A stretch of DNA of 64,000 nucleotides from Promethearchaeia archaeon (GTDB lineage Archaea > Asgardarchaeota > Lokiarchaeia > Sigyniarchaeales > SOKP01): assembly GCA_029856045.1 (NCBI GenBank), contig JAHQWG010000016.1:499921-563920 (forward strand). The letters are read 5' to 3'. The notes under the pieces were generated by a model that did no database searches, had not been told where the DNA came from, and saw only the letters and a program-made list of their open reading frames with translations. The position numbers and the translations under genes are program-made. Positions 1 through 64,000 of the stretch are shown in pieces (the stretch's first letter is position 1; the number at the start of each line of letters is the position of its first letter).

Positions 1-903
1 TTCCCCTCTCTTGGGAGCAATAGAATCTAATTCATCAATAAAAATAATCGAAGGAGCATTTTTTTTCGCGTCTTCAAATATATTTCTCAAATTTTCTTCA
101 CTTTGCCCATAAAATTTACTCATTATCTCTGGACCTGAAATAGTTATGAAATGTGCATCTGTTTCATAAGCAACTGCTCTTGCTAATAACGTTTTACCCG
201 TTCCTGGTGGTCCATGCAATAGAACTCCTTTTGGTGGAGATATGCCCGCTCTTTTAAATAATTCTGGATGTCTCATCGGTAACTCAATCATTTCTCTAAT
301 TTTTCTAATCTCTTCATTTAACCCACCGATATCTTCATAGGTTACTTGTTGTTTCTCAGCAGCCTCGACCTCCTCTATGGTCTTCTCTGAAACTATAATT
401 TTGGTTCTAGAATGAATTCTAACTGCCTCAGCTTGAGGAGTAAATTTCATAATCATAAAATCAAATCTTTGTCCCATTGCATAAAAACTAATGATATCTC
501 CTTTTGTAACTACACGATTATCTAATAAATTGGCTAATGCTTTTGAATCCCTTATAACTACGGGCCTTCCAATTGAAGCAAATGTTATACTCTCTGCGAG
601 TTTCGCTTCTATTTTTCTTATAATAACCCAATCATCAATAGAAGCGCTAAGATTTCTCCTTAATGAACTGTCTAATCTAATGATACTCGATCCAACATCT
701 TCTTTTCGGCCAGGATATAATAATCCAGATGTTCTCTTGTCCTTATATTCATTATAAACTTCAATTACATCTCCTGTTCCTAAATTGTGTTTTCTAGCTA
801 TCATTGGATCTATACGTAAAATCCCACGACCAACATCTTCTTTTAATGCATCAGCAATCCTTAGATAATCCTTCGCTTTATTTTTATTTGATATTGAACT
901 CAA
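1..903 (-). CDS. cdc48: Cdc48/VCP/VAT-type AAA+ ATPase, N-terminal part (runs off the window)
   Basis: The visible 301 codons hold the Cdc48 N-domain (about residues 1-170, double-psi barrel plus second barrel) and the start of the D1 AAA module. Walker A GPPGTGKT lies at about residues 231-238 and Walker B IIFIDE ends at about 291. Homologues form hexamers that unfold proteins for degradation or complex disassembly. I chose a TTG start at 901-903 because it begins just before the conserved [10 protein letters not shown] stretch and has GGTG a few bases upstream; no in-frame ATG fits. The gene continues beyond position 1, so the D2 module cannot be confirmed. It lies 124 bp downstream of a small heat shock protein gene on the same strand, an arrangement known from Archaeoglobus. 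Family assignment is very secure; the start is fairly secure. Confidence 0.95.
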
Positions 904-1027
904 AATTTTCACCTATAATATGATCTTTTAGATTAATTTAATTAAATTTCTTGTTAAGATTTAAATAAATATTAATTATAAAAAAAAATAATTTTCCTAT
1001 TTTTTCTCAAATTTTTTAATTTTACTT

Positions 1028-1657
1028 CTATTTTTTACGTTTCAACTTTAAAGATGCAATACCATTCTTTAATTCTAAAGTATAATCATTGATATCAAGA
1101 TTTATAGGCAATTTAATTTCCTTATAAAACTTTCTACCATCTCTCTTAGCCTCTACTGTTAATTCTTCTCCTTTCTCATCAAAATTCAACTTAAGATCTT
1201 CCTTTTCAACGCCTGGAAGCTCTAAACAAATTTCAATTTGATCTTCAAAATCCGTAATTTCTATATATGGTTCGATATCTTCTTTCATTTTTTGACTGGC
1301 TTTTAACTCTCTTCTCTCTTCCTTACTTTCAGGTACTAATGATATTCCCTTTATCGTAGGTCGTTCTGTAATGAATTTCGGAATCCCTTTTAAGAATTTA
1401 GAAAGTGTCTCATCATCAACATCACCCTGTACTCTGATCTCAGGCTTATCCATTCCCGTCTGATAATTATATGATATAGAATACGACTTGGTATCATTAT
1501 TCTTGAAATTAAGATCATTATTAAAATCTATACTCGGAAACTCTGAGAAATCCATAAAACCGAAATTTTTATCAAAAAAATCTGAAAAACCTTCAACTAA
1601 ATTACGAAGTCTTTTCGTAAATCTCTTATAATTCTCATCAAATATATCATCATTCAT
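1028..1657 (-). CDS. Small heat shock protein (Hsp20/alpha-crystallin family)
   Basis: This is a 209-aa protein whose last ~90 residues form an alpha-crystallin domain, recognisable by the ELPGVEKEDLKLNF segment and a C-terminal GIASLKLKRKK strand. The acidic, aromatic-rich N-terminal ~110 residues are longer than in minimal archaeal Hsp20s and resemble the variable oligomerisation arm. The family acts as ATP-independent holdases that keep unfolding proteins soluble for refolding or disaggregation. A near-perfect Shine-Dalgarno GGAGGT sits 8 nt before the ATG, unusual for this window. The gene is followed on the same strand by cdc48, so holdase and unfoldase are probably co-transcribed. A palindrome at the presumed transcription start suggests stress-regulated repression. 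Confidence 0.9.
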   Translation of the reverse strand: MNDDIFDENYKRFTKRLRNLVEGFSDFFDKNFGFMDFSEFPSIDFNNDLNFKNNDTKSYSISYNYQTGMDKPEIRVQGDVDDETLSKFLKGIPKFITERPTIKGISLVPESKEERRELKASQKMKEDIEPYIEITDFEDQIEICLELPGVEKEDLKLNFDEKGEELTVEAKRDGRKFYKEIKLPINLDINDYTLELKNGIASLKLKRKK

Positions 1658-1665
1658 AGTTGTTT

Positions 1666-1671
1666 ACCTCC
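1666..1671 (-). promoter_or_regulatory. Strong Shine-Dalgarno of the sHSP gene
   Basis: On the minus strand this reads GGAGGT, 8 nt upstream of the sHSP ATG. Most genes here have weak or no SD, so this site both fixes the start and implies high translation. Confidence 0.75.
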
Positions 1672-1694
1672 ATTTTTTTATTTTTCAAATTCTC

Positions 1695-1717
1695 ATTGTC
1701 AATAAAGGATTGACAAT
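1695..1717. promoter_or_regulatory. Perfect 9-bp inverted repeat, probable operator of the sHSP-cdc48 operon
   Basis: The sequence is ATTGTCAAT, a 5-bp spacer (aaagg), then ATTGACAAT, an exact inverted repeat. It lies directly downstream of a TATA-like element (1741-1750, minus strand), so it would cover the transcription start. That position fits a repressor. The N5 spacing resembles the Archaeoglobus HSR1 operator, but the half-site differs. Binding is inferred. Confidence 0.6.
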
Positions 1718-1740
1718 CACTAATTATCAAATAATCAACT

Positions 1741-1750
1741 ATATATTTAA
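1741..1750 (-). promoter_or_regulatory. TATA-like box of the sHSP-cdc48 operon
   Basis: The minus strand reads TTAAATATAT about 85-93 bp before the sHSP ATG. With the usual archaeal spacing of about 25 bp, transcription would begin near 1720, right at the palindrome. The transcript would then carry a leader of about 60 nt containing the SD. Confidence 0.45.
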
Positions 1751-1952
1751 ATCTTATGATTATATTTAGAAAAATTCTAAAAGGATAAATTGGGTCAATT
1801 AATTTAAGTTCAATTACAAAAAAATCAAGATTATATAAATATTTCTACAATTCAGCATGAATTTTTAATAAAAATTCAGAGAGAGAGCTTTTAAAAAAAT
1901 ATAAATCTTCGAAAAATGATTATAATTTTAAGAAGAAAATGTCAATAGCGTC

Positions 1953-2816
1953 TTATTTTTTTTCCTTCAATTCTAGTATAAATCTATAAACAGAACCCCA
2001 CATATAATCATCTTCTCTTTCTTTTACTTCGAAGTTATTGGTATGTAACCAGTTTTTTAAAGCTTTCTTTGTTTTATTATCATAATCTCCAGTGATTTCT
2101 CCTTCATAGAATCTATCGCCTTTTAGTATCTCTTTTACGATTTTCAGTACTTCTCCCTCTAACTTGATAATGTCGTTGGGATCATCTCTTTGAAGCAAGC
2201 ACATATCATAAATCTCAAATACTTTTCGCAGCTCACGGATAGGATTAGGGTGCTCATCAACTCGAATGTCAATATATCTATCTGTACCTCCATCATATGC
2301 TCCTTTTTCTTTTACTATTAGAATTGCAGCTGATTCTCGACCTCTCTTATCACCACCCTGTTCTTGTCCGGCTTCTAATGTGGCTAATAGTTTTTCTATC
2401 AAATCACCCTTAGTCTCCAGAAATGCCTTTGACATTGCTGATACGACCTTTTCTGAAGCCAAAATATTTCCTTGGCATGCATGGTTTTTTCCGATTATAT
2501 GTCCAGCCCAATCAAAGCATTCTTTTCCTGTAAATGATGCTGTGTTACCATAAGAATCTGCAACACCTACCTGTCTTTGTTCTTTTAAATCATCATGCTC
2601 AATCAATTTTTCAATCGTTTCTTCAGCTGTGAGACCCTCTATAAGTAAAGATAATCCCTTAGGACCATAACTGGTATTAGCATAAGCTTGAGTTGCAATT
2701 GCTCCAACACCTGCCTTTGCAAATGGGACTATTGCTCCTACAGCAACAAATTTTGATTGAACTGCAACACCCCATTCATTATTTTTTGGGTCATATGCCA
2801 CAATTGAAAATGTCAT
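1953..2816 (-). CDS. DUF1028 family protein (Ntn-hydrolase-like) with C-terminal extension
   Basis: The 287-aa protein begins TFSIVAYDPKNNEWGVAVQSKF and carries the AIATQAYANTSYGP and GRESAAILIVKE stretches typical of DUF1028 (about residues 2-205). DUF1028 is thought to share the N-terminal-nucleophile hydrolase fold, but no reaction is established. The region after about residue 210 contains a short helical segment that resembles the peptidoglycan-binding-like tail often fused to DUF1028 proteins. No signal peptide or membrane segment is visible, so it is probably cytoplasmic. It is transcribed alone, separated by about 300 bp from the sHSP gene, with no operon partner. Family assignment is secure; function is unknown. 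Confidence 0.85.
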   Translation of the reverse strand: MTFSIVAYDPKNNEWGVAVQSKFVAVGAIVPFAKAGVGAIATQAYANTSYGPKGLSLLIEGLTAEETIEKLIEHDDLKEQRQVGVADSYGNTASFTGKECFDWAGHIIGKNHACQGNILASEKVVSAMSKAFLETKGDLIEKLLATLEAGQEQGGDKRGRESAAILIVKEKGAYDGGTDRYIDIRVDEHPNPIRELRKVFEIYDMCLLQRDDPNDIIKLEGEVLKIVKEILKGDRFYEGEITGDYDNKTKKALKNWLHTNNFEVKEREDDYMWGSVYRFILELKEKK

Positions 2817-2979
2817 AATAAATTTCAGTTATTTTATTAGATCATATTTTAAAAATGAAATTATACTTTAAAGAAGTAGCAATAAATAATGGTTATAAGT
2901 TTTTTTGATGAATTTTAATAATATCAATATAGAAAACTAAATATTTACTATTAATTATTTTATCTTTGGAGTGACTTAG

Positions 2980-3852
2980 ATGGAGATATATTTCCGAGCA
3001 TTAAAAATTGAAGATATTCCTGCTATCAAAGATATTAGCAAATATATCTGGGAAGGTGATGATTATATCCCAAATGTTATAGAAGAGTGGCTTCAACAAA
3101 AGGAATGTATGAATTACGGAGCTTTTAAAGATGAAGAAAAAAATAATTTAATTGGATTTGGGAGGATTAAAATATTGTCAAAAGATTTAGTGTGGTTGGA
3201 AGGTGGGCGAGTAAAATTTTTACTTCAACACCAGGGGATTGGCAAGGCGATGATAAAATATGCATTAGAATATGCTAAACAAATTAAGGCAAAAACCGCT
3301 CAATATAGTACTTGGTCTAAAAATTTTGGTTCAATTTCGCTTGCTAAAAAATTTGGATTTCAAAAAAAGGAGATAATGGATATCCTTGAATCAGATATAA
3401 AGACTCTCAAGCTAATTAACAAACCCTCTTCAGAAGTTGAGAATATCTCAGCAAAAGAAGCATTAAAAATTTATAGAATTATACCAAATGGTCCAGGAGA
3501 TGAATTGTGTGTTGGTTGGTCCTATATCCCCTTAAAATTAGAATATCTTGTGAATAATAACTGGCATTGGATAAAAAATTCTAGAGCAATTTTACAAATA
3601 ATTGAATTTAAAAGAACACACTTTCAAGAAGATCCAAAAAATAATGAAATTTGGATGATTGTGTATGGAGAACCAACAGCAGTTCGCGAGTTATTACAAC
3701 ATATTATTCAAAATGAGCTTCAAACTAAAGATTTTGAAAAAATCATGGTTTTTTGTCATCCTAAAATTACAGCAATAATTAAAGAAATTGGATTCTCATA
3801 TTATGACGGCGATCTCTCCGGTGTGTTATTGTTTGAAAAACATTTGGGCTAA
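2980..3852 (+). CDS. GNAT-family N-acetyltransferase
   Basis: A GNAT fold spans about residues 1-135. The acetyl-CoA pyrophosphate-binding loop reads LLQHQGIGKAMIKYA (near residues 86-100), followed by NFGSISLAKKFGFQKK, the usual beta5/motif B region. The C-terminal half (140-290) is less obvious and may be a second, degenerate GNAT-like domain. Such proteins transfer an acetyl group from acetyl-CoA to an amine; the substrate cannot be predicted. The start has a good SD (GGAGTGA) upstream. It is transcribed away from the DUF1028 gene and convergently with the acyl-CoA ligase, with no functional linkage evident. Confidence 0.8.
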   Translation: MEIYFRALKIEDIPAIKDISKYIWEGDDYIPNVIEEWLQQKECMNYGAFKDEEKNNLIGFGRIKILSKDLVWLEGGRVKFLLQHQGIGKAMIKYALEYAKQIKAKTAQYSTWSKNFGSISLAKKFGFQKKEIMDILESDIKTLKLINKPSSEVENISAKEALKIYRIIPNGPGDELCVGWSYIPLKLEYLVNNNWHWIKNSRAILQIIEFKRTHFQEDPKNNEIWMIVYGEPTAVRELLQHIIQNELQTKDFEKIMVFCHPKITAIIKEIGFSYYDGDLSGVLLFEKHLG

Positions 3853-3997
3853 AAAAAACAATTTCTCTATTTCAACTTTTAGTGAATGCTTTATTATAAG
3901 TGAAATAATTAAAATCACCTACAATATAAAGAACTTACGTAGTATCACATAGAAGTATTAGATATATAATGAAAATTTTAGAAAAATAAAAGAAGAA

Positions 3998-5731
3998 TTA
4001 CATTTTTCTTAAGACTTTCTTATCTACTTTACCCACGGAAGTTAAAGGCATCTGTTCAAGAATTTTTATTATCCTAGGTACCTTATATTTGGCTAAATTA
4101 TCTTCCGCAAATTTTAAAATATCTACTTTTATTTCTTCAGAGTCTTTATATCCTTCTTTTAGAAGTACAAATAATTTTACTATTTCAGAGCCTGGACGAT
4201 CTGGGTCAGGAATGCCAACGGTAGATGCAAGTTCAATTGCTGGATGTTTATTTATTTTATCGTCAACCTCAACACTGAAAACTTTATAGCCGCTAACTAT
4301 TATCATATCTTTTGTACGGTCAACTATTCTTATATAACCATCCTCGTCCATTACCCCTACATCTCCAGAATAAAACCAACCCTCTTTTAGAGCATTTCTT
4401 GTCTCCTCTGGTTTATTCCAATAACCCTTAAAAATTTGGGGGCCCCTTATAACAATCTCACCAGCCTTACCAATAGGTACTTCTTTTTCTCTATCACTAA
4501 CATCTACTAATTTTACTTCTGTATTTGGAAGAGGAACACCAACAGTTCCAATTTTTTTTTCCCCAAGATAAGGGTTCATAGTAACACCGGGAGATGCCTC
4601 TGTCATACCATAAGCTTCTAAAACTTTGCCTTTACCAACTAACCCTTCAAATTCATTGATACTTTCTGTTGCAAAAGGAGCTGCGCCAGAAATAAAACCT
4701 TTGATAGAACTGAAATCTAACTTTTTAAATTTTCGATTGGTTAAAAGCATCAAATAAAGAGTGGGAACGTTATATGCTAAGGAAATTTTACCTTCATATT
4801 CTTTCATTTTATTTGCAATATAAGCCGTATCCCTGGGATTAGCTACTAAGATTTGAGCTGCTGCGTTATATACTGTCTGTAAATTGAATTGTAATCCCGC
4901 TAAATGAAAGAAAGGAAATCCAGAAATATAATAATCATCTCCTGGATTAGCAACTGGTTCAAACCAATGATAAACCAGTTGCATCATCGATATCATATTT
5001 TCATGTGTAAGTATTGCTCCCTTTGGAGGACCGGTGGTTCCGCCTGTATATTGAAGTAATGCGATGTCTTTTTTTGGATCAATTTTAATTTCAGGAGTTT
5101 TTTCACTTGAATAATTTGCTAAAATTTCTTTAAAGGTAAAAAATTTTATACCTTCTATTGGTACGACTTCACCACAAGGAATTTTACCGATTTTTATTAA
5201 TTTTTCTTTCATTTCTGGCTCTAAATCTAAAGTATCTGCAATATTTGTTGTTATCACGATTTTAACATCTGTCCCTCCCATAGAAAGAGCTTCACGCACA
5301 TTTTCTTCATAAAAAGAATCCATTGTTATTAGAGCAACTGCTCCGCTGTCTTTTAATTGATAAGCTATTTCATTTGATTTCAAGAGAAAATTCATCCCAC
5401 TTTGAACACATCCAGCATAAAAGGTTCCAAATAAGGCTATAATATATTGAGGGCAATTAGGTAGATTTATTACAACTCTATCGCCCTTTTTAACGCCATT
5501 CTCTACAAGAAAATTAGCAAAACTAATAATTAATTTTTCTGCTTCCTGAAATGTTTTACAATCTCCTTGAAAATCGTAACAAAGGCTCTTTGGAAATTGT
5601 CTTGCTGTTTTCTTCATCATATCAGCCAAAGACATTAACTCTAAATCAATCTCTGGCTTTACATGCTCATCATAAGATTTTAACCATATTTTTGAAGCAT
5701 AGGGACTTTTTTCGTTAGAATTTTTACTCAT
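3998..5731 (-). CDS. AMP-forming acyl-CoA ligase (ANL superfamily)
   Basis: The 577-aa protein activates a carboxylic acid to acyl-AMP and then acyl-CoA. The P-loop-like motif YTGGTTGPPKGA is at about residues 228-239, followed by GAAPF, EAYGMTEASPG, and the hinge YSGDVGVMDEDGYIRIVDR. The C-terminal GYKVFSVEVDD and LTSVGKVDKKVLRK contain the catalytic lysine near residue 570. Length and motif order match long- or medium-chain fatty-acid CoA ligases, though substrate choice is not visible. It is a single gene; neighbours are unrelated. With the split MaoC hydratase at about 19 kb it may belong to fatty-acid metabolism, but that is inference. No signal peptide. Confidence 0.92.
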   Translation of the reverse strand: MSKNSNEKSPYASKIWLKSYDEHVKPEIDLELMSLADMMKKTARQFPKSLCYDFQGDCKTFQEAEKLIISFANFLVENGVKKGDRVVINLPNCPQYIIALFGTFYAGCVQSGMNFLLKSNEIAYQLKDSGAVALITMDSFYEENVREALSMGGTDVKIVITTNIADTLDLEPEMKEKLIKIGKIPCGEVVPIEGIKFFTFKEILANYSSEKTPEIKIDPKKDIALLQYTGGTTGPPKGAILTHENMISMMQLVYHWFEPVANPGDDYYISGFPFFHLAGLQFNLQTVYNAAAQILVANPRDTAYIANKMKEYEGKISLAYNVPTLYLMLLTNRKFKKLDFSSIKGFISGAAPFATESINEFEGLVGKGKVLEAYGMTEASPGVTMNPYLGEKKIGTVGVPLPNTEVKLVDVSDREKEVPIGKAGEIVIRGPQIFKGYWNKPEETRNALKEGWFYSGDVGVMDEDGYIRIVDRTKDMIIVSGYKVFSVEVDDKINKHPAIELASTVGIPDPDRPGSEIVKLFVLLKEGYKDSEEIKVDILKFAEDNLAKYKVPRIIKILEQMPLTSVGKVDKKVLRKM

Positions 5732-5830
5732 TTTTGATCAATTCAAAAAAAAAAATTATTGATTTTGATTAATTCTAATAATAAGATTTGCGATAAATTA
5801 ATATTTAAAATTAACTAACTTTGAAGTTCG

Positions 5831-7633
5831 TTATACGGAATAATATTTAGAAATAAGTTCTTCTATTATTTTTTCATTTAAATCAAATAAAGTAAAAATT
5901 AATTTATCAATATCTCTTTTATATAATTCTATTTTCCCTAAATCTTGCAAGGAATTAGCAATTAAATCTCTTGAAAGTTTCCGAATAGTTTTATAAATAT
6001 CCCTTTTTTTTTGAGTTTTAAGATTCTCAAAACTAATAATGGGTATCTCATTTTCAAGTTTACTTTTGGATCTTTTAATTTCTAATCCTTTTGCATAAAA
6101 AATGAACCTCATCAATTTAGAATTTAAATAAGCAATTAAAAAAAGATAATCCGCTTTCTTTCCATCATTGTGTAAAAAATAGGTATCTGATGTTGCATAA
6201 AAAGGGTTTTTTGTAAATCCAAAAATATTTTCCTTTGAAATATAAGAAAAAAATATTTTTAGTTGGTTTTCATAATAAGGTTCTAAGTATTCAATTCCAC
6301 TTTCATTTCTCAAGTTATGAATTTTAAAACCACGTCTCGGAAATAACCAATTTCCTGGAGATTCTTTGCATTTAATTAAGGTATTTTTCAGGTCATCTTC
6401 AAATTGATATAAATATCTCATTAAAACCGGGTATTTTTTATCTGGGTCAAAATTATCAGATTCAATTTCATTCTTATCAAAAAATATCATCCATCCTAAA
6501 TATTCATCTTCATTAAAACCATACTGATGAATAGATCTCCCTTTATATATTTTCTTCAAGCGATTTTTTTCAAATTCATTTAGTTTTAAATGATCTTTTT
6601 CAATTTTGAGGAAAAAATCTCCATTTTTTCTAATAATATTCTCATTTTCCTTTAAAATAAATATATTATCTTTAATGGAAATTATACCATTTCTTATTTG
6701 AAAAAAATCTTTTAGATATATAATTCTCCCACTATCATTTTTACATGTATTTTCGATTTTATCTATAATTACTTTTACGTCCTCAGGAAAAAGAAGATTC
6801 CAACTCCCATTTTTTTTCAAACATTGATTTGTTATCGCGCTATCATATGATATAGAATTAAAATCAACAAATTGAAAAATAGAATTACAATTTTGAAATT
6901 TCGAGTGTTTCTTGAATTGAATAATTCTAATTTTTTTCTCCGTTTTATTTCTTTTTTCCTCGTTGTTTTTCTTTTGTAAGATGAAAATACAATTATGCTG
7001 CCCCGGAGCGTCTTTAAAAACTTTCAAATTTGTTAAATCTACATAAGTTTTGAGAAAGCATTCTTCTATAATATGGGGTTTTAATTTTGCTACACCTGTT
7101 TTTTCTCCCTTTTTTATCCAATAATTCGTTGTAATGAAGCATAATAAACCTCCAGGTCTTAATTTTCGAATACCTAAATGAAGAAACCAGTAAAATAAAT
7201 CCATATTTCCACAAAAAAACTCTTTACAAATTGGATATTTACGAATATAACCTTGGAATATTTCTGAAGCATAATTTTGTCCAAGATATGGAGGGTTTCC
7301 TATTATTAAATCATATTTTTCATCTTCATTTGATTCTAAAAAATTAGAATTTTTTAATTTTATATTATCTCCAAATTTTTTTTTTAGCAGATTATAATAA
7401 TACTTATCAATCTCAAACGCTGTAATGTTTTTATAACCATATTCGATGAGTGTTTTAAGAAAAGCACCATCGCCAGCAGCAGGTTCTAAAAGAGATAAAT
7501 TTAAAACTTTAAAATCATCCAAGTTATTATCCTCTTTAAACACTTTCATAACTAAATTTACCATAAACTCGGTAATAGAAGTAGAGGTAAAATATTGACC
7601 AAAGTTTTGTTTTTGACAGGGTTTTAAAGTCAT
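5831..7633 (-). CDS. Adenine-N6 DNA methyltransferase, TaqI/Eco57I-like, apparently orphan
   Basis: This 600-aa enzyme would methylate adenine in DNA using S-adenosylmethionine. Motif I (LEPAAGDGAFL, residues ~49-59) binds SAM and the catalytic motif IV NPPY is at 113-116, in the gamma-type order (I before IV). The start FGQYFTSTSITEFMV is the usual motif X region. The C-terminal ~300 residues, including FGFTKNPFYATSDTYFL and a helical end, look like a TaqI-type target-recognition domain. No nuclease motif is seen in the protein and no restriction gene is adjacent, so it may be a solitary modification enzyme or an antirestriction methylase. The coding DNA is very AT-rich with many poly-A/T runs, more so than neighbouring genes. 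Confidence 0.88.
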   Translation of the reverse strand: MTLKPCQKQNFGQYFTSTSITEFMVNLVMKVFKEDNNLDDFKVLNLSLLEPAAGDGAFLKTLIEYGYKNITAFEIDKYYYNLLKKKFGDNIKLKNSNFLESNEDEKYDLIIGNPPYLGQNYASEIFQGYIRKYPICKEFFCGNMDLFYWFLHLGIRKLRPGGLLCFITTNYWIKKGEKTGVAKLKPHIIEECFLKTYVDLTNLKVFKDAPGQHNCIFILQKKNNEEKRNKTEKKIRIIQFKKHSKFQNCNSIFQFVDFNSISYDSAITNQCLKKNGSWNLLFPEDVKVIIDKIENTCKNDSGRIIYLKDFFQIRNGIISIKDNIFILKENENIIRKNGDFFLKIEKDHLKLNEFEKNRLKKIYKGRSIHQYGFNEDEYLGWMIFFDKNEIESDNFDPDKKYPVLMRYLYQFEDDLKNTLIKCKESPGNWLFPRRGFKIHNLRNESGIEYLEPYYENQLKIFFSYISKENIFGFTKNPFYATSDTYFLHNDGKKADYLFLIAYLNSKLMRFIFYAKGLEIKRSKSKLENEIPIISFENLKTQKKRDIYKTIRKLSRDLIANSLQDLGKIELYKRDIDKLIFTLFDLNEKIIEELISKYYSV

Positions 7634-7925
7634 ATTTGCATTTTATTTATTTTATTCCTTTTAAAATATTGAAAATATCTTCATATGATACTAAAAAAAT
7701 CTATACGATCTATTAGAGTTCTAAAATTCTTTAAGATTAAATATATAATTATATGAATTTTTACTATATTTTTTTAATTCTATAGTTTATACACAATAAG
7801 TAAAATCTTTTTAAGCTATAGGTCTTTTTTATTAATGATAATACTAAATTCTAAAAAAGTCATACTAGATATTGAAATGTTTTTTTACTCAAGGGAAAAA
7901 GAAAACTTATGTTTAAACTATTAAA

Positions 7926-9938
7926 ATGACACATTATAAAGCATATCCTTTTACTGCTATTGTTGGACAAGATTTAATGAAATTAGCTTTGTTATTAAAT
8001 GCTATAAATCCAAAAATCAGTGGAGTTTTAATAAAAGGCACAAAAGGAACTGGAAAATCTACGGCAGTAAGGGCATTAGCAGATCTACTCCCAGAAATTG
8101 AAGTTATAAAAGATTGTCCATTTAATTGCAATCCTTACAATTTAAAAGAAGCATGCCATGCATGTCAGGACAGAATAATTGCTGAAAATTTAAAGGAAAA
8201 AGATACAGAATTTCGAAAAATGCAAGTGATAAATCTTCCAATTAATGCTACTGAAGATAGAGTTATAGGCACAATAGATATTAAGAAAGCTTTAGAGGAA
8301 GGTTTAAAAGCTTTAGAGCCCGGAATTTTAGCAGAAGCAAATAGGAATATATTATATATTGATGAAGTTAATCTTCTTGCCGATAATGTAGCTGATGTTC
8401 TGTTAGATAGTGCAGCAATGGGAATTAATATAATTGAAAGGGAAGGAATAAGCCTTCATCACCCATCAACTTTTATTTTGGTAGGTACGATGAATCCTGA
8501 AGAAGGAAATTTAAGACCTCAGCTTCTAGATCGTTTTGGATTAAGCATTGATGTGGAAAGAATTGAAGATATCGATAAGAGGGTTCTCATCACGAAATAT
8601 GCAGAAGAATATCAAAATGATCCTAATTTATTCTATAAAAAATTCAAAAAAAAGCAAAAAGAATTAAAAAATAAAATAGTAAATGCTCGAAAAATTTTAC
8701 ACTCAGTAGAAATTTCAGATAACCAGCTAAAACAAACAAGTAAGATCTGTGTAAAATTAAAAGTTGACGGTCATAGAGCAGATATTACAATAAGTAGAAC
8801 TGCTAAATCAATTGCTGCATTCCATGGTCGAAAATTTGTAGAGGATGATGATATTAAGACCGCAGCAAAATTAGCTTTATCACATCGCTTAAGACGATTA
8901 CCCTTTGAAGATAAAACATTAGATGAGAGCGAACTCGAAAACTTATTTGATAATAAAGAAGATGAAGTAAAAAAAGAATCAAATGATATCCAACAAGAAA
9001 AAAAACAGTTAGAAGTGGAGCCTAATCAAATTGATAACAATCTGTTAAATAATATACAGAATGATAATCAAACTTATAATTTACGGGAAGAAACATTTGA
9101 AATTAAAGAAAATGTTATAGCCGATCAAATCATAAAGAATAAAAAAATAAGAGAGGTTATGAATACTTCTGGAAAAAGAGTTATACACCCAACATATAGC
9201 CCTCATGGGAAATATGTAGGTTCTGAGAAAAAAAGAGAAATAAATATGCCTAATTCTACGGATATTGCCTTCAATGAGACATTAAATGAAGCTGCATTGG
9301 ACGCTTTTAAAAATGGTAATAAATTAGAAATAAAAGGAGAGCACATTCACATTAAAAAAAGAATGGGAAAATCTAGTTATTTAATTATTTTCTGTGTAGA
9401 TGCTTCAGGATCTATGGGTATTAAGGACCGAATGGAAACTGTTAAAGGAGCAATTTATTCTATTTTACAAACTAACTATATTCATCGTGATAAAGTTTCT
9501 CTTATTGTGTTTCGTCAAGATAGGGCTGAAACTATTTTACCACCCACCAGAAGTACTGACTTAGCTTATAAGTTATTAAAAGATATTCCGACAGGAGGGA
9601 CTACACCTCTAGCAGCAGGATTGCTAAAGGCGTTGGATGTAGCTAAAGAAGAAATTCGAAAAAAAAGTGGTTATATCCCTTTAATTATATTATTAACTGA
9701 TGCAAGAGGCAACGTCTATTTTAAAGATGCAATTGAAGATGTATTAAAAATTGGTAAGGAAATTGCTCAACAAGAAATAAATTTAATTGTTATGGATACA
9801 GAATTTTCAGATGTAAAATTGGATTTCTCTAAAAAATTAGCAAATGTTGCAAACGCCGTATATTACCATATAGATCATCTAGATCAGGAAGATTTAAATG
9901 AAATTTTAACCATTGAAGGAATTTTTGAAAATATTTAA
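7926..9938 (+). CDS. ChlI/ChlD fusion: AAA+ and VWA subunit of a CobN-type metal chelatase
   Basis: An N-terminal AAA+ module carries Walker [10 protein letters not shown] (38-46), Walker B ILYIDE (142-147) and [21 protein letters not shown]-type sensor sequence. An acidic, low-complexity linker (~345-430) leads to a C-terminal VWA domain with the MIDAS motif DASGSMG (about 491-497), [10 protein letters not shown] and LTDARGN. A cysteine cluster C64-x3-C68-x8-C77-x2-C80 probably binds metal; similar clusters occur in archaeal relatives. The protein would power metal insertion into a tetrapyrrole together with CobN, the next gene 19 bp downstream. A 6-codon reading frame (7909-7929) overlaps the start as ATGA, which may only be chance. 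Confidence 0.9.
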
Positions 9939-9957
9939 CTTTTTTTAGTGCATTATT

Positions 9958-12900
9958 ATGGGAAAAAAAATTAATATTGATAGAAAAATCCCAAAAATTA
10001 CACTTATTTCAGCTAGTATTTTTATGAAACATATAACTGATGGTATTCAAGAAATCTATAATGAATTAGGCAAAATTTTTGAATTTAAGAGTTATTTTTT
10101 AAATGATGTAGATTCTGGAAAAGTCAAAAAAGAAGACTTTATCAAAAAAATCTATGAATCAGAGGTTATGCTTATTGACATTCGTGGAAATTGCCCTACT
10201 GTTGAGATTTTAGTTGAAACATACGATAAAATGGAAAGAGAAAACCCTGAACTCTTCCAAGAAAAAACTATTGTTGCGCTTGTCGGAGGAAACAGTGAAA
10301 TAAGGAGGCTTACTCAAATGGGTCCCTTTTTGGCGCGAAAAATACCTGCTCCTAAAAGCACAGAATATGGAACCGATGAGATACCCGATTTGACTACCGC
10401 GGTAAGGTTTGGGCAAAAAATGACCGAAATGATGAGGTTCTTAGGAAGAATATTGCCAATTAAATCACTTAGGCACGCGCGTTATTGGGTTCTTATGATG
10501 AATTATTGGACTTATGGCTTTGCAGGGATGGCATCAAATCATAAAAATATGATTTTATTTCTTTTAAAACATTATTTAGGACACAAGGATTTAGATGTAT
10601 CTAAACCGGCAAAAATTCCATCATATGGAATTTATGATGTTAAAATGAATAAATATTTTGATAAATTAGATGATTACTTAATTGAAAAACCTTTAAACGC
10701 GAATAAACAAACAATTGGCCTTTTTTATTATGGAGGTCTTTATTTTGAACAATCATTACCTATTGTTGAGGAATTTACTAATTATTTATCAGATTATAAT
10801 ATAATTCCCGTGTTTTCAGATATTTTGACTAATGTGGAAGCACATGAGAAATTCTTTTTTAAAAAAGGATTAAAAATTGTTAGCCTAATCATAAATCTTC
10901 AATATTTTCAACTAAATGGCGGACCTTTGGGAGGTGATGGCTCAGTTACATTGGAATTATTCAAAAAAATGGATATACCACATTTCAATCCAATTATTCA
11001 ATTTGATATGTCTTACGAGGAATATCAAAATTCACAAGAAGGAATTATTCCAATTAATCAAATCATTGCGGTGGTAATGCCCGAATTGGACGGACGATTC
11101 GAAATGCTAACAGTTGGATGCATGAAAAATTTAGGTTATTCAGAAGAGATACATTCAGATGTCTTAGAAGTGGCACCATTAACAGAAAATATTAAATTCA
11201 CAACTGAAAGAATAAGAAAATGGCTTAATTTACGAGAAAAATTAAATTCCGAAAAAAAAATTGCAATTATTATCTATAATTACCCCCCAGGAGAAGATAA
11301 AATAGGAAATGCTGCATATTTAGATGTTTCAGAGTCATTGAGAAATTTATTAAACACTTTAAAAAAAGAAGGATATGCTATAGAAAGTTTGCCCGAAGAT
11401 AAAAACCTTGCAGAAATTTTTCTCAAAAATGGTTCTGTTAATAGTCCAAAATATACAAGTGTAGATAATTTTAATGGTACACTCTTAAGTAAAGGCAAAT
11501 ATTTAGAGTATTTTAATAGTTTGTCTAATAAGCTTCAACAAGAAATCATAGAATTTTGGGGTGAACCAATTGGAAAGATCATGGTTGAAAATTCAAGCAT
11601 AAAATTGCCAATTACTCAACTTAAAAATATTTATATCTGTTTACAGCCTTCCAGAAGCACTGTTTCAGGTGATCCTAATGATTATCACAATAAAAATTTA
11701 CCTCCTCATCATCAATATCTCGCCTTTTATAGATATATTGAAGATATAATAAAAGCTGACGCGATAATTCACATTGGAACTCATGGAACAGAAGAATTTT
11801 TACCAGGAAAGGAATGTGCTGGAAGCTTTAATGATTATAATCTTAATTTATTAGGGTCCTTACCGAACATATATTATTATCATATAACTAATACAAGCGA
11901 ATCAGCCATTGCGAAAAGAAGGGCAAATGCACTAATAATTAATCATGCAGGACCTTCTTTTAAAAATTCTGATTTATATGAAGATCTTGAAAGACTCGAA
12001 TCTTTAATCGTAGAATATCAAAATCAGTTTTCATTAGGTTCTTCTAGCTCCGTTGAATCAGTTAAATCAGAAAGAATTCGAGATCTAGAAAAAGAAATAG
12101 ACGAAATTGCAAAAGACTTAAATTTAGAATACAGGAGTATTTCAGAGCTTGAAGATCTCTTGTATAGATATAAAATCTCAATAATCCCAATGGGATTGCA
12201 TGTTTTAGGAAAAAATTATAATTTGGAAGAAAAGTTCGATTTAATACGAATGATTCTGATAAATTCTGGTGAAATACCTCCTGCTATCGAAAATATTGTT
12301 TCAAAATTTGGAACTAATGAAAGAGAGCAATCGGAGAATATCAAAGAGTATCTAATGGATATTATTAGAAAATTATCCTTATTTGTTGAGATTAATAAGA
12401 ATGTAGTTAAAAAAATTAGTAAGGAATTGGAAACTGAATATGATTTAACTCAAGAAGACCACAATTTAATGATTGAATGGATAGGAAATCTCTTGGATAG
12501 AATGGATAATTCAATGGAAATGAGTAACATTATCCATGCATTAGAAGGGGGTTATATCGAACCGGGACTTGGAGGAGACCCAATAAGATCACCTCACATT
12601 TTTCCAACAGGTAGAAATTCTTTTGGCTTTGATCCGCGACTTATACCTAATACAACTGCTTATCGGCGTGGAGGGGAAATCGCTGAAAAATTGATTCAAA
12701 ATTATAAAAAAGAAAATAATAAATGGCCTCAAACTGTAAGTGTAGTTTTATGGGCTTTTGAAACCATGAAAACCGGTGGTGAGACAGTCGGGCAAATATT
12801 TAATTACTTAGGCGTGAGAGCTGTTAAAAATAAATCAATTTGGACTACTGAACTCGAGGTAATACCGCTTGAAGAATTGAATCATCCTCGAATTAACGTT

Positions 12901-13779
12901 ATAACAACTATTTGTGGCATCTTTCGAGACACATTCCCATACATTTTAGATTTAATAAATCATGCAGTTGAATTGGTTGTTGATTTGGATGAACCTTTAG
13001 AGCAAAATTATGTAAAGAAATCAGCAATGGAATTAAAAGAGCAAGGTGCTGAAAATCCAGAAGCAAGAGTTTTTGGTCCACCTCCAGGCAAATATAATAC
13101 AAATTTAACTAATATTATTTCTGCTGGTCAATGGGAAAATGAAAAAGAACTAATCGATGATTACCTTAATAATATGAGCTATGCATATATGCGAAATCAA
13201 AAAGTAAAGAGGAGTGTCAAGGCATTTTCTGAAAATATAAGAAAAATAAACCTTATGAGTCAAATTCGGGATTCAAGTGAATATCATATAACGGATTTAG
13301 ACCATTATTATGAATTTACCGGTGGATTAGCCAGAACCTATGAAGAACTAAGTGGTAAAAAGGCTAATATCTATATTGCGGATACCTCCAGTAAAAAAAT
13401 TAAAGTTGACGCCATAGAAAAAAGCATAAAAGAAGGGGCAATTACAAGAACTTTAAATCCTCGCTGGATTAAAGGGTTGTTAGTTCATAAATACCATGGA
13501 GGACAAAAAATTGCAGAAAAAGTTGAAAACATATTAGGTTTGGCTGCAACAACACATAGTGTGGATAATTGGATTTGGGATAAATCATATGAACAATACT
13601 TCGAAAATGAAGAAATACGAGAGGCTTTGATTGAAAATAATAGGTTTGCTATGATGGATATTATAAAAAATATGCTCCAAGCGGACCAAAGAGGTTATTG
13701 GGATGCACCTGAGGAAAAGATTGATAACCTAAAGAAGCTATTCCTTGAACTAGAAAATTGGGTTGAAATGATGTATTAA
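9958..13779 (+). CDS. cobN: CobN-type tetrapyrrole metal chelatase, large subunit
   Basis: The 1273-aa protein is the substrate-binding and catalytic subunit of an ATP-dependent chelatase (CobN/BchH family). Diagnostic segments are HIGTHGTEEFLPGKECAG (about 605-622), EGGYIEPGLGGDPIRSP, and VLWAFETMKTGGETVGQ. It follows the ChlI/ChlD fusion by 19 bp, so the two probably form the complete enzyme; no separate CobS or CobT is needed in this architecture. Cobalt insertion for a corrinoid is the most likely reaction, because the neighbouring Wood-Ljungdahl genes imply corrinoid use. However, no other cobalamin biosynthesis gene is in the window, and the CobN/BchH family also includes other chelatases. 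Length is normal for CobN. Confidence 0.92.
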   Translation: MGKKINIDRKIPKITLISASIFMKHITDGIQEIYNELGKIFEFKSYFLNDVDSGKVKKEDFIKKIYESEVMLIDIRGNCPTVEILVETYDKMERENPELFQEKTIVALVGGNSEIRRLTQMGPFLARKIPAPKSTEYGTDEIPDLTTAVRFGQKMTEMMRFLGRILPIKSLRHARYWVLMMNYWTYGFAGMASNHKNMILFLLKHYLGHKDLDVSKPAKIPSYGIYDVKMNKYFDKLDDYLIEKPLNANKQTIGLFYYGGLYFEQSLPIVEEFTNYLSDYNIIPVFSDILTNVEAHEKFFFKKGLKIVSLIINLQYFQLNGGPLGGDGSVTLELFKKMDIPHFNPIIQFDMSYEEYQNSQEGIIPINQIIAVVMPELDGRFEMLTVGCMKNLGYSEEIHSDVLEVAPLTENIKFTTERIRKWLNLREKLNSEKKIAIIIYNYPPGEDKIGNAAYLDVSESLRNLLNTLKKEGYAIESLPEDKNLAEIFLKNGSVNSPKYTSVDNFNGTLLSKGKYLEYFNSLSNKLQQEIIEFWGEPIGKIMVENSSIKLPITQLKNIYICLQPSRSTVSGDPNDYHNKNLPPHHQYLAFYRYIEDIIKADAIIHIGTHGTEEFLPGKECAGSFNDYNLNLLGSLPNIYYYHITNTSESAIAKRRANALIINHAGPSFKNSDLYEDLERLESLIVEYQNQFSLGSSSSVESVKSERIRDLEKEIDEIAKDLNLEYRSISELEDLLYRYKISIIPMGLHVLGKNYNLEEKFDLIRMILINSGEIPPAIENIVSKFGTNEREQSENIKEYLMDIIRKLSLFVEINKNVVKKISKELETEYDLTQEDHNLMIEWIGNLLDRMDNSMEMSNIIHALEGGYIEPGLGGDPIRSPHIFPTGRNSFGFDPRLIPNTTAYRRGGEIAEKLIQNYKKENNKWPQTVSVVLWAFETMKTGGETVGQIFNYLGVRAVKNKSIWTTELEVIPLEELNHPRINVITTICGIFRDTFPYILDLINHAVELVVDLDEPLEQNYVKKSAMELKEQGAENPEARVFGPPPGKYNTNLTNIISAGQWENEKELIDDYLNNMSYAYMRNQKVKRSVKAFSENIRKINLMSQIRDSSEYHITDLDHYYEFTGGLARTYEELSGKKANIYIADTSSKKIKVDAIEKSIKEGAITRTLNPRWIKGLLVHKYHGGQKIAEKVENILGLAATTHSVDNWIWDKSYEQYFENEEIREALIENNRFAMMDIIKNMLQADQRGYWDAPEEKIDNLKKLFLELENWVEMMY

Positions 13780-13794
13780 GTTAGGAGTAAAAAA

Positions 13795-14109
13795 TTATGT
13801 TAATTTTTTAAAAAGAGCTTGGAATTCTGCTTTTACATTTGATAATCCTAGGGTTCCAAGTAAATGTATAGTCTTTTTATTTAAAGAATAGAAAGAGCGT
13901 AGTTCATTACGCTTATATTCTTTTCTCTTTTCATTTCTAATGAAGTTCTTTTCTCTTAGTATTTTTAGATGATAATTTAATTTATTTTCTTGGACAGATG
14001 ATAACAATTTTTTTAATTGGCTGAAAGATAAAGATTGTTCACTTGCGAAGAGAGTTAGAAGAATTTTATATCTTGTTTTTTCGGAAATGATTTCTAAATC
14101 TTTTCTCAC
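13795..14109 (-). CDS. ArsR-like winged-helix transcriptional regulator
   Basis: This 104-aa protein has a winged helix-turn-helix: EKTRYKILLTLFASEQSLSFSQL is the first helices, and NKLNYHLKILREKNFI is the recognition helix, as in ArsR/PadR-like or HTH_20 archaeal regulators. No metal-binding cysteines are present, so a metal-sensing role is unlikely. The start used is GTG; the frame stays open upstream but offers no ATG. It ends 15 bp from the convergent cobN stop and is divergent from the cyclase gene (about 175 bp between starts), which is its most likely target together with itself. Function beyond DNA binding is unknown. Confidence 0.8.
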   Translation of the reverse strand: MRKDLEIISEKTRYKILLTLFASEQSLSFSQLKKLLSSVQENKLNYHLKILREKNFIRNEKRKEYKRNELRSFYSLNKKTIHLLGTLGLSNVKAEFQALFKKLT

Positions 14110-14283
14110 ATTCTCAAAGTTTTTGGGGGTCTGTATTTTTTCTCACTCCTATTTAAAGTTATTTTTTTTTTTAATCTAATTAATAAATATTTTAAAATAT
14201 TATTTTAACTACTTAGAAAATTTTTAAAAATTAATTTATCATTCAATTACACTAAATTAAATAATGACAAAGGTAGTTAAAAA

Positions 14284-15093
14284 ATGCCAAAAAAAGTTAA
14301 ATATATTGATTTATCAATCCCCATAGCTAATGATACTTTATGTGATCCTCCACTCACGACGCCTAAAATTGAATATGGTGATCATATTAGAGGGGCTGAA
14401 GAAATGGCTTTCGCATTTCCAAAACTGAAACCTGAAGAGCACTTACCCGATGGAAAAGGATGGGTTACCGAATCAATTACTCTATCAACTCATAGCGGAT
14501 CCCATATGGACGCTCCATGGCATTATGCTCCTGTGCAAGATAGAGAGATTGGGGAAAGAAAGGCAATGACAATCGATGAAATTCCATTGGAATGGTGTGT
14601 AGGACCTTTAATTGTTCTTGATTGTACTAATTTTGAAGAAGGTTATGTAATGACATCTGAGGATATAGATCACAAATTAAATCAAATAAATCATAAATTA
14701 CAGGAAGGAGATATCCTTTGTGTTCATACTAATGCTCCGAAATATTTCGGGACTAGAGAATATATTAATCATGGAGTAGGCGTTGGAAAAGAAGCAACAT
14801 TACATATTATTAGACAAGGCGTTCACGTAGTTGGAATCGATGCTTGGAGTTGGGACGCTCCGTTTTTGATTACAGCGAAAAAATGGAAGAAATCAGTTAA
14901 AGAAAAAAAACCAAACCCAAGCATTATTTGGGAGGGTCATTTTGCTGGTATCGAATTAGGATACTTCCAAATGGAAAAACTAACAAACTTAGATAAGGTT
15001 TCTCCCGTTGGAGCTACAATTTATTGCTTTCCTATAAAAATAACTGGTGCTAGCGGAGGATGGGTGCGTGCGGTAGCAACATTGCCCCAATAA
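14284..15093 (+). CDS. Cyclase-family metal-dependent hydrolase (kynurenine-formamidase-like)
   Basis: The 269-aa protein has the family metal site HSGSHMDAPWH (residues 70-80), and a later GKEATLHIIRQGVHVVGIDAWSWD segment with further ligands. Family members hydrolyse small amides or lactones, such as N-formylkynurenine; the substrate here is unknown. An SD-like AAGGTAG precedes the ATG. Its last ~70 codons plus the 3' spacer are duplicated almost exactly at 17350-17648, a sign of local rearrangement. The divergent ArsR-like gene may control it. Confidence 0.88.
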   Translation: MPKKVKYIDLSIPIANDTLCDPPLTTPKIEYGDHIRGAEEMAFAFPKLKPEEHLPDGKGWVTESITLSTHSGSHMDAPWHYAPVQDREIGERKAMTIDEIPLEWCVGPLIVLDCTNFEEGYVMTSEDIDHKLNQINHKLQEGDILCVHTNAPKYFGTREYINHGVGVGKEATLHIIRQGVHVVGIDAWSWDAPFLITAKKWKKSVKEKKPNPSIIWEGHFAGIELGYFQMEKLTNLDKVSPVGATIYCFPIKITGASGGWVRAVATLPQ

Positions 15094-15179
15094 TTCCATA
15101 AAAAAAGTTTTTATATTAATCAAATTTCAAAAAACTTTTGATATATTTTTTAATTCAGTTATTTCATTTTTACTTTAAA
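14881..15179 (+). repeat. Direct repeat A, copy 1 (cyclase 3' end plus spacer)
   Basis: The 299 bp are repeated in the same orientation at 17350-17648 without a length change and with about five mismatches by eye. The repeat covers the last ~70 codons of the cyclase gene, its stop and 86 bp of AT-rich spacer. The ABC-2 exporter lies between the copies. Confidence 0.95.
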
Positions 15180-15270
15180 CGGAGGTATTTCTTGGTCAAT
15201 TTCAATATCATTTGGATTTTTACTTTTCAATTTCATCTATCACCAGCCAATTTAATAAAAAATTCATGAT
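15167..15270 (+). repeat. Direct repeat B, copy 1 (fragment of the split MaoC genes)
   Basis: The 104 bp match 19023-19126 with two mismatches by eye. In the intact copy this covers the 5' end of the 144-aa hydratase gene and the 3' end of the 167-aa gene. Here it is a dead fragment fused to the cyclase spacer. The fusion point shares about 13 bp (tttttactttaaa) with both parents, suggesting recombination at a microhomology. Confidence 0.92.
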
Positions 15271-15350
15271 CATTATAATTTGATCACATTTCGAAATTCT
15301 GTAATCGAATAGAATACCCATTATAATGGGAATTAAAAAAAAAAGGGAAA

Positions 15351-16151
15351 TTAAAATTTGGTTTTTTTCTGAAAAATTATAATTCCTAGGATTATGAATA
15401 TAAGAGTAAATCCAAAAATAATTAGAACTCCACCCCAGATAGGGATTGGAATTGCCTCGGCAGTATATCCAATCAAGGAGCTACTATATAATTGCTCTTC
15501 TAACCCATGACCCATCACTGTGATTTGCATATAAACTTGTTTTGCCCAATATGGAGGTGTAAAATAAACTATTGGACTTTCAAATGGCATAAGGGAACCT
15601 GAAATGAAAAGGATTGGTAAATAATACATCAACGAAAAACCATTTGCGATTTGTGGGGTTTTTGAAACGCTAGCGATTATAATACCCATACCAACCGCAG
15701 AAATACCAAATAAAAGCGAAACCAAAAACCCTATCAATAAACCTAACAAATTATTGAAGTAAACTCCAAGAATAACATACCCTAGGACGAACATAATGAT
15801 TATTTGAAGCGTCAATGTTATAGATTCAGAGATTAAAGATCCGAGGAAGACATTCTTCCTACCCGTTGGCATTGTATCTAATCTCTCGAGCATACCTGAA
15901 CTTTTATCTGATGCAAATCCAATTGCCGCACTTACGGTTCCAACGCTCGTTGCATATATTATCATCCCAGGAAAACCATAATCAAAGGACGATAAACCAT
16001 TAGAAATTCCTTGACTGCCAAGAATGAAATAGAACAAGAATGTAAACATAATTGGAAATCCGAGGGAAAAAAGGTAATATTCCCAGCGACGGAATGAATC
16101 TTTTAAATTCTTGATAGCAATAACAATCATCTTTTTATCTAATATATCCAT
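15351..16151 (-). CDS. ABC-2 type exporter permease
   Basis: This 266-aa integral membrane protein has about six hydrophobic segments, beginning LFSLGFPIMFTFLFYFIL, and the GERLD-like MLERLDTMPTGRKNVF loop seen in ABC-2 permeases. It follows the ATPase gene without any gap (16151/16152), so the two form one exporter. ABC-2 systems of this size export drugs, lipids or polysaccharides; the substrate is not predictable. The gene pair sits between the two copies of direct repeat A and is probably cargo of an insertion event. Confidence 0.88.
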   Translation of the reverse strand: MDILDKKMIVIAIKNLKDSFRRWEYYLFSLGFPIMFTFLFYFILGSQGISNGLSSFDYGFPGMIIYATSVGTVSAAIGFASDKSSGMLERLDTMPTGRKNVFLGSLISESITLTLQIIIMFVLGYVILGVYFNNLLGLLIGFLVSLLFGISAVGMGIIIASVSKTPQIANGFSLMYYLPILFISGSLMPFESPIVYFTPPYWAKQVYMQITVMGHGLEEQLYSSSLIGYTAEAIPIPIWGGVLIIFGFTLIFIILGIIIFQKKTKF

Positions 16152-17123
16152 TTAATCTCTCAACCTCCTTCCAGTTAAATTTAGAAATACATCTTCGAGA
16201 GTGTTTTGACGGAAATTCATGGTTTCGACATCATTAATATTTTCAACGAGAATTAGTTTTTGGAAAATTTCTATAAAATTCTTCATACCACCCTTAAACG
16301 AAATCAAAAGAGTTCTTTCACCAATTACATTATAATTATTTACGGATGATATATTATCACACTGATTTTTGACGATATTCAAATCCTCTTTCTCAGAAAA
16401 AGTAATTTCTATCACATTTTCACTTCCATGCTTTTCTTTTAACTCAGTTGGTGAACCTTGAGCAATAATTTTCCCGTGATCTATAATTGCAACATGATCA
16501 CTGAGAGAATCAGCCTCGATCATGTCGTGTGTCATGAGAACAATTGTAACACCCTTATTCTTTAAATCACGAATAAAATCCCAAACAATTCGCCTTGCTT
16601 GAGGATCTAATCCAGCTGTGGGTTCATCAAGAAAGAGAATTTCAGGTTCATGAACTAGAGCCATTATCAGGTTTAAACGACGTTTCATGCCGCCTGAAAA
16701 TTTTTTCGCCCAAATCTTTCGACCACCAATATCCAATTTTTCTAACAAGGTTTTAGCTTTCTCTTTTGCCTTCTTAAAAGGAATATCGTGCATTTGAGCG
16801 ACGAAAATAACATTTTCTTCAGCTGTTAATATGTCATAAATTACAATTTCTTGAGGACAGACGCCAATTAACTTAATAATACTACTTTTCCCTGTTTTAA
16901 TACTATGTCCCTTAATTGTTGCATCACCCGATGTTGGTGTCAGAACAGTTGTTAATAGTCGAGCTAATGTTGATTTTCCAGCACCATTTGGACCTAGAAT
17001 GCTAAACAATTCTCCTTTCTGGATATTTAAAGACACACCATCAACTGCTTTAATATCTTTAAAATGCTTTTTGATATTCTGAATTTCAATAACAGTAGAT
17101 TTTTCAATAACAGTATTACTCAT
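16152..17123 (-). CDS. ABC-2 exporter ATP-binding protein (DrrA/CcmA-like)
   Basis: The 323-aa ATPase shows Walker A GPNGAGKST (about 45-53), Q-loop VCPQEI, signature FSGGMKRRL, Walker B ILFLDEPTAGLDP and the H-loop MTHDM. The C-terminal ~90 residues form the DrrA-type accessory region ending NLTGRRLRD. It drives the permease encoded immediately downstream. The TATA region is masked by a 50-bp TTTTTA-rich tract just upstream (17178-17225). It is on the strand opposite to the flanking cyclase gene and its fragment. Confidence 0.93.
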   Translation of the reverse strand: MSNTVIEKSTVIEIQNIKKHFKDIKAVDGVSLNIQKGELFSILGPNGAGKSTLARLLTTVLTPTSGDATIKGHSIKTGKSSIIKLIGVCPQEIVIYDILTAEENVIFVAQMHDIPFKKAKEKAKTLLEKLDIGGRKIWAKKFSGGMKRRLNLIMALVHEPEILFLDEPTAGLDPQARRIVWDFIRDLKNKGVTIVLMTHDMIEADSLSDHVAIIDHGKIIAQGSPTELKEKHGSENVIEITFSEKEDLNIVKNQCDNISSVNNYNVIGERTLLISFKGGMKNFIEIFQKLILVENINDVETMNFRQNTLEDVFLNLTGRRLRD

Positions 17124-17349
17124 ATTATGACATCATATTTTAAAGAAGTGAATTTTAATATATTTAGTATATTCAAGGCTCTCTTTTTATTTTTTATTTT
17201 TTACTTTTTATTTTTTATTTTATTTAACTATTTGTAATAAATTTTTTTAAAACTATATGTAGATTAAGTTTTTAATATTAGATAATTTATTTTCATCATT
17301 ATTTAATTTGAATAGAGTTTTAAATCATAAATTAATCGCTTTCTTATAA
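17124..17349. other. AT-rich spacer with TTTTTA low-complexity tract
   Basis: Positions 17178-17225 are almost pure TTTTTAT-like repeats. The remainder is AT-rich with no gene visible, and it ends where direct repeat A copy 2 begins. Confidence 0.6.
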
Positions 17350-17648
17350 AAATGGAAGAAATCAGTTAAAGAAGAAAAACCAAACCCAAGCATTATTTGG
17401 GAGGGTCATTTTGCTGGTATCGAATTAGGATACTTCCAAATGGAAAAACTAACAAACTTAGACAAGGTTCCTCCCGTTGGAGCTATAATTTATTGCTTTC
17501 CTATAAAAATAACTGGTGCTAGCGGAGGATGGGTGCGTGCGGTAGCAAAATTGCCCCAATAATTCCATAAAAAAAGTTTTTATATTAATCAAATTTCAAA
17601 AAACTTTTGATATATTTTTTAATTCAGTTATTTCATTTTTACTTTAAA
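17350..17648 (+). pseudogene. Cyclase 3' fragment plus spacer (direct repeat A, copy 2)
   Basis: This is a near-identical copy of 14881-15179. It encodes the last ~70 residues of the cyclase in one open frame (WKKSVKEEKPNPSIIWEGH onward) but has no start or N-terminal catalytic motif, so it is not functional. It lies downstream of the ABC-2 exporter and upstream of the DNRLRE gene. The frame is still open, so the duplication looks recent. Confidence 0.9.
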
Positions 17649-17889
17649 TACTCAATTAACAATAAAAAAAAAATATCAAGAACCCTTTTGTTTGAGAAGA
17701 AAAGACTTCTTTACAAAATACTTACTTCAAAATGGATATATTTCTTTTGTATTTTAAAAAAAAAGCGTAATAAATTATGTTTAATTTTGAAAAAGCTATA
17801 AATACCTCTTATAATAATTATCTAATTGGTTTAATAAAACTAGAATAACAATAAAAAAGTCCTTAAACATATGTAAAAAGGTTGGAAAA

Positions 17890-18582
17890 TTGAAAAAATA
17901 TATAAAAATTAATCTAACTTTCATTTTAATAATATTCCAATTCTTGTTGGTTTTTTATATACCTGTGAATGCCCAAGTAAATAAATCCTTCTATCCAGTT
18001 GCCGATTCATATGTCAGAGATCATTATCAAGAAAATAATTATGGAAATTTAGATTACCTAATGATTGCCAACTATACAGATAAAATAGCTTTCAGCTTCA
18101 TTATGTTTGATCTTTCTGATCTTCCTAATGATGCTTATATAAATTTGGGAACTTTAAAACTAAAATCAAAATATATCGGTCGAGGTCTTATAAAATATGA
18201 CCTTCTTTCCCCTAATTCTATTGGAGTTTGCAAATCAGAAAATATTACTTGGATAGAAACTGATATCAATTGGAATAACAAACCTGAGTTCTCCCAAGAA
18301 ACAATCTCAATAGATGGTGTTTACAGTCCTGATACTTGGGGAACTTGGAAGATAACCGAAGTTATTATACCAGGGGAAAAATTAACAATAGTATTGAAAG
18401 CATATCATGAAGAAACTGGTTTTTATTCGAGGGAATCAGATTATTGCCCTGAGTTAGAGATAGAATATCTAGAAAGGGGTTTCATAATTATAGTTCAAAT
18501 AATAGTAGCAGTAAGTGCAATTAGTGTAATAATACTCGTAAGTTTTATATATATGCGTCGGAGAAGAAGCAAAAAAAAATAA
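17890..18582 (+). CDS. Secreted, membrane-anchored DNRLRE/CBM96-like domain protein
   Basis: This is a 230-aa protein with a TTG start. Residues 1-29 are a signal peptide (IKINLTFILIIFQFLLVFY, ending near VNAQ). The DNRLRE-like beta domain (about 33-190) begins YPVADSYVRDHYQENNYGNL and contains a FSFIMFDLSDLPNDAYI segment. A C-terminal transmembrane helix (about 196-221) is followed by the basic tail MRRRRSKKK. It should therefore be an extracellular domain anchored by its C-terminus. Relatives of the fold bind carbohydrate or act as cell-surface modules. It is flanked by ~50-bp imperfect direct repeats (17590-17639 and 18609-18659), suggesting that it was inserted. No ligand can be named. 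Confidence 0.75.
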   Translation: MKKYIKINLTFILIIFQFLLVFYIPVNAQVNKSFYPVADSYVRDHYQENNYGNLDYLMIANYTDKIAFSFIMFDLSDLPNDAYINLGTLKLKSKYIGRGLIKYDLLSPNSIGVCKSENITWIETDINWNNKPEFSQETISIDGVYSPDTWGTWKITEVIIPGEKLTIVLKAYHEETGFYSRESDYCPELEIEYLERGFIIIVQIIVAVSAISVIILVSFIYMRRRRSKKK

Positions 18583-18608
18583 ATTCTTATGCTATTTTTA
18601 CTATTAGC

Positions 18609-18659
18609 CAAATTTCTATAAAATTTTTAATATATTTTTTAATTTAGTTATTTCATTTT
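18609..18659 (+). repeat. Spacer repeat flanking the DNRLRE gene, right copy
   Basis: About 50 bp resemble 17590-17639 (and therefore 15121-15170), with some six differences and one indel by eye. It ends at the hydratase stop codon, as would be expected if the cyclase spacer originally ran directly into the convergent hydratase gene. Confidence 0.7.
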
Positions 18660-19092
18660 ATCTATTTTTTATAAAAATAAGATTTATAATACCATTCATT
18701 ACTGTTTCCCCACTTAATTTTTCAACTAAATACTTGCAGATTATTATCTTTTTATTACCAATATTCTGGATCTCCACAACTTTTCCCTTACAAACTATTT
18801 CCTCATCAATATAAACGGGTTTTCCAAATTGCATGGTAATATTTTTTATTAATTTTATATCAACAACCCAATCAATTATCCACTTGGTTATAAAAGAAAA
18901 TAAAAAATTACCAGCAATAACAATATTATCAAAACCCAATTTTTTAGCATAATTTAAATTAAAATGAAGAGGATTAATCTCATGAATCAATCTATTATAC
19001 TTTCCGTATACTTTTTTTTCAATTTTTGCTTTAAACGGAGGTATTTCTTGGCCAATTTCAATATCATTTGGATTTTTACTTTTCAATTTCAT
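18658..19092 (-). CDS. MaoC-like hydratase subunit (hotdog fold)
   Basis: The 144-aa hotdog protein carries HEINPLHFNLNYAKKLGF, matching the hydratase-2 motif around D-x-N-P-L-H except that the usual aspartate is replaced by glutamate. FDNIVIAGNFLFSF is the following oxyanion-hole helix. Its gene overlaps the 167-aa MaoC-like gene by 4 nt, so the two are translationally coupled and probably form a double-hotdog heterodimer, as in other split R-hydratases. The expected reaction is reversible hydration of an enoyl thioester. Part of its 5' region is copied at 15167-15270. The exact substrate is unknown. Confidence 0.8.
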   Translation of the reverse strand: MKLKSKNPNDIEIGQEIPPFKAKIEKKVYGKYNRLIHEINPLHFNLNYAKKLGFDNIVIAGNFLFSFITKWIIDWVVDIKLIKNITMQFGKPVYIDEEIVCKGKVVEIQNIGNKKIIICKYLVEKLSGETVMNGIINLIFIKNR

Positions 19093-19126
19093 CTATCACC
19101 AGCCAATTTAATAAAAAATTCATGAT
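19023..19126 (+). repeat. Direct repeat B, copy 2 (parent copy inside the MaoC genes)
   Basis: This is the intact source of the fragment at 15167-15270, in the same orientation and with two mismatches by eye. It spans the junction of the two overlapping MaoC genes. Confidence 0.92.
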
Positions 19127-19592
19127 TATCTATCGCATAAATTGTATCATTCTCGCCTAAAACAGATGTTTTAAAAATAACAGAATAATAAGTTCCTTTT
19201 TTACCTGTTTTTTTAACCGGTTCCGTTAAATCAATTTTTACTTTATATTTTTTATTCAATAACATTGGACTATAAAATTCAACTTCCGAACTTGTATGTA
19301 TAACTCCAATAGCTAATTTTTGATAAAATTCAGGTCCTATTATAATAAAGAATTGATTTATTGCCCTGTTAGTTATGCTCATAAAATAACCCGGTGGAAT
19401 TAATCTACCTTGATAACCCTTTTTTATTGCTACTGCATCATCTAGGTAAATTGGATTATTATCATCAATCAACTCACAGAATTTATTAATTTCTCTTTCA
19501 TCTATGTTAATCTCTTGAGTTCCCATTTCTCTTACTACTTCTTTTATTCGAATCTTAAATTTTTTTACTAATTGAGTTTTACTTCCCGCCAT
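19089..19592 (-). CDS. MaoC-like hydratase partner subunit
   Basis: This 167-aa protein resembles the N-terminal half of double-hotdog hydratases (MaoC_dehydrat_N). FCELIDDNNPIYLDD keeps the aspartate and N-P of the active-site loop, but the catalytic histidine position is tyrosine. RLIPPGYFMSI is the following helix. The first gene of the pair overlaps the second by 4 nt. Because one subunit has lost the histidine and the other the aspartate, catalysis may depend on the second subunit or on atypical residues. The divergent neighbour is the GGR-like flavoprotein, which together suggests lipid metabolism. Confidence 0.78.
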   Translation of the reverse strand: MAGSKTQLVKKFKIRIKEVVREMGTQEINIDEREINKFCELIDDNNPIYLDDAVAIKKGYQGRLIPPGYFMSITNRAINQFFIIIGPEFYQKLAIGVIHTSSEVEFYSPMLLNKKYKVKIDLTEPVKKTGKKGTYYSVIFKTSVLGENDTIYAIDNHEFFIKLAGDR

Positions 19593-19764
19593 TATTTTAC
19601 TTCTGTTAAATAATTGGATAATTTAATAAAAGTTAAATTTAGATATTTAAAAAAATTCTTTATCTAACTTATTTGATAAATGGATTCTATAGAATTTTTT
19701 TATTTAATATTTATACGTTTTTTTCTAAAATATAAATATATAATTAAGAAAAAAGAAAAAAAAT

Positions 19765-20952
19765 ATGTTTGATGTAATAGTTTCAGGAGCAGGACCAGCA
19801 GGGTCAAAGTGTGCCGAAATCTTGGCTAAAAATGGTTTTAAAGTAGCCCTAATTGAAAAAGATATTAATTGGCGAAAACCTGGTGGCGGAGGTTCAAGTG
19901 TAAGGCTTTTTAAATATTACCCCCAATTAAGAAGCTTGAATCTTCATAAAAAACATACAATTAAGATGTATTCCGCTGATTTTCATAAATTGGAATATAA
20001 ATATAAAGGGTTTGAGGATTACTCAGTAGTAATTGATCGATTGGAATTAGATAATTTGATGAGAGAAGTAGCAGTTAACGCTGGTGCAGAACTCTTTGAT
20101 AAAAATCTTTCATTTGATTTTATAACTAAAAACCAACAGAAAATTGGAATTAAAACAAAAACCTCTTCAGGGATGAAAGAATATTTTGGAAAAGTGATTA
20201 TCATTGCTGATGGGATGAGTTCTAAATTAGCAATAAAATCTGGTTTAAGAAAACGTTGGAAAACCGAAGAATTAGGTATATCAAAATGTGCGATAATGGA
20301 AGGGGAAAATTCAATGGATATTAATACCGTATATTTTTTTTACAAACCATTTTATGGTTATGGCTGGATTTTTCCTATTGATCAAAAACGTTTCAACATT
20401 GGCGTTATCACATTCTATGAAGATAATTATAATCATAATCTAAATAAACTTTATAATGATTTCTTAAAAGAACCGAAAGTAAAAAAGCTATTATTTAAAT
20501 CAGATTATAAACAAATTTGGATGAGTTCCTATCCTTTACCAAGTACAGGAGTGTTAGAGAAAAGCTTATATGGAAATAATTTAATGATCGTGGGTGATGC
20601 TGCAGGTTTTACATCTCCAATAAGTGGAGAAGGGCTACATGCTTGTGTAGTATCTGGAAAGGTTGCAGCTGAAACAGCGATTAATGCTTTTAAAATAGAG
20701 GATTTCTCCGAAAAGGCACTAAAAAAATACAAGTTTAATGCAAATATAAAAAAAATAATTAGGAGTTTTAAATTAAAGCGCTCGCTTGCAGATTTTTTTT
20801 ATGAACAAGGGGGCATTAATCTAAATATAATTTTTAAATTGGCTGAAAACGATTCAAAATTTAGAAAAACGACAACGGATATCTTTTTATTTAACGCAAC
20901 TCCTCCAAAAGACTTTTTTTCAAGAATTAAAAAAGCAAATTTTAAATTTTAA
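19765..20952 (+). CDS. Geranylgeranyl-reductase-family FAD-dependent oxidoreductase
   Basis: The 395-aa flavoprotein begins with a dinucleotide-binding fold (VSGAGPAGSKCAEILAKNG, then IEKD) and has the family motif GDAAGFTSPISGEGLHACVV near residues 275-295. The KPGGGGSS loop replaces the KPCGG-like loop common in the family, so the usual cysteine is absent. Relatives reduce double bonds of isoprenoid chains in archaeal membrane lipids. This one may do that or reduce another polyprenyl substrate. A TATA-like run (19727-19745) lies about 25-30 bp before the ATG, consistent with a short or absent leader. Its last ~25 codons are repeated at 25864-25939. Confidence 0.88.
   Translation: MFDVIVSGAGPAGSKCAEILAKNGFKVALIEKDINWRKPGGGGSSVRLFKYYPQLRSLNLHKKHTIKMYSADFHKLEYKYKGFEDYSVVIDRLELDNLMREVAVNAGAELFDKNLSFDFITKNQQKIGIKTKTSSGMKEYFGKVIIIADGMSSKLAIKSGLRKRWKTEELGISKCAIMEGENSMDINTVYFFYKPFYGYGWIFPIDQKRFNIGVITFYEDNYNHNLNKLYNDFLKEPKVKKLLFKSDYKQIWMSSYPLPSTGVLEKSLYGNNLMIVGDAAGFTSPISGEGLHACVVSGKVAAETAINAFKIEDFSEKALKKYKFNANIKKIIRSFKLKRSLADFFYEQGGINLNIIFKLAENDSKFRKTTTDIFLFNATPPKDFFSRIKKANFKF
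20865..20940 (+). repeat. Direct repeat C, copy 1 (GGR 3' end)
   Basis: About 76 bp of the GGR-like gene's 3' end recur at 25864-25939 in the same orientation, nearly identical over the last 60 bp (about three mismatches). Confidence 0.9.
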
Positions 20953-20961
20953 TTTTTTTTT
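20953..20961 (+). terminator. Oligo-T terminator of the GGR-like gene
   Basis: A run of nine Ts begins directly after the TAA stop. Archaeal RNA polymerase terminates at such tracts; no hairpin is needed. Confidence 0.5.
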
Positions 20962-20976
20962 ATTAAAAAAAAGTAA

Positions 20977-21214
20977 TAATAATTCAACTAATTTCTCGTA
21001 ATAATTCATCAATTAAGTCTAAACCAGCTAATAAGTGTTCCTTTTTGGTACCAATACCGATGCGGATATAACTATCCATCCCGAAACAGTCTCCTGCCAC
21101 TATGAAAACATCCTTCTCTTCTCTGAGTTTATTAGAGAGTTCTGTGGAATTGATTTTCATATTATATCGCAAGAACGCCAGACCTCCTGCACTAGGCGGA
21201 ACGAATTGAAAGAG
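20977..21214 (-). pseudogene. Aminotransferase C-terminal fragment (direct repeat D, copy 1)
   Basis: The segment encodes about 70 residues homologous to the C-terminus of the aminotransferase at 26003-27115 (for example KLREEKDVFIVAGDCFGMD and AGLDLIDELLREIS). It aligns with 25996-26233 over 238 bp without indels, but at only about 80 percent nucleotide identity by eye. Most protein changes are conservative, so it descends from a once-functional, diverged gene and is not a recent copy of the local one. The N-terminus and PLP lysine are missing. The frame continues only into unrelated sequence, so it is probably dead. Confidence 0.88.
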
Positions 21215-21248
21215 ATTTTATCTTAGTTAATAATAATTTAAGGGTTTT

Positions 21249-22220
21249 TCAATCTTTACTAGTCTGTTCTGTTCTTAAAATCTCCTGAAACAAGGAGTTT
21301 TCAATATTTCCTCCACTCACCACGGCCACCACATTCTTTTTTGCGAATTTCCGCTTTTCTTCAAGGATGTGGGCAATGACCGTTGCTCCCGCTCCTTCAA
21401 CGATCTGCCCCTCTTTCTTCCATAAAAGGCGGATTGCTTCTTCGATACTTTTCTCCTTGACTAAGACCAACTCATCTACATACTTTTGTACCAATTCCAA
21501 GGTGATAGCTTCGGGATCAAGACCACCCAATAAGCCTTCCGCTAATGTATGATACTCTTCAACTTTTACCACTTTTCTAGCTTTCCAAGATTCATACATT
21601 GTGGAAGCTCCCTCCGTTTGAACCCCTATTATCTCGACATTAGGGTTCAAAGATTTTACTGCGATGGCAATTCCAGAAATTAAGCTTCCTCCACCAACAG
21701 GAACAATAATTAAATCTACCCGTCCAATCTCTTCATAAATCTCAAGACCTATTGTTCCTTGACCCGCTATAACCTCCAGATCATTGTATGAACTGATGTA
21801 GGGTATATTTTTGCTTATAGATATCTCTCTTGCTTTTGTATAGATCTCTTCAAAGTCTCCTTCTTGAATAACTTTGATATCATACTCCTTCATCTTGTTT
21901 AGCTTGGCTTTTGATACATTCGTTGGAACTACAATTATGGCAAAGATACCTAAATGTTTTGCAGCTAAGGATACTGCCAATGCATGATTCCCTGATGAAG
22001 CGGTAACAACACCACGAGACCTCTCTTCTGTACTTAATTGCATCATTAGGTTAAATGCTCCTCGTATCTTGAAAGAGTTGGTAATTTGTTGATTCTCCAA
22101 CTTGAGATAGATTGTGCCATTACATAGCTCACTAAAAAACTCTGAATAGACAAGAGGTGTTCTCTTGACAAACTCGTTGATTCTCTTTTGCGCATCCTTT
22201 ATTTTTTTTAGATTAATTAT
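21249..22220 (-). CDS. Threonine ammonia-lyase / serine-threonine dehydratase family, start codon uncertain
   Basis: This PLP enzyme has the SFKIRGAFN lysine loop, TASSGNHALAVSLAAKH and VPVGGGSLISGIA glycine-rich phosphate loop. The first canonical in-frame start is TTG at 22100, giving 283 aa and cutting off conserved sequence. Reading on upstream, the same frame encodes INLKKIKDAQKRI...VKRTPLVYSE...YLKLENQQ, the normal family N-terminus. Where family members begin Met-Ile-x-Leu, this frame has ATA at 22218-22220, so an ATG may have become ATA. It may use a rare start or be decaying. The reaction would be threonine to 2-oxobutanoate plus ammonia. No C-terminal ACT domain is present, so it is a short catabolic form. 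Confidence 0.82.
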   Translation of the reverse strand: MINLKKIKDAQKRINEFVKRTPLVYSEFFSELCNGTIYLKLENQQITNSFKIRGAFNLMMQLSTEERSRGVVTASSGNHALAVSLAAKHLGIFAIIVVPTNVSKAKLNKMKEYDIKVIQEGDFEEIYTKAREISISKNIPYISSYNDLEVIAGQGTIGLEIYEEIGRVDLIIVPVGGGSLISGIAIAVKSLNPNVEIIGVQTEGASTMYESWKARKVVKVEEYHTLAEGLLGGLDPEAITLELVQKYVDELVLVKEKSIEEAIRLLWKKEGQIVEGAGATVIAHILEEKRKFAKKNVVAVVSGGNIENSLFQEILRTEQTSKD

Positions 22221-22537
22221 TTCAGATATATGAAACCACCATCTGATTATGAATTTAGTTATTTCTTAATAATTAACTCTAACAATTTTACTTCTTATAA
22301 ATTTTTTTACAGATACAAATCATGGAAAGTCAAGTTATCGGCAAATTAATCCCTTTACTACAGGTTTTAATTTAATAATAAAATTTGGGTATAACCTATC
22401 TTCAAACCTATTACTACTTGTTTTATCTAACGTTATAAAAAAAAATATTAAAATTTAGAAATACTTTTAAGATTACCTTGATAACTAGAAACTCCGTGTG
22501 CTCATTTTACTCAATAATACATAGATTATTTGACTAA
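22221..22537. other. AT-rich spacer between threonine dehydratase and the ABC importer
   Basis: About 315 bp with no gene visible. It is markedly more AT-rich than the importer operon that follows, so composition changes sharply near 22490. Confidence 0.6.
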
Positions 22538-23317
22538 CTATACTCCAGGAATACTTGTCCGTTTGTGGATGAAGTCCAGTGCCTTGGAGACAATTGTGAT
22601 CAGAGCTAGAAAAATGAGAGCGATAAAAACATATGTGGTGAGTGTGCGAAATGTATTTGCAACGATAAAATGTGCCTCGCCAAAGAGGTCCACCACTCCA
22701 ATGAAAAATACAACAACGGTGTACTTCGGAAGATAAGCAGCTTCGTTGGACCACGCAGGAATAACACGACGCAGAGCCTGCGGTAACACGACATGACGAA
22801 TGGCAGCCAGGCGAGACATACCCAGCGATTGGGCAGCCAATAATTGTCCAGTTCCAACAGACTTAATGGCTCCACGGATGTATTCAGCCTGATAGGCTGC
22901 ACTATTAAGACCTAACGTGAGGAGACCGACAAGCATTCGGTGATCAAAGATGGTGTAAGTAATAATCCGGTCTAGGATTATGATGTCGGTCTGGATATTC
23001 CACTTCCCAATGGGTATGGGGGAAAGACCTTGTGCCTCCAAAATAGAATTCATGCTGTAGGGGAGAAAGTAGATGAAGAACAACTGCGCGAGTAAGGGTG
23101 TACCACGTATAATTTCAATGTACCCAGTAGCAATCCGTGAAAGAATTATCCCTCCATACTGGCGGAGAAGAGCGAGCAGAAGACCAAGGAAAAAACCCAT
23201 CACAAGTGCCCCTCCATACAATTCCATCGTAGTCAGGAACCCTGCGAGGATATGATCCCAGTATTCCAGTACGCGGAGAATGTCCTCTATCGGTTGAGGG
23301 AGTACTTGGAACATCAC
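22538..23317 (-). CDS. Amino-acid ABC importer permease (HisM/GlnP type)
   Basis: This 259-aa permease has several hydrophobic helices and the EAA loop [27 protein letters not shown] that couples to the ATPase. [14 protein letters not shown] is the typical HisMQ-family segment. It is the last gene of a four-gene operon and overlaps the ATPase gene by 4 nt (ATGA). Polar amino acids are the usual substrates of the family. The coding sequence is visibly richer in G+C than the flanking genes, suggesting acquisition from another organism. Weak similarity elsewhere in the window is absent. Confidence 0.92.
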
Positions 23318-24093
23318 TTGCTTTCCTCCTCGTTTGAACGCTTCAGAAGTTCTTTATGGCTTCCGTATAAAATATCAAGCTGTTTGAGAAAGTGTTTCAC
23401 CCGCTCGGATTTGGGCGAGACGAAGAAGTGCTGGGGGGTCCCCCGTTCTACAATGATTCCATTATCGAGGAAGAGCATTTCTGATGCTACGGCTTTAGCA
23501 AATCCCATTTCGTGAGTTACGACTATCATTGTAGTACCAGATTTAGCGATGTCTAACATCACTTGAAGCACTTCGCCGATCAGTTCGGGATCCAAGGCAG
23601 ATGTAGGCTCATCAAATAAAATTACATCTGGCTTCATGGACAAAGCACGTGCAATACCCACACGTTGTTGTTGACCACCAGATAATTGTGCAGGATAGTG
23701 GTCTGCCCACTTCGCCATTTTGACACGACCCAACATCTCTAATGCCTTTGCTCGAGCCTCTTCCTTTGGTAACTTTTTTACCCGGCGAAGACCAATACTG
23801 ACATTATCTATCGCTTTGAGGTGGGCAAACAAGTTAAAATGCTGGAATACCATGCCGATTCTCGCCCGCATCATATTAGGATTGACTCCAGGTGCTATAA
23901 GATTCTGTTCGTGGAGATATACTTCACCCTTGTCTAGTGGGTCCAGCATATTTATGCAACGAAGCAACGTGCTCTTGCCAGAGCCACTTGGCCCAAAGAT
24001 GACCTTGACCTCTTGCTCCCCCACCTCGAATGAGACTCCCTTAAGGACCTGTAAATCCCCATATGACTTCCAACCATCAACTATACGTATCAC
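23314..24093 (-). CDS. Amino-acid ABC importer ATP-binding protein (GlnQ/HisP type)
   Basis: The 259-aa ATPase has Walker [10 protein letters not shown] (about 33-41), [15 protein letters not shown] signature, Walker [14 protein letters not shown] and the VTHEM switch histidine. The sequence is close to bacterial GlnQ/HisP proteins, including [12 protein letters not shown]. It lies between two permease genes and should energise both. Overlap with the downstream permease gene implies coupled translation. The base composition matches the operon, not the surroundings. Confidence 0.95.
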
Positions 24094-24107
24094 AGATTTA
24101 ACGATAT

Positions 24108-24797
24108 CTAATCCCCTCCCATTCCCAACTTCTTAAGTTTCTTGGTTTGTCGTTCGCCAAACATCTTTGTTATAGGGAAAGTAAAGATAAAGTATATAAT
24201 CGCAACAACAACCATCGTTGGAGCCCAGAGCAGCGGATAATTAGCAGATACACGAAATGCCACCTTTAGCATCTCAATAATTCCAAATCCATAGGCGTAG
24301 GACGAATCCTTGATGACCACCGCATATTCATTAGACCAGCTGGGTATTGCCAACCGTAGGGCTTGGGGCAACACAATGTGTCGAAAAGCTTGAAACTGGT
24401 TCATACCTAGTGCACGAGCAGCCATCATCTGCCCTGGGTCCACGGATAAGATAGCCCCGCGAAAAAGTTGAGATTGGTAAGCCCCACTGCGAAGGCCAAG
24501 CGCCAAAATTACGCCGAAAAACGGTCTCATAAGAGGGTCTATAAACCAAAATATACCCGGTATTCCAAAGACGAAGATGCTTATCAAAATCAGAAGTGGG
24601 ATGCCGCGCAACACTTTCTCGTAAGCGCTCGCTATCCAACCGAGTTCTATACCGCCGTAGACACGCATTATTGCCAGCGATAGACCTAGCACAAACCCCC
24701 CCAACAGACCTAGGGCAGTGAGTAATAAGGTTGTAGGCAATCCATTCACAAGAATATAAAAAAAAATAGAAGGGAGATCTGGCGTCTCCACCATCAC
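24108..24797 (-). CDS. Amino-acid ABC importer permease, second subunit
   Basis: The 229-aa permease contains the [27 protein letters not shown] coupling loop (two adjacent parts of a conserved helix-loop) and several membrane helices. It is distinct from the 259-aa permease, so the transporter is probably a heterodimer of permeases. It sits 14 bp upstream of the ATPase gene. Its role is to form half of the membrane channel receiving substrate from the binding protein encoded 7 bp upstream. Confidence 0.92.
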
Positions 24798-24804
24798 TCA
24801 CCCC

Positions 24805-25590
24805 CTAAAACCACTTTGCGATGAGAGTATCCATCGTCCCGTCTTTAAAGGCTTCAAGCAGGGCTTTATTGATTGTCGCCATCAATTCTGGTTCTTCCCA
24901 TTTACACCATAATGCTGTAGGCTCAGCTGGTACTATAAAAATGGACTTGAAGCCGTATGCCGAATACTGGCCTAAGACTGGCTCGTCTATGAATGCTACA
25001 TCGATACCACCAGCGTCTAAGTCGGCGAGCATTAAAAGTGCGCTAACGTATGACGCATAATCTACATTAGCGTCTGTTAACTCTTCCTCTTGGGTGGTCC
25101 CCGCTTGACAACCGACCGATTTGTCGGGAAGAGCTGCTAAATCCTCTAATTTAGTAATTGTAAGGCTTGAATCACCCCTAACAATGATTAATTCGTTTAC
25201 ACGAATGTAGGGCACGGAATGCGCGAGAACCTCTGCGCGTTTTGGAGTGACCATTATTGCGGCTGCAATCATATCGATTGTGCCTCCAGTACAAGCACCA
25301 ACCAGCAAGTCAAAATCCATGTCTTTCCATTGGATAGTAACATTGAGTTCTGCTGCAACCAATTCTGATATGTCAATGTCGAAGCCTTCCAACTCTTCTG
25401 TTGTTGTATTGTAAATCTCGAAGGGTGGCCAATCAGAACTAGTTCCAACAATGATATAACCTCGCGCCTTAATCTGATCAACTAGCGATACGCGTGTTAC
25501 CCCAGCAAGAAATGGGGAAAAAAGCCATCCAGCTGCGAACCCTGCCACAACGCAGACTATTATCACTATTGCTGTAATTCCTTTCCTCAT
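24805..25590 (-). CDS. Amino-acid ABC importer substrate-binding protein (family 3)
   Basis: The 261-aa protein starts with a hydrophobic signal or anchor (ITAIVIIVCVVAGFAAGWLF, residues 4-23) and then a family-3 solute-binding fold: GTSSDWPPFE, LEGFDIDISELVAAELNV, and DMIAAAIMVTPKRAE. No lipobox cysteine is seen after the signal, so it is probably anchored by the uncleaved helix. Ligand would be a polar amino acid. It is the first gene of the operon and is followed by both permeases and the ATPase. The AT-rich upstream region (25591-25700) has several TATA-like runs. Confidence 0.93.
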   Translation of the reverse strand: MRKGITAIVIIVCVVAGFAAGWLFSPFLAGVTRVSLVDQIKARGYIIVGTSSDWPPFEIYNTTTEELEGFDIDISELVAAELNVTIQWKDMDFDLLVGACTGGTIDMIAAAIMVTPKRAEVLAHSVPYIRVNELIIVRGDSSLTITKLEDLAALPDKSVGCQAGTTQEEELTDANVDYASYVSALLMLADLDAGGIDVAFIDEPVLGQYSAYGFKSIFIVPAEPTALWCKWEEPELMATINKALLEAFKDGTMDTLIAKWF

Positions 25591-25863
25591 TTTATTTCAT
25601 TTCTTTTTATTTTATTTTAATTTATTTTATTAAATTTAATTTTTTTTATATAAATATTATATAAATATATAAAGATTTCGTTCTTTATTTATTAACTGTG
25701 AATTATCTTTAATCTCAAAATTTTTATTGCTCACCAACAAGATGTAGTATAAAACGTTAATTCATTAATTGCAACAGTATTATAAAATATTAGATTGCAT
25801 TATCATATATTTTGAGTATAAATCTAGATAAAAATGCTTAAAATCCCAATACGATGATTGGGA
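25591..25863. other. AT-rich upstream region of the importer operon
   Basis: Low-complexity A/T tracts (25595-25680) with several TATA-like runs suitable for the importer promoter. No gene is visible. Confidence 0.5.
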
Positions 25864-25939
25864 AAAAACAGTAACAGATATCTTTTTATTTAACGCAACT
25901 CCTCCAAAAGATTTTTTTTCAAGAATAAAAAATGCAAAT
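25864..25939 (+). pseudogene. GGR 3' fragment (direct repeat C, copy 2)
   Basis: About 25 codons of the GGR-like gene end are present (IFLFNATPPKDFFSRIK), without the rest of the gene. It aligns with 20865-20940 without gaps. It lies immediately before the intact convergent aminotransferase, reproducing the GGR-aminotransferase junction seen at 20.9 kb. Confidence 0.88.
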
Positions 25940-25995
25940 AGAAATAAGCTAGAATTAAATAAATAAAAATGAAAATTCTTTCTCCATCTTCTTTA

Positions 25996-26233
25996 TAATA
26001 ATTCAACTAATTTCTCGCAACAATTCATCAATTAGGTCTAAACCAGCTAAAAAATATTTTTTTTCAGAACCAATACCAAGGCGTATATAGTTGTCCATCC
26101 CGAAACAGTCGCCGGCTACAACAAAAACATCCTTTTCTTCCCTGAGTTTAGTGGAGAGCTCTGTGGAATTGATTTTTATATTATACCGCAAAAATGCCAT
26201 ACCTCCTGCATGCGGGGGTATGAAATGAAAGAG
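25996..26233 (+). repeat. Direct repeat D, copy 2 (aminotransferase 3' end)
   Basis: This aligns without gaps to 20977-21214 and is the copy within the complete aminotransferase gene. Divergence of about one base in five is far higher than in repeats A and B. Confidence 0.88.
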
Positions 26234-27115
26234 CTCCTTATGATTTTTAACCCATTCCACTAATGTACCTAGATTTCCACTCAATAATTTCCGATTACGA
26301 CTTAATACTTTCTTTCTTAATTCGGGTTGCAAAACTAAAGTTGCAACACGTTGGCTAATAAGATTTGTAGCAATAGTTGTATAATCACTATAACTCCATG
26401 CTTTCTCAATAAACTTTTTTAGTCCAACCAACCAACCAATCCTTAAACCTTGAAGCGCATAGGCTTTAGCGAGTCCGCCGTTTACAATAACTTTTTCATA
26501 TTGTCCCCAAAAAGTAGGTGTTTCCTTACCACTTAATTCTGCACCACGGTATATTTCATCAACATATAACCAAACATTTGCCTTTCTCGCTAAATAAACA
26601 ATAGATTTCATTGCTTCTTCACTTAATACAGCCCCTGTGGGATTATTCGGATTGCAGATGGCTATCATTTTTGTTTTGGGTGTTATTTGAGATTTTAATT
26701 CTTCGATATCAGGTTGCCAATTCAAATCTTCTTTTAGATGAAAGGGTTTAATTTTGACCCCAAAAGAACGAGCAAGTCCAAAAATTTGCATGTAGTTTGG
26801 CAACATGAATATTAATTCATCATTTGGTTCTAAAAGGCTCCAAATAGTTAAAAAATTTGCTTCAGCAGAACCATTTGTCACTAAAACATTATCTATATCT
26901 GCCCCCAGATATAAAGAACTGATTGTTTTTCTTAATTCTACGGGACCATTTGTCTGACCATATCCAAGTCGCATGGAAAGTATTTTTTCTAATTCATCCT
27001 CGTTTAATAACTCTTTTAGTGAATAAGGGTGAACACCACTTTCAGTCAAATTGTATTTAACTGTATTTTCCCATAATGATTGGGTTCTTTCAAGCATAAA
27101 TTCTTCTAATTTCAT
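26003..27115 (-). CDS. Class I/II PLP-dependent aminotransferase
   Basis: This 370-aa enzyme shows the fold-type I signatures: ICNPNNPTGAVLSEE (cofactor ring region), YVDEIYRG with the PLP-contacting Asp and Tyr, and GGLAKAYALQGLRIGW with the Schiff-base lysine. The C-terminal arginine for the substrate carboxylate is in DNYIRLGIG. It belongs near archaeal aspartate-aminotransferase or MalY-like branches; the amino donor is unknown. It is downstream of the ornithine-cyclodeaminase-family gene by 50 bp, suggesting an operon for amino-acid or iminoacid conversion. Its 3' end is duplicated, at about 80 percent identity, at 20977-21214. Confidence 0.9.
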   Translation of the reverse strand: MKLEEFMLERTQSLWENTVKYNLTESGVHPYSLKELLNEDELEKILSMRLGYGQTNGPVELRKTISSLYLGADIDNVLVTNGSAEANFLTIWSLLEPNDELIFMLPNYMQIFGLARSFGVKIKPFHLKEDLNWQPDIEELKSQITPKTKMIAICNPNNPTGAVLSEEAMKSIVYLARKANVWLYVDEIYRGAELSGKETPTFWGQYEKVIVNGGLAKAYALQGLRIGWLVGLKKFIEKAWSYSDYTTIATNLISQRVATLVLQPELRKKVLSRNRKLLSGNLGTLVEWVKNHKELFHFIPPHAGGMAFLRYNIKINSTELSTKLREEKDVFVVAGDCFGMDNYIRLGIGSEKKYFLAGLDLIDELLREIS

Positions 27116-27165
27116 GAAATTTTCTCTTTTTTATCAATTTGATTTATTATAAAATTTTATCACTC

Positions 27166-28134
27166 CTAACTAGTAGATGGTAAAGATTCATATATTGCTT
27201 TTGAAATTTGAATATCTTGAACAGCCACTCCGGTTAAATCTGCAACGGTAATTTCTTCATCTGAAGCACGTTGCAATGTTTTATTAGAAATCATAACTCC
27301 TAATTCAATTAAATCTTCCTTATTAATCATACCATTTTTAATTGCACGAAAACATTCCCCACGTGATTGAGACTGATCGATGCTGTCAACTATTACCCTA
27401 TCTGCTTTTTTTAAGATTGCAGAATCTAACTCTTGTTTTTCGGGAGTATCCGATCCCATAGCTGTGATATGAGTACCTTTCTGAATTTGATCCGCATATA
27501 TCAACGGAGTCTTTGAAGGTGTGCATGTGACGACAAAATTACAAGTCGAAGTTACATCCTCTGTATTTAAAGTCGTTTTAATATTATAACCTAATAGGTC
27601 CATATCTTTTTTATATGCATCTAATTCCTGTTGCGTTATCCCACAGGCAATAACATCCTTACAATCTATAATAGTTTTTAAATATTGTAGCTGCATTCTT
27701 CCCTGAACGCCAGGACCAATAATTCCTATTCGATGAACCTTTTTTGGAGCCATATATTTAGCTACAACTGCACCCGCAGCCGCAGTTCTCACATTGGTAA
27801 GATGCCCCTCATCAAGTAAGATGCAAACTAATTCTCCTGTTTTTTGACTAAACAACAGCATAAGCCCACTATATCCAGGAAGCCCTATTTTTGGATTATC
27901 GTAAAACCCAGCAGCAATTTTAATAATATAATAATCATCTCCTTTAATGTATCCGTATTTAATATGGCAATCGCCCGGAGGATTCTCAAAAATCATTTCA
28001 CCAATCGGGGGTACTACTACTTTACCCTGAGAATAAGCAACAAATCCTTCTTCAATTTTTTGTATCGGATCAATTGATTTCAAAATTTCTTTAATTTGTT
28101 CTAATTTTATTATTTTACTCATTTTTTTATTCAT
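27166..28134 (-). CDS. Ornithine cyclodeaminase / mu-crystallin family protein
   Basis: The 322-aa protein has the family NAD-binding fold (GIIGPGVQGRMQLQYL, about 137-152), preceded by LTNVRTAAAGAVVAKYMAPK with the substrate-contacting Arg and Lys. The family includes ornithine cyclodeaminase, alanine dehydrogenase and imine reductases, which cannot be separated here by sequence alone. It starts MNKKMSKIIKLEQ and has an AGAGAG sequence upstream; the second Met is also possible. It is first in a probable two-gene unit with the aminotransferase. Confidence 0.9.
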   Translation of the reverse strand: MNKKMSKIIKLEQIKEILKSIDPIQKIEEGFVAYSQGKVVVPPIGEMIFENPPGDCHIKYGYIKGDDYYIIKIAAGFYDNPKIGLPGYSGLMLLFSQKTGELVCILLDEGHLTNVRTAAAGAVVAKYMAPKKVHRIGIIGPGVQGRMQLQYLKTIIDCKDVIACGITQQELDAYKKDMDLLGYNIKTTLNTEDVTSTCNFVVTCTPSKTPLIYADQIQKGTHITAMGSDTPEKQELDSAILKKADRVIVDSIDQSQSRGECFRAIKNGMINKEDLIELGVMISNKTLQRASDEEITVADLTGVAVQDIQISKAIYESLPSTS

Positions 28135-28853
28135 ATATTTCTCTCTTTTTAAGGGGATTTAAATATTATTATCAATATCAATTTAAATTTTTTAAGATTA
28201 TAAATCTACCAGAATGAATTTATTAAACTAGTTATAATTATATAAATTGATTTTTCTTCTATTGTATTCCTTAAAATAAAGTATAATTGAAATTATAAAT
28301 TGTTTTTCTAGTTTCATATATTACCATTTTTAAAAACATCAATGAATATTTTTGATCTTGATCAATAAAAAAACTAACATTTATGCAATTTTTAGGAAAA
28401 ATGGTTTTAAAAAAATCTAAAAAGAATATTCTTCATTCCGATTTCATTTCTCTTTCCTTACTTTTTTGACTAATTTGGGAATAATTTCATATATATTGAA
28501 ATTTTTTTGGAATAATTTTTCAATACCACAATTTTCCCATTATGACAATTTCTATTAAATTCAATTTGAATATTCTTATTTTCCCATTTAACGATGTATC
28601 AAGTTATAATTCAACGATTTTATTAGTATTCAATCTTATTTTGTAAGGTAAACCTGTTTGATATGTGGATTTTCAAAAATACGAAATTCTTATACAAAAA
28701 AATTAAATTATGGAAATGAAAAAGTAAAAAATGTGAATGAAAAAGGAATAAAAATTAAGAAATTTCATGATTTATCTAAAATCAATCAATTTTCTGCTCC
28801 AAAAGCTTTAAATACTTGATTGTTGTTAATAATTTTAAATAATAAAAAAAATT
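28135..28853. other. Long AT-rich intergenic region, no confident gene
   Basis: About 720 bp with no recognisable gene. One 53-codon frame with a TTG start (28658-28819, plus strand) begins LICGFSKIRNSY and is lysine-rich and may be chance. The end of this region holds the promoter of the next gene. It may be decayed coding DNA. Confidence 0.5.
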
Positions 28854-29207
28854 ATGAGTGAAAAAAATATGAGTCAAAAAGTTGAACCAAAAATTGAAAG
28901 TGTTTTAACTGAAATTCAGAAAGTTAAAATTTTCAATTTGGTTAGATATGTTTCAAAAAACACTTGCGAACGAGTTTGTCCTGAAATCTTAGATATGCTT
29001 TTAAATAGTGAAAAAGGAAAGTTAAAAAGCAACTTAGGTAAAACTATATTTCATTTACAGCGAGTAGAAAGACTTAACTCAACTATTGGGTTAGAAAGAT
29101 TAATTGAAGCAGGATTATTAGTTGATACTGATGGACTTCTCAAAATTTTAGAATCATCTGAGCAAGATGCAAAAGACTTAGCAAGTGAAATGAGAGAAAT
29201 TCTCTAA
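28854..29207 (+). CDS. Uncharacterised 117-aa helical protein
   Basis: I do not recognise this family. The protein is predicted almost entirely helical, with two conserved-looking cysteines (NTCERVCPEIL, near 42-46) and a C-terminal IEAGLLVDTDGLLKILE stretch. No membrane segment or signal is visible. It is followed after 84 bp by the UFD1-like gene on the same strand. The downstream gene has its own good SD (AAGGAG), so co-transcription is plausible. It could be a partner of that protein, but there is no direct evidence. The alternative start at the second Met (MSQKVEPK) is possible. Confidence 0.65.
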   Translation: MSEKNMSQKVEPKIESVLTEIQKVKIFNLVRYVSKNTCERVCPEILDMLLNSEKGKLKSNLGKTIFHLQRVERLNSTIGLERLIEAGLLVDTDGLLKILESSEQDAKDLASEMREIL

Positions 29208-29291
29208 TAATAAACAAAATTTTTTTAATTTCTTTTACATTTTTATCTTTAATTTTAGATCTACTATTTAAAAAATTAAAGGAGTATTGAA

Positions 29292-29858
29292 ATGTTTCAG
29301 GGATTTAATGAACAAATGTCAGCTTTAGTTTCACCTGTTAGATTTGATACATTTTCATCTTCTATCTTGTGTGAACTTAAAATAAAAAGTTCTGAGCAAA
29401 TTAATCTTAATAAAGGTGATTTTGTTAAAATTTTTGGAAAAAAAAGGGTAACTGTATGCAAGATTAAAAAAATATCATATGAACATAAAGATAATATTAT
29501 ATGCATTCCATATAAGATAAGAAATAAGTATGGCATTAATCTAAATGATTTCATACGAATTCAAACTTTTCCTAAAAAGACTGCTAAATATGTCAAGATA
29601 ACTCCAGTAGGTTTGGATTTTAAATCCACAAAAAAAATAATTAAATATATTAGAAAAAAGCTTTTAGACATGCCATTGGTAAAAAATGATATAATCTCTA
29701 TTAATATTGGTTTTAGAAGACATATTGATTTCGAAGTTTTGAATATTCAACCCACAAGTCCTGCACAAATATCTACAGGTACTGTTTTTGATATGGTTTT
29801 ATCATATCATCAAGAAAAGAAAATTAAGGAAAAACTAATTTTAACTCTAACTATTTAA
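29292..29858 (+). CDS. UFD1-like / Cdc48 N-domain-like protein (stand-alone)
   Basis: This 188-aa protein has no ATPase module yet reads like the double-psi barrel plus second barrel of UFD1 and the Cdc48 N-domain. Alignment by eye to UFD1 is clear from about residue 70: IICIPYKIRNKYGINLNDF matches the YLP...LLLEEGD region, YVKITPVGLDF matches the KFQPQSVDF region, and LVKNDIISINI...FEVLNIQPTSPAQIS matches the TTGDVIAINY...ELRVLETKP stretch. The Cdc48 N-domain at the left edge of the window shares the same pattern. UFD1 with NPL4 recruits ubiquitylated substrates to Cdc48 in eukaryotes. Here the protein could be a Cdc48 adaptor. It is a homology inference. Confidence 0.72.
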   Translation: MFQGFNEQMSALVSPVRFDTFSSSILCELKIKSSEQINLNKGDFVKIFGKKRVTVCKIKKISYEHKDNIICIPYKIRNKYGINLNDFIRIQTFPKKTAKYVKITPVGLDFKSTKKIIKYIRKKLLDMPLVKNDIISINIGFRRHIDFEVLNIQPTSPAQISTGTVFDMVLSYHQEKKIKEKLILTLTI

Positions 29859-30796
29859 ACATTTTTTAATTGCCAAATTTTAATTGTTTTGTCTAAACTC
29901 CCGCTTATTATATAATATTTAGGAGCTTGAGTTTTGTATTGTTCAATTTTAATTAATTTTATTGATTCAATTTTATCCTCATGAGCAGGAATTTTCAATA
30001 TTTCTTGAACTGGTGAAATTGAATAAATATATAAATTGGTACCTCCTAATATTAAAAAAAATCTTCCATCATTTTGAAATATCTCTAACGAATTTAAAGG
30101 TTCTTCAAGTTGTTTGGAAAATAATAATTTAATATTGTTGATATCCCAGCCAAATATCCCTCCATAATTATCAATTCCAACTAGGAGATTTTGATTCGAT
30201 ATAAATTTAAGATCCATAATTGGACCTTCTCCTCTTAGAAACATTTTCTCTTCATTCATTTTCAAGTCCCATAGTATTATTTTAGAGTCAAAAGTTCCTA
30301 AAAATAACGTTAATTCGTTTTCTGTGCAAGAAATTGAAAGAATAGGAGAATTATATTCATCAATACTTGATAAGATGTGGAAATATTTAAGATCCCAAAA
30401 TATAATTTGACAATCAAATCCAGTCGAAATTAATTGATTCGATTTTTCAAGATAAAAAAGTTTTTGAACATAATCTAAATGACTTTCTAAAGATAAATCA
30501 CAATACAATGTATTTGCCTTATTCTCCCAGATTTTTATAGTCTTATCTAAGCTAGATGAAAAAAGAGTCGAATATTTCTTAATAAACAGTATATCGGTTA
30601 TCCATTTCTTATGTGCATTGATAGAATTTAATAGTTTTGGTGTTCCAATAGAATTATCTTTATTTATATTTAAATCCCAAATTTTTATCGTTTTATCTAA
30701 TGATCCACTATATAAAATCCCCTTTTCTTCATCATAAGCTAAAGAACTTATCCCTAATGCATGTTCCTGTAATTGATAAATTTGAGATAACTCCAT
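29855..30796 (-). CDS. WD40-repeat protein, seven-bladed propeller
   Basis: The 313-aa protein contains seven WD-like repeats: IKIWDLNINK, IKIWENKA, IFWDLKYF, ILWDLKMN, FGWDINNI, LYIYSISP and IKIWQLKN. Several end in the DKTIKIW pattern. Such propellers are protein-interaction scaffolds and are common in eukaryotes but patchy in archaea. No enzymatic motif or signal is visible. Its stop overlaps the convergent UFD1-like gene by 4 nt, and the MTHFR-like gene ends 32 bp upstream on the same strand, suggesting an operon. Partner proteins cannot be named. Confidence 0.9.
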   Translation of the reverse strand: MELSQIYQLQEHALGISSLAYDEEKGILYSGSLDKTIKIWDLNINKDNSIGTPKLLNSINAHKKWITDILFIKKYSTLFSSSLDKTIKIWENKANTLYCDLSLESHLDYVQKLFYLEKSNQLISTGFDCQIIFWDLKYFHILSSIDEYNSPILSISCTENELTLFLGTFDSKIILWDLKMNEEKMFLRGEGPIMDLKFISNQNLLVGIDNYGGIFGWDINNIKLLFSKQLEEPLNSLEIFQNDGRFFLILGGTNLYIYSISPVQEILKIPAHEDKIESIKLIKIEQYKTQAPKYYIISGSLDKTIKIWQLKNV

Positions 30797-30828
30797 TTTA
30801 AACTTTATATTATTTTTTTTATAATGAA

Positions 30829-31629
30829 TTAATTGGAATTGTTAAATAGGTATTTTTTAATTAATAGATTTTTCTCATCAGGAAGAATTAAAAATAAACC
30901 ATCGATCTCAAGAATACTTAAAAAATTTAAATATTCTTTTGCAAATTTTAAACTGACATTTAATTGATTTTCTGAATCTTTCATATCTTTTAATAATTCA
31001 TCTGGAATATTTAAATTCAAAAATTTTTGAGCAAATTTTACCTGTTGCGCATCTAAAAAAACTCCAAGTTTGATAAATACTGATAAATCTAATGATTTCG
31101 CCTCTTGGATGAAAGGAATGAAAATCGAGGGTTCATAATTTTCAGGTAAAAGGATAAAATCAAATCCTGCAATTTTTAAATCGCTAAAGAACATTGTATC
31201 TTCGGTAATCTCATCAAAAGATAAACCAAAACAAATATTTGAGATGTCGCTTGTTAAATCCGATTTGATTTCTGATACTATATCAAGTAAATCTTCATAA
31301 TCATCCTTTTCAGAAAAAAATAATACTGTTTTTACACCTAACTCATTCGCAGTATAAATATTTGAAATAGCCACATTAATATCTCTATTATCTAAATTAA
31401 TCTCATATATGAGATTTTTATAATCTTTAATAAGCAATTCAATAGTAGAAAGTGGAGCTAATAAAAACCGATTTTCTACATTTTCATCTATTATTGCTAT
31501 ACCATCAACAGAATTTATGATTTTTTCAATTTGTTGAAGAAATATCTCTTGGTTATTTTTCTCTGGAGGATCCAGAAATTCTATAAGAACTAACTCTTCT
31601 CTTTCAGTTGCTAAATCATTTAGGTTGAT
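30829..31629 (-). CDS. Degenerate methylenetetrahydrofolate-reductase-like protein (start unclear)
   Basis: A TTG start at 31437 would give 202 aa, but the same frame stays open to 31629 and encodes an MTHFR-like N-terminus: LVLIEFLDPPEKN corresponds to the FTGELEPTK strand of MetF at 32.9 kb. INLDNRDINVAISNIYTANELGVKTVLFF corresponds in two pieces to the TVRDRNR...GIKNVLALTGD region, and IPDELLKDMK to VPEDLLKNLK. The GD and TQ substrate motifs are replaced (FSE and LPE), so folate chemistry is unlikely. No ATG, GTG or TTG precedes residue 1 of the conserved region. It may start at a rare codon such as ATC or ATA, or be truncated. Confidence 0.65.
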   Translation of the reverse strand: MNLNDLATEREELVLIEFLDPPEKNNQEIFLQQIEKIINSVDGIAIIDENVENRFLLAPLSTIELLIKDYKNLIYEINLDNRDINVAISNIYTANELGVKTVLFFSEKDDYEDLLDIVSEIKSDLTSDISNICFGLSFDEITEDTMFFSDLKIAGFDFILLPENYEPSIFIPFIQEAKSLDLSVFIKLGVFLDAQQVKFAQKFLNLNIPDELLKDMKDSENQLNVSLKFAKEYLNFLSILEIDGLFLILPDEKNLLIKKYLFNNSN

Positions 31630-31741
31630 CTATTTTTCACCAAATATAGAATTAATAAAAATTCAGAATTCAAATGTAATTAATATTCAAGATAAATTAA
31701 ATCTATTATTTTGCAAAAACAATACGAAAATAAAACATGGT

Positions 31742-32278
31742 TTAAATCTTATAATAATTGAATATTAAACCATCTTCAATTGAACCCCAATGAGCCATAG
31801 GTACCTGAAATTTCCTTTTAAAAACAATATTGTTTTTAATTAATTGATTATTAACTTCTTCTAAATCTACATCGTACTCTTTAGTATGAGTTATATAATA
31901 AGATAGAAAACCTCCTATCTTTAAAAGACGATTAACTTCTTGTAAAAACAAATGCCGGTCCTCTTTATTTAAAAGGTGAAACACATCATAAATTAAAATA
32001 ACATTGAGCGAATTATTTTCCAAGGAAACTGGAATCTCACCAGTAGTCACAATAATTTCAATATTTTTTATTTTTAAAGAATTGATCTTTCTTCTTAATT
32101 CCTTTATTTTTTCTCCATTCTTATCAAGAGCAAAAATTTTACCAGTAGAACCGACAATTTTTGACGCAATTATTGAATATATTCCTGAACCACACCCAAA
32201 ATCCAATACCTTTTGTCCTTTCCTAATTCCTACTTGCTTAAGAATATTTTCTCCTTCTGATTTTAACCATTTTTCCAT
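31742..32278 (-). CDS. Class I SAM-dependent methyltransferase
   Basis: The 178-aa protein has the Rossmann SAM site VLDFGCGSGIYSIIA (motif I, about 24-38), FALDKNGEKIKEL (motif II acidic residue) and NVILIYDVFHLL (motif IV). The size corresponds to small UbiE/MerR-type methyltransferases. The acceptor is unknown. It is upstream of the MTHFR-like gene on the same strand but separated by about 110 bp from the open frame, and downstream of an Lrp gene. Confidence 0.85.
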   Translation of the reverse strand: MEKWLKSEGENILKQVGIRKGQKVLDFGCGSGIYSIIASKIVGSTGKIFALDKNGEKIKELRRKINSLKIKNIEIIVTTGEIPVSLENNSLNVILIYDVFHLLNKEDRHLFLQEVNRLLKIGGFLSYYITHTKEYDVDLEEVNNQLIKNNIVFKRKFQVPMAHWGSIEDGLIFNYYKI

Positions 32279-32367
32279 AATATTGACAAATCTTAAAAAA
32301 TAATTATTTTTTCTATAAAGTTTAATAATGGAATAAAAATAAAAAATAAAAAATTTTAAAATCTTTA

Positions 32368-32814
32368 CTAAAAATTTCTATCTTCCTTTATAGAGCGTAG
32401 AACCACACAAACACTTTCGACTTGTTCTATATCTCCTCTTGCCTTGAATGATTCGACTAAAGCATCTAATTCTGCTAAATCCGAGACATTTACTTTAATT
32501 AATAACCCACATCTTCCCGCTAAAGAGAAAATCTCAGCCAATTCTGGATATGGTCTTATATCTCTTATTAAATCTTTTAAATTCTCAGATTTAGGGATTA
32601 GCGTCAGAAATGCACTGATTTTTTTTTCATCAAGATCTTCAGCTAACATAATTGTGAATTTATCAATGACTCCTTCTTCTTGAAGTTTAATGACTCTCTT
32701 TCTCACTGTGGATTCCGAGAGACCCACTTCATCCGCAATCTCTCTATATGGTCTTCTGGAATCTTCCATTAGCATTGTGATTATTTTTCTATCAGTTTTA
32801 TCTAATTTTTTCAT
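32368..32814 (-). CDS. Lrp/AsnC-family transcriptional regulator
   Basis: This 148-aa regulator has an N-terminal HTH (LDKTDRKIITMLMEDSRRPYREIADEVGLSESTVRKRV, read in two pieces) and a C-terminal RAM ligand domain (about 65-140). Lrp proteins sense amino acids or other metabolites as oligomers. It follows MetF by 49 bp on the same strand and may be the last gene of the Hdr-MetVF operon, or an autoregulated unit. A likely target is the adjacent C1 operon; direct evidence is absent. Confidence 0.92.
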   Translation of the reverse strand: MKKLDKTDRKIITMLMEDSRRPYREIADEVGLSESTVRKRVIKLQEEGVIDKFTIMLAEDLDEKKISAFLTLIPKSENLKDLIRDIRPYPELAEIFSLAGRCGLLIKVNVSDLAELDALVESFKARGDIEQVESVCVVLRSIKEDRNF

Positions 32815-32863
32815 CTTCGAAATAAACGCTCTGTTTGCTTTAATCTTTTAATTTTTATTAGTT

Positions 32864-33796
32864 TTATCTAAATTCCTTCAGTAAGGGCTCAAATAAGCGT
32901 TCATAATGGACTGCCATACAATGAATTCCTGCCGCGGCTGTAGATTTCTTAATCTCACGAATAAATGGAACAAAGAATTCAAGGTTTATCTCATCGATTT
33001 TTACTTTTCTTTCCTTTTTATCCTTAATGTTTTTCTTCACATGCTTTAAATTTTTTAGTAAATCTTCTGGAACTGACACTCCTGGTATAAATTTGTCGAA
33101 GTACGAAGCAATACCGTAATTTTTTAATGGGAATAATCCTAATAAAATTGGACAATTATATCGTGACAATTCTTTAATAAAATCTTTTGCATCATCTATA
33201 TCAAATGCAGTTTGAGTTTGTATATAATCTGCACCAACTGCTACTTTTCTTCCGACCTTAAGAATTTCTGCTTCTCTGGGACTTGCATTTGGATTGGCTG
33301 CAATCCCTACATTCATCTCAACTTTTCCAGTTTCAATTTCATTTCCATATATATCCGTATTCTCATCAATCATTTTACCTAGTAGATAAACAAATTGGGT
33401 AGAATCCAAATCATATACGGACTTCGCGCCGGGATTATCACCTAAGGCACTGTGATCACCAGTTAGAGCAAGTACATTTTTAATTCCTACACAAGCGGCA
33501 GCTAAGATATCCCCAAATAATGCAATACGATTTCTATCACGAACAGTCATCTGATATACTGTTTCAAGACCAACCTTTTCTTGAACTAGATATGATGGGA
33601 TTAAACTATTAATATATGCCATTCCTTGTGGACCGTCAGTAACATTAGCTGCCACAACATATTCTTTCATAGCTTCTGCCGAGTGAATGATTTCACTTAT
33701 ATCAACCATTTTGGTTGGTTCAAGCTCTCCAGTAAAGACAAATTTGCCAGTTTTTATTTCCTTCATCAGATTACTGAAAGCTGGACGATCTCCCAT
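32864..33796 (-). CDS. metF: Methylenetetrahydrofolate (or pterin) reductase, MetF
   Basis: The 310-aa TIM-barrel flavoenzyme carries FTGELEPTK (catalytic Glu), MTVRDRNRIALFGDI, LALTGDHSALGDNP (Asp contacting flavin/folate) and IQTQTAFDIDDAKDFI (Gln). It would reduce a methylene-C1 carrier to the methyl form in the Wood-Ljungdahl pathway. MetV, HdrB, HdrC and HdrA genes are upstream on the same strand; MetV ends one nucleotide before its start. Such clusters encode an Hdr-linked MTHFR in Moorella. Whether the carrier is tetrahydrofolate or tetrahydromethanopterin cannot be read from the sequence. Confidence 0.9.
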   Translation of the reverse strand: MGDRPAFSNLMKEIKTGKFVFTGELEPTKMVDISEIIHSAEAMKEYVVAANVTDGPQGMAYINSLIPSYLVQEKVGLETVYQMTVRDRNRIALFGDILAAACVGIKNVLALTGDHSALGDNPGAKSVYDLDSTQFVYLLGKMIDENTDIYGNEIETGKVEMNVGIAANPNASPREAEILKVGRKVAVGADYIQTQTAFDIDDAKDFIKELSRYNCPILLGLFPLKNYGIASYFDKFIPGVSVPEDLLKNLKHVKKNIKDKKERKVKIDEINLEFFVPFIREIKKSTAAAGIHCMAVHYERLFEPLLKEFR

Positions 33797-33797
33797 T

Positions 33798-34493
33798 TTA
33801 CTTCTCCACCTCCTCTTCTTCTATTGCATTGGTATATTCTTGGATTAACTCCAAATGACCAGGTGATGTCATTAATCGATAATCCTTTGGGGGCCTAAAT
33901 TTATTAAAAAGGTCCAACCTATTAAACTTTTTTAATCGTTCGTAAATTTGTATCCATGCACAAGGATATTTATATCCTCCTACTTCGCAAAAACCGTCAA
34001 CTTGTCCACCGCATGGACCATTATGGAGCCCTTTCGCGCAACTAGCTACTGGACAAATTCCCGCTGTTTCACCAAGCAAACATTCTCCACAAGTATCACA
34101 ATATTGTTCATAACGATTATCCCCGTGATTTTCAGAAGCTCCAAACATACTATCTTGAGCTGGAAAGGTAAGTGTATCCTCAAAAATCCTATTGAGCATA
34201 GAAACACCTAATCCACATGCAAGTGATACAATTGCCTCATATTCATCTAGATAGGGTCTAACTGTTGAGCCTGCAATTCTGTCATCACATTGTCGTAGTA
34301 CTGTCATTGCTTTCCATGTCAATTTTTTACCATTCATTTTTGATTTAAGTTCCAACATTTGGCCTAAAACTTTTGCTTCGTTTATACTTCTTGGAGGTTG
34401 ACAACAACCATCACAACCTGCAATGAGGATCTTTGAATATGGTTTAATCATTTCATAGATCTCATCAATATCTTTTAGTTTTGTAATTATCAT
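33798..34493 (-). CDS. metV: MetV: zinc/Fe-S partner of MTHFR (MTHFR C-terminal-like)
   Basis: The 231-aa protein has an N-terminal CDGCCQPPRS cluster and a C-terminal cysteine-rich part: CDTCGECLLGETAGICPVASC followed by GPCGGQVDGFCEVG. These are the MTHFR_C (MetV) signatures. MetV forms a complex with MetF and is thought to pass electrons from Hdr. It is followed immediately by metF (1-nt gap), so translation is coupled. hdrB ends 98 bp upstream on the same strand. Cysteine counts suggest one or two Fe-S clusters and a zinc site. Confidence 0.88.
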   Translation of the reverse strand: MIITKLKDIDEIYEMIKPYSKILIAGCDGCCQPPRSINEAKVLGQMLELKSKMNGKKLTWKAMTVLRQCDDRIAGSTVRPYLDEYEAIVSLACGLGVSMLNRIFEDTLTFPAQDSMFGASENHGDNRYEQYCDTCGECLLGETAGICPVASCAKGLHNGPCGGQVDGFCEVGGYKYPCAWIQIYERLKKFNRLDLFNKFRPPKDYRLMTSPGHLELIQEYTNAIEEEEVEK

Positions 34494-34591
34494 CTATCTA
34501 CACATTTTTAGTTTTTTCTCACAACTTAATATTTTAAAATATATTATCTTTTTTGATTAAATTTTTTTACTTATAAAACAAATTAAATAAT

Positions 34592-35479
34592 TTAAATTTC
34601 TATTTTCAATTTTTCCAGTAATTTTCTTGGTTTAATTGCTCTTTTCATTATGTCCATATTTTCACTTTTTGGATTGATTCCAAATGCTAGAGCCATAATC
34701 TCTGGTAAATGGATAACTGGAATCTCCATCGGTTTATCTGATTTTCGTGCAATTTTTCTTCCATGTAAATCATATTGACTTGTACATGCTGGGCAGACTG
34801 TTATTAGAGCATCTATTTGATTTTTAACCAAATCATTAAATTTTATCTCGCATAAGTTATCTCCAATATCTTCATTTAACCTTGCACAATAACCGCAACA
34901 AGTGACTTTTTCAGCATATTGTTTAACCTCAGCACCTAATGTCTTTAAAATTTTATCCATCACTTCAGGACGTTCGGGATCATCGAATTCCAAAATTTTA
35001 CTTGGTCGAATTAAATGACATCCTGGATGTGAAGCTAATGTTATGCCTTCCAATGGAACTTTTACCGAATCCTTTATTTTTTCTAACATTTTTTTATCCG
35101 AAAGAATTTCTGTGATATGATATACCTTAGATGTTCCTCTAAATTCATAACCAATTTTACCTAAAATTTCATTAACCATGTCAAAGTATCTTTTATCTCT
35201 TTTTAACATCACATGAACGGTTTTTAATGTTTCAAAACATCCTGAACAAATAGTCATCACATTCAATCCCATCTTTTCTGCAATACAAAGATTCCTTGCA
35301 CCTATTGTTAACCATGTTTCTATTCCTAACGATTGGATGGCAACAGGATCTGGGCAACAACTTGCTCCGTGCATCTCTTTTAATCCTATGCCTAAAATCT
35401 CACAATCCTTTCTAGCTGCTGCTTCTAATTGTGGAGATCTTAAAGGTATCATACATCCTAAGAAAAATGCATAATCCAT
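34592..35479 (-). CDS. hdrB: Heterodisulfide reductase subunit B homologue
   Basis: This 295-aa protein has two CCG-type cysteine domains: CSGCFETLK (about 79-87), with preceding GASCCPDPV, and TCCGYCARLNED, followed by CPACTSQYD. In HdrB these bind noncubane [4Fe-4S] clusters. It is encoded with HdrC (1-nt overlap) and HdrA upstream, so a complete HdrABC is present. Because no heterodisulfide system is evident and MetVF follows, the complex may transfer electrons to MTHFR. The Fe-S motif assignment is clear. Confidence 0.92.
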   Translation of the reverse strand: MDYAFFLGCMIPLRSPQLEAAARKDCEILGIGLKEMHGASCCPDPVAIQSLGIETWLTIGARNLCIAEKMGLNVMTICSGCFETLKTVHVMLKRDKRYFDMVNEILGKIGYEFRGTSKVYHITEILSDKKMLEKIKDSVKVPLEGITLASHPGCHLIRPSKILEFDDPERPEVMDKILKTLGAEVKQYAEKVTCCGYCARLNEDIGDNLCEIKFNDLVKNQIDALITVCPACTSQYDLHGRKIARKSDKPMEIPVIHLPEIMALAFGINPKSENMDIMKRAIKPRKLLEKLKIEI

Positions 35480-36033
35480 TATGTCTTAACCTCCTTTTTT
35501 TTTCCTTTCTTAGCATCTTCAAGAATTTTTTTTAGCCCTGTCTCTTTAACAATAAATTCAATTTCTTCTAAATTTGGTGTAACAATCTCTGGTAAATTAA
35601 ATTTTTCTCTGTTTCTATCAATAGATTTTTTCATCATTCCAGCATAAGGGACCGTGAATCCATGTTCTAGGAGATTATTTATGGTTATTTCATATTCTGG
35701 TGGCATATTTCCCTCCTTTACAGCCATATTTCGTAACAATGCTAGTATAAATGAATAATCTACATTTTTTGGACACCGTTCGGTACAGCGATGACATAAA
35801 GAGCAATACCATATTGCGTTACTATTAAGGATTTTATCTTTTAAACCCAGCAATAGACAAGCAACAACTCTATGGGGCTGTAAATCTATATACTCCGATA
35901 CTGTACAGCTACTACTACAGATACCACATTGAATGCATGCTAAAAGAGATTTAGCGCCAATCTGATTACTAATCTGGTATCTTAAATCAGAAATTAAATC
36001 TGTTGATTTAATTATTTCTTGTGTTTTTTCCAT
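35479..36033 (-). CDS. hdrC: Heterodisulfide reductase subunit C homologue
   Basis: The 184-aa ferredoxin-like protein carries two cubane [4Fe-4S] motifs: CIQCGICSSSC (about 34-44) and CSLCHRCTERCP (about 78-89). HdrC connects HdrA to HdrB. Start and stop overlap or abut its neighbours (hdrA 1 nt upstream, hdrB 1-nt overlap), indicating a single transcript with coupled translation. No membrane segment is present, consistent with a cytoplasmic complex. Confidence 0.92.
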   Translation of the reverse strand: MEKTQEIIKSTDLISDLRYQISNQIGAKSLLACIQCGICSSSCTVSEYIDLQPHRVVACLLLGLKDKILNSNAIWYCSLCHRCTERCPKNVDYSFILALLRNMAVKEGNMPPEYEITINNLLEHGFTVPYAGMMKKSIDRNREKFNLPEIVTPNLEEIEFIVKETGLKKILEDAKKGKKKEVKT

Positions 36034-36034
36034 T

Positions 36035-39000
36035 TTATGCCTTCACCTCCGGTGTTAAAGGACCTATTTCTTTAACTTTATTTATAAATTCTTTCATAAC
36101 CTCTGCAAATATTTTACCTTCACTCGCTGAAATCCATTCAAGCCGGAGTCTTTCAGTGTCAATACCTAATTTTGTAATTATATTTTTAATCTCATTAACT
36201 CTCCTTAATGTATCATAATTTCCCGCAATATAATGGCAATCACCAATGTGACACCCACCAATAAATACCCCATCAGCTCCGTTCAAAAATGCTTGTAAAA
36301 TGAAACTTTTAGGAAGGCGTCCAGAACACATTACTCTTATTGGTCTGACATTTGTTGGGTATTGAAATCTACTCACTCCGCATGTATCTGCACCTGCATA
36401 ACTACACCAATTACAGAGAAAAGCTACAATTCTTGGGCGTTCATCTACAAAATCGCCTTTCACAGCTTCAATGATCATGGGCTCAATTTGTTCGTCACTA
36501 AAGTGGCTCATTGTAATTGCATCTGCTGGACATTCTGCAGAACAATCACCACACCCTTTGCATAATAGTGGATTTACTTCAGAAATCATCTTACTACCAT
36601 CAAGAGGAACTCCTATTGCACCAAAACTGCAAACTTCAGCACATCTATTACAACCAATACATAACGCAGGATTCACATGAGAAATAATGGGCTCATTTTC
36701 TACTTCTCCTGTTATTAATGGAATTAATGCATGAGATGCTGCAGCTCGTCCTTGACTAATCGAATCAGCAATACCCTTTGGACCATGTGCAGTACCACAT
36801 AAGAATATTCCATCCGTTGCAAAATCAATTGGTCTTAATTTGATATGTGCTTCAAAAAAGAATCCATGTTCATCAAGTGGAACTTTTAATAACTCTGCCA
36901 ATCTTTTATTTCCTTCGTTTGGAATTAATGGTGCAGATAAAACGACTTTATCAGCCTTAATATGCAAATTTGTTTGAGTTAACATATCATGTACTTTTAC
37001 AGTTATATTATCATCATTAAAATCCAACTCAGGATATTCTGAAAATCGAAGATAATTAATATTTTCTCTCGCTTTCCAATAATATTGCTCTTCCTCAGTT
37101 CCAATTCTAATATCACGATATAATACAAAAATATTCGAATTAGGATAATTTTCTTTCACATACAATGCATGACGTATAGATTCACTACAACATATGAGAG
37201 AACAATAAGTCCTTCCCGTTTCTTGTCTTGAACCGACACAGTGAATGAATACCAAAGTTTCTCCATCTTTTAATTCATTATTGCGTAATTTCTCTGATAA
37301 TTCTAATTGCGTAAAAACCCTTGGATCTTTCCCGTAATTATACCAATCCGTAGGTTTATATTCTGAAGCACCAGTTGAAACTATAATAGCACCAACATTG
37401 ACCTCTGTACGTTTTTTATCTGAATCTTCAATTGTGACTGTAAACTTACCGATTGATCCCTTTACATCAATGACATTTGAAGATAAATATACATTGATAT
37501 TTTTCTTATCCTCATTAACCTCCTTGATAACTTTTGAAATAAATTCTCTGGAATCAATTCTATCAAAATTTATTTTGTATATAAGATTCAATTGACCTCC
37601 CAACTTATCCTCTTTTTCGACTAAATGAACTTTTAAACCGTGTTTTGCTATTTCTAAAGCTGCACTCATTCCACTTATACCACCACCAATAACTAACGCT
37701 TCACGTACTACTTCTCCCTTAATTTTATACTCTGCACGTAAATTTCTAGCTCTTGCGACCCCCATTCTTATTAAATCTTTAGCCTTATCAGTCGCTTTTG
37801 CCATATCATTCATATGAACCCAAGAATCAAGTTCCCGAATACTCACGAAATTAAACAAATACGGATTTAACCCAACTTCAAGTAATGTATTTTGAAATAA
37901 GGGTTCGTGAGTTCTAGGAGTACAAGCGGCTACAATGACTCGATTTAAATTTTCTTCTACAATTTTTTCTTTTATTATCTCTTGTGTTTTTTCAGAACAA
38001 CTATACATATTATACATTGCAAAAACAACATTAGGAAGCGTCTTTACATATTCTACAATTTCTTCAATATTCATATATCCCCCGATATTTGTGCCACATT
38101 CACATACAAAAACCCCAATTTTCGGTTCATCAAATGGAGAAATATATCTTAACGGGGGCAATTCTAATACTTTTTCCTCTTCAGGGATTGGAATTGCATA
38201 CTGTGCAGCTAAAGCTGCAGCACCACTGGCTTTCGCTACTGAATTTGCAATATCATCTGGACTTTGACATGAACCTGTAATAAATATACCTGGGATAGTA
38301 GATTTCAAATCTTCTAATGAATTTGCTGTTTTAAAGAATCCCAAATCATTAATTTCAATTCCAAGTATTTTGGCTAATTCTTTAGCATCTTTTCTTGGAA
38401 TTACCGCGTTAGCCAAAATAACTAAATCAAACGTTTTTTCTTCTACTTCACCAGTATCTAAGTTTGCGTATTTAACTATTAAGTCATGAGTGATTGGGTC
38501 TTCTCTTATATCTCCGGGAATTCCCCGATTATATTTAACTCCATATTCCTCTTTTGCACGTTCAATAAATTCCTCTTGATTTTTTCCAATAGTTCTTGTA
38601 TCATTAAAGAATATTGTTGCAGAAACATCTGCAGCATGCTCTCTTGCAACAACGGATTCCTTGACCATATACATACAACAGAATTTAGAACAATATGCAC
38701 AGATATCTACATTTCTTGAACCTACGCATGCAATAAATGCTAGATTTTTTGCGTGCTTTTTATCAGATATTCGAATTATCTCACCTCCAGTAGGTCCAGA
38801 AGCGCTTAATAATCGTTCAAACTGCATTCCAGTAATAATATTTTTATATTCACCGTAGTGATATCGAGCTAAAATACTCGGATCAATTAAATCAAAACCT
38901 GTTGCAACAATAATCGAAGCTATACCATATTCAATAATTTCATCTTTTTGTTCAAAATCGATTGCATCTGCAGTACATACATCAAGACATAGTTTACAAG

Positions 39001-39481
39001 CATTTTTTGTCAACCATAAACACTTTTCAGGGTCAACTGTTGCTTTTCGTGGAACCGCCTGAGGAAATGGAATGTATATAGCTCTTCTATCTCCCATACC
39101 TTCTTCAAATTCATTAGGTATTTTTCTCATTGGACATTTCTCAGAACACTCTTCACAGCCTGTGCATTTATCTACATCTACATATCGTGCTTTTTTTATT
39201 ACTTTCACTTTAAAATCTCCAACTTTCCCCGAAACTTCACTAACTTCTGAATATGTTAAAAGTTCAATATTAGGATGTCGCGCAACTTCAACCATTTTAG
39301 GAGCTAAAATGCAAATAGAACAGTCTAAAGTAGGAAATGTTTTATCCAATTGAGCCATTCTTCCTCCGACAGAAGGAGATTTCTCCACTAATATCACGCG
39401 ATATCCTTGTTCGGCTAAATCTAAAGATGCACTTATTCCCGAAATTCCACCACCAATAACTAAAATATTACTGCTTTTCAT
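36035..39481 (-). CDS. hdrA: HdrA with tandem flavin modules and fused MvhD domain
   Basis: The 1148-aa protein has an N-terminal flavin module (GGGISGISASLDLAE, about 8-22) with ferredoxin cysteines (CTGCEECSEKCP, CLDVCTADAI). Next come a HdrA N-terminal-like domain (VFVCECGTNIGGY), a second flavin module (GGGISGMSAALEIAKHG), another ferredoxin pair (CIGCNRCAEVC, CKGCGDCSAECP), and a C-terminal MvhD/FrhD-like domain (VAFLCNWCSYAGADTCG) of about 140 residues. HdrA carries the bifurcating flavin; MvhD receives hydrogenase or formate electrons. It is first in the operon hdrA-hdrC-hdrB-metV-metF. No in-frame TGA or selenocysteine is seen. Confidence 0.93.
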   Translation of the reverse strand: MKSSNILVIGGGISGISASLDLAEQGYRVILVEKSPSVGGRMAQLDKTFPTLDCSICILAPKMVEVARHPNIELLTYSEVSEVSGKVGDFKVKVIKKARYVDVDKCTGCEECSEKCPMRKIPNEFEEGMGDRRAIYIPFPQAVPRKATVDPEKCLWLTKNACKLCLDVCTADAIDFEQKDEIIEYGIASIIVATGFDLIDPSILARYHYGEYKNIITGMQFERLLSASGPTGGEIIRISDKKHAKNLAFIACVGSRNVDICAYCSKFCCMYMVKESVVAREHAADVSATIFFNDTRTIGKNQEEFIERAKEEYGVKYNRGIPGDIREDPITHDLIVKYANLDTGEVEEKTFDLVILANAVIPRKDAKELAKILGIEINDLGFFKTANSLEDLKSTIPGIFITGSCQSPDDIANSVAKASGAAALAAQYAIPIPEEEKVLELPPLRYISPFDEPKIGVFVCECGTNIGGYMNIEEIVEYVKTLPNVVFAMYNMYSCSEKTQEIIKEKIVEENLNRVIVAACTPRTHEPLFQNTLLEVGLNPYLFNFVSIRELDSWVHMNDMAKATDKAKDLIRMGVARARNLRAEYKIKGEVVREALVIGGGISGMSAALEIAKHGLKVHLVEKEDKLGGQLNLIYKINFDRIDSREFISKVIKEVNEDKKNINVYLSSNVIDVKGSIGKFTVTIEDSDKKRTEVNVGAIIVSTGASEYKPTDWYNYGKDPRVFTQLELSEKLRNNELKDGETLVFIHCVGSRQETGRTYCSLICCSESIRHALYVKENYPNSNIFVLYRDIRIGTEEEQYYWKARENINYLRFSEYPELDFNDDNITVKVHDMLTQTNLHIKADKVVLSAPLIPNEGNKRLAELLKVPLDEHGFFFEAHIKLRPIDFATDGIFLCGTAHGPKGIADSISQGRAAASHALIPLITGEVENEPIISHVNPALCIGCNRCAEVCSFGAIGVPLDGSKMISEVNPLLCKGCGDCSAECPADAITMSHFSDEQIEPMIIEAVKGDFVDERPRIVAFLCNWCSYAGADTCGVSRFQYPTNVRPIRVMCSGRLPKSFILQAFLNGADGVFIGGCHIGDCHYIAGNYDTLRRVNEIKNIITKLGIDTERLRLEWISASEGKIFAEVMKEFINKVKEIGPLTPEVKA

Positions 39482-40077
39482 AATAACTCAATTTTTTTCA
39501 AGGTTTTTTAAAATTAAATCAAATTATTTAATAGTTAATACTAAATTAAATTAATTAAGTACTTAATTTTATACAAGATCGTTAGTTATATTTAAAATTT
39601 ATTCTTTTTTTTGTAAAATTTCGATTTTTTTAGTAATTCTTTTTCCTATTTTTGTATATAATTAATAAAAAGTATATTATTGACTTATTAAAATGAGAAA
39701 AAAAATATGCTCTAATTTGATCTTTTATGATAAATTTAATGGCGAGATCTAAAAATAAAATTTAAAATCCTCGACATAATTTTTAAATTATTTTAAAGAT
39801 TGATTTATTAATCTCAAGGTTGATCTGTTAATTGCTAGAATGATATGTTTAATATTAGAATTATTAAATGTATATTATCAATGATATAAAAATTAATTTC
39901 AAATATGACTCTTTTTTGAGTTTTTGAAATAAGATATTATTTGATCTTTTCCAAAATTGATCATTTTATTATCGTAACTTAAAATTAAAATTATCAAAAA
40001 ACTTAAATTGACTATTTTATTTTCCTACATAGTTATTCTATTATAATTATAAAAAGAAAAAGAATATTGTCGTAAAT
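39482..40077. promoter_or_regulatory. Divergent control region between hdrA and metV2
   Basis: About 600 bp of AT-rich DNA separates two divergent C1 operons. TTGATCTTTT occurs twice (near 39717 and 39931), and three loosely similar ~21-bp units are near 39796-39860. No gene is visible. It probably contains both promoters and one or more regulator sites. Confidence 0.45.
40046..40056 (+). promoter_or_regulatory. TATA-like box of metV2
   Basis: ATTATAAAAAG is centred about 27 bp before the metV2 ATG. With the normal archaeal spacing, transcription would begin close to the start codon, so the mRNA is probably leaderless. Confidence 0.5.
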
Positions 40078-40743
40078 ATGATTGTTACAACTAAAAAAGA
40101 TTTTGAAGAAATTGAAGATGCACTAAAAAGCTATAACAATATTATGTTGATATATTGTGGTACATGTTCTGTTACTTCTCAATGTTCAGATGAAAAATCT
40201 GTAAATGAAATGTTGGAAAATCTCAAAAATGCAGGAAAAAACGTAGTTTATCATCAAGAGTTTAAAGAACCTTGCGATTTTAGACAGGATCTTCAAGATT
40301 GGAGGAATGTTCCACAAGAGGCCTTAGATAAAGTTGATGCATTTCTCATTTTATCTTGTGGAGCTGGTCTTCAAGCAATGCTTGATTTGTTTGATAGAAA
40401 AAACATTGCTAAGCCAATCTTTATAGGTTTAAATACGCATGGAATTGCTGAAACCGAACGTATCGGTCGTTTTCACGTAAAATGTGCTGGTTGTGGTGAT
40501 TGTTTGTTAAATTACACCGGTGGAATATGTCCAGTAACCTCTTGCGCAAAAGGTCTAATGAACGGTCCTTGTGGCGGTCAACTCGATGGCAAGTGCGAAG
40601 TAGGAAAATACGAAAAGGATTGCGGGTGGATTTTAATATATGAGCGTTTGAAAAAAATTGGGCGTTTGGATTTATTTGGACAGCTTAGACCTGCTTTCAA
40701 TTGGGCTGATAGAGGTCATCAAAAAAGTGTAGTATTTAGGTAG
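40078..40743 (+). CDS. metV: MetV paralogue (second copy)
   Basis: The 221-aa protein keeps the MetV C-terminal motifs (CAGCGDCLLNYTGGICPVTSC, in two pieces, and GPCGGQLDGKCEVG). Its N-terminus differs from the 33.8-kb copy, with CGTCSVTSQC. It precedes metF2 by 14 bp and should form a second MetVF module. It is transcribed divergently from the Hdr operon with no Hdr gene of its own, so it may use another electron donor, or share Hdr. Confidence 0.87.
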   Translation: MIVTTKKDFEEIEDALKSYNNIMLIYCGTCSVTSQCSDEKSVNEMLENLKNAGKNVVYHQEFKEPCDFRQDLQDWRNVPQEALDKVDAFLILSCGAGLQAMLDLFDRKNIAKPIFIGLNTHGIAETERIGRFHVKCAGCGDCLLNYTGGICPVTSCAKGLMNGPCGGQLDGKCEVGKYEKDCGWILIYERLKKIGRLDLFGQLRPAFNWADRGHQKSVVFR

Positions 40744-40757
40744 GAGGTTAGAAAAAA

Positions 40758-41690
40758 ATGGCAGAAAAAAAAGTTTATTCAAAATTGGGCGAAATGTTAG
40801 CTAAAGGAGAATTTATTTTAACTGGAGAATTGGAGCCAGAAAAAACTTGTGACCTCTCTCATACAATTCAGGAAGCTAAGGAAATGGCGCCTTATGTGGT
40901 AGCTGCAAATGTAACTGATAGTCCTTTAGGGATCGTTACAATTAATTCATTGGCAGCTTCTCATATCATCCAAAAGGAAGCAAATATTGAGGTTATTTGG
41001 CAATTAACCGTTAGAGATGTTAACAAGCTTGGCATTGCTGGCATGATCATGGGCGGACACGCTTTGGGGTTAAGAAATATCCTCTCACTCACTGGGGATC
41101 ATCCTAACATGGGTGACATGCCTGAAAGCAAACCAGTTTTTGACCTTGATTCCGCAACATTATGCATGCTTGTGAGGGAAATGGTCGACAAGGGCACAAT
41201 AAACGGTTACGAGATCGAGTCTCCTCCAAAGTTTCATGTTGGGGCTGCTGCAAACCCCAATTCGAACCCCATGGAGGCGGAAGTCTTGAAAATTGGGCGT
41301 AAGGTAGAGGCGGGATGCGAATTTATTCAAACCCAAGTTGCGTATGATCTCGAAAAAACAATAGAATTTCTTACCGCACTTAAAAAATATAACATTCCAG
41401 TGTTATTGGGCATCTTTCCAATGAAGTCGTACGCTATGGCAAAAGGTTTTGATACTTTTGTTCCTGGAGTTGATGTACCTAAGGACATTCTTGCGAAATG
41501 GAAATCCATCAAAAATGATTATAAAACGGACAAATCCAAGCAAAAAGAAATGTATGACCAAGCTAACTATGAATTTTTCAACCCTTTCATAACAGAGCTC
41601 AAGAAAAAAGAATTATTAGGTGGCGTTCATTGTATGGCTGTTCATTATCCGCGCATATTTCCGAAATTAATAGAAGTAATTAAGGATTAA
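40758..41690 (+). CDS. metF: MetF paralogue (second copy)
   Basis: The 310-aa TIM-barrel protein has LTGELEPEK, LTVRDVNKLGIAGM, LSLTGDHPNMGDMP and IQTQVAYDLEK, so the known active-site positions are retained. It is clearly paralogous to the MetF at 32.9 kb. A good SD (AGGAGG) precedes its ATG. The 3' two-thirds of the gene appear richer in G+C than the flanking DNA and than metF1, suggesting separate history. It probably reduces a different methylene-carrier or acts under other conditions. Confidence 0.88.
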   Translation: MAEKKVYSKLGEMLAKGEFILTGELEPEKTCDLSHTIQEAKEMAPYVVAANVTDSPLGIVTINSLAASHIIQKEANIEVIWQLTVRDVNKLGIAGMIMGGHALGLRNILSLTGDHPNMGDMPESKPVFDLDSATLCMLVREMVDKGTINGYEIESPPKFHVGAAANPNSNPMEAEVLKIGRKVEAGCEFIQTQVAYDLEKTIEFLTALKKYNIPVLLGIFPMKSYAMAKGFDTFVPGVDVPKDILAKWKSIKNDYKTDKSKQKEMYDQANYEFFNPFITELKKKELLGGVHCMAVHYPRIFPKLIEVIKD

Positions 41691-41693
41691 ACT

Positions 41694-41712
41694 CTTTTTT
41701 TTCTTTTTTTCC
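41694..41712 (+). terminator. Oligo-T terminator after metF2
   Basis: Two T-runs (8 and 7 Ts) follow the metF2 stop at 41690, as expected for archaeal termination. Confidence 0.5.
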
Positions 41713-41847
41713 TAATCTATGAAAATTTAATGGAGATTTAAAGCTTGAAAAAAATTAAATTCTTTATTTTTAATCGATTCTTTCTCCGAAATTGAAAGTA
41801 GGTTTTATAAACTTTACCAAATCCTCCTTTCTGAGAAAAATCATTTA

Positions 41848-41857
41848 TTTTATATAT
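41848..41857 (+). promoter_or_regulatory. TATA-like box of pckG
   Basis: TTTATATATT ends 24 bp before the pckG ATG. A start so close to the TATA box implies a leaderless or very short-leader mRNA. Confidence 0.5.
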
Positions 41858-41880
41858 TTTGCAATATTCACCTAAATGTA

Positions 41881-43770
41881 ATGAAAGACTTTGATTTAGA
41901 TAACCTAACTGAAACAACAAAAACCCTTTTATCTGAAGAAGATCTCCAAAAATTGGGTGCTCTTAAGAACCCAAAAATATTTAAAATTGTAAATGAATTT
42001 GTAGATTTATTAAAACCAGCGAAAGTTACAGTAATTACTGATAATCCAAAAGAAATTGAATATGTCCGCCAAGGTGCGCTTAGGGAGGGGGAAGAAGAAA
42101 AGTTGACTATGGAAGGTCATACAATCCATTATGATGGGTATTATGACCAAGCCAGAGATGTAGGAAATACTGCTGTATTAATACGGAAAGGAACTAAATT
42201 AAGTAAAGTAATTAATACAAAAAGTAGAGAAGAAGGATTAGATGAAATATTTCAGATTATGGATGGTTTAATGAGAGGTAAGGAAGTTCTTGTTCGTTTT
42301 TTTTGTCTTGGTCCAACAAATTCTCGTTTTTCAATATGTGCTCTCCAATTAACAGATTCATTTTATGTTGCTCATTCTGAAGATCTCTTATATAGAACAG
42401 GATATGAAGAGTTTAAACGTCTTAAAGGATCTGAAGACTTTTTTTATTTTATTCACTCAGCGGGACCTTTAGAAAAAAATGTTTCAAAAAATATCGATGA
42501 TAGAAGAATCTATATTGACTTAAAAGAAAGTCGTGTTTTATCTGTAAATAATCAATATGCAGGTAATAGCATAGGTTTGAAGAAGTTAGCATTAAGACTT
42601 GGAATATATAAAGCAAATCATGAGGATTGGTTAACAGAGCATATGTTTATTATGGGTGTAAAACCTGAGAGGAAAAATCGCATAACTTATTTTACTGGTG
42701 CTTATCCAAGTGCATGTGGGAAAACATCTACTGCAATGATTCCCGGACAACAAATTGTTGGAGATGATATTGCTTACATTAGAGAAGATAATGAAGGATA
42801 TACTCGTGCAGTCAATATAGAGTCAGGAATTTTTGGAATTATAAGAGATGTTAATGAGATTGATGATCCATTAATTTTTAAAGCCTTAAAATCACCAAGA
42901 GAATTAATTTTTTCTAATGTGTTAATTAATGATGGAACTCCATATTGGCTTGGTGATGGTCGAAAACCGTTAAAATCGGGAACTAACCACTCTGGTGAAT
43001 GGTTTGAAGGAAAGAAAGATAAAGAAGGAAATAAAATTCCTCTTGCGCATCCTAACGCTCGTTATACAATGAGAATAAAAGAGCTTGAAAATTTTGATCC
43101 CGCATTAAATGATCCAGACGGAATCAGAGTGAGCGGTATTTTATATGGGGGTAGAGATTCAGATACATCGGTACCAATTCTTGAAAGTCTTAATTGGGAG
43201 CATGGAGTATTTTATGGCGCAATTATTGAGTCTGAATCTACTTCTGCAACTCTTGGAAAGGTTGGGGTAAGAAAAGCGAGTCCGATGGCTAACTTAGATT
43301 TTATGGTTATTCCTTTAGGGTTATACCTTGAAAATCATCGAAAATTTGGAAATCGATTAACTCATTGTCCAAAAATTTTTGCCACAAATTATTTCTTAAA
43401 AAAAGATGGTAAATATTGTAATGGAATGCTTGATAAGAAAGTTTGGGTTTTATGGGCAGAGGGTAGGTGTCATGGTGAATTTAATGCAATAAAAACACCC
43501 ATAGGATTTATTCCAAAATATGAAGATTTAAAAGAACTCTTCCGAACTGTTCTAAATCAAAAATATAAAGAAGAAGATTACAATTATCAATTCTCAATTC
43601 GCGTTTCTAAATGGTTAGAGAAATATGATCGAATGGAAAAAATGTATCAAGAAGAAATTCAAATACCTAAATTTTTCTGGAGATTATTAAAATCCCAAAA
43701 AAAGGAAATTCTTGAAATAAAACAGAAATTTAATTTGAATATTATTCCGCCAAATTACTATTCTAATTAA
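41881..43770 (+). CDS. pckG: GTP-dependent phosphoenolpyruvate carboxykinase
   Basis: The 629-aa enzyme matches GTP-type PEPCK in length. The P-loop AYPSACGKT is near residues 277-285, followed by VGDDIAYIRED (metal-binding), and MANLDFMVIP and NWEHGVFYGA nucleotide/substrate regions. It converts oxaloacetate plus GTP to PEP, or fixes CO2 in the reverse direction. It is alone in its transcription unit and convergent with the thermosome gene. Its position next to the Wood-Ljungdahl genes fits a role in gluconeogenesis from acetyl-CoA-derived carbon. Confidence 0.95.
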   Translation: MKDFDLDNLTETTKTLLSEEDLQKLGALKNPKIFKIVNEFVDLLKPAKVTVITDNPKEIEYVRQGALREGEEEKLTMEGHTIHYDGYYDQARDVGNTAVLIRKGTKLSKVINTKSREEGLDEIFQIMDGLMRGKEVLVRFFCLGPTNSRFSICALQLTDSFYVAHSEDLLYRTGYEEFKRLKGSEDFFYFIHSAGPLEKNVSKNIDDRRIYIDLKESRVLSVNNQYAGNSIGLKKLALRLGIYKANHEDWLTEHMFIMGVKPERKNRITYFTGAYPSACGKTSTAMIPGQQIVGDDIAYIREDNEGYTRAVNIESGIFGIIRDVNEIDDPLIFKALKSPRELIFSNVLINDGTPYWLGDGRKPLKSGTNHSGEWFEGKKDKEGNKIPLAHPNARYTMRIKELENFDPALNDPDGIRVSGILYGGRDSDTSVPILESLNWEHGVFYGAIIESESTSATLGKVGVRKASPMANLDFMVIPLGLYLENHRKFGNRLTHCPKIFATNYFLKKDGKYCNGMLDKKVWVLWAEGRCHGEFNAIKTPIGFIPKYEDLKELFRTVLNQKYKEEDYNYQFSIRVSKWLEKYDRMEKMYQEEIQIPKFFWRLLKSQKKEILEIKQKFNLNIIPPNYYSN

Positions 43771-43784
43771 CCTAAATTTTTAAT

Positions 43785-43808
43785 AAAAAAGAAAAAAAAT
43801 AAAAAATT
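43785..43808 (-). terminator. Oligo-T terminator of the thermosome gene
   Basis: On the minus strand several T-runs (6, 8 and 6 Ts) follow the thermosome stop. The plus strand carries only a short T5 after pckG. Confidence 0.45.
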
Positions 43809-45416
43809 TTACATTCCACCAGGTGGCATACCTCCTGCTCCTGGTCCTTCCATTTTTTTAGAAGATATAATATTGTCAATCCTAAGAATTAAGATGGCTA
43901 ATTCTGTTGCACCCTTGAACAATTGTGATTTTATTGCTGCAGGTTCAATTATTCCTTTTTTAAAGTTATCTCCGATTTTCCCATCTGAAATATCAATACC
44001 GATGAACTCATTTCCCAGCTTGGCATGTGCAGCACTTAACTCGCCGATTACATTGATTTCATCCATTCCAGCATTCCTTACTAATGTTTTTGGAAGTTCC
44101 TCTATTGCATCAGCATATACTTGAATAGCAATTTGTTCTTTACCTCCTGCATTAATGGCAAAATCTCTAATCCTTTTTGCAAGTTCCATTTCAAAAGCTC
44201 CACCACCACCAACAATTTTCTTAGTATCTAGAAGTTTAGCTAAAACCTTAATTGCACTTTTAACTGCAATTTCTGCCTCATTTATGCTATGTTCTAATCC
44301 ACCGCGTAATAGTAAAGTCGCTGCTTTTGGATTTTTACATTTTGTAATAAAGCAATAATCATTTTCCCCTAATTTAGTAAATTCTACTCTCCCGGCAAAT
44401 CCTAAATCATCCTCAGTTAAATCATCAATCTTTTCCAGTTTTTTTGCCCCTGTAGCTTTGACAATTGCTTTAACATCAGATGATTTAACAGACTTAATGG
44501 CAGCAATACCTGCTTCACTTAAATAATCTGCGACCTTATCATCAATCGAATTCTCATTAATCACTAAATTAACTCCTAAATTGGAAAATGTCTCAGCATA
44601 ACCTTTCATAAATTCTACTTCTTGGTTAATGAATTTTTGAATATCCTCAGGTTTATAAATTTGGATTTCCGCTCCAAATTCTGTTTTCTTCACTTCTAAT
44701 GACTTCTTTATAACTGCGATCTTGGCATCATTAATGATATCTGGCATACCTACGTTGATTTTTTCTTTTTGTATATAGATTCCATTGATTAATTCTGATT
44801 CTTGTAAAGATTTTCCCTTTTCCTTTACAATGCCTATATTTTCAACTTTTGTAAAAATATCTCCTTCCTCTTTAATTATTTTAACTGCACCTAGAACTAT
44901 TTTAGCGAAATATTCATTCAAGCCAGTAATACTTTTTGTATTTAAGGTTGTTTTAACAATATTAATAAGTGATTTTTCATCATCTTCTGAAATATCTCGT
45001 CCAATTTCTTCAAATTCCTTTAAAGTTCTTTTTAACGCGAGATTAAAACCTTTAATTATAATCGATGGATGTACCCCTCTTTCTATTAACTCTAAAGCCC
45101 TTCTTAATAAATCACCAGCAAATATCACAACACTTGTTGTTCCATCGCCCATCTTTTCATTTTGCACTTTTGATAAATCAACTGCCATTTTTGCTGAAGC
45201 ATTTTCAATATCTATGCTATCAAGAATAGTAAATCCATCATTCGTAATTTTAATGTCTCCCAGCGACTCCACAATCATTTTATCCATACCTTTTGGACCA
45301 TATGTTGATTTTATTGATTCAGAAACCGCCATAATAGCATTAACGTTTGCTTTTAAAGCATTTCTCTTGCCAGATTCTTCAGTTCCTTCTCTTAATATAA
45401 TAATTTGTTGTCCCAT
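43809..45416 (-). CDS. Thermosome subunit (group II chaperonin)
   Basis: The 535-aa protein carries chaperonin motifs: STYGPKGMDKMIVESLGDI, ITNDGFTILD, GDGTTSVVIFAG with the catalytic Asp, and a terminal Gly-Met-rich tail (GAGGMPPGGM). It assembles into two-ring folding chambers with a built-in lid. An SD AGAGGA lies about 10 nt before the ATG. Only one subunit gene is in the window. The gene has a normal group II length. Confidence 0.96.
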   Translation of the reverse strand: MGQQIIILREGTEESGKRNALKANVNAIMAVSESIKSTYGPKGMDKMIVESLGDIKITNDGFTILDSIDIENASAKMAVDLSKVQNEKMGDGTTSVVIFAGDLLRRALELIERGVHPSIIIKGFNLALKRTLKEFEEIGRDISEDDEKSLINIVKTTLNTKSITGLNEYFAKIVLGAVKIIKEEGDIFTKVENIGIVKEKGKSLQESELINGIYIQKEKINVGMPDIINDAKIAVIKKSLEVKKTEFGAEIQIYKPEDIQKFINQEVEFMKGYAETFSNLGVNLVINENSIDDKVADYLSEAGIAAIKSVKSSDVKAIVKATGAKKLEKIDDLTEDDLGFAGRVEFTKLGENDYCFITKCKNPKAATLLLRGGLEHSINEAEIAVKSAIKVLAKLLDTKKIVGGGGAFEMELAKRIRDFAINAGGKEQIAIQVYADAIEELPKTLVRNAGMDEINVIGELSAAHAKLGNEFIGIDISDGKIGDNFKKGIIEPAAIKSQLFKGATELAILILRIDNIISSKKMEGPGAGGMPPGGM

Positions 45417-45677
45417 TTTTTTGAATTCCTCTAATAAATTATAATTTATTTCTATATATTGCTATGATATTATTTTTAATTTCTAAAATGCACCTTAAAT
45501 TAAAAATTTTTTGTCGATAAGAATTTTAGTACTTCTTATAAAAAAAGCAAACAAGTTTTTATTTTAATCTTCAACTGGTTGCTTTCTGGGTAAACTTTGA
45601 AACTTTTTACTTATAAAATGATTAAAATGAAATGAAAAAAAAAAAAAATTAATATTTTTCTTTTTTATTTTGAGATT

Positions 45678-46244
45678 TTAATCAGTTGTCCAGTCATAAG
45701 GTTTTGGACCCATAAAAATTAATAATAATGCCGGAATAATAATTGGAAGACCGCCCCACCAATTTCCGAATATTTCAATTATTATTCCCCAAATTAACAT
45801 CCATGGAATTCTAAAATTTCCGAGTGTCAAGACATCATTTAGCAGATAATCCCAATCCTTGGCAGCACATTTACTTGAAAATCTTGGTTTTACAATGATG
45901 ATAGCGAGTATTATTACAACTATTCCGCCAATTATATTCCAGATCGTAGATATGCCTAATGTAGCTCCATATGGTATAGCAGGAATTGTCCAAATTAAGC
46001 CCCATATTCCCGAAAAGATGTAGATCAGTCCATTTATAATTACAATTACCCATGCCCATTTCCCAAGAATAGTAACAAATGATTCTATGTTTTCCCAATT
46101 GGGATTACCTTCGCCACTTGGAGTTGGTTGGGTCTTTGCTTCCTTTTTTACAGTTTGAGAAGTTTCATATCCGCATTTTTCACATATTTTATTTTCACCC
46201 AATTCCGCTCCGCACTCGGGACAGAATTTTGGTGCTTTTGCCAT
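45678..46244 (-). CDS. Zinc-ribbon membrane protein, uncharacterised
   Basis: This is a 188-aa protein with an N-terminal zinc ribbon (CPECGAELGENKICEKCG, residues 8-25), then a Gln/Pro-rich linker and four predicted membrane helices (about 55-180). Such fusions are frequent in archaea, but no specific function is established. It ends 261 bp before the thermosome start and is probably monocistronic. The C-terminus ends PKPYDWTTD. Confidence 0.7.
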   Translation of the reverse strand: MAKAPKFCPECGAELGENKICEKCGYETSQTVKKEAKTQPTPSGEGNPNWENIESFVTILGKWAWVIVIINGLIYIFSGIWGLIWTIPAIPYGATLGISTIWNIIGGIVVIILAIIIVKPRFSSKCAAKDWDYLLNDVLTLGNFRIPWMLIWGIIIEIFGNWWGGLPIIIPALLLIFMGPKPYDWTTD

Positions 46245-46374
46245 AAAATTTTCACATCTTTTTTTAAATATATTTAAATTGCTATAAATAAAAGTATATA
46301 TTAAAACTTTATAACATTCTGATATTTAAACTTGTATTGAATTGATAATCTCTTTTAAACATTATATTAAATTA

Positions 46375-46827
46375 TCATAATAGAACATTTGATGAATTTT
46401 TATACTCCTTTAGTACCATATTTGAAACTGTACGAAGAATATATTTATTTTTATTCAACTCCCGAATAAAATTTTGCACATCTTCCAAATTTTCGAATCG
46501 ACAAATTAAAGCAGCACTTTGCTTTCCTGTAATATTAAAACAAGTTAAAATCTCTTTTCTATCACTTAATTCCTCAAGCACTTCAACAACATGTTTTCCA
46601 TCAATTCTGAGTAAAATTAAAAAACAGAGATTATAACCTAATTTTTCATTATTTAAAATTATTGAAAAGCCATTAATTATTTCCTTTTTTTTTAATTTTG
46701 AAATCCGATTGTGTATTGTTCCAATTGAAACTCCTACGTCATTGGCAATCTCCTTATATGGTTTCCTACCATCCTTTTGGAGTAATGAAATTATCTCATA
46801 ATCCAAATCATCGGTTTTTACTTTCAT
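46375..46827 (-). CDS. Lrp/AsnC-family transcriptional regulator, second copy
   Basis: The 150-aa protein has the Lrp HTH (LDYEIISLLQKDGRKPYKEIA and VSIGTIHNRISKLKKKEII) and a RAM-like C-terminal domain (ILLRIDGKHVVEVLEELS). It is distinct from the Lrp at 32.4 kb. It is alone on its strand and divergent from trpS. Ligand and targets are unknown; autoregulation is common in the family. Confidence 0.9.
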   Translation of the reverse strand: MKVKTDDLDYEIISLLQKDGRKPYKEIANDVGVSIGTIHNRISKLKKKEIINGFSIILNNEKLGYNLCFLILLRIDGKHVVEVLEELSDRKEILTCFNITGKQSAALICRFENLEDVQNFIRELNKNKYILRTVSNMVLKEYKNSSNVLL

Positions 46828-47048
46828 GTGAGTGTTTTTAAAAATAATTTAATTATATTTCAAAAAATATTTGTATATATTTAATTGGTTAGATTTATTA
46901 AAATATTCTTCAATTAATTGCAATTGAATTAAAAAACTTAAAGCAAAAAGTTAAAAATATAAAAATTTTCAAAGAGAATAAAGTAGTTAAAAACAATTTT
47001 TTTATTTTTTATTATCTTCTATCAATCAATTATTCAGATTTTAAAAAA

Positions 47049-47058
47049 CTTATAAATG
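47049..47058 (+). promoter_or_regulatory. TATA-like box of trpS
   Basis: CTTATAAATG lies about 20 bp before the TTG start of trpS. The short distance suggests a leaderless transcript. Confidence 0.5.
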
Positions 47059-47074
47059 AAAAGCTTGAGAAAAA

Positions 47075-48175
47075 TTGCCTGATGATTTCAGAATTGATCC
47101 ATGGGGCTCATCCGTCCTTTATGATGAAGACTATGAGCGATTAATTAAAGAATTTGGTATTCAAGAAGTTAGTTTTACGGATAAGGAAAAAATGAGCGCA
47201 AATCGATTTTTTAGGAGAAAAATAATTTTTGGACATCGTGATATGGATGAAATATTTAAAGCTATAGATAATAAAAAACATTGGGCAGTCATGTCAGGAA
47301 TTAAACCTAGTGGTCCTTTTCATCTAGGAACGCTCACAACTGCATTAGAAATTATAGAATTCCAAAAAATGGGCGCCCGAGCGTATTATTGTGTAGCCGA
47401 TATTGAATCTTATGAAGATAATGGAATCCCTTATAAAGAAGCTGAGCAAGATGCCGTTGATAACATTGCAGATATCTTGGCATTAGGTTTAGATCCTGAC
47501 CCAAAAAAAGCCTATATTTGGCGTCAATCTGAAGAAAGAATAGTAAAGGATGTAGCGTTTAAAGTAGGAAGATTAGTAACACAAAATATGCTAAATGCTA
47601 TCTATGGAGAAAAACCTTTTGGATTATATTTAGCGGCGTTGATTCAAGTTGGTGATATTGTTTTACCACAAGTGTTAGATGGACCCCAACCTACAATTGT
47701 TCCCGTCGGAATTGATCAAGACCCTCATCTTAGACTAACCAGAGATTTAACACGACGTTATTATAAAAACTTTTTTGTGCCAGGAGCCACATATCATAAA
47801 TTACTTCAAGGGCTTGATGGCTCTGAAAAAATGGCTAAGAGAAATCCGAATAGCTATTTTGATTTCAACGAATCCTTAGAATCTATTGAAAAGAAAATAA
47901 AAGGTGCGTTTACTGGTGGGCGTAAAGATAAAAAGGAGCAAGAACAATTAGGTGGTCAACCTGACATTTGTATGATCTATAAAATTGAAATGTATCATTT
48001 TGAAGAAGATGATGCAAAATTAGAAGAAATCTATAAAAAATGTGTCTCAGGCCAATTAATGTGTGGAGATCATAAGAAACAATGCGTTGAGAAGGTTTTG
48101 AAATTTATTGAGGATCATAGGAAAAAGAAAGAAAAATTAATTGACAGAGCTAGAGAGCTTTTAAATATAGAATAA
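47075..48175 (+). CDS. trpS: Tryptophanyl-tRNA synthetase, archaeal type
   Basis: The 366-aa class Ic synthetase has the HIGH-like motif PSGPFHLGT (78-86) and the KMSKS-like SEKMAKRNP (about 251-259). The N-terminal DPWGSSVLYDEDYERLIKEFG matches archaeal TrpRS starts, and QPDICMIYKIEMYHFEEDDAKLEE plus QLMCGDHKKQCVEK match its C-terminal region. It charges tRNA-Trp. The start is TTG, with a TATA box about 20 bp upstream. The normal serine of KMSKS is alanine here, as occurs in some relatives. Confidence 0.93.
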   Translation: MPDDFRIDPWGSSVLYDEDYERLIKEFGIQEVSFTDKEKMSANRFFRRKIIFGHRDMDEIFKAIDNKKHWAVMSGIKPSGPFHLGTLTTALEIIEFQKMGARAYYCVADIESYEDNGIPYKEAEQDAVDNIADILALGLDPDPKKAYIWRQSEERIVKDVAFKVGRLVTQNMLNAIYGEKPFGLYLAALIQVGDIVLPQVLDGPQPTIVPVGIDQDPHLRLTRDLTRRYYKNFFVPGATYHKLLQGLDGSEKMAKRNPNSYFDFNESLESIEKKIKGAFTGGRKDKKEQEQLGGQPDICMIYKIEMYHFEEDDAKLEEIYKKCVSGQLMCGDHKKQCVEKVLKFIEDHRKKKEKLIDRARELLNIE

Positions 48176-48183
48176 AATAATAA

Positions 48184-49119
48184 CTATGTTATCTCTTTTA
48201 AAATTGCAATAGTTTCATCTTTTAAATTTACAAATTCTTTTTCAAACTTATCTTTTGAATCTTTATCAAAAAGACTTGATATGAAAAAATTCTCATTCCC
48301 CACTTCGATTCTGTGTAAATAGGAAATAATATTCCCCTCCATATCTGTAAGTTCGTTCATTAAAGTGTTTTCCTCTTCCATTCTTTTCAATAAAAAGAGA
48401 TGTTCTCTAATTTCTTCTAGAAACTCAACATACATTTCTGCACTTATCTCATCATTATAAAATTCACTTATAATTATTCCATTTTTGTCAAATAGAATTA
48501 GTGATAAACAATTTAAAACCTCTACATATTTTTCTAATAACTCTGATAGATCAAAAAATTTCTCATCAAATAGAGAGAGTCCATATGAAACTAATTGCAC
48601 TATGGAAATTATATCATAAATGGATGTCTGTTGATATAAAATTTTAAAATTAGGAAAATCATCTGAAATCTTTTGTTTTAATTCCATAACCCAATTTATT
48701 AACTTATCATCAATTTTTATGTCGGGATCAAATTTATGAAATGTTACAATTATAGGAACGTCCATATCATTATCTGAAAAAAATTTTAGAATCTCACCTA
48801 AATATTCTAGTGATTGGGGGATTCTGGGTTTATCCTGAATATCTATTAAATAAACCAATAAATCAGTATCCGCAAAATAAAATACTGCTTTCGCCTTATA
48901 TAGCTCACGATACTTACTCTGACCACCCATATCCCAAAATTTTACGTCATTTCCCAAAAATTTTGTGCTCTGATAATTTACTCTAATTGTTGGTTTTAAT
49001 TCCGATACTTCCTTTTCAAAATTATATTTCCTCTCTAAAGCAGTGAGAATACTCGTCTTACCCGCATTGTCCAAGCCTGAAAAAATGATTTTAACAAAAT
49101 TATCTTTACTTTCACTCAA
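48184..49119 (-). CDS. Rag/Gtr-like small GTPase with C-terminal regulatory domain
   Basis: The 311-aa protein has a Ras-superfamily G domain: P-loop GLDNAGKT (15-22), switch I threonine near 44, switch II WDMGGQ (62-67), TFHKFD (126-131) in place of NKxD, and TSIYD (165-169). HKxD and the length are features of Rag/Gtr rather than Ras or Arf. The C-terminal ~130 residues probably form a roadblock/longin-like dimerisation domain. No lipidation signal is visible. Asgard archaea carry many such GTPases; this one would act as a nucleotide-dependent switch. It is monocistronic and convergent with trpS. Confidence 0.87.
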   Translation of the reverse strand: MSESKDNFVKIIFSGLDNAGKTSILTALERKYNFEKEVSELKPTIRVNYQSTKFLGNDVKFWDMGGQSKYRELYKAKAVFYFADTDLLVYLIDIQDKPRIPQSLEYLGEILKFFSDNDMDVPIIVTFHKFDPDIKIDDKLINWVMELKQKISDDFPNFKILYQQTSIYDIISIVQLVSYGLSLFDEKFFDLSELLEKYVEVLNCLSLILFDKNGIIISEFYNDEISAEMYVEFLEEIREHLFLLKRMEEENTLMNELTDMEGNIISYLHRIEVGNENFFISSLFDKDSKDKFEKEFVNLKDETIAILKEIT

Positions 49120-49209
49120 AATATTTTACCTTTAAAAATAATATTCTAGTTTTAAATCATATATAAAAAAATTGCTTTATATTATTATCATTTTAAATAA
49201 TTCTAATCA

Positions 49210-49557
49210 TCAATCATAATCATCAATATCAAAATCCTTAACAACCTTAATCTTTTCATCAATTCCAAAAACAATCGCCGTTAACTTTTCACTCTCGGGA
49301 TCTGGGTCTTCCATAACAAAATAAAACTCATTATCTCTAATATTAATGCCGATTTCCATATCCCCGCACCTTTCTGGTAATATTTTTGCAACCTCTGGAG
49401 TAGCCTTCTCTTTTAATATCTCATAAACTGCATCTTCAGTCTTGCTTTGTTCCATTCTAAGCTTTTTTACCTCAGTCATTTCGAATGACCCTAATTTCTC
49501 TCCTACTTTTATATTAAGATCTTTCCAGAAATTAAATAACTCCTCAATTTCATTCAT
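49210..49557 (-). CDS. Uncharacterised 115-aa acidic protein
   Basis: I do not recognise this family. It has a helical N-terminus (IEELFNFWKDLNIKVGEKL), then a likely beta region (MEIGINIRDNEFYFVMED) and ends with an acidic FDIDDYD tail. No motif, signal or membrane segment is visible. It is upstream of the Rag-like GTPase gene on the same strand at 90 bp, so co-transcription is possible, which hints at a GTPase-linked role without proof. Confidence 0.6.
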   Translation of the reverse strand: MNEIEELFNFWKDLNIKVGEKLGSFEMTEVKKLRMEQSKTEDAVYEILKEKATPEVAKILPERCGDMEIGINIRDNEFYFVMEDPDPESEKLTAIVFGIDEKIKVVKDFDIDDYD

Positions 49558-49731
49558 AAATAATTTGTCTTTTCCATATTATTTTTAATTTTCTATTTAT
49601 ATCGTAATACCCAAATAATATATCGTATTATGTGCAAGACATCCAAATATTTTGTTCTTTTATAAATAGAGTTGAGAAATGTTCTATAACTCAAAATTTA
49701 ATAAGTAAAAAAAAATAAAAGGTGGTTATGG

Positions 49732-49947
49732 GTGAGTTATTCTACAAATAGCTTTTTAGAATCACTTCAATATCAAATATTTTTAATGAAAAATGTGCTC
49801 GTTAAAGACCACTCCTATAAGAGTCAATTAGAAAAAATGAAAAAATCTGTTCAAGAAATAGGTGAAAATCTGGAATTAATCAGGCGTCGAAGTGATTTTA
49901 AGTTAGTCATGACCGAATTAGAAAAAATGATTGAAAAACTTAATTAA
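49732..49947 (+). CDS. Uncharacterised 71-aa helical protein
   Basis: This is a small, probably all-helical protein with a coiled-coil-like C-terminal half (QEIGENLELIRRRSD). No family recognised. The reading frame starts at GTG, after GGTGGTTATG; the frame is supported by a 10-T tract immediately after its stop. It could be a small regulator or a chance frame. Confidence 0.5.
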   Translation: MSYSTNSFLESLQYQIFLMKNVLVKDHSYKSQLEKMKKSVQEIGENLELIRRRSDFKLVMTELEKMIEKLN

Positions 49948-49957
49948 TTTTTTTTTT
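49948..49957 (+). terminator. Oligo-T terminator after the 71-aa gene
   Basis: Ten consecutive Ts follow the stop codon, ahead of the convergent YjbQ gene. Confidence 0.5.
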
Positions 49958-49976
49958 CCTTTATAGAGAAAATTAG

Positions 49977-50399
49977 TTATTCCCCAATTATTGTAATGTA
50001 AATTTTTCTCTGTCGACTTTTCTCATCACACTCTATAAAAATTAGTTGCTGCCACGTTCCCAGTAGTAGTCTTCTATTGTTAATTGGAACTGTGATTGAA
50101 GTCTTTAAGAGGAAACTTCTCAAATGCCCTGCTCCGTTATGATCACCCCAAGTATTATGATGCTTATAGTTCTGATCATATGGAATAATCCTTTCTAAAA
50201 ATTCTTCTATATCATGTTTAACTAATCCAGGTTCATATTCTACAGTTGAGATGGCTCCAGTAGAGCCAGCGACATGAATATTTACGATTCCATTTTCTAT
50301 AGAGCTTTCTTTTACAGTTTTACTAACTTGTTCCGTAATATTAATTACATCACAATAGCTTTTTGTTCGAATTGAGAATGTTTTAGTTTGAACAGTCAT
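49977..50399 (-). CDS. YjbQ/UPF0047 family protein
   Basis: The 140-aa protein shows the family pattern HVAGSTGAISTVEYEPG, DHNGAGHLRSFLLKTS and LLLGTWQQLIFIECDE. YjbQ proteins have thiamin-phosphate-synthase-like side activity, although their physiological role is unsettled. The conserved histidines (H in DHNGAGH) probably bind a phosphate or metal. It is convergent with the 71-aa gene and divergent from a hypothetical gene. Confidence 0.9.
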   Translation of the reverse strand: MTVQTKTFSIRTKSYCDVINITEQVSKTVKESSIENGIVNIHVAGSTGAISTVEYEPGLVKHDIEEFLERIIPYDQNYKHHNTWGDHNGAGHLRSFLLKTSITVPINNRRLLLGTWQQLIFIECDEKSRQRKIYITIIGE

Positions 50400-50502
50400 T
50401 TAAACATACACCTATTGAATTTATTTATAATATTAATTTAATTAGTTTGTAATATTAATTTAATCAATAAGTATATTTAATAAAATTAATTTTGATTGGA
50501 TT

Positions 50503-50928
50503 TTGAGCGAAGATAAACTCAAGGAATTTTTAAGTAAAATAACAAATCCTAAGAATGACCTACCTTATTATTTGAATATCTTAGTCAAAACAGGTAAGAA
50601 ATTATTTGATTTTAAAATAAAAAAATTGTCTTCAAATATTCTTAAGCTTACAGCGCATGATGAGAAAGGTGGTTGGTTTGTACGCTCTTATCATATTCCT
50701 CTAGATAATTTAGTTCTTACATTAGATTCGAAAAAAAAAGAAGTTTTAAGATTATTAAATGAGCCAAAACAAGTTTTTAATCGAGATACAAGAGAAATAT
50801 TAGAAGATATTTTAAGAAGATATGAGGAAATACTTCAAGGAAGTGGAATAGGGAAATTTAATTTTAAAACTTCACGCTTTAAAAAAAAGAAAGAGTGGAA
50901 AATGGGAGTTCAAAAGAAAGGTTTTTGA
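50503..50928 (+). CDS. Uncharacterised 141-aa basic protein
   Basis: No family recognised. The protein begins at TTG. It is probably alpha/beta with a WFVRSYHIPLDNLVLTLD segment, and ends with a lysine-rich FKTSRFKKKKEWKMG tail suggestive of nucleic-acid contact. No membrane segment. It lies between YjbQ and a tRNA-binding protein and ends 4 bp from the convergent tRNA-binding gene. Confidence 0.6.
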   Translation: MSEDKLKEFLSKITNPKNDLPYYLNILVKTGKKLFDFKIKKLSSNILKLTAHDEKGGWFVRSYHIPLDNLVLTLDSKKKEVLRLLNEPKQVFNRDTREILEDILRRYEEILQGSGIGKFNFKTSRFKKKKEWKMGVQKKGF

Positions 50929-50932
50929 ATTT

Positions 50933-51271
50933 TCATCTAATTTTGCTTCCAGGCGGAACTAAATCTTTTTTATCTTCCTCTAATTTAAGTAGAAATGGTT
51001 TATCTTCCACATCTGCCGCTAATACCATGCCATTAGATTGAACTCCCATTAATTTTCTCGGTTTTAAATTCAGGAGTACCACGACTTTTTGACCGATAAG
51101 CTCTTCGGGAGTATAATTTTGAGCCATGCCTGCAACTATTTGACGATGTTGGTCTTCCCCACAATCAATCATCATTGTTAATAAATTTCTCGATTTGGGG
51201 ATTCTTTCACATTCTTTAATTAGACCTATTCGAAGATCTAGTTTCATAAATTCTTCATAAGTTACTTCCAT
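50933..51271 (-). CDS. tRNA-binding domain protein (EMAP-II/MetG C-terminal-like)
   Basis: The 112-aa OB-fold protein resembles the C-terminal tRNA-binding domain of MetRS and Trbp111: DLRIGLIKECERIP, QIVAGMAQNYTPEELIGQKVVVLLNLKPRKLMG (two parts) and SNGMVLAA. Such proteins bind tRNA nonspecifically and can assist a synthetase. It is followed upstream on the same strand (29 bp) by trmI, so a tRNA-processing unit is likely. No catalytic domain is attached. Confidence 0.93.
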   Translation of the reverse strand: MEVTYEEFMKLDLRIGLIKECERIPKSRNLLTMMIDCGEDQHRQIVAGMAQNYTPEELIGQKVVVLLNLKPRKLMGVQSNGMVLAADVEDKPFLLKLEEDKKDLVPPGSKIR

Positions 51272-51300
51272 AACTACAACCTTTTATTATTTAAATAAAA

Positions 51301-52152
51301 TTATATAGATTTTATTGGTAAATCTGATAAATCGACCTTTTCTGCTTTTTCGGGTTTTTTTGCTTGATAAGGGTTTTCAATTTCTTGAATCCTTCGAGCA
51401 AATGTTAAATATCCAGTATGACCAACCATTCTTGTTGTTGGTCTGGTTGCATTTTCTTTTACAATAATTTTTCTTTTAATTAATTCAAAGGTATTTATGT
51501 CATAAAAATCCTCTTCTTCCAAGGCTAATACGGTTTTTTTAACTTGTTCTATCGTAGGAGAAAATGAACATAGAACTCCGCTCAATCTCAGAAAACTCTT
51601 CACTTTTTTAACCGCTAACCATGGAGTTGCAAGATCTAAAACAATAGCATCAAGATCACTGTGGTCAACATCTATTAAAATATCGCCATATTCAATCGAA
51701 ACAAAATCTTCTAAGTGAGCTTTTTGAACATTATTTCTTGCTTGTTTTAATGATTTCTCTCTTATATCATACGAATAAACATGACCATTAGGTTTAATAT
51801 AATTACCTAAGATACATGTTAAAGCTCCAGAGCCTGTTCCTGCTTCTAAAACTAAAGATCCGGGACCAATCCCAGTATACATCAAAATTAATCCACAATC
51901 TTCGGGATAAAGAATTTGTGTAGTTCTCCCCATTTTGATAATAAAATCACTTGGCAGTGGCTTAAAAACTCTCATTTTAAACCCTTGAGGCTTTGTGAAG
52001 ATACAAGTTCCATATTGTTTTCCAATTATGTCATCAAAATAGACTTTTCCCTTATGAGTAGCAAAATTCTCACCTTGTCGAACTTTTAATAACCATTTCC
52101 TTTTTCTATCATACATAAGTAAGATATGGTCAGAATCCTTAATTATATTCAA
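51301..52152 (-). CDS. trmI: tRNA (adenine-N1)-methyltransferase TrmI
   Basis: This 283-aa enzyme is of the Trm61/TrmI family: an N-terminal beta domain, then SAM motif LVLEAGTGSGALTCIL (about 108-123), the YEYGDI-like VSIEYGDIL segment and DLDAIVLDLATPW (motif IV). Archaeal TrmI methylates adenine 57 and/or 58 of tRNA. It is upstream of the tRNA-binding protein gene and likely co-transcribed with it. The C-terminus is longer by a basic PYQAKKPEKAEK tail. Confidence 0.93.
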   Translation of the reverse strand: MNIIKDSDHILLMYDRKRKWLLKVRQGENFATHKGKVYFDDIIGKQYGTCIFTKPQGFKMRVFKPLPSDFIIKMGRTTQILYPEDCGLILMYTGIGPGSLVLEAGTGSGALTCILGNYIKPNGHVYSYDIREKSLKQARNNVQKAHLEDFVSIEYGDILIDVDHSDLDAIVLDLATPWLAVKKVKSFLRLSGVLCSFSPTIEQVKKTVLALEEEDFYDINTFELIKRKIIVKENATRPTTRMVGHTGYLTFARRIQEIENPYQAKKPEKAEKVDLSDLPIKSI

Positions 52153-52300
52153 ATTTAGGTCGATTTATTATTTTATTTTTATATTATTTAATTGTTAGGT
52201 TTTGTAATGGTTTAAATTTTTTCAATATTTTAATAATCATATACTCAATCTATACTTATAGAATTGAAAATAAAATTCAAATTCACTATTAAGTCAATAT

Positions 52301-52543
52301 ATGGAAAACATCAAAAATATCAAAGTCATTAAGGCTTCAAATTTATTAGGCCTTCAATGTTATGATATTACCACCGGAAACATCATCGGTAAGGTTATTG
52401 ATCTCAATTATAATCCCCAATCTGGTAAAATTGAGGATATACAAATTAAATTGGCTAAAAAAATAGAAGATAAAAAAAAATTAATTGTAAATTTTAACAA
52501 AGTCACAACCATTGGAGATATTTTATTGATTGATTTGTTCTAA
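52301..52543 (+). CDS. PRC-barrel domain protein
   Basis: The 80-aa protein fits the PRC-barrel: SNLLGLQCYDITTGNIIGKVIDL, then YNPQSGKIEDIQIK, and a last strand GDILLIDLF. Small stand-alone PRC-barrels are widespread in archaea, and bind partners in RNA or photosynthetic systems; no partner is known here. It is divergent from trmI, at about 150 bp. Confidence 0.85.
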   Translation: MENIKNIKVIKASNLLGLQCYDITTGNIIGKVIDLNYNPQSGKIEDIQIKLAKKIEDKKKLIVNFNKVTTIGDILLIDLF

Positions 52544-52651
52544 TAATTTTATTCTCAAATAATAATTTGTAAAATTTAAAAAATAATGGAAAATTCTTTC
52601 ACAATAGAGAATGCAAATTTTTTCTTTTTCTGATTAAAGGTATTTTAATAA

Positions 52652-53539
52652 ATGAGTAAAAACAATTCTCGTAAGCAGTCGCAACAACTCTCATTCGGTG
52701 AAATTCAGTCTCAAGCAGAGGACTACAAAAGACTTCGCGACGAACACAATATTAAAACCAAAGAACTATTTAAATATCTTAATTCAACAAATAAAGAGAT
52801 TGAACAATACAGAAAAGAGGCAAAAGATTTAAGGAAAAATAGAGACGAAATAAATCAAAAGATAAAATCGATAAAAAAAAAGAAGTATGAATTAATAGAT
52901 AAAATCAAGGAACTTAAAAATAAAAGAAATAATCTGAAAAATAAAGACAAAGCTAATGGTAATAATTATTCATTAATAAAAAAATATGAAGCAGAAACTG
53001 AATATTTAGAAAGAAGTATTGAAACTGATCAATTAACCATTAAAGAAGAGAATCGTATAATTGAACGAATTACTGAATTAGGGGAAAAAGGGAAGGAATT
53101 ATTAAAATATATGGAAGAAAACGACGAATTATTTCAAATCGAAAAGGATATTGAATCTATTGAAATCGAGCTGGATAATATTAAAGAAAATTTTGACGTT
53201 TTATCAAAAGAATCTCAAGAATACCATGAGAAAATGGTAACACTCTATAAAGAAATAGATTACACTAATGATCAGAGGAAGATTAAAGAAGAAGAATTAA
53301 TCAACAATAAAGTAAAAGCGGATGAATACCATGAATTATTTATAAAAATGCTAAATCAAAAGAAGAGAGTTAGGAAACCAAAAAAACCCTACGCTTATAA
53401 GAAACAAATGGAAAGAAAAACAATAGAAAATGAAATTATTAAAAAAAATTTAGCTACTGCTATTGAAAAACAAAAGAAGGGGGAAAGGTTGAGTATGTTT
53501 GAAGCACGCCTCTTATTAGAGAAAGGATCTAAAGAATAA
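52652..53539 (+). CDS. Archaeal coiled-coil protein
   Basis: The 295-aa protein is mostly a long charged coiled coil (about residues 20-240), with lysine- and glutamate-rich heptads. The conserved end GERLSMFEARLLLEKGSK resembles the C-terminus of a widespread archaeal coiled-coil family whose role is unknown. No enzymatic motif, signal or membrane segment. It lies between a PRC-barrel gene and glyA with no shared transcript obvious. Confidence 0.75.
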   Translation: MSKNNSRKQSQQLSFGEIQSQAEDYKRLRDEHNIKTKELFKYLNSTNKEIEQYRKEAKDLRKNRDEINQKIKSIKKKKYELIDKIKELKNKRNNLKNKDKANGNNYSLIKKYEAETEYLERSIETDQLTIKEENRIIERITELGEKGKELLKYMEENDELFQIEKDIESIEIELDNIKENFDVLSKESQEYHEKMVTLYKEIDYTNDQRKIKEEELINNKVKADEYHELFIKMLNQKKRVRKPKKPYAYKKQMERKTIENEIIKKNLATAIEKQKKGERLSMFEARLLLEKGSKE

Positions 53540-53718
53540 TAAAAATATTCTTTTAGGCAATTTGCATCTTTTTTTAAGAAATTACCCATAATTGGAATTT
53601 ATTTAATAAAATTGTGAGTTTGATAATTAAAAATTTTAAGGATAAACTTTAATTTCAGTTTTACTTATTCTTAAAAAATTATTTATCCATTTAAAAAAAC
53701 GAAGGAATTGAGTTATTT

Positions 53719-55047
53719 TTGAAAAAAACAATTGAAAATATAAGAAATATTTTGCAAACTCATCATGAGTTATTTCAAAATTCCATCCCTCTGATTGCTT
53801 CTGAAAATATTACAAGCCCTGCTGTGAAGGAAGCATGTACTTGCGACTTCTCTCACAGATATGCAGAGGGTTGGAGTGGACAACGTGTTTATGCTGGCTG
53901 TAAATACATTGATGAAATTGAAGATTTATGTATGGAGCTTGCCAGAAAGTTTTTTAAAGTAAAATTTGCTGATGTAAGACCAATATCTGGTGTAGTTGCT
54001 AATTTAGCGTTATATAATGCATTTACATCTCGTAACAATGGGAAAATGATGGTAATGCCAATTCCTAAGGGTGGTCATATCAGTCACGCACCCATGTTTA
54101 CCAAATCAGGTATGCAAATCAATGGAACAGCAGGAACTGTTCGAGGATTAGAGATTGAATATTTTAAATTTGATCAAGACAAGATGAATCTAGACATAGA
54201 TGGTTCTGCTGAGTTAATGAGAGAATTTAAGCCCGAATTAATTCTTTTTGGAGGATCTGTTTTCTTATTTCCACACCCGGTAAAGGAGTTAAGTGAAGTC
54301 GCAAAAGAAATAGGAGCTCATGTTGCATACGATGCCGCACATGTTGCTGGATTGATTGGTGCTGGATTCTTTCAAGACCCACTACGCGAAGGAGCTGAAG
54401 TAATGAGTTTAAGCACTCATAAAACACTTCCTGGACCTCAACATGGTATGGTTGTAGCTGATGATGAAAATCTTGTTGAAAATTTGAAATTCTCAGCATT
54501 TCCGGCATTATTGTCAAATCATCATCTACATAACGTTGCTGGGTTAGCCGTAACATTAGCTGAAATGATTGAATTTGGTAAAGAATATTGTGGACAAGTA
54601 ATAAAGAATGCGAAGGCATTAGGTAAAAAATTATATGATAAAGGGATCAATGTTCTTCAAAAAGAAAATGATTTTACTGCTTCACATCAAATTGTTGTAG
54701 ATATTACTAGTTTTGAAAAAACAGTAGGCTTAGGTGGAGATATTGAAAAACTTTTAGAAAGAGCCAATATTATTCTCAATCGAAATCTTCTTCCATGGGA
54801 TATTATGCAAGGAAGGCATTACCAGAATCCTGGAGGATTACGTATAGGAACATCAGAAATTACCCGTTTGGGAATGAAAGAAAAGGAAATGGACCAAATA
54901 GCTGTATTTATAAAACAAGTTCTCATCGATAAAAAAGACCCAAAAAAAGTAAAAGAAGAGATTAAAGAGTTTCGGAAAGATTTTCAAGAAGTAAAATATT
55001 GTTTCCAATCACCCAATGAAGCATATGAATATTACAAGTTATATTAA
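53719..55047 (+). CDS. glyA: Serine hydroxymethyltransferase
   Basis: The 442-aa PLP enzyme has the HRYAEGWSGQRVYAG start, VAYDAAHVAGLIGAG, and the Schiff-base motif STHKTLPGPQHGM with lysine near residue 235. It exchanges serine and glycine with a C1 carrier and thus feeds the methylene pool used by MetF. The N-terminus is as in archaeal SHMT, including the SENITSPAV segment. Start is TTG, with GAAGGA 13-18 nt upstream. A strong double T-run follows the stop. Confidence 0.95.
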   Translation: MKKTIENIRNILQTHHELFQNSIPLIASENITSPAVKEACTCDFSHRYAEGWSGQRVYAGCKYIDEIEDLCMELARKFFKVKFADVRPISGVVANLALYNAFTSRNNGKMMVMPIPKGGHISHAPMFTKSGMQINGTAGTVRGLEIEYFKFDQDKMNLDIDGSAELMREFKPELILFGGSVFLFPHPVKELSEVAKEIGAHVAYDAAHVAGLIGAGFFQDPLREGAEVMSLSTHKTLPGPQHGMVVADDENLVENLKFSAFPALLSNHHLHNVAGLAVTLAEMIEFGKEYCGQVIKNAKALGKKLYDKGINVLQKENDFTASHQIVVDITSFEKTVGLGGDIEKLLERANIILNRNLLPWDIMQGRHYQNPGGLRIGTSEITRLGMKEKEMDQIAVFIKQVLIDKKDPKKVKEEIKEFRKDFQEVKYCFQSPNEAYEYYKLY

Positions 55048-55049
55048 AC

Positions 55050-55070
55050 TTTTTTTTTCAATTTTTTTTT
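55050..55070 (+). terminator. Double oligo-T terminator after glyA
   Basis: Runs of nine Ts and nine Ts, separated by three bases, directly follow the glyA stop codon. Confidence 0.6.
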
Positions 55071-55197
55071 CGATTATTGTTAATAGAGAATTTCTTTAAT
55101 AGCTGTGAAATTGAAGAGTTCTAAACCGAAATAAAAAAGAAATTTTAAAATAGTAGTTGAATTTTTAATTGTAATTAAAAAAAGTTGGTTATTTGAA

Positions 55198-55644
55198 ATG
55201 AAATTAAAAAAAGAACAATTTAAAATTTACAACTTTTTTATTCTACTAATAAATTTTATAACAATAATTCTTGGGATCATATATTTTACTTACCCAATTT
55301 ACACAATACTGTGGGATATTCTCGGAATTATAATTATAATCGCTTGGTTTGGGACTTTTGGGCTAGTTTTTATTAATGATCTAATTCTCATAAAGACTGA
55401 CAAGATTGGTAAAAAAATCAATCATTTCTGTTATTACTGTCTTGCATTTTATGTTTTAGCTTGGATTTTCTTATTAATAAACACCGGTTTATTAAGTATA
55501 GTTCACACTGCGGATATGGCTATGTTTACAATACTTGGTCTTATAACTTACATTGGGTTTTTCGGTATGGCTCTTTTTGGGATGTATTTAGCTTATCTTG
55601 ATATTAAGTATCTAGAGAATCGAGATGTATGGAATCTTGAATAA
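55198..55644 (+). CDS. Uncharacterised four-helix membrane protein
   Basis: The 148-aa protein has four predicted membrane helices (about 12-33, 40-62, 78-97, 108-130) with a short basic N-terminus. I recognise no family. It overlaps the esterase gene by 20 bp, so the two are probably expressed together, and the small protein might assist the membrane-anchored esterase. Confidence 0.65.
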   Translation: MKLKKEQFKIYNFFILLINFITIILGIIYFTYPIYTILWDILGIIIIIAWFGTFGLVFINDLILIKTDKIGKKINHFCYYCLAFYVLAWIFLLINTGLLSIVHTADMAMFTILGLITYIGFFGMALFGMYLAYLDIKYLENRDVWNLE

Positions 55645-56914
55645 ATTAGGGATTGTAAAGATCATTTTAGCAATTCTCTGCGCTTTAGCATTTATCATAG
55701 GGATTTTTTCCGTTTTTCAGATATATGTGGGCGGGACGGATGCAATTTCTCGAGTTGCTAATTGGTTTATGGCACAAATTGGAGAATTTCTCTTATTCAT
55801 CGTGATTGCTGCAACATTTATTTTATTAAAATTAACAGGTAAAAAAAATCATCCAAAAATATATTTTGCGATTATGATAATTGGCTTTTTAATTGCAGGA
55901 TTAAACTCAGTACCACTTCTTTTAACACCGGTCTCAATTTCTAATGCAAATGTCGAATTTAACGCAGGATTTGGTGAAAATTGGGAATCGACAATTCCAG
56001 ATGATGTTAAACCGTTTTTTATGCCTTCGCCTTTTAATATTCCACAACAATTTTTAGGAGTTCCACATAAAGAATGCCAGATCATAGAAAATGTACTATA
56101 TTATGAAGATCCTGATGAGAAAGTTTCCCTATATTTCGATGTATATATGCCTAAGGAACCTGATGAAAATTTACCGGGGAATAGGAGCACAATCATAAAA
56201 ATTCACGGAGGATCTTGGGTTGCGGGAGATAAAAGTACTGGCAATATGCCAGTTGTAAATAAATATCTTGCAGCTCAGGGATATGTAGTATTTGATATTC
56301 AGTATGGCTTAAGAGATACAGGTTCATTAGGTGCATTGGCAATTATTACACCAGAAAACGTTATTGGGAATTATACTTTTATTGATATGGTTAATCAAAT
56401 TGGAATTTTCACGAAACTCTTAGAAAACAATTATGCTGCAGAATATAATGCAAATCTTGAAAGTGTTTATATTATGGGAGGTTCTGCAGGAGGTCATTTA
56501 ACCTGTGTTACTGGATTTGGTTATAATGAGGATTATTTTAATGGAACTTTTAGTGAAAACATAAATATAAAAGGAATAATTCCGCTATATCCTCCAAGTA
56601 GTATTTCTTGGGCTGGAGCGAGTGGACTTTTACCAGGTAGTCCTGAAACTGACCCCGAACTATTCGATAAATATTCACCAACCGCGAATATCGATTCTAA
56701 TGACCCTCCATGTCTGATTTACCAAGGTACAGGTGATAAACTTGTTGATGTTTCTAATTCTATTGAAATTAAAAGTAGGTGCGACAATGTGGGAGTAACA
56801 TGCTGTAATTTATTATTTCCCCTAGCGGGACATGCAAGTGATATATTTTTTAATACAAATTTTGGTCAAGTCTGGTTGTATTATTTAGAACGATTCTTAT
56901 TTTTGACCCAGTAA
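55625..56914 (+). CDS. Membrane-anchored alpha/beta hydrolase (esterase/lipase)
   Basis: The 429-aa protein has three or four N-terminal membrane helices (to about residue 105), then an extracytoplasmic alpha/beta hydrolase. The oxyanion motif HGGSWVAGDKSTG is near residue 194, the nucleophile elbow GGSAGGH near 285, then GDKLVDVSNS (acid) and GHASDIF (His). This is the BD-FAE/HSL-like family acting on carboxyl esters. Substrate unknown. Its gene overlaps the four-helix membrane protein gene. Confidence 0.87.
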   Translation: MYGILNKLGIVKIILAILCALAFIIGIFSVFQIYVGGTDAISRVANWFMAQIGEFLLFIVIAATFILLKLTGKKNHPKIYFAIMIIGFLIAGLNSVPLLLTPVSISNANVEFNAGFGENWESTIPDDVKPFFMPSPFNIPQQFLGVPHKECQIIENVLYYEDPDEKVSLYFDVYMPKEPDENLPGNRSTIIKIHGGSWVAGDKSTGNMPVVNKYLAAQGYVVFDIQYGLRDTGSLGALAIITPENVIGNYTFIDMVNQIGIFTKLLENNYAAEYNANLESVYIMGGSAGGHLTCVTGFGYNEDYFNGTFSENINIKGIIPLYPPSSISWAGASGLLPGSPETDPELFDKYSPTANIDSNDPPCLIYQGTGDKLVDVSNSIEIKSRCDNVGVTCCNLLFPLAGHASDIFFNTNFGQVWLYYLERFLFLTQ

Positions 56915-57038
56915 AGAAAAAAATAATTTTTACATTTTTTTTTCGCATTTTAAGTCAGTTCAACAGAAGCTTAAATGAATAAATTAGTAAAAAAACCACA
57001 AATTTTATCTTTATTGCCACTTTTACAATACTTATAAT

Positions 57039-57875
57039 ATGAGTATTGAAATTATAGAAAAGGACGATCGTCTTTATCGTTTTGTACTTTCGACATCGAT
57101 TGAAATGGCTAATGCCTTCAGGAGAATAATCTTAATTGAAGTTCCTGTAATGGCAATTGATGAAGTAATAATGTTAAGGAATGATAGTCCACTTTACGAT
57201 GAAATTCTTACACATAGACTTGCAATGATTCCAATAATTACAGACCTAAAAAATTATAATTTTCAACAAGAATGTTCTTGTGGAGGTGCCGGGTGCTCAT
57301 TATGTTCAGTTACGTTGACATGTGATATAAAAAACGATACAGGTGAAATCATTCTCGTCACCTCGGGAGATTTAATCTCAAATGATCCAAAAATTGTCCC
57401 AGTAAGTCCTAATATACCAATTGTAAAATTAGAACATGGTTCTTCATTAACATTTGAAGCATTTGCATTATTAGGAAGGGCTAAAGACCACGCTAAATTC
57501 CAAAGTGTTGCGGCTATTGGATACAAATTTTATCCTAAAATTAAAATTGATGAAAATAAATGTAAAAAATGTGTTCAAAAATGTATAGCTTCACAATATT
57601 GCCCAAAAAACTTATTCAAAGTTGGAACTGAAGTAAGCAGTCCTAAATTAATTCCAGATTTTTGGAAATATTGCGATTTGTGTGAATCATGTTCACGTGA
57701 ATGTCCTGAAGGGGCTATTAATGTCGAATATGATGATAATAAGTTTATTTTTTCAATTGAATCTGATGGAGTTCTCCCATTAGATACTATTATGAAAAAA
57801 GGTTGGGAAATATTTAAAGAAAAAATTGATGATTTTAAAGATCAATTAGAAAAATTAGAAATAGAAATAATCTGA
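57039..57875 (+). CDS. rpoD: DNA-directed RNA polymerase subunit D (Rpb3-like) with Fe-S domain
   Basis: The 278-aa subunit has the alpha-like core (FRRIILIEVPVMAIDEV, LTHRLAMIPI). A Rpb3-type zinc motif C79-x-C81-x4-C86-x2-C89 is present, and a ferredoxin-like insertion (about 175-228) carries two [4Fe-4S] cysteine sets: CKKCVQKC...CP and CDLCESCSRECP. It nucleates polymerase assembly with subunit L. It is followed by uL18e, uL13 and uS9 genes, as is usual in archaea. Upstream genes uS13, uS4 and uS11 are not present; an esterase is there instead. Confidence 0.96.
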   Translation: MSIEIIEKDDRLYRFVLSTSIEMANAFRRIILIEVPVMAIDEVIMLRNDSPLYDEILTHRLAMIPIITDLKNYNFQQECSCGGAGCSLCSVTLTCDIKNDTGEIILVTSGDLISNDPKIVPVSPNIPIVKLEHGSSLTFEAFALLGRAKDHAKFQSVAAIGYKFYPKIKIDENKCKKCVQKCIASQYCPKNLFKVGTEVSSPKLIPDFWKYCDLCESCSRECPEGAINVEYDDNKFIFSIESDGVLPLDTIMKKGWEIFKEKIDDFKDQLEKLEIEII

Positions 57876-57952
57876 TTACCAAAGATATATATTCATAAAT
57901 TTAAAAAATAATGCTAAATATTAAAGTTCATAAATTTTAAGGGAATAATATT

Positions 57953-58315
57953 ATGTCTCATAAACCAACCGGTCCAAGTGATTATTATACTAGGAAAATA
58001 GCTCGAACTCTCTGGAAAACTAAGAGAAGGATCTGGAAGGATGTTTCTAAAAGAATTACTAAGCCAAAAAAGAATAAAGTAGAAATAAATCTCTATAAGA
58101 TTAATAATAAGACTAAAAACGGAGATTTAATTATTGTTCCCGGGAAAATTCTTGGTATGGGAAGTCTGGACCACACGGTAATAATTGCATGTTTAAAGGC
58201 TTCGAAATCAGCTAAAAAAATTGTCGAAAATTCATCAACTGAAAGTAAAATTATATCTATTGAAGAGTTATTAGAGAAGAATCCTAGCGGTTCCAACGTG
58301 AAAATAATTGTTTAA
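57953..58315 (+). CDS. rpl18e: 50S ribosomal protein L18e
   Basis: The 120-aa protein matches uL18e/L15-related: GPSDYYTRKIARTLWKTKRR and VPGKILGMGSLDHTVIIAC. It is a large-subunit protein. It follows rpoD by 77 bp and precedes uL13 by 20 bp, consistent with the archaeal ribosomal operon order. An AAGGGA SD is upstream. Length is usual. Confidence 0.94.
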   Translation: MSHKPTGPSDYYTRKIARTLWKTKRRIWKDVSKRITKPKKNKVEINLYKINNKTKNGDLIIVPGKILGMGSLDHTVIIACLKASKSAKKIVENSSTESKIISIEELLEKNPSGSNVKIIV

Positions 58316-58335
58316 ATGCAAAAAATGAATCCATA

Positions 58336-58797
58336 ATGGTTGAATATAAATTAATAGATGTAAAAGATAAAATACTTGGAAGAGCTTGCACTCAAATCGC
58401 AAAAAGGGCGCTCTTAGGGGAATATATTATCGTCATTAATGCAAAAGACTGTGTGATTTCAGGCAAAAAAGATCAAATTCAAAAGAAATATCTAGAGAAG
58501 CTTAATATTCATACTGCTACAAATCCTAGGCGCGGTCCTTTTTGGCCGAGACGTCCGGATCGTTTTTTTAGAAAAATTGTTTGGGGCATGCTCCCAAGAA
58601 ATAGAAGAGGTCGGGATGCATTAGCGAGAATTCATGTTTATATTTCAGATGTTCCTGAACGATTTAAACATCGATATCAAAAATTAACTCCGCTTGATAT
58701 ACAAAATGCCGACGTTTCTCGATTGCAAAATAAATTTATTCATCTTGAAACTATATGCTCTCGAATTGGATGGAAAAATAAAGAGGTTGAGATTTAA
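58336..58797 (+). CDS. rpl13: 50S ribosomal protein L13 (uL13)
   Basis: The 153-aa protein has the uL13 features LIDVKDKILGRACTQIAK and FFRKIVWGMLPRNRRGRDAL. It binds 23S rRNA early in assembly. It is 20 bp after uL18e and 4 bp before uS9, so the genes are cotranscribed. Length is normal. Confidence 0.96.
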   Translation: MVEYKLIDVKDKILGRACTQIAKRALLGEYIIVINAKDCVISGKKDQIQKKYLEKLNIHTATNPRRGPFWPRRPDRFFRKIVWGMLPRNRRGRDALARIHVYISDVPERFKHRYQKLTPLDIQNADVSRLQNKFIHLETICSRIGWKNKEVEI

Positions 58798-58801
58798 ATA
58801 A

Positions 58802-59209
58802 ATGGTTAAATATATTAATGCATCAGGTAAAAGAAAAACTGCAATTGCTCGAGCTGTTTTAAATACCGAAGGAAAGGGAATAGTTAATATAAATTCTGTT
58901 CCACTAGAAGCACACAAACCGAGTATTGCTAAAGAACGGATTAAAGAATTATTTAAAATCCTTGATGAACCAAAACTTAAAGAAGTTGATATTAAAGTAA
59001 AAGTTAAATCTGGTGGAATAATGGCTCAAACTGATGCTATTAGAATGGCTTTAGCAAGAGTGATTTATAAATATTTAAGACGCAAAAACACTGCCAATTT
59101 ATTTAAAGAATATGATAGTTCATTATTAAGTGGAGACAGTCGAAGGAAAGAGTCAAAGAAATTCGGAGGGAAGGGAGCGAGAGCAAGACGCCAAAAATCT
59201 TTCCGATAA
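58802..59209 (+). CDS. rps9: 30S ribosomal protein S9 (uS9)
   Basis: The 135-aa protein matches uS9, with KYINASGKRKTAIARAVL, GGIMAQTDAIRMALAR and the basic end ARARRQKSFR that contacts the P-site tRNA. It closes the ribosomal cluster. In many archaea rpoN and rpoK follow; here the convergent aroA gene ends 5 bp away instead. Confidence 0.96.
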   Translation: MVKYINASGKRKTAIARAVLNTEGKGIVNINSVPLEAHKPSIAKERIKELFKILDEPKLKEVDIKVKVKSGGIMAQTDAIRMALARVIYKYLRRKNTANLFKEYDSSLLSGDSRRKESKKFGGKGARARRQKSFR

Positions 59210-59214
59210 TTATT

Positions 59215-60537
59215 CTATTTTATTTTAAAGTGTGCTCCTAATTTTTGCAAATCCTCTATAAATGTTGGATAAGAATCTTCAATGATCTCTACATTTGAGA
59301 TATGGGAGTTTGATTCTGCAAACATTGCGGCAATAATTAATGCCATGGCTATTCGATGATCATCACCATGATTTAAATCTGCCCCGTTTAATTTTGTATT
59401 CTTTTTTAAAATTAATTCATCTTCTTTTTCTTCTAAATTTGCTCCCATTTTTTTCAATTCTCGTGATATCCCAGAAACTCTATCCGATTCTTTACTCCTA
59501 AGATTCTTGATATTATATAATTTCATAACTTTATTAGTGAAACAACCCATTACTGCTAGAATTGGAAATAAATCAGGAGTTTCTCTGCAATCAATTGAAA
59601 TGTCTTCTGAAGAATTTCTATTTATTCCCCTTTTTATTTTAACCATCTTCTCATGAGGATTTATCAATATTTTGGCTCCCAGCTCGCTTAAATATGTAAT
59701 TATTTCTCTATCACCTTGAGGACTAGTACTATCCAGATTATTAAAAATAACTTCAAGTTCATTCTCCACTAATGCTGCAGCTCCTAAAATATAAGCTGCC
59801 GATGAGAAATCTCCAGGAATATCATATATTTGACCACGATAGTACTGAGAACATGGAATTACTAAATTTCCCATTAAACTTTCTGAAATTTCTTGCTTAA
59901 TTGTTATTCCAGCTTGATCCAACATATCCAATGTTAAATAGATATATGGATGAGATGTAAGCGGGGAAGTTAACTCTATAATCGTAGCATCACTACCTTT
60001 ACATTTCAATAGTGGTGTAATAAGTAGTAATGCTGTTATAAATTGAGAACTGACATCTCCCGGAAGTTTTATTTTTTTAGGAGTTACATTTACGGGTTTG
60101 ATACTAATTTCATCCTCACTAACCTCAATTTCTGCACCTAATTGTCTTATTGCTTCTAATAATGGTAAGATTGGACGTTTTTTTTTTAAAAATTCCCCTG
60201 ATAGTCGAATTCCATTTTCCGTTAATAATCCCAGAACACATAGGATCCTAAAAGTTGTACCAGAATTTCTACAATCTATCGGCTTTTCGGGAGCAATAAG
60301 TTTGGCTTTATGAAAATCTATTAAAAATTTATTCTCCTTTTCTTTTAGAATTTTGACTCCTAAGCTTTTAAGAGCATTGATTGTTACCTCCACATCTCCT
60401 ACTGTTAGAGGATTATTTATAACTGAAATTGACTCAGTTAACCCTGCAATAAAAAATGCTCTATGAGAATAACTTTTTGAGGGAGGAACTTTAATTTTGC
60501 CGCTTAAAGTTTTGATTGGAAATATTTCTAAGTCCAT
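59215..60537 (-). CDS. aroA: 3-phosphoshikimate 1-carboxyvinyltransferase (EPSP synthase)
   Basis: The 440-aa enzyme carries KVPPSKSYSHRAFF, NSGTTFRILCVLG, GDVSSQFITALLL, RSKESDRVSG and DDHRIAMALI, the conserved substrate loops of EPSP synthase. It joins PEP to shikimate 3-phosphate in aromatic amino-acid synthesis; aroC, the next enzyme, begins at 63.7 kb. The gene is the last of a probable three-gene unit with two hypothetical proteins upstream. It is convergent with rps9. Confidence 0.95.
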   Translation of the reverse strand: MDLEIFPIKTLSGKIKVPPSKSYSHRAFFIAGLTESISVINNPLTVGDVEVTINALKSLGVKILKEKENKFLIDFHKAKLIAPEKPIDCRNSGTTFRILCVLGLLTENGIRLSGEFLKKKRPILPLLEAIRQLGAEIEVSEDEISIKPVNVTPKKIKLPGDVSSQFITALLLITPLLKCKGSDATIIELTSPLTSHPYIYLTLDMLDQAGITIKQEISESLMGNLVIPCSQYYRGQIYDIPGDFSSAAYILGAAALVENELEVIFNNLDSTSPQGDREIITYLSELGAKILINPHEKMVKIKRGINRNSSEDISIDCRETPDLFPILAVMGCFTNKVMKLYNIKNLRSKESDRVSGISRELKKMGANLEEKEDELILKKNTKLNGADLNHGDDHRIAMALIIAAMFAESNSHISNVEIIEDSYPTFIEDLQKLGAHFKIK

Positions 60538-60630
60538 AATTTTATTAAGTATAAAAAAAGTAATTAAGATTTTTTAATATATACTATAATTTCAATTTAC
60601 TACAACAAAAGCAAAAAAAAATAGTTTAAT

Positions 60631-60954
60631 TCATTCATCATCTTGAATAAATAATTTCAATTTTTGTAATATAGTCTCAGTTGTATCATATTCTTTATCC
60701 AAATCTGGAATTTTAATCTTTGGTTTAGACTTAGTCTCCTGTATTACAATTTCTACTCTTCTTCCTTTAAATTTGCGGTATATTTCCTCAAGCTTAGTAT
60801 TTAATATAGTTGCTTCCTTCTCGTCTATAAGAAAAAATAAAGTATCTTTAATCTTTTCCCATAATTTTTGGATCTTATCATCATTTTTTGCCCATTTTGA
60901 AATATCTCTCTTGATTAAAGTTCCTCTATATTTTAATATCTTTTTTCTGGCCAT
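60631..60954 (-). CDS. Uncharacterised 107-aa charged protein
   Basis: I do not recognise this family. It is highly charged and probably helical, with a FKGRRVEIVIQETKSKPKIKI-like beta stretch (two pieces) before an acidic C-terminus. No membrane segment. It lies between aroA and the zinc-finger/LURP-like gene on the same strand (93 and 40 bp), suggesting co-transcription. Confidence 0.6.
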   Translation of the reverse strand: MARKKILKYRGTLIKRDISKWAKNDDKIQKLWEKIKDTLFFLIDEKEATILNTKLEEIYRKFKGRRVEIVIQETKSKPKIKIPDLDKEYDTTETILQKLKLFIQDDE

Positions 60955-60994
60955 TATTTTTCGCTCTTCCGAGATTTTATTTTAATGTTAGATT

Positions 60995-62014
60995 CTATCG
61001 CCTTAGAGCCCTAGGGTTCCGATATAATTTTGTTTCTTGAGCAGAAACATTCAAAGAAATTTTCCCGTCTTTAAGTAATTTTCTAGTTCTTTGTAATTTG
61101 TTTTTAATTGGGTCCAAAAATTTGAGCATCATTGCAAATAATAATATAATACTCTTTAATGCTTCATTTTCATATGCTTTTTCCTTGTAAAATTTGACAA
61201 CATACTTTCCCCCTACATTAACAACTTTCTCATCAATTTTTGCAATCAAATTATCCTGTCCATCAAAAATATCCCAATCACTACCAATAGATAGCACATC
61301 TTCATCAAATGTAAAAATTTCCCATTCCTTTTTCTTCTCATTTATTAAAAGTGGAAATGTATGAATTTCTCCAAATAATCTCTTTGGGAATCGCAGATTT
61401 TGCTTAGCTAAATCAACGATATATTTATAATCTGAAACCATCACTTTAAATTCAGGAAGTGAATATTCTGCACCAAATGTAGCTTTTAAACTATTTAAAA
61501 CCATTTCCTCTATCGTACCTTGCCAAGCAATCGAGTCGGAGTCAAACCATTTGATTACTAATCTCTTTTTACAAGGATTATCTTCTTGCTCTTCCCAATC
61601 TTTCTTCATAAAACCAAAAAATCCCACAGTATCATTATCTTCCTTCACAGAACCACAAAGATCTAAGTTTTTAGGAAATTGACGGGATTTAGCCATAAGT
61701 CTCTGTTTTTGGAATATTCCAATTTCCGGACCGTGTAAATCTGTTAACCAGAAGTCAATTGTAATTTTTTTAAGGTATTTCTTCTTGGCTTTCTTTGGTT
61801 TTTCAACTTTTTCCTTTTCAATTTTTGTCTCTCCCCTGGTTTCTCCCAATATTTTTTCCTCAATATAAGATTCCAAATCTTCTTCTTTTTTCTTCCTAAC
61901 TGACTTCTTCTTTTCATAATCTGGGTTGAGTCTACAATAAGGTAGATGGGAATTCAATCTCCTATATCGCCTTCCACAATACGGACATTTTTCAAGTTCT
62001 ATAGATTCAGACAT
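60995..62014 (-). CDS. Zinc-finger protein with C-terminal LURP-one/tubby-like domain (tentative)
   Basis: The 339-aa protein starts with a probable C2HC-type zinc finger (CPYCGRRYRRLNSHLPYC, residues 9-26), then a lysine-rich linker (~35-85). A middle region (~85-230) has no recognised domain. The C-terminal ~110 residues (about 225-335) show a tubby-like barrel pattern: SIGSDWDIFDGQDNLIAKID, then GGKYVVKFYKEK and a long hydrophobic helix. LURP-one/tubby domains bind phospholipids or other ligands. No transmembrane topology is secure. The next gene downstream is the 107-aa protein. Confidence 0.6.
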   Translation of the reverse strand: MSESIELEKCPYCGRRYRRLNSHLPYCRLNPDYEKKKSVRKKKEEDLESYIEEKILGETRGETKIEKEKVEKPKKAKKKYLKKITIDFWLTDLHGPEIGIFQKQRLMAKSRQFPKNLDLCGSVKEDNDTVGFFGFMKKDWEEQEDNPCKKRLVIKWFDSDSIAWQGTIEEMVLNSLKATFGAEYSLPEFKVMVSDYKYIVDLAKQNLRFPKRLFGEIHTFPLLINEKKKEWEIFTFDEDVLSIGSDWDIFDGQDNLIAKIDEKVVNVGGKYVVKFYKEKAYENEALKSIILLFAMMLKFLDPIKNKLQRTRKLLKDGKISLNVSAQETKLYRNPRALRR

Positions 62015-62193
62015 AGTTTATTAGTAGGTAATTATGATATAAAAAATTTATTAGATAATGGTTTAATAAAATATAAGATGTTGATTCTTTTGGCAAAACC
62101 ATGGAAAATTAATGGGAATAACCATCTTTAGACTTTCTGTTTATCCAAAAATTGCTTAAAATTAAAAAAAAAATTAAAATAATTTAAGTGGGT

Positions 62194-63582
62194 TTAACGT
62201 TTTTCAGACATCTTTAGGTAAAAGATTATTATCAATCCTAATCCTATTGTACCAGTTATAAGAACGATTAGTTGAAGTATTGCACTGAGTGCAAGATCTA
62301 AAGTTAAGATATCAAAAATCGTTCCAAAAATATCAACAAGACTAATAATAGTAAACAACAATACAATTGCGTTTATAGAATCATCTACTTTTTCCTTTTG
62401 TCTCTGAAATAGATCTTGAAGAAAGTTTTCAATCATATTTAATTTTTCTTGAAGTTTTTCAAATATTTCAGAAGTGTGCCAACGATCATTTAATTCTTGA
62501 AGTAAATTTCTTTTTTCAGTATCAAAAGTTATTTTTATTCCACTAAAAGTATCTAAAACTCTGTTAATTGACCTATTAAACTCCCGAATGTTGTATATTG
62601 CCCTTTTAATCCTTTTTAATTTCATTTCTTTAAAATGGAAATTGAACCAAACCACAGCGTAATCGACTAAATTAATTAATATTTCTAAAGATCTCCAATG
62701 TGTCTGTGCAATTTCAATTAAGCGAACATAATCATCGTAAACCTTATAAGTGGTTTGAGAAAATTTACTTTTCTTATTAGATGTAAGGATTATTGAATGG
62801 CCCCAACCAAAGTAGATATATCTATTATCGTAGATTGAAAAATCATTTACATCCATTTTTTTTGCAGGTGTAACTAAAAATTTAAATGGATCACCCGGAT
62901 TTTCCAACTCAAAAAGGTGATCGTCGTTTATATGATAAATTCGGTGTGTCCAAGGTAATATATGTTCAGATTTTTCATCATCACTAAATGTACTTGGTTC
63001 TGGAAAAAAATCAAATGTAAAATTCGGAATATTTAATTTCTTTATTGTCTGAGCATATTTTAAAGAAATTTTATAACAAATTTCTTCAAAATATTTTTTA
63101 TATAGTTTATTTAGCTTTTCCGATATTTTTTCTAATTGTAAAATTTTAATACCTTCCCTCTTTTCAATTTCAACATCTACACTACAGCACCCTACCCCAG
63201 CTGTATCTATATAAAATTTAACATTTGTAAATTTTAAAGAATTCTCAGGAAATATCCCAGCAACTTCTTCTTCTATTGGCATAAAACAATCCTCTGTTTT
63301 ATCACTAATTAGCCAACCCAGAAGATAAGAACCTTCTTTACTTACTGGGGTAAAAACTCCCTTCGCTCTATGAAGTTTTTCTGTAGTTTTAGCTTCCCAT
63401 TGAATTTTGTATTGTTTGCCGTTTATATTTATCGGAATTTTACCAATTTCTTCAATAATTCGATTCTTTAAGAAAGAATCGTATTTAAATCTAATCTCAT
63501 CAACATCTAAAAAAACAAATGTGTTAAAAGGAGCAAATATATATTCTGTAATTTTCTGAAATTTCATATTATTATCATTCAT
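62194..63582 (-). CDS. Uncharacterised protein with long stalk and two C-terminal membrane helices
   Basis: The 462-aa protein has a large soluble N-terminal part (about 1-300), a helical stretch (about 310-400), and two closely spaced C-terminal membrane helices (INAIVLLFTIISLVDIFG, LILQLIVLITGTIGLGLII-like). That overall plan resembles CorA-type or RMD1-like membrane proteins, but no CorA GMN motif is seen, so metal transport is not supported. It is divergent from aroC, about 115 bp apart. No other feature identifies it. Confidence 0.55.
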   Translation of the reverse strand: MNDNNMKFQKITEYIFAPFNTFVFLDVDEIRFKYDSFLKNRIIEEIGKIPININGKQYKIQWEAKTTEKLHRAKGVFTPVSKEGSYLLGWLISDKTEDCFMPIEEEVAGIFPENSLKFTNVKFYIDTAGVGCCSVDVEIEKREGIKILQLEKISEKLNKLYKKYFEEICYKISLKYAQTIKKLNIPNFTFDFFPEPSTFSDDEKSEHILPWTHRIYHINDDHLFELENPGDPFKFLVTPAKKMDVNDFSIYDNRYIYFGWGHSIILTSNKKSKFSQTTYKVYDDYVRLIEIAQTHWRSLEILINLVDYAVVWFNFHFKEMKLKRIKRAIYNIREFNRSINRVLDTFSGIKITFDTEKRNLLQELNDRWHTSEIFEKLQEKLNMIENFLQDLFQRQKEKVDDSINAIVLLFTIISLVDIFGTIFDILTLDLALSAILQLIVLITGTIGLGLIIIFYLKMSEKR

Positions 63583-63698
63583 TTCTTTAAGCCTTTAAAC
63601 AGTAATACAGGGAAAAAAGATAAAAAAATTATTTTGTTTAATTTTTGCACTATTTTTAACTTTTCTAATTTAAATTTAATAATGCTTTAATAGAAAAT

Positions 63699-64000
63699 AT
63701 GGCTGGAAATTCTATAGGTACTATTTTTAAAATCACCTCATTTGGAGAAAGTCATGGCGAACTAATTGGCGTAATTATAGATGGCTGCCCTACTGGCTTG
63801 AAAATCAGTAAAGAGCTAATTCAGAAAGAATTGGAAAGAAGGCGTCCCGGTCAATCGGAGTTAACAACATCCCGTTCCGAAGAAGATGAAGTCGAAATAC
63901 TTTCGGGTATATTTAATAATTTTACAACTGGTGCCCCCATCTGCCTAATTGTCAAAAATAAAGATGTAGATTCTTCTAAATATGAGAAAATGAAGAATAT
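63699..64000 (+). CDS. aroC: Chorismate synthase, N-terminal part (runs off the window)
   Basis: The first 100 codons show [25 protein letters not shown], matching the N-terminus of chorismate synthase, including the FGESHG flavin-site motif, and the [13 protein letters not shown] segment. The enzyme makes chorismate from EPSP using reduced FMN. aroA, which makes EPSP, is 3 kb away on the other strand. The gene continues beyond 64000. Confidence 0.95.

Follow-up and report, generated by a model that had tools for sequence, protein, structure and literature searches.

A Stand-Alone, Fast-Diverging Cdc48 N-Domain Protein Restricted to One Lokiarchaeal Genus, a Candidate Adaptor

The window, meaning the whole 64,000-nucleotide stretch of DNA analysed here, encodes a 188-aa protein (29292–29858, + strand) that, as judged from sequence profiles, is a complete two-lobe N-domain of the Cdc48/VAT type without ATPase. 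Our best explanation, to which we assign a probability of about 0.4, is that this protein would be a neofunctionalised Cdc48 N-domain that stands alone and serves as a binding adaptor, an analogue of UFD1 and not a member of its family. The assignment draws on the open reading frame, its orthologs and their Ka/Ks ratios, Pfam matches, and matches to the N-domains of p97 and VAT.

A Conserved Gene Confined to One Genus

The reading frame runs from ATG to TAA and is preceded by a Shine-Dalgarno-like AAAGGAG stretch (29275–29285, + strand), with GGAG located 8 nt 5' of the start codon. Each of the five genus genomes contains the gene, with protein identities of 88–90% in three of the other genomes and of 54% in the fourth, where it is cut by the contig edge. 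Three close relatives preserve the gene order around it, and even the ortholog at 54% identity keeps as neighbours the following gene and the convergent gene for a WD40 beta-propeller protein (29855–30796, − strand), which overlaps the target by 4 bp. Ka/Ks values within the genus range from 0.13 to 0.18, also at 54% identity, so it is a real gene under purifying selection, and reading it as a pseudogene was rejected. The short length and fast divergence of the protein could point to a decaying, functionless remnant of a Cdc48 gene, but the frame is open in the five genomes (apart from the contig-edge interruption), the ratios are low and the position is conserved, which makes such a remnant exceedingly improbable.

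No ortholog was found outside the genus, either in 228 Asgard genomes or in a profile search of genome contigs with the genus alignment; the latter matched only four members of the genus, and those matches that carry names are Candidatus Lokiarchaeota MAGs. A mobile or viral origin was also considered and set aside, as no relative appeared in the viral contigs searched.

The gene stands among unrelated metabolic genes. A conserved gene upstream (28854–29207, + strand), encoding 117 aa without Pfam assignment, was examined as a possible operon partner and rejected, as comparison across the family showed it to be widespread in genomes lacking the target and next to other neighbours; it is probably unrelated in function. 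This upstream gene shows an unusually low Ks within the genus (0.04–0.08, against about 0.2–0.5 for its neighbours). At the same place, one close relative (G004, locus L033) lacks both the ABC-transporter stretch at about 21.2–25.6 kb of the window and the stretch at 15.3–18.6 kb, so the window carries genus-variable segments.

Domain Architecture and Fold

Two Pfam domains were matched, CDC48_N on residues 33–92 (E = 1.4e-6; 28.9 bits, under the curated cut-off of 35.1) and CDC48_2 on residues 118–164 (E = 1.6e-4; 21.7 bits, under the cut-off of 22.4), in the same order as in the N-domain of Cdc48, p97 and VAT (PF02359 plus PF02933). The first corresponds to the N-lobe with the double-psi barrel region (29388–29567, + strand), which is strongly diverged by the count of conserved positions given below, and the second to the C-lobe, or Nc region (29643–29783, + strand). 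A conserved C-terminal tail (residues 175–188, ..IKE.LILTLT..; 29814–29855, + strand) occupies the place of the Cdc48 N-D1 linker and is predicted, at low confidence, to form a strand. Searching PDB sequences with the target alone retrieved the p97 N-domain (1.7e-5) and VAT-N (1.5e-4), and with the genus profile p97-N was best, at 1.3e-6. Profile–profile comparison matched the genus to Lokiarchaeal Cdc48 N-domains with E = 1.8e-15 over 151 columns. Thus, the best profile and PDB-sequence matches and all the close relatives of the protein are domains of this type, whereas the scores below the curated cut-offs and the missing D1 and D2 ATPase domains set it apart from Cdc48, p97 and VAT themselves. 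No AAA domain was detected in the target or in the flanking frames, which places it outside the Cdc48 ATPase family. The sequence-only reading had proposed a stand-alone, ATPase-free protein with a Cdc48-N-type fold, and these matches point to the same conclusion.

Structure prediction agreed in part. The AlphaFold2 model, built on a shallow alignment, reached a pLDDT of 57.6 and a pTM of 0.44, and removing the Cdc48 row from the alignment lowered the pLDDT to 44.4. With this low-confidence model, Foldseek placed p97-N first (5e-3, probability 1.00), and its top matches were p97-N, PEX1-N, Ufd1 (TM 0.40) and VAT-N (TM 0.44), with probabilities of 0.99–1.00 and EF-Tu mixed in, but nothing was matched at E ≤ 1e-3. 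Because the model is poor, the fold assignment leans mainly on the sequence profiles, with which the Foldseek outcome agrees, although it would not carry the fold alone.

Divergence from Lokiarchaeal Cdc48a

After the members of the genus, the next-best matches in the 228 Asgard genomes were N-domains of full-length Cdc48 proteins, those of the same order first, some of them cut by contig ends; no stand-alone protein elsewhere in these genomes was closer to the target than the Cdc48a N-domains of its order. In profile score, its nearest neighbours are ordinary Lokiarchaeal Cdc48a N-domains. When UFD1 was left out of the tree, the closest row likewise came from a Cdc48a of its own order, with the target on a very long branch. 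As an alternative to the joining with UFD1 described below, a grouping of the target with Lokiarchaeal Cdc48a was not rejected by the AU test (p = 0.099). An alignment of 26 Lokiarchaeal Cdc48a N-domains has 58 conserved positions, of which the target retains 17, about as low a number as in human p97 (19). This loss is uneven along the protein, as the N-lobe keeps 3 of 34 conserved positions, and the linker and C-lobe together 14 of 24. We favour the view that the protein is a Cdc48 N-domain that has come apart from its ATPase and is diverging fast, with the C-lobe signature preserved and most of the N-lobe signature gone, and we infer as its origin a duplication and detachment followed by fast divergence. 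An attempt to locate the cofactor cleft of p97 in the target was uninformative, as the positions concerned already differ between p97 and archaeal Cdc48a.

The genome encodes three full-length Cdc48 proteins, two of them in 777-aa frames. The third, of 745 aa, begins in the window with its N-terminal 304 aa, including a canonical N-domain (1–912, − strand), which confirms that Cdc48 is also encoded here; by sequence and tree it is a different paralog from the closest relatives of the target.

Relationship to UFD1

The UT3 domain of UFD1 and the Cdc48 N-domain share one common architecture and both bind ubiquitin (PMC4192671), so any N-domain is expected to resemble UFD1. The alignment to UFD1 made by eye in the sequence-only reading reflects a genuine but weak similarity, and ordinary Cdc48 N-domains align with UFD1 just as well. 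For these comparisons, the human UFD1 sequence was checked against PDB entries and that of yeast was read from the same PDB output. With a UFD1 HMM, the target and its orthologs scored 15.5–19.1 bits and Lokiarchaeal Cdc48a up to 16.3; in single-sequence hhalign comparisons the target scored 25.5 and Cdc48a N-domains 25–37, the latter thus ranking higher; and in profile comparisons the target genus (36.6) tied with a deeper Cdc48a set (36.3), with other shallow groups lower.

The target resembles UFD1 in standing alone and in its two-lobe architecture without ATPase, and differs from it in several respects. Neither UFD1_N1 (PF03152) nor UFD1_N2 (PF24842) matched it at E ≤ 1, and it lacks the C-terminal tail that bears SHP motifs. 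The SHP motif (aromatic-x-G-x-G-x-x-L) docks UFD1 on the C-lobe of p97 (PMC5559722), and a regular-expression scan of the target for the Cdc48-binding motifs SHP, VIM and VBM found none. In searches run without a positive control, PF03152 was detected in 0 of the 228 Asgard genomes, and the partner NPL4 (PF05021) in 0 of the 5 genomes of the genus. The target was accordingly rejected as a UFD1 ortholog, on the missing Pfam match, the missing SHP motif and a UFD1 similarity not above that of Cdc48a N-domains.

Several observations would nevertheless fit a true UFD1-family protein, orthologous or ancestral to the adaptor that eukaryotes use for ubiquitin extraction. UFD1 (ATYSKFQPQSPDF) and the target (AKYVKITPVGLDF) have in common a local motif, A.Y.K..P...DF, that was not seen in Cdc48a, a sharing for which we have no explanation at hand beyond chance or convergence. 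In addition, Foldseek matched Ufd1 (1zc1) with probability 1.00 at a TM of 0.40, the genus has ubiquitin-like and E2-like proteins, and UFD1 and the target fell on one side of a branch with 66/89 support. This joining is untrustworthy, because it involves branches with lengths of 2 to 9 changes per column, and a grouping of UFD1 with p97 was not rejected by the AU test either (p = 0.29). Set against the domain, motif and score results and the restriction to one genus, these observations leave membership of the UFD1 family highly improbable. The kinship with UFD1 proposed from the sequence is thus not supported, a distant one being possible given the long-branched trees, and the suggested ancestral position is not supported either, as confinement to a single genus fits an offshoot of one lineage better than a forerunner of UFD1.

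Other Detached Cdc48 N-Domains in Lokiarchaea

Further stand-alone Cdc48 N-domain proteins were found in Lokiarchaea (loci L040–L042, L044, L047 and L050–L057). Twenty-five genomes were examined in detail, partly picked for high match counts, so that frequencies among them are not unbiased. One of these proteins is encoded in the genome of the target itself (G000:C11, L050:2942–3823); it has 293 aa with a C-terminal extension of about 110 aa, and its N-domain shares 77% identity with the one in the Cdc48 at the window start, with which it groups in the tree (100/93). From its sequence, this second solo protein is derived from that paralog. Two genus members encode an N-domain fused to Roadblock/LC7 without ATPase (L051:2548–3510 and L052:2210–3163; PF03259, 8.1e-10 and 2.6e-10, respectively), and one relative carries two N-domains in tandem within 350 aa, which fall among the Cdc48a of their own family in the tree without UFD1.

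At four loci of a sister genus (L053, L055, L056, and L057), the solo N-domain gene lies 3 bp from, or overlaps, a gene for a TPR protein with a conserved N-terminal module (FWGHCSNLQ.W.EN.Y). In addition, a solo gene at L040:203–1341 (− strand) is located 12 bp upstream of a gene for a JAMM/MPN+ protease whose HSH..S..D motif is intact. This arrangement recalls that of UFD1 alongside an MPN protein, though it was found only once; since the pairing is absent from the other best-matching JAMM loci fetched, the adjacency may be due to chance.

These proteins share with the target their detachment from the ATPase. In contrast to it, most score well above the Pfam cut-offs, some carry extras (tandem N-domains, Roadblock, C-terminal extensions) and, where the tree resolves, they come from other Cdc48 lineages. 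Because the solos are scattered over the tree, Cdc48 N-domains in Lokiarchaea probably became detached more than once.

Other architectures were seen as well. A 353-aa protein without ATPase from another Asgard lineage (L059:715–1776) shows three weak CDC48_N repeats, and a protein of about 450 aa (L078:869–2224) combines an N-terminal CDC48_N-like half-domain with a von Willebrand factor A domain; L079 and L080 are similar to the latter in length and in the half-domain match, the part compared.

Possible Role of the Stand-Alone N-Domain

The sequence-only reading had pointed to co-occurrence with ubiquitin-like proteins as informative, and such a protein was indeed present in five of five genomes of the genus, with a strong E2-like protein in three of the five. 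In the genome of the target, the ubiquitin-like protein is encoded at G000:C34:6051–6242 and the E2-like protein at G000:C47:33516–33938. Deprived of its motor, an N-domain amounts to a module for binding, which leaves three readings in play for the target: adaptor, decoy, or binder independent of Cdc48.

In the adaptor explanation, a Cdc48 N-domain gene would have been duplicated, detached from the motor and then diverged fast, its product working as a binding platform like other N-domains. Through the retained C-lobe and the tail, the product may hold another protein, be it a substrate, a partner or a ubiquitin-like tag, and would either pass this ligand on to the cell's Cdc48 unfoldases or keep it from them. 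We favour this explanation for two reasons: detached N-domains recur here together with TPR and Roadblock, which are partners in protein–protein interactions, and the target retains the C-lobe, where on p97 the SHP motif of UFD1 docks; the Roadblock and tandem fusions and the TPR and JAMM pairings of the solo proteins, as read from their genes, would suit such a role. Against it, no operon partner gene and no known Cdc48-binding motif were found for the target, and the N-lobe no longer carries most of the Cdc48a signature; the poor AlphaFold2 model and a descent from Cdc48a that the trees place only tentatively also count against it.

The same missing motif, together with the surrounding metabolic genes, would fit a barrel co-opted for another complex, for nucleic acid or for membranes, off the Cdc48 and ubiquitin pathway. 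Since most of the Cdc48a-conserved N-lobe positions are gone, the protein may bind something else altogether, and it is very basic (pI 9.9, net charge of about +18), among the most basic proteins of the window. However, basic Cdc48 N-domains are also common in these AT-rich genomes and the C-lobe signature was kept, and we regard a Cdc48-independent role as rather unlikely. A motorless N-domain in a cell with three Cdc48 proteins could also act as a decoy, competing with the full-length proteins for cofactors or substrates and thereby dampening Cdc48. A decoy should preserve the shared ligand surface, yet few of the N-lobe positions that Cdc48a proteins share remain in the target, and archaeal Cdc48 cofactors are hardly known; such a regulator seems distinctly unlikely.

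Implications for Cdc48 Adaptors in Asgard Archaea

In eukaryotes, the Cdc48 motor is targeted through separate adaptors, and the core adaptor UFD1 has itself the build of a Cdc48 N-domain. In Asgard archaea, Cdc48 is present alongside ubiquitin-like and E2-like proteins. The open-access papers searched, with subscription papers and preprints mostly outside their scope, yielded no description of stand-alone archaeal Cdc48 N-domains, of UFD1/NPL4 in Asgard archaea or of any Cdc48 adaptor in Asgard archaea. A family survey describes archaea as generally having one Cdc48 type (PMC5070193), and an ESCRT survey reports a VAT-N-like domain on a Vps4-like ATPase of the Halo_adaptin systems (PMC11188069).

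A broader proposal, which we consider unlikely as a whole, is that Lokiarchaea several times evolved Cdc48 adaptors from detached N-domains that occur singly or in tandem, as Roadblock fusions, paired with TPR proteins or adjacent to a JAMM deubiquitinase. These adaptors would serve the ubiquitin-like system as UFD1-NPL4 does in eukaryotes, with the target as a genus-specific member. Our results suggest that the adaptor–motor split used by eukaryotes was made more than once. If this is true, the recurrent detached N-domains would let this evolutionary step be observed in Lokiarchaea as it happens, and would offer concrete proteins for pull-downs.
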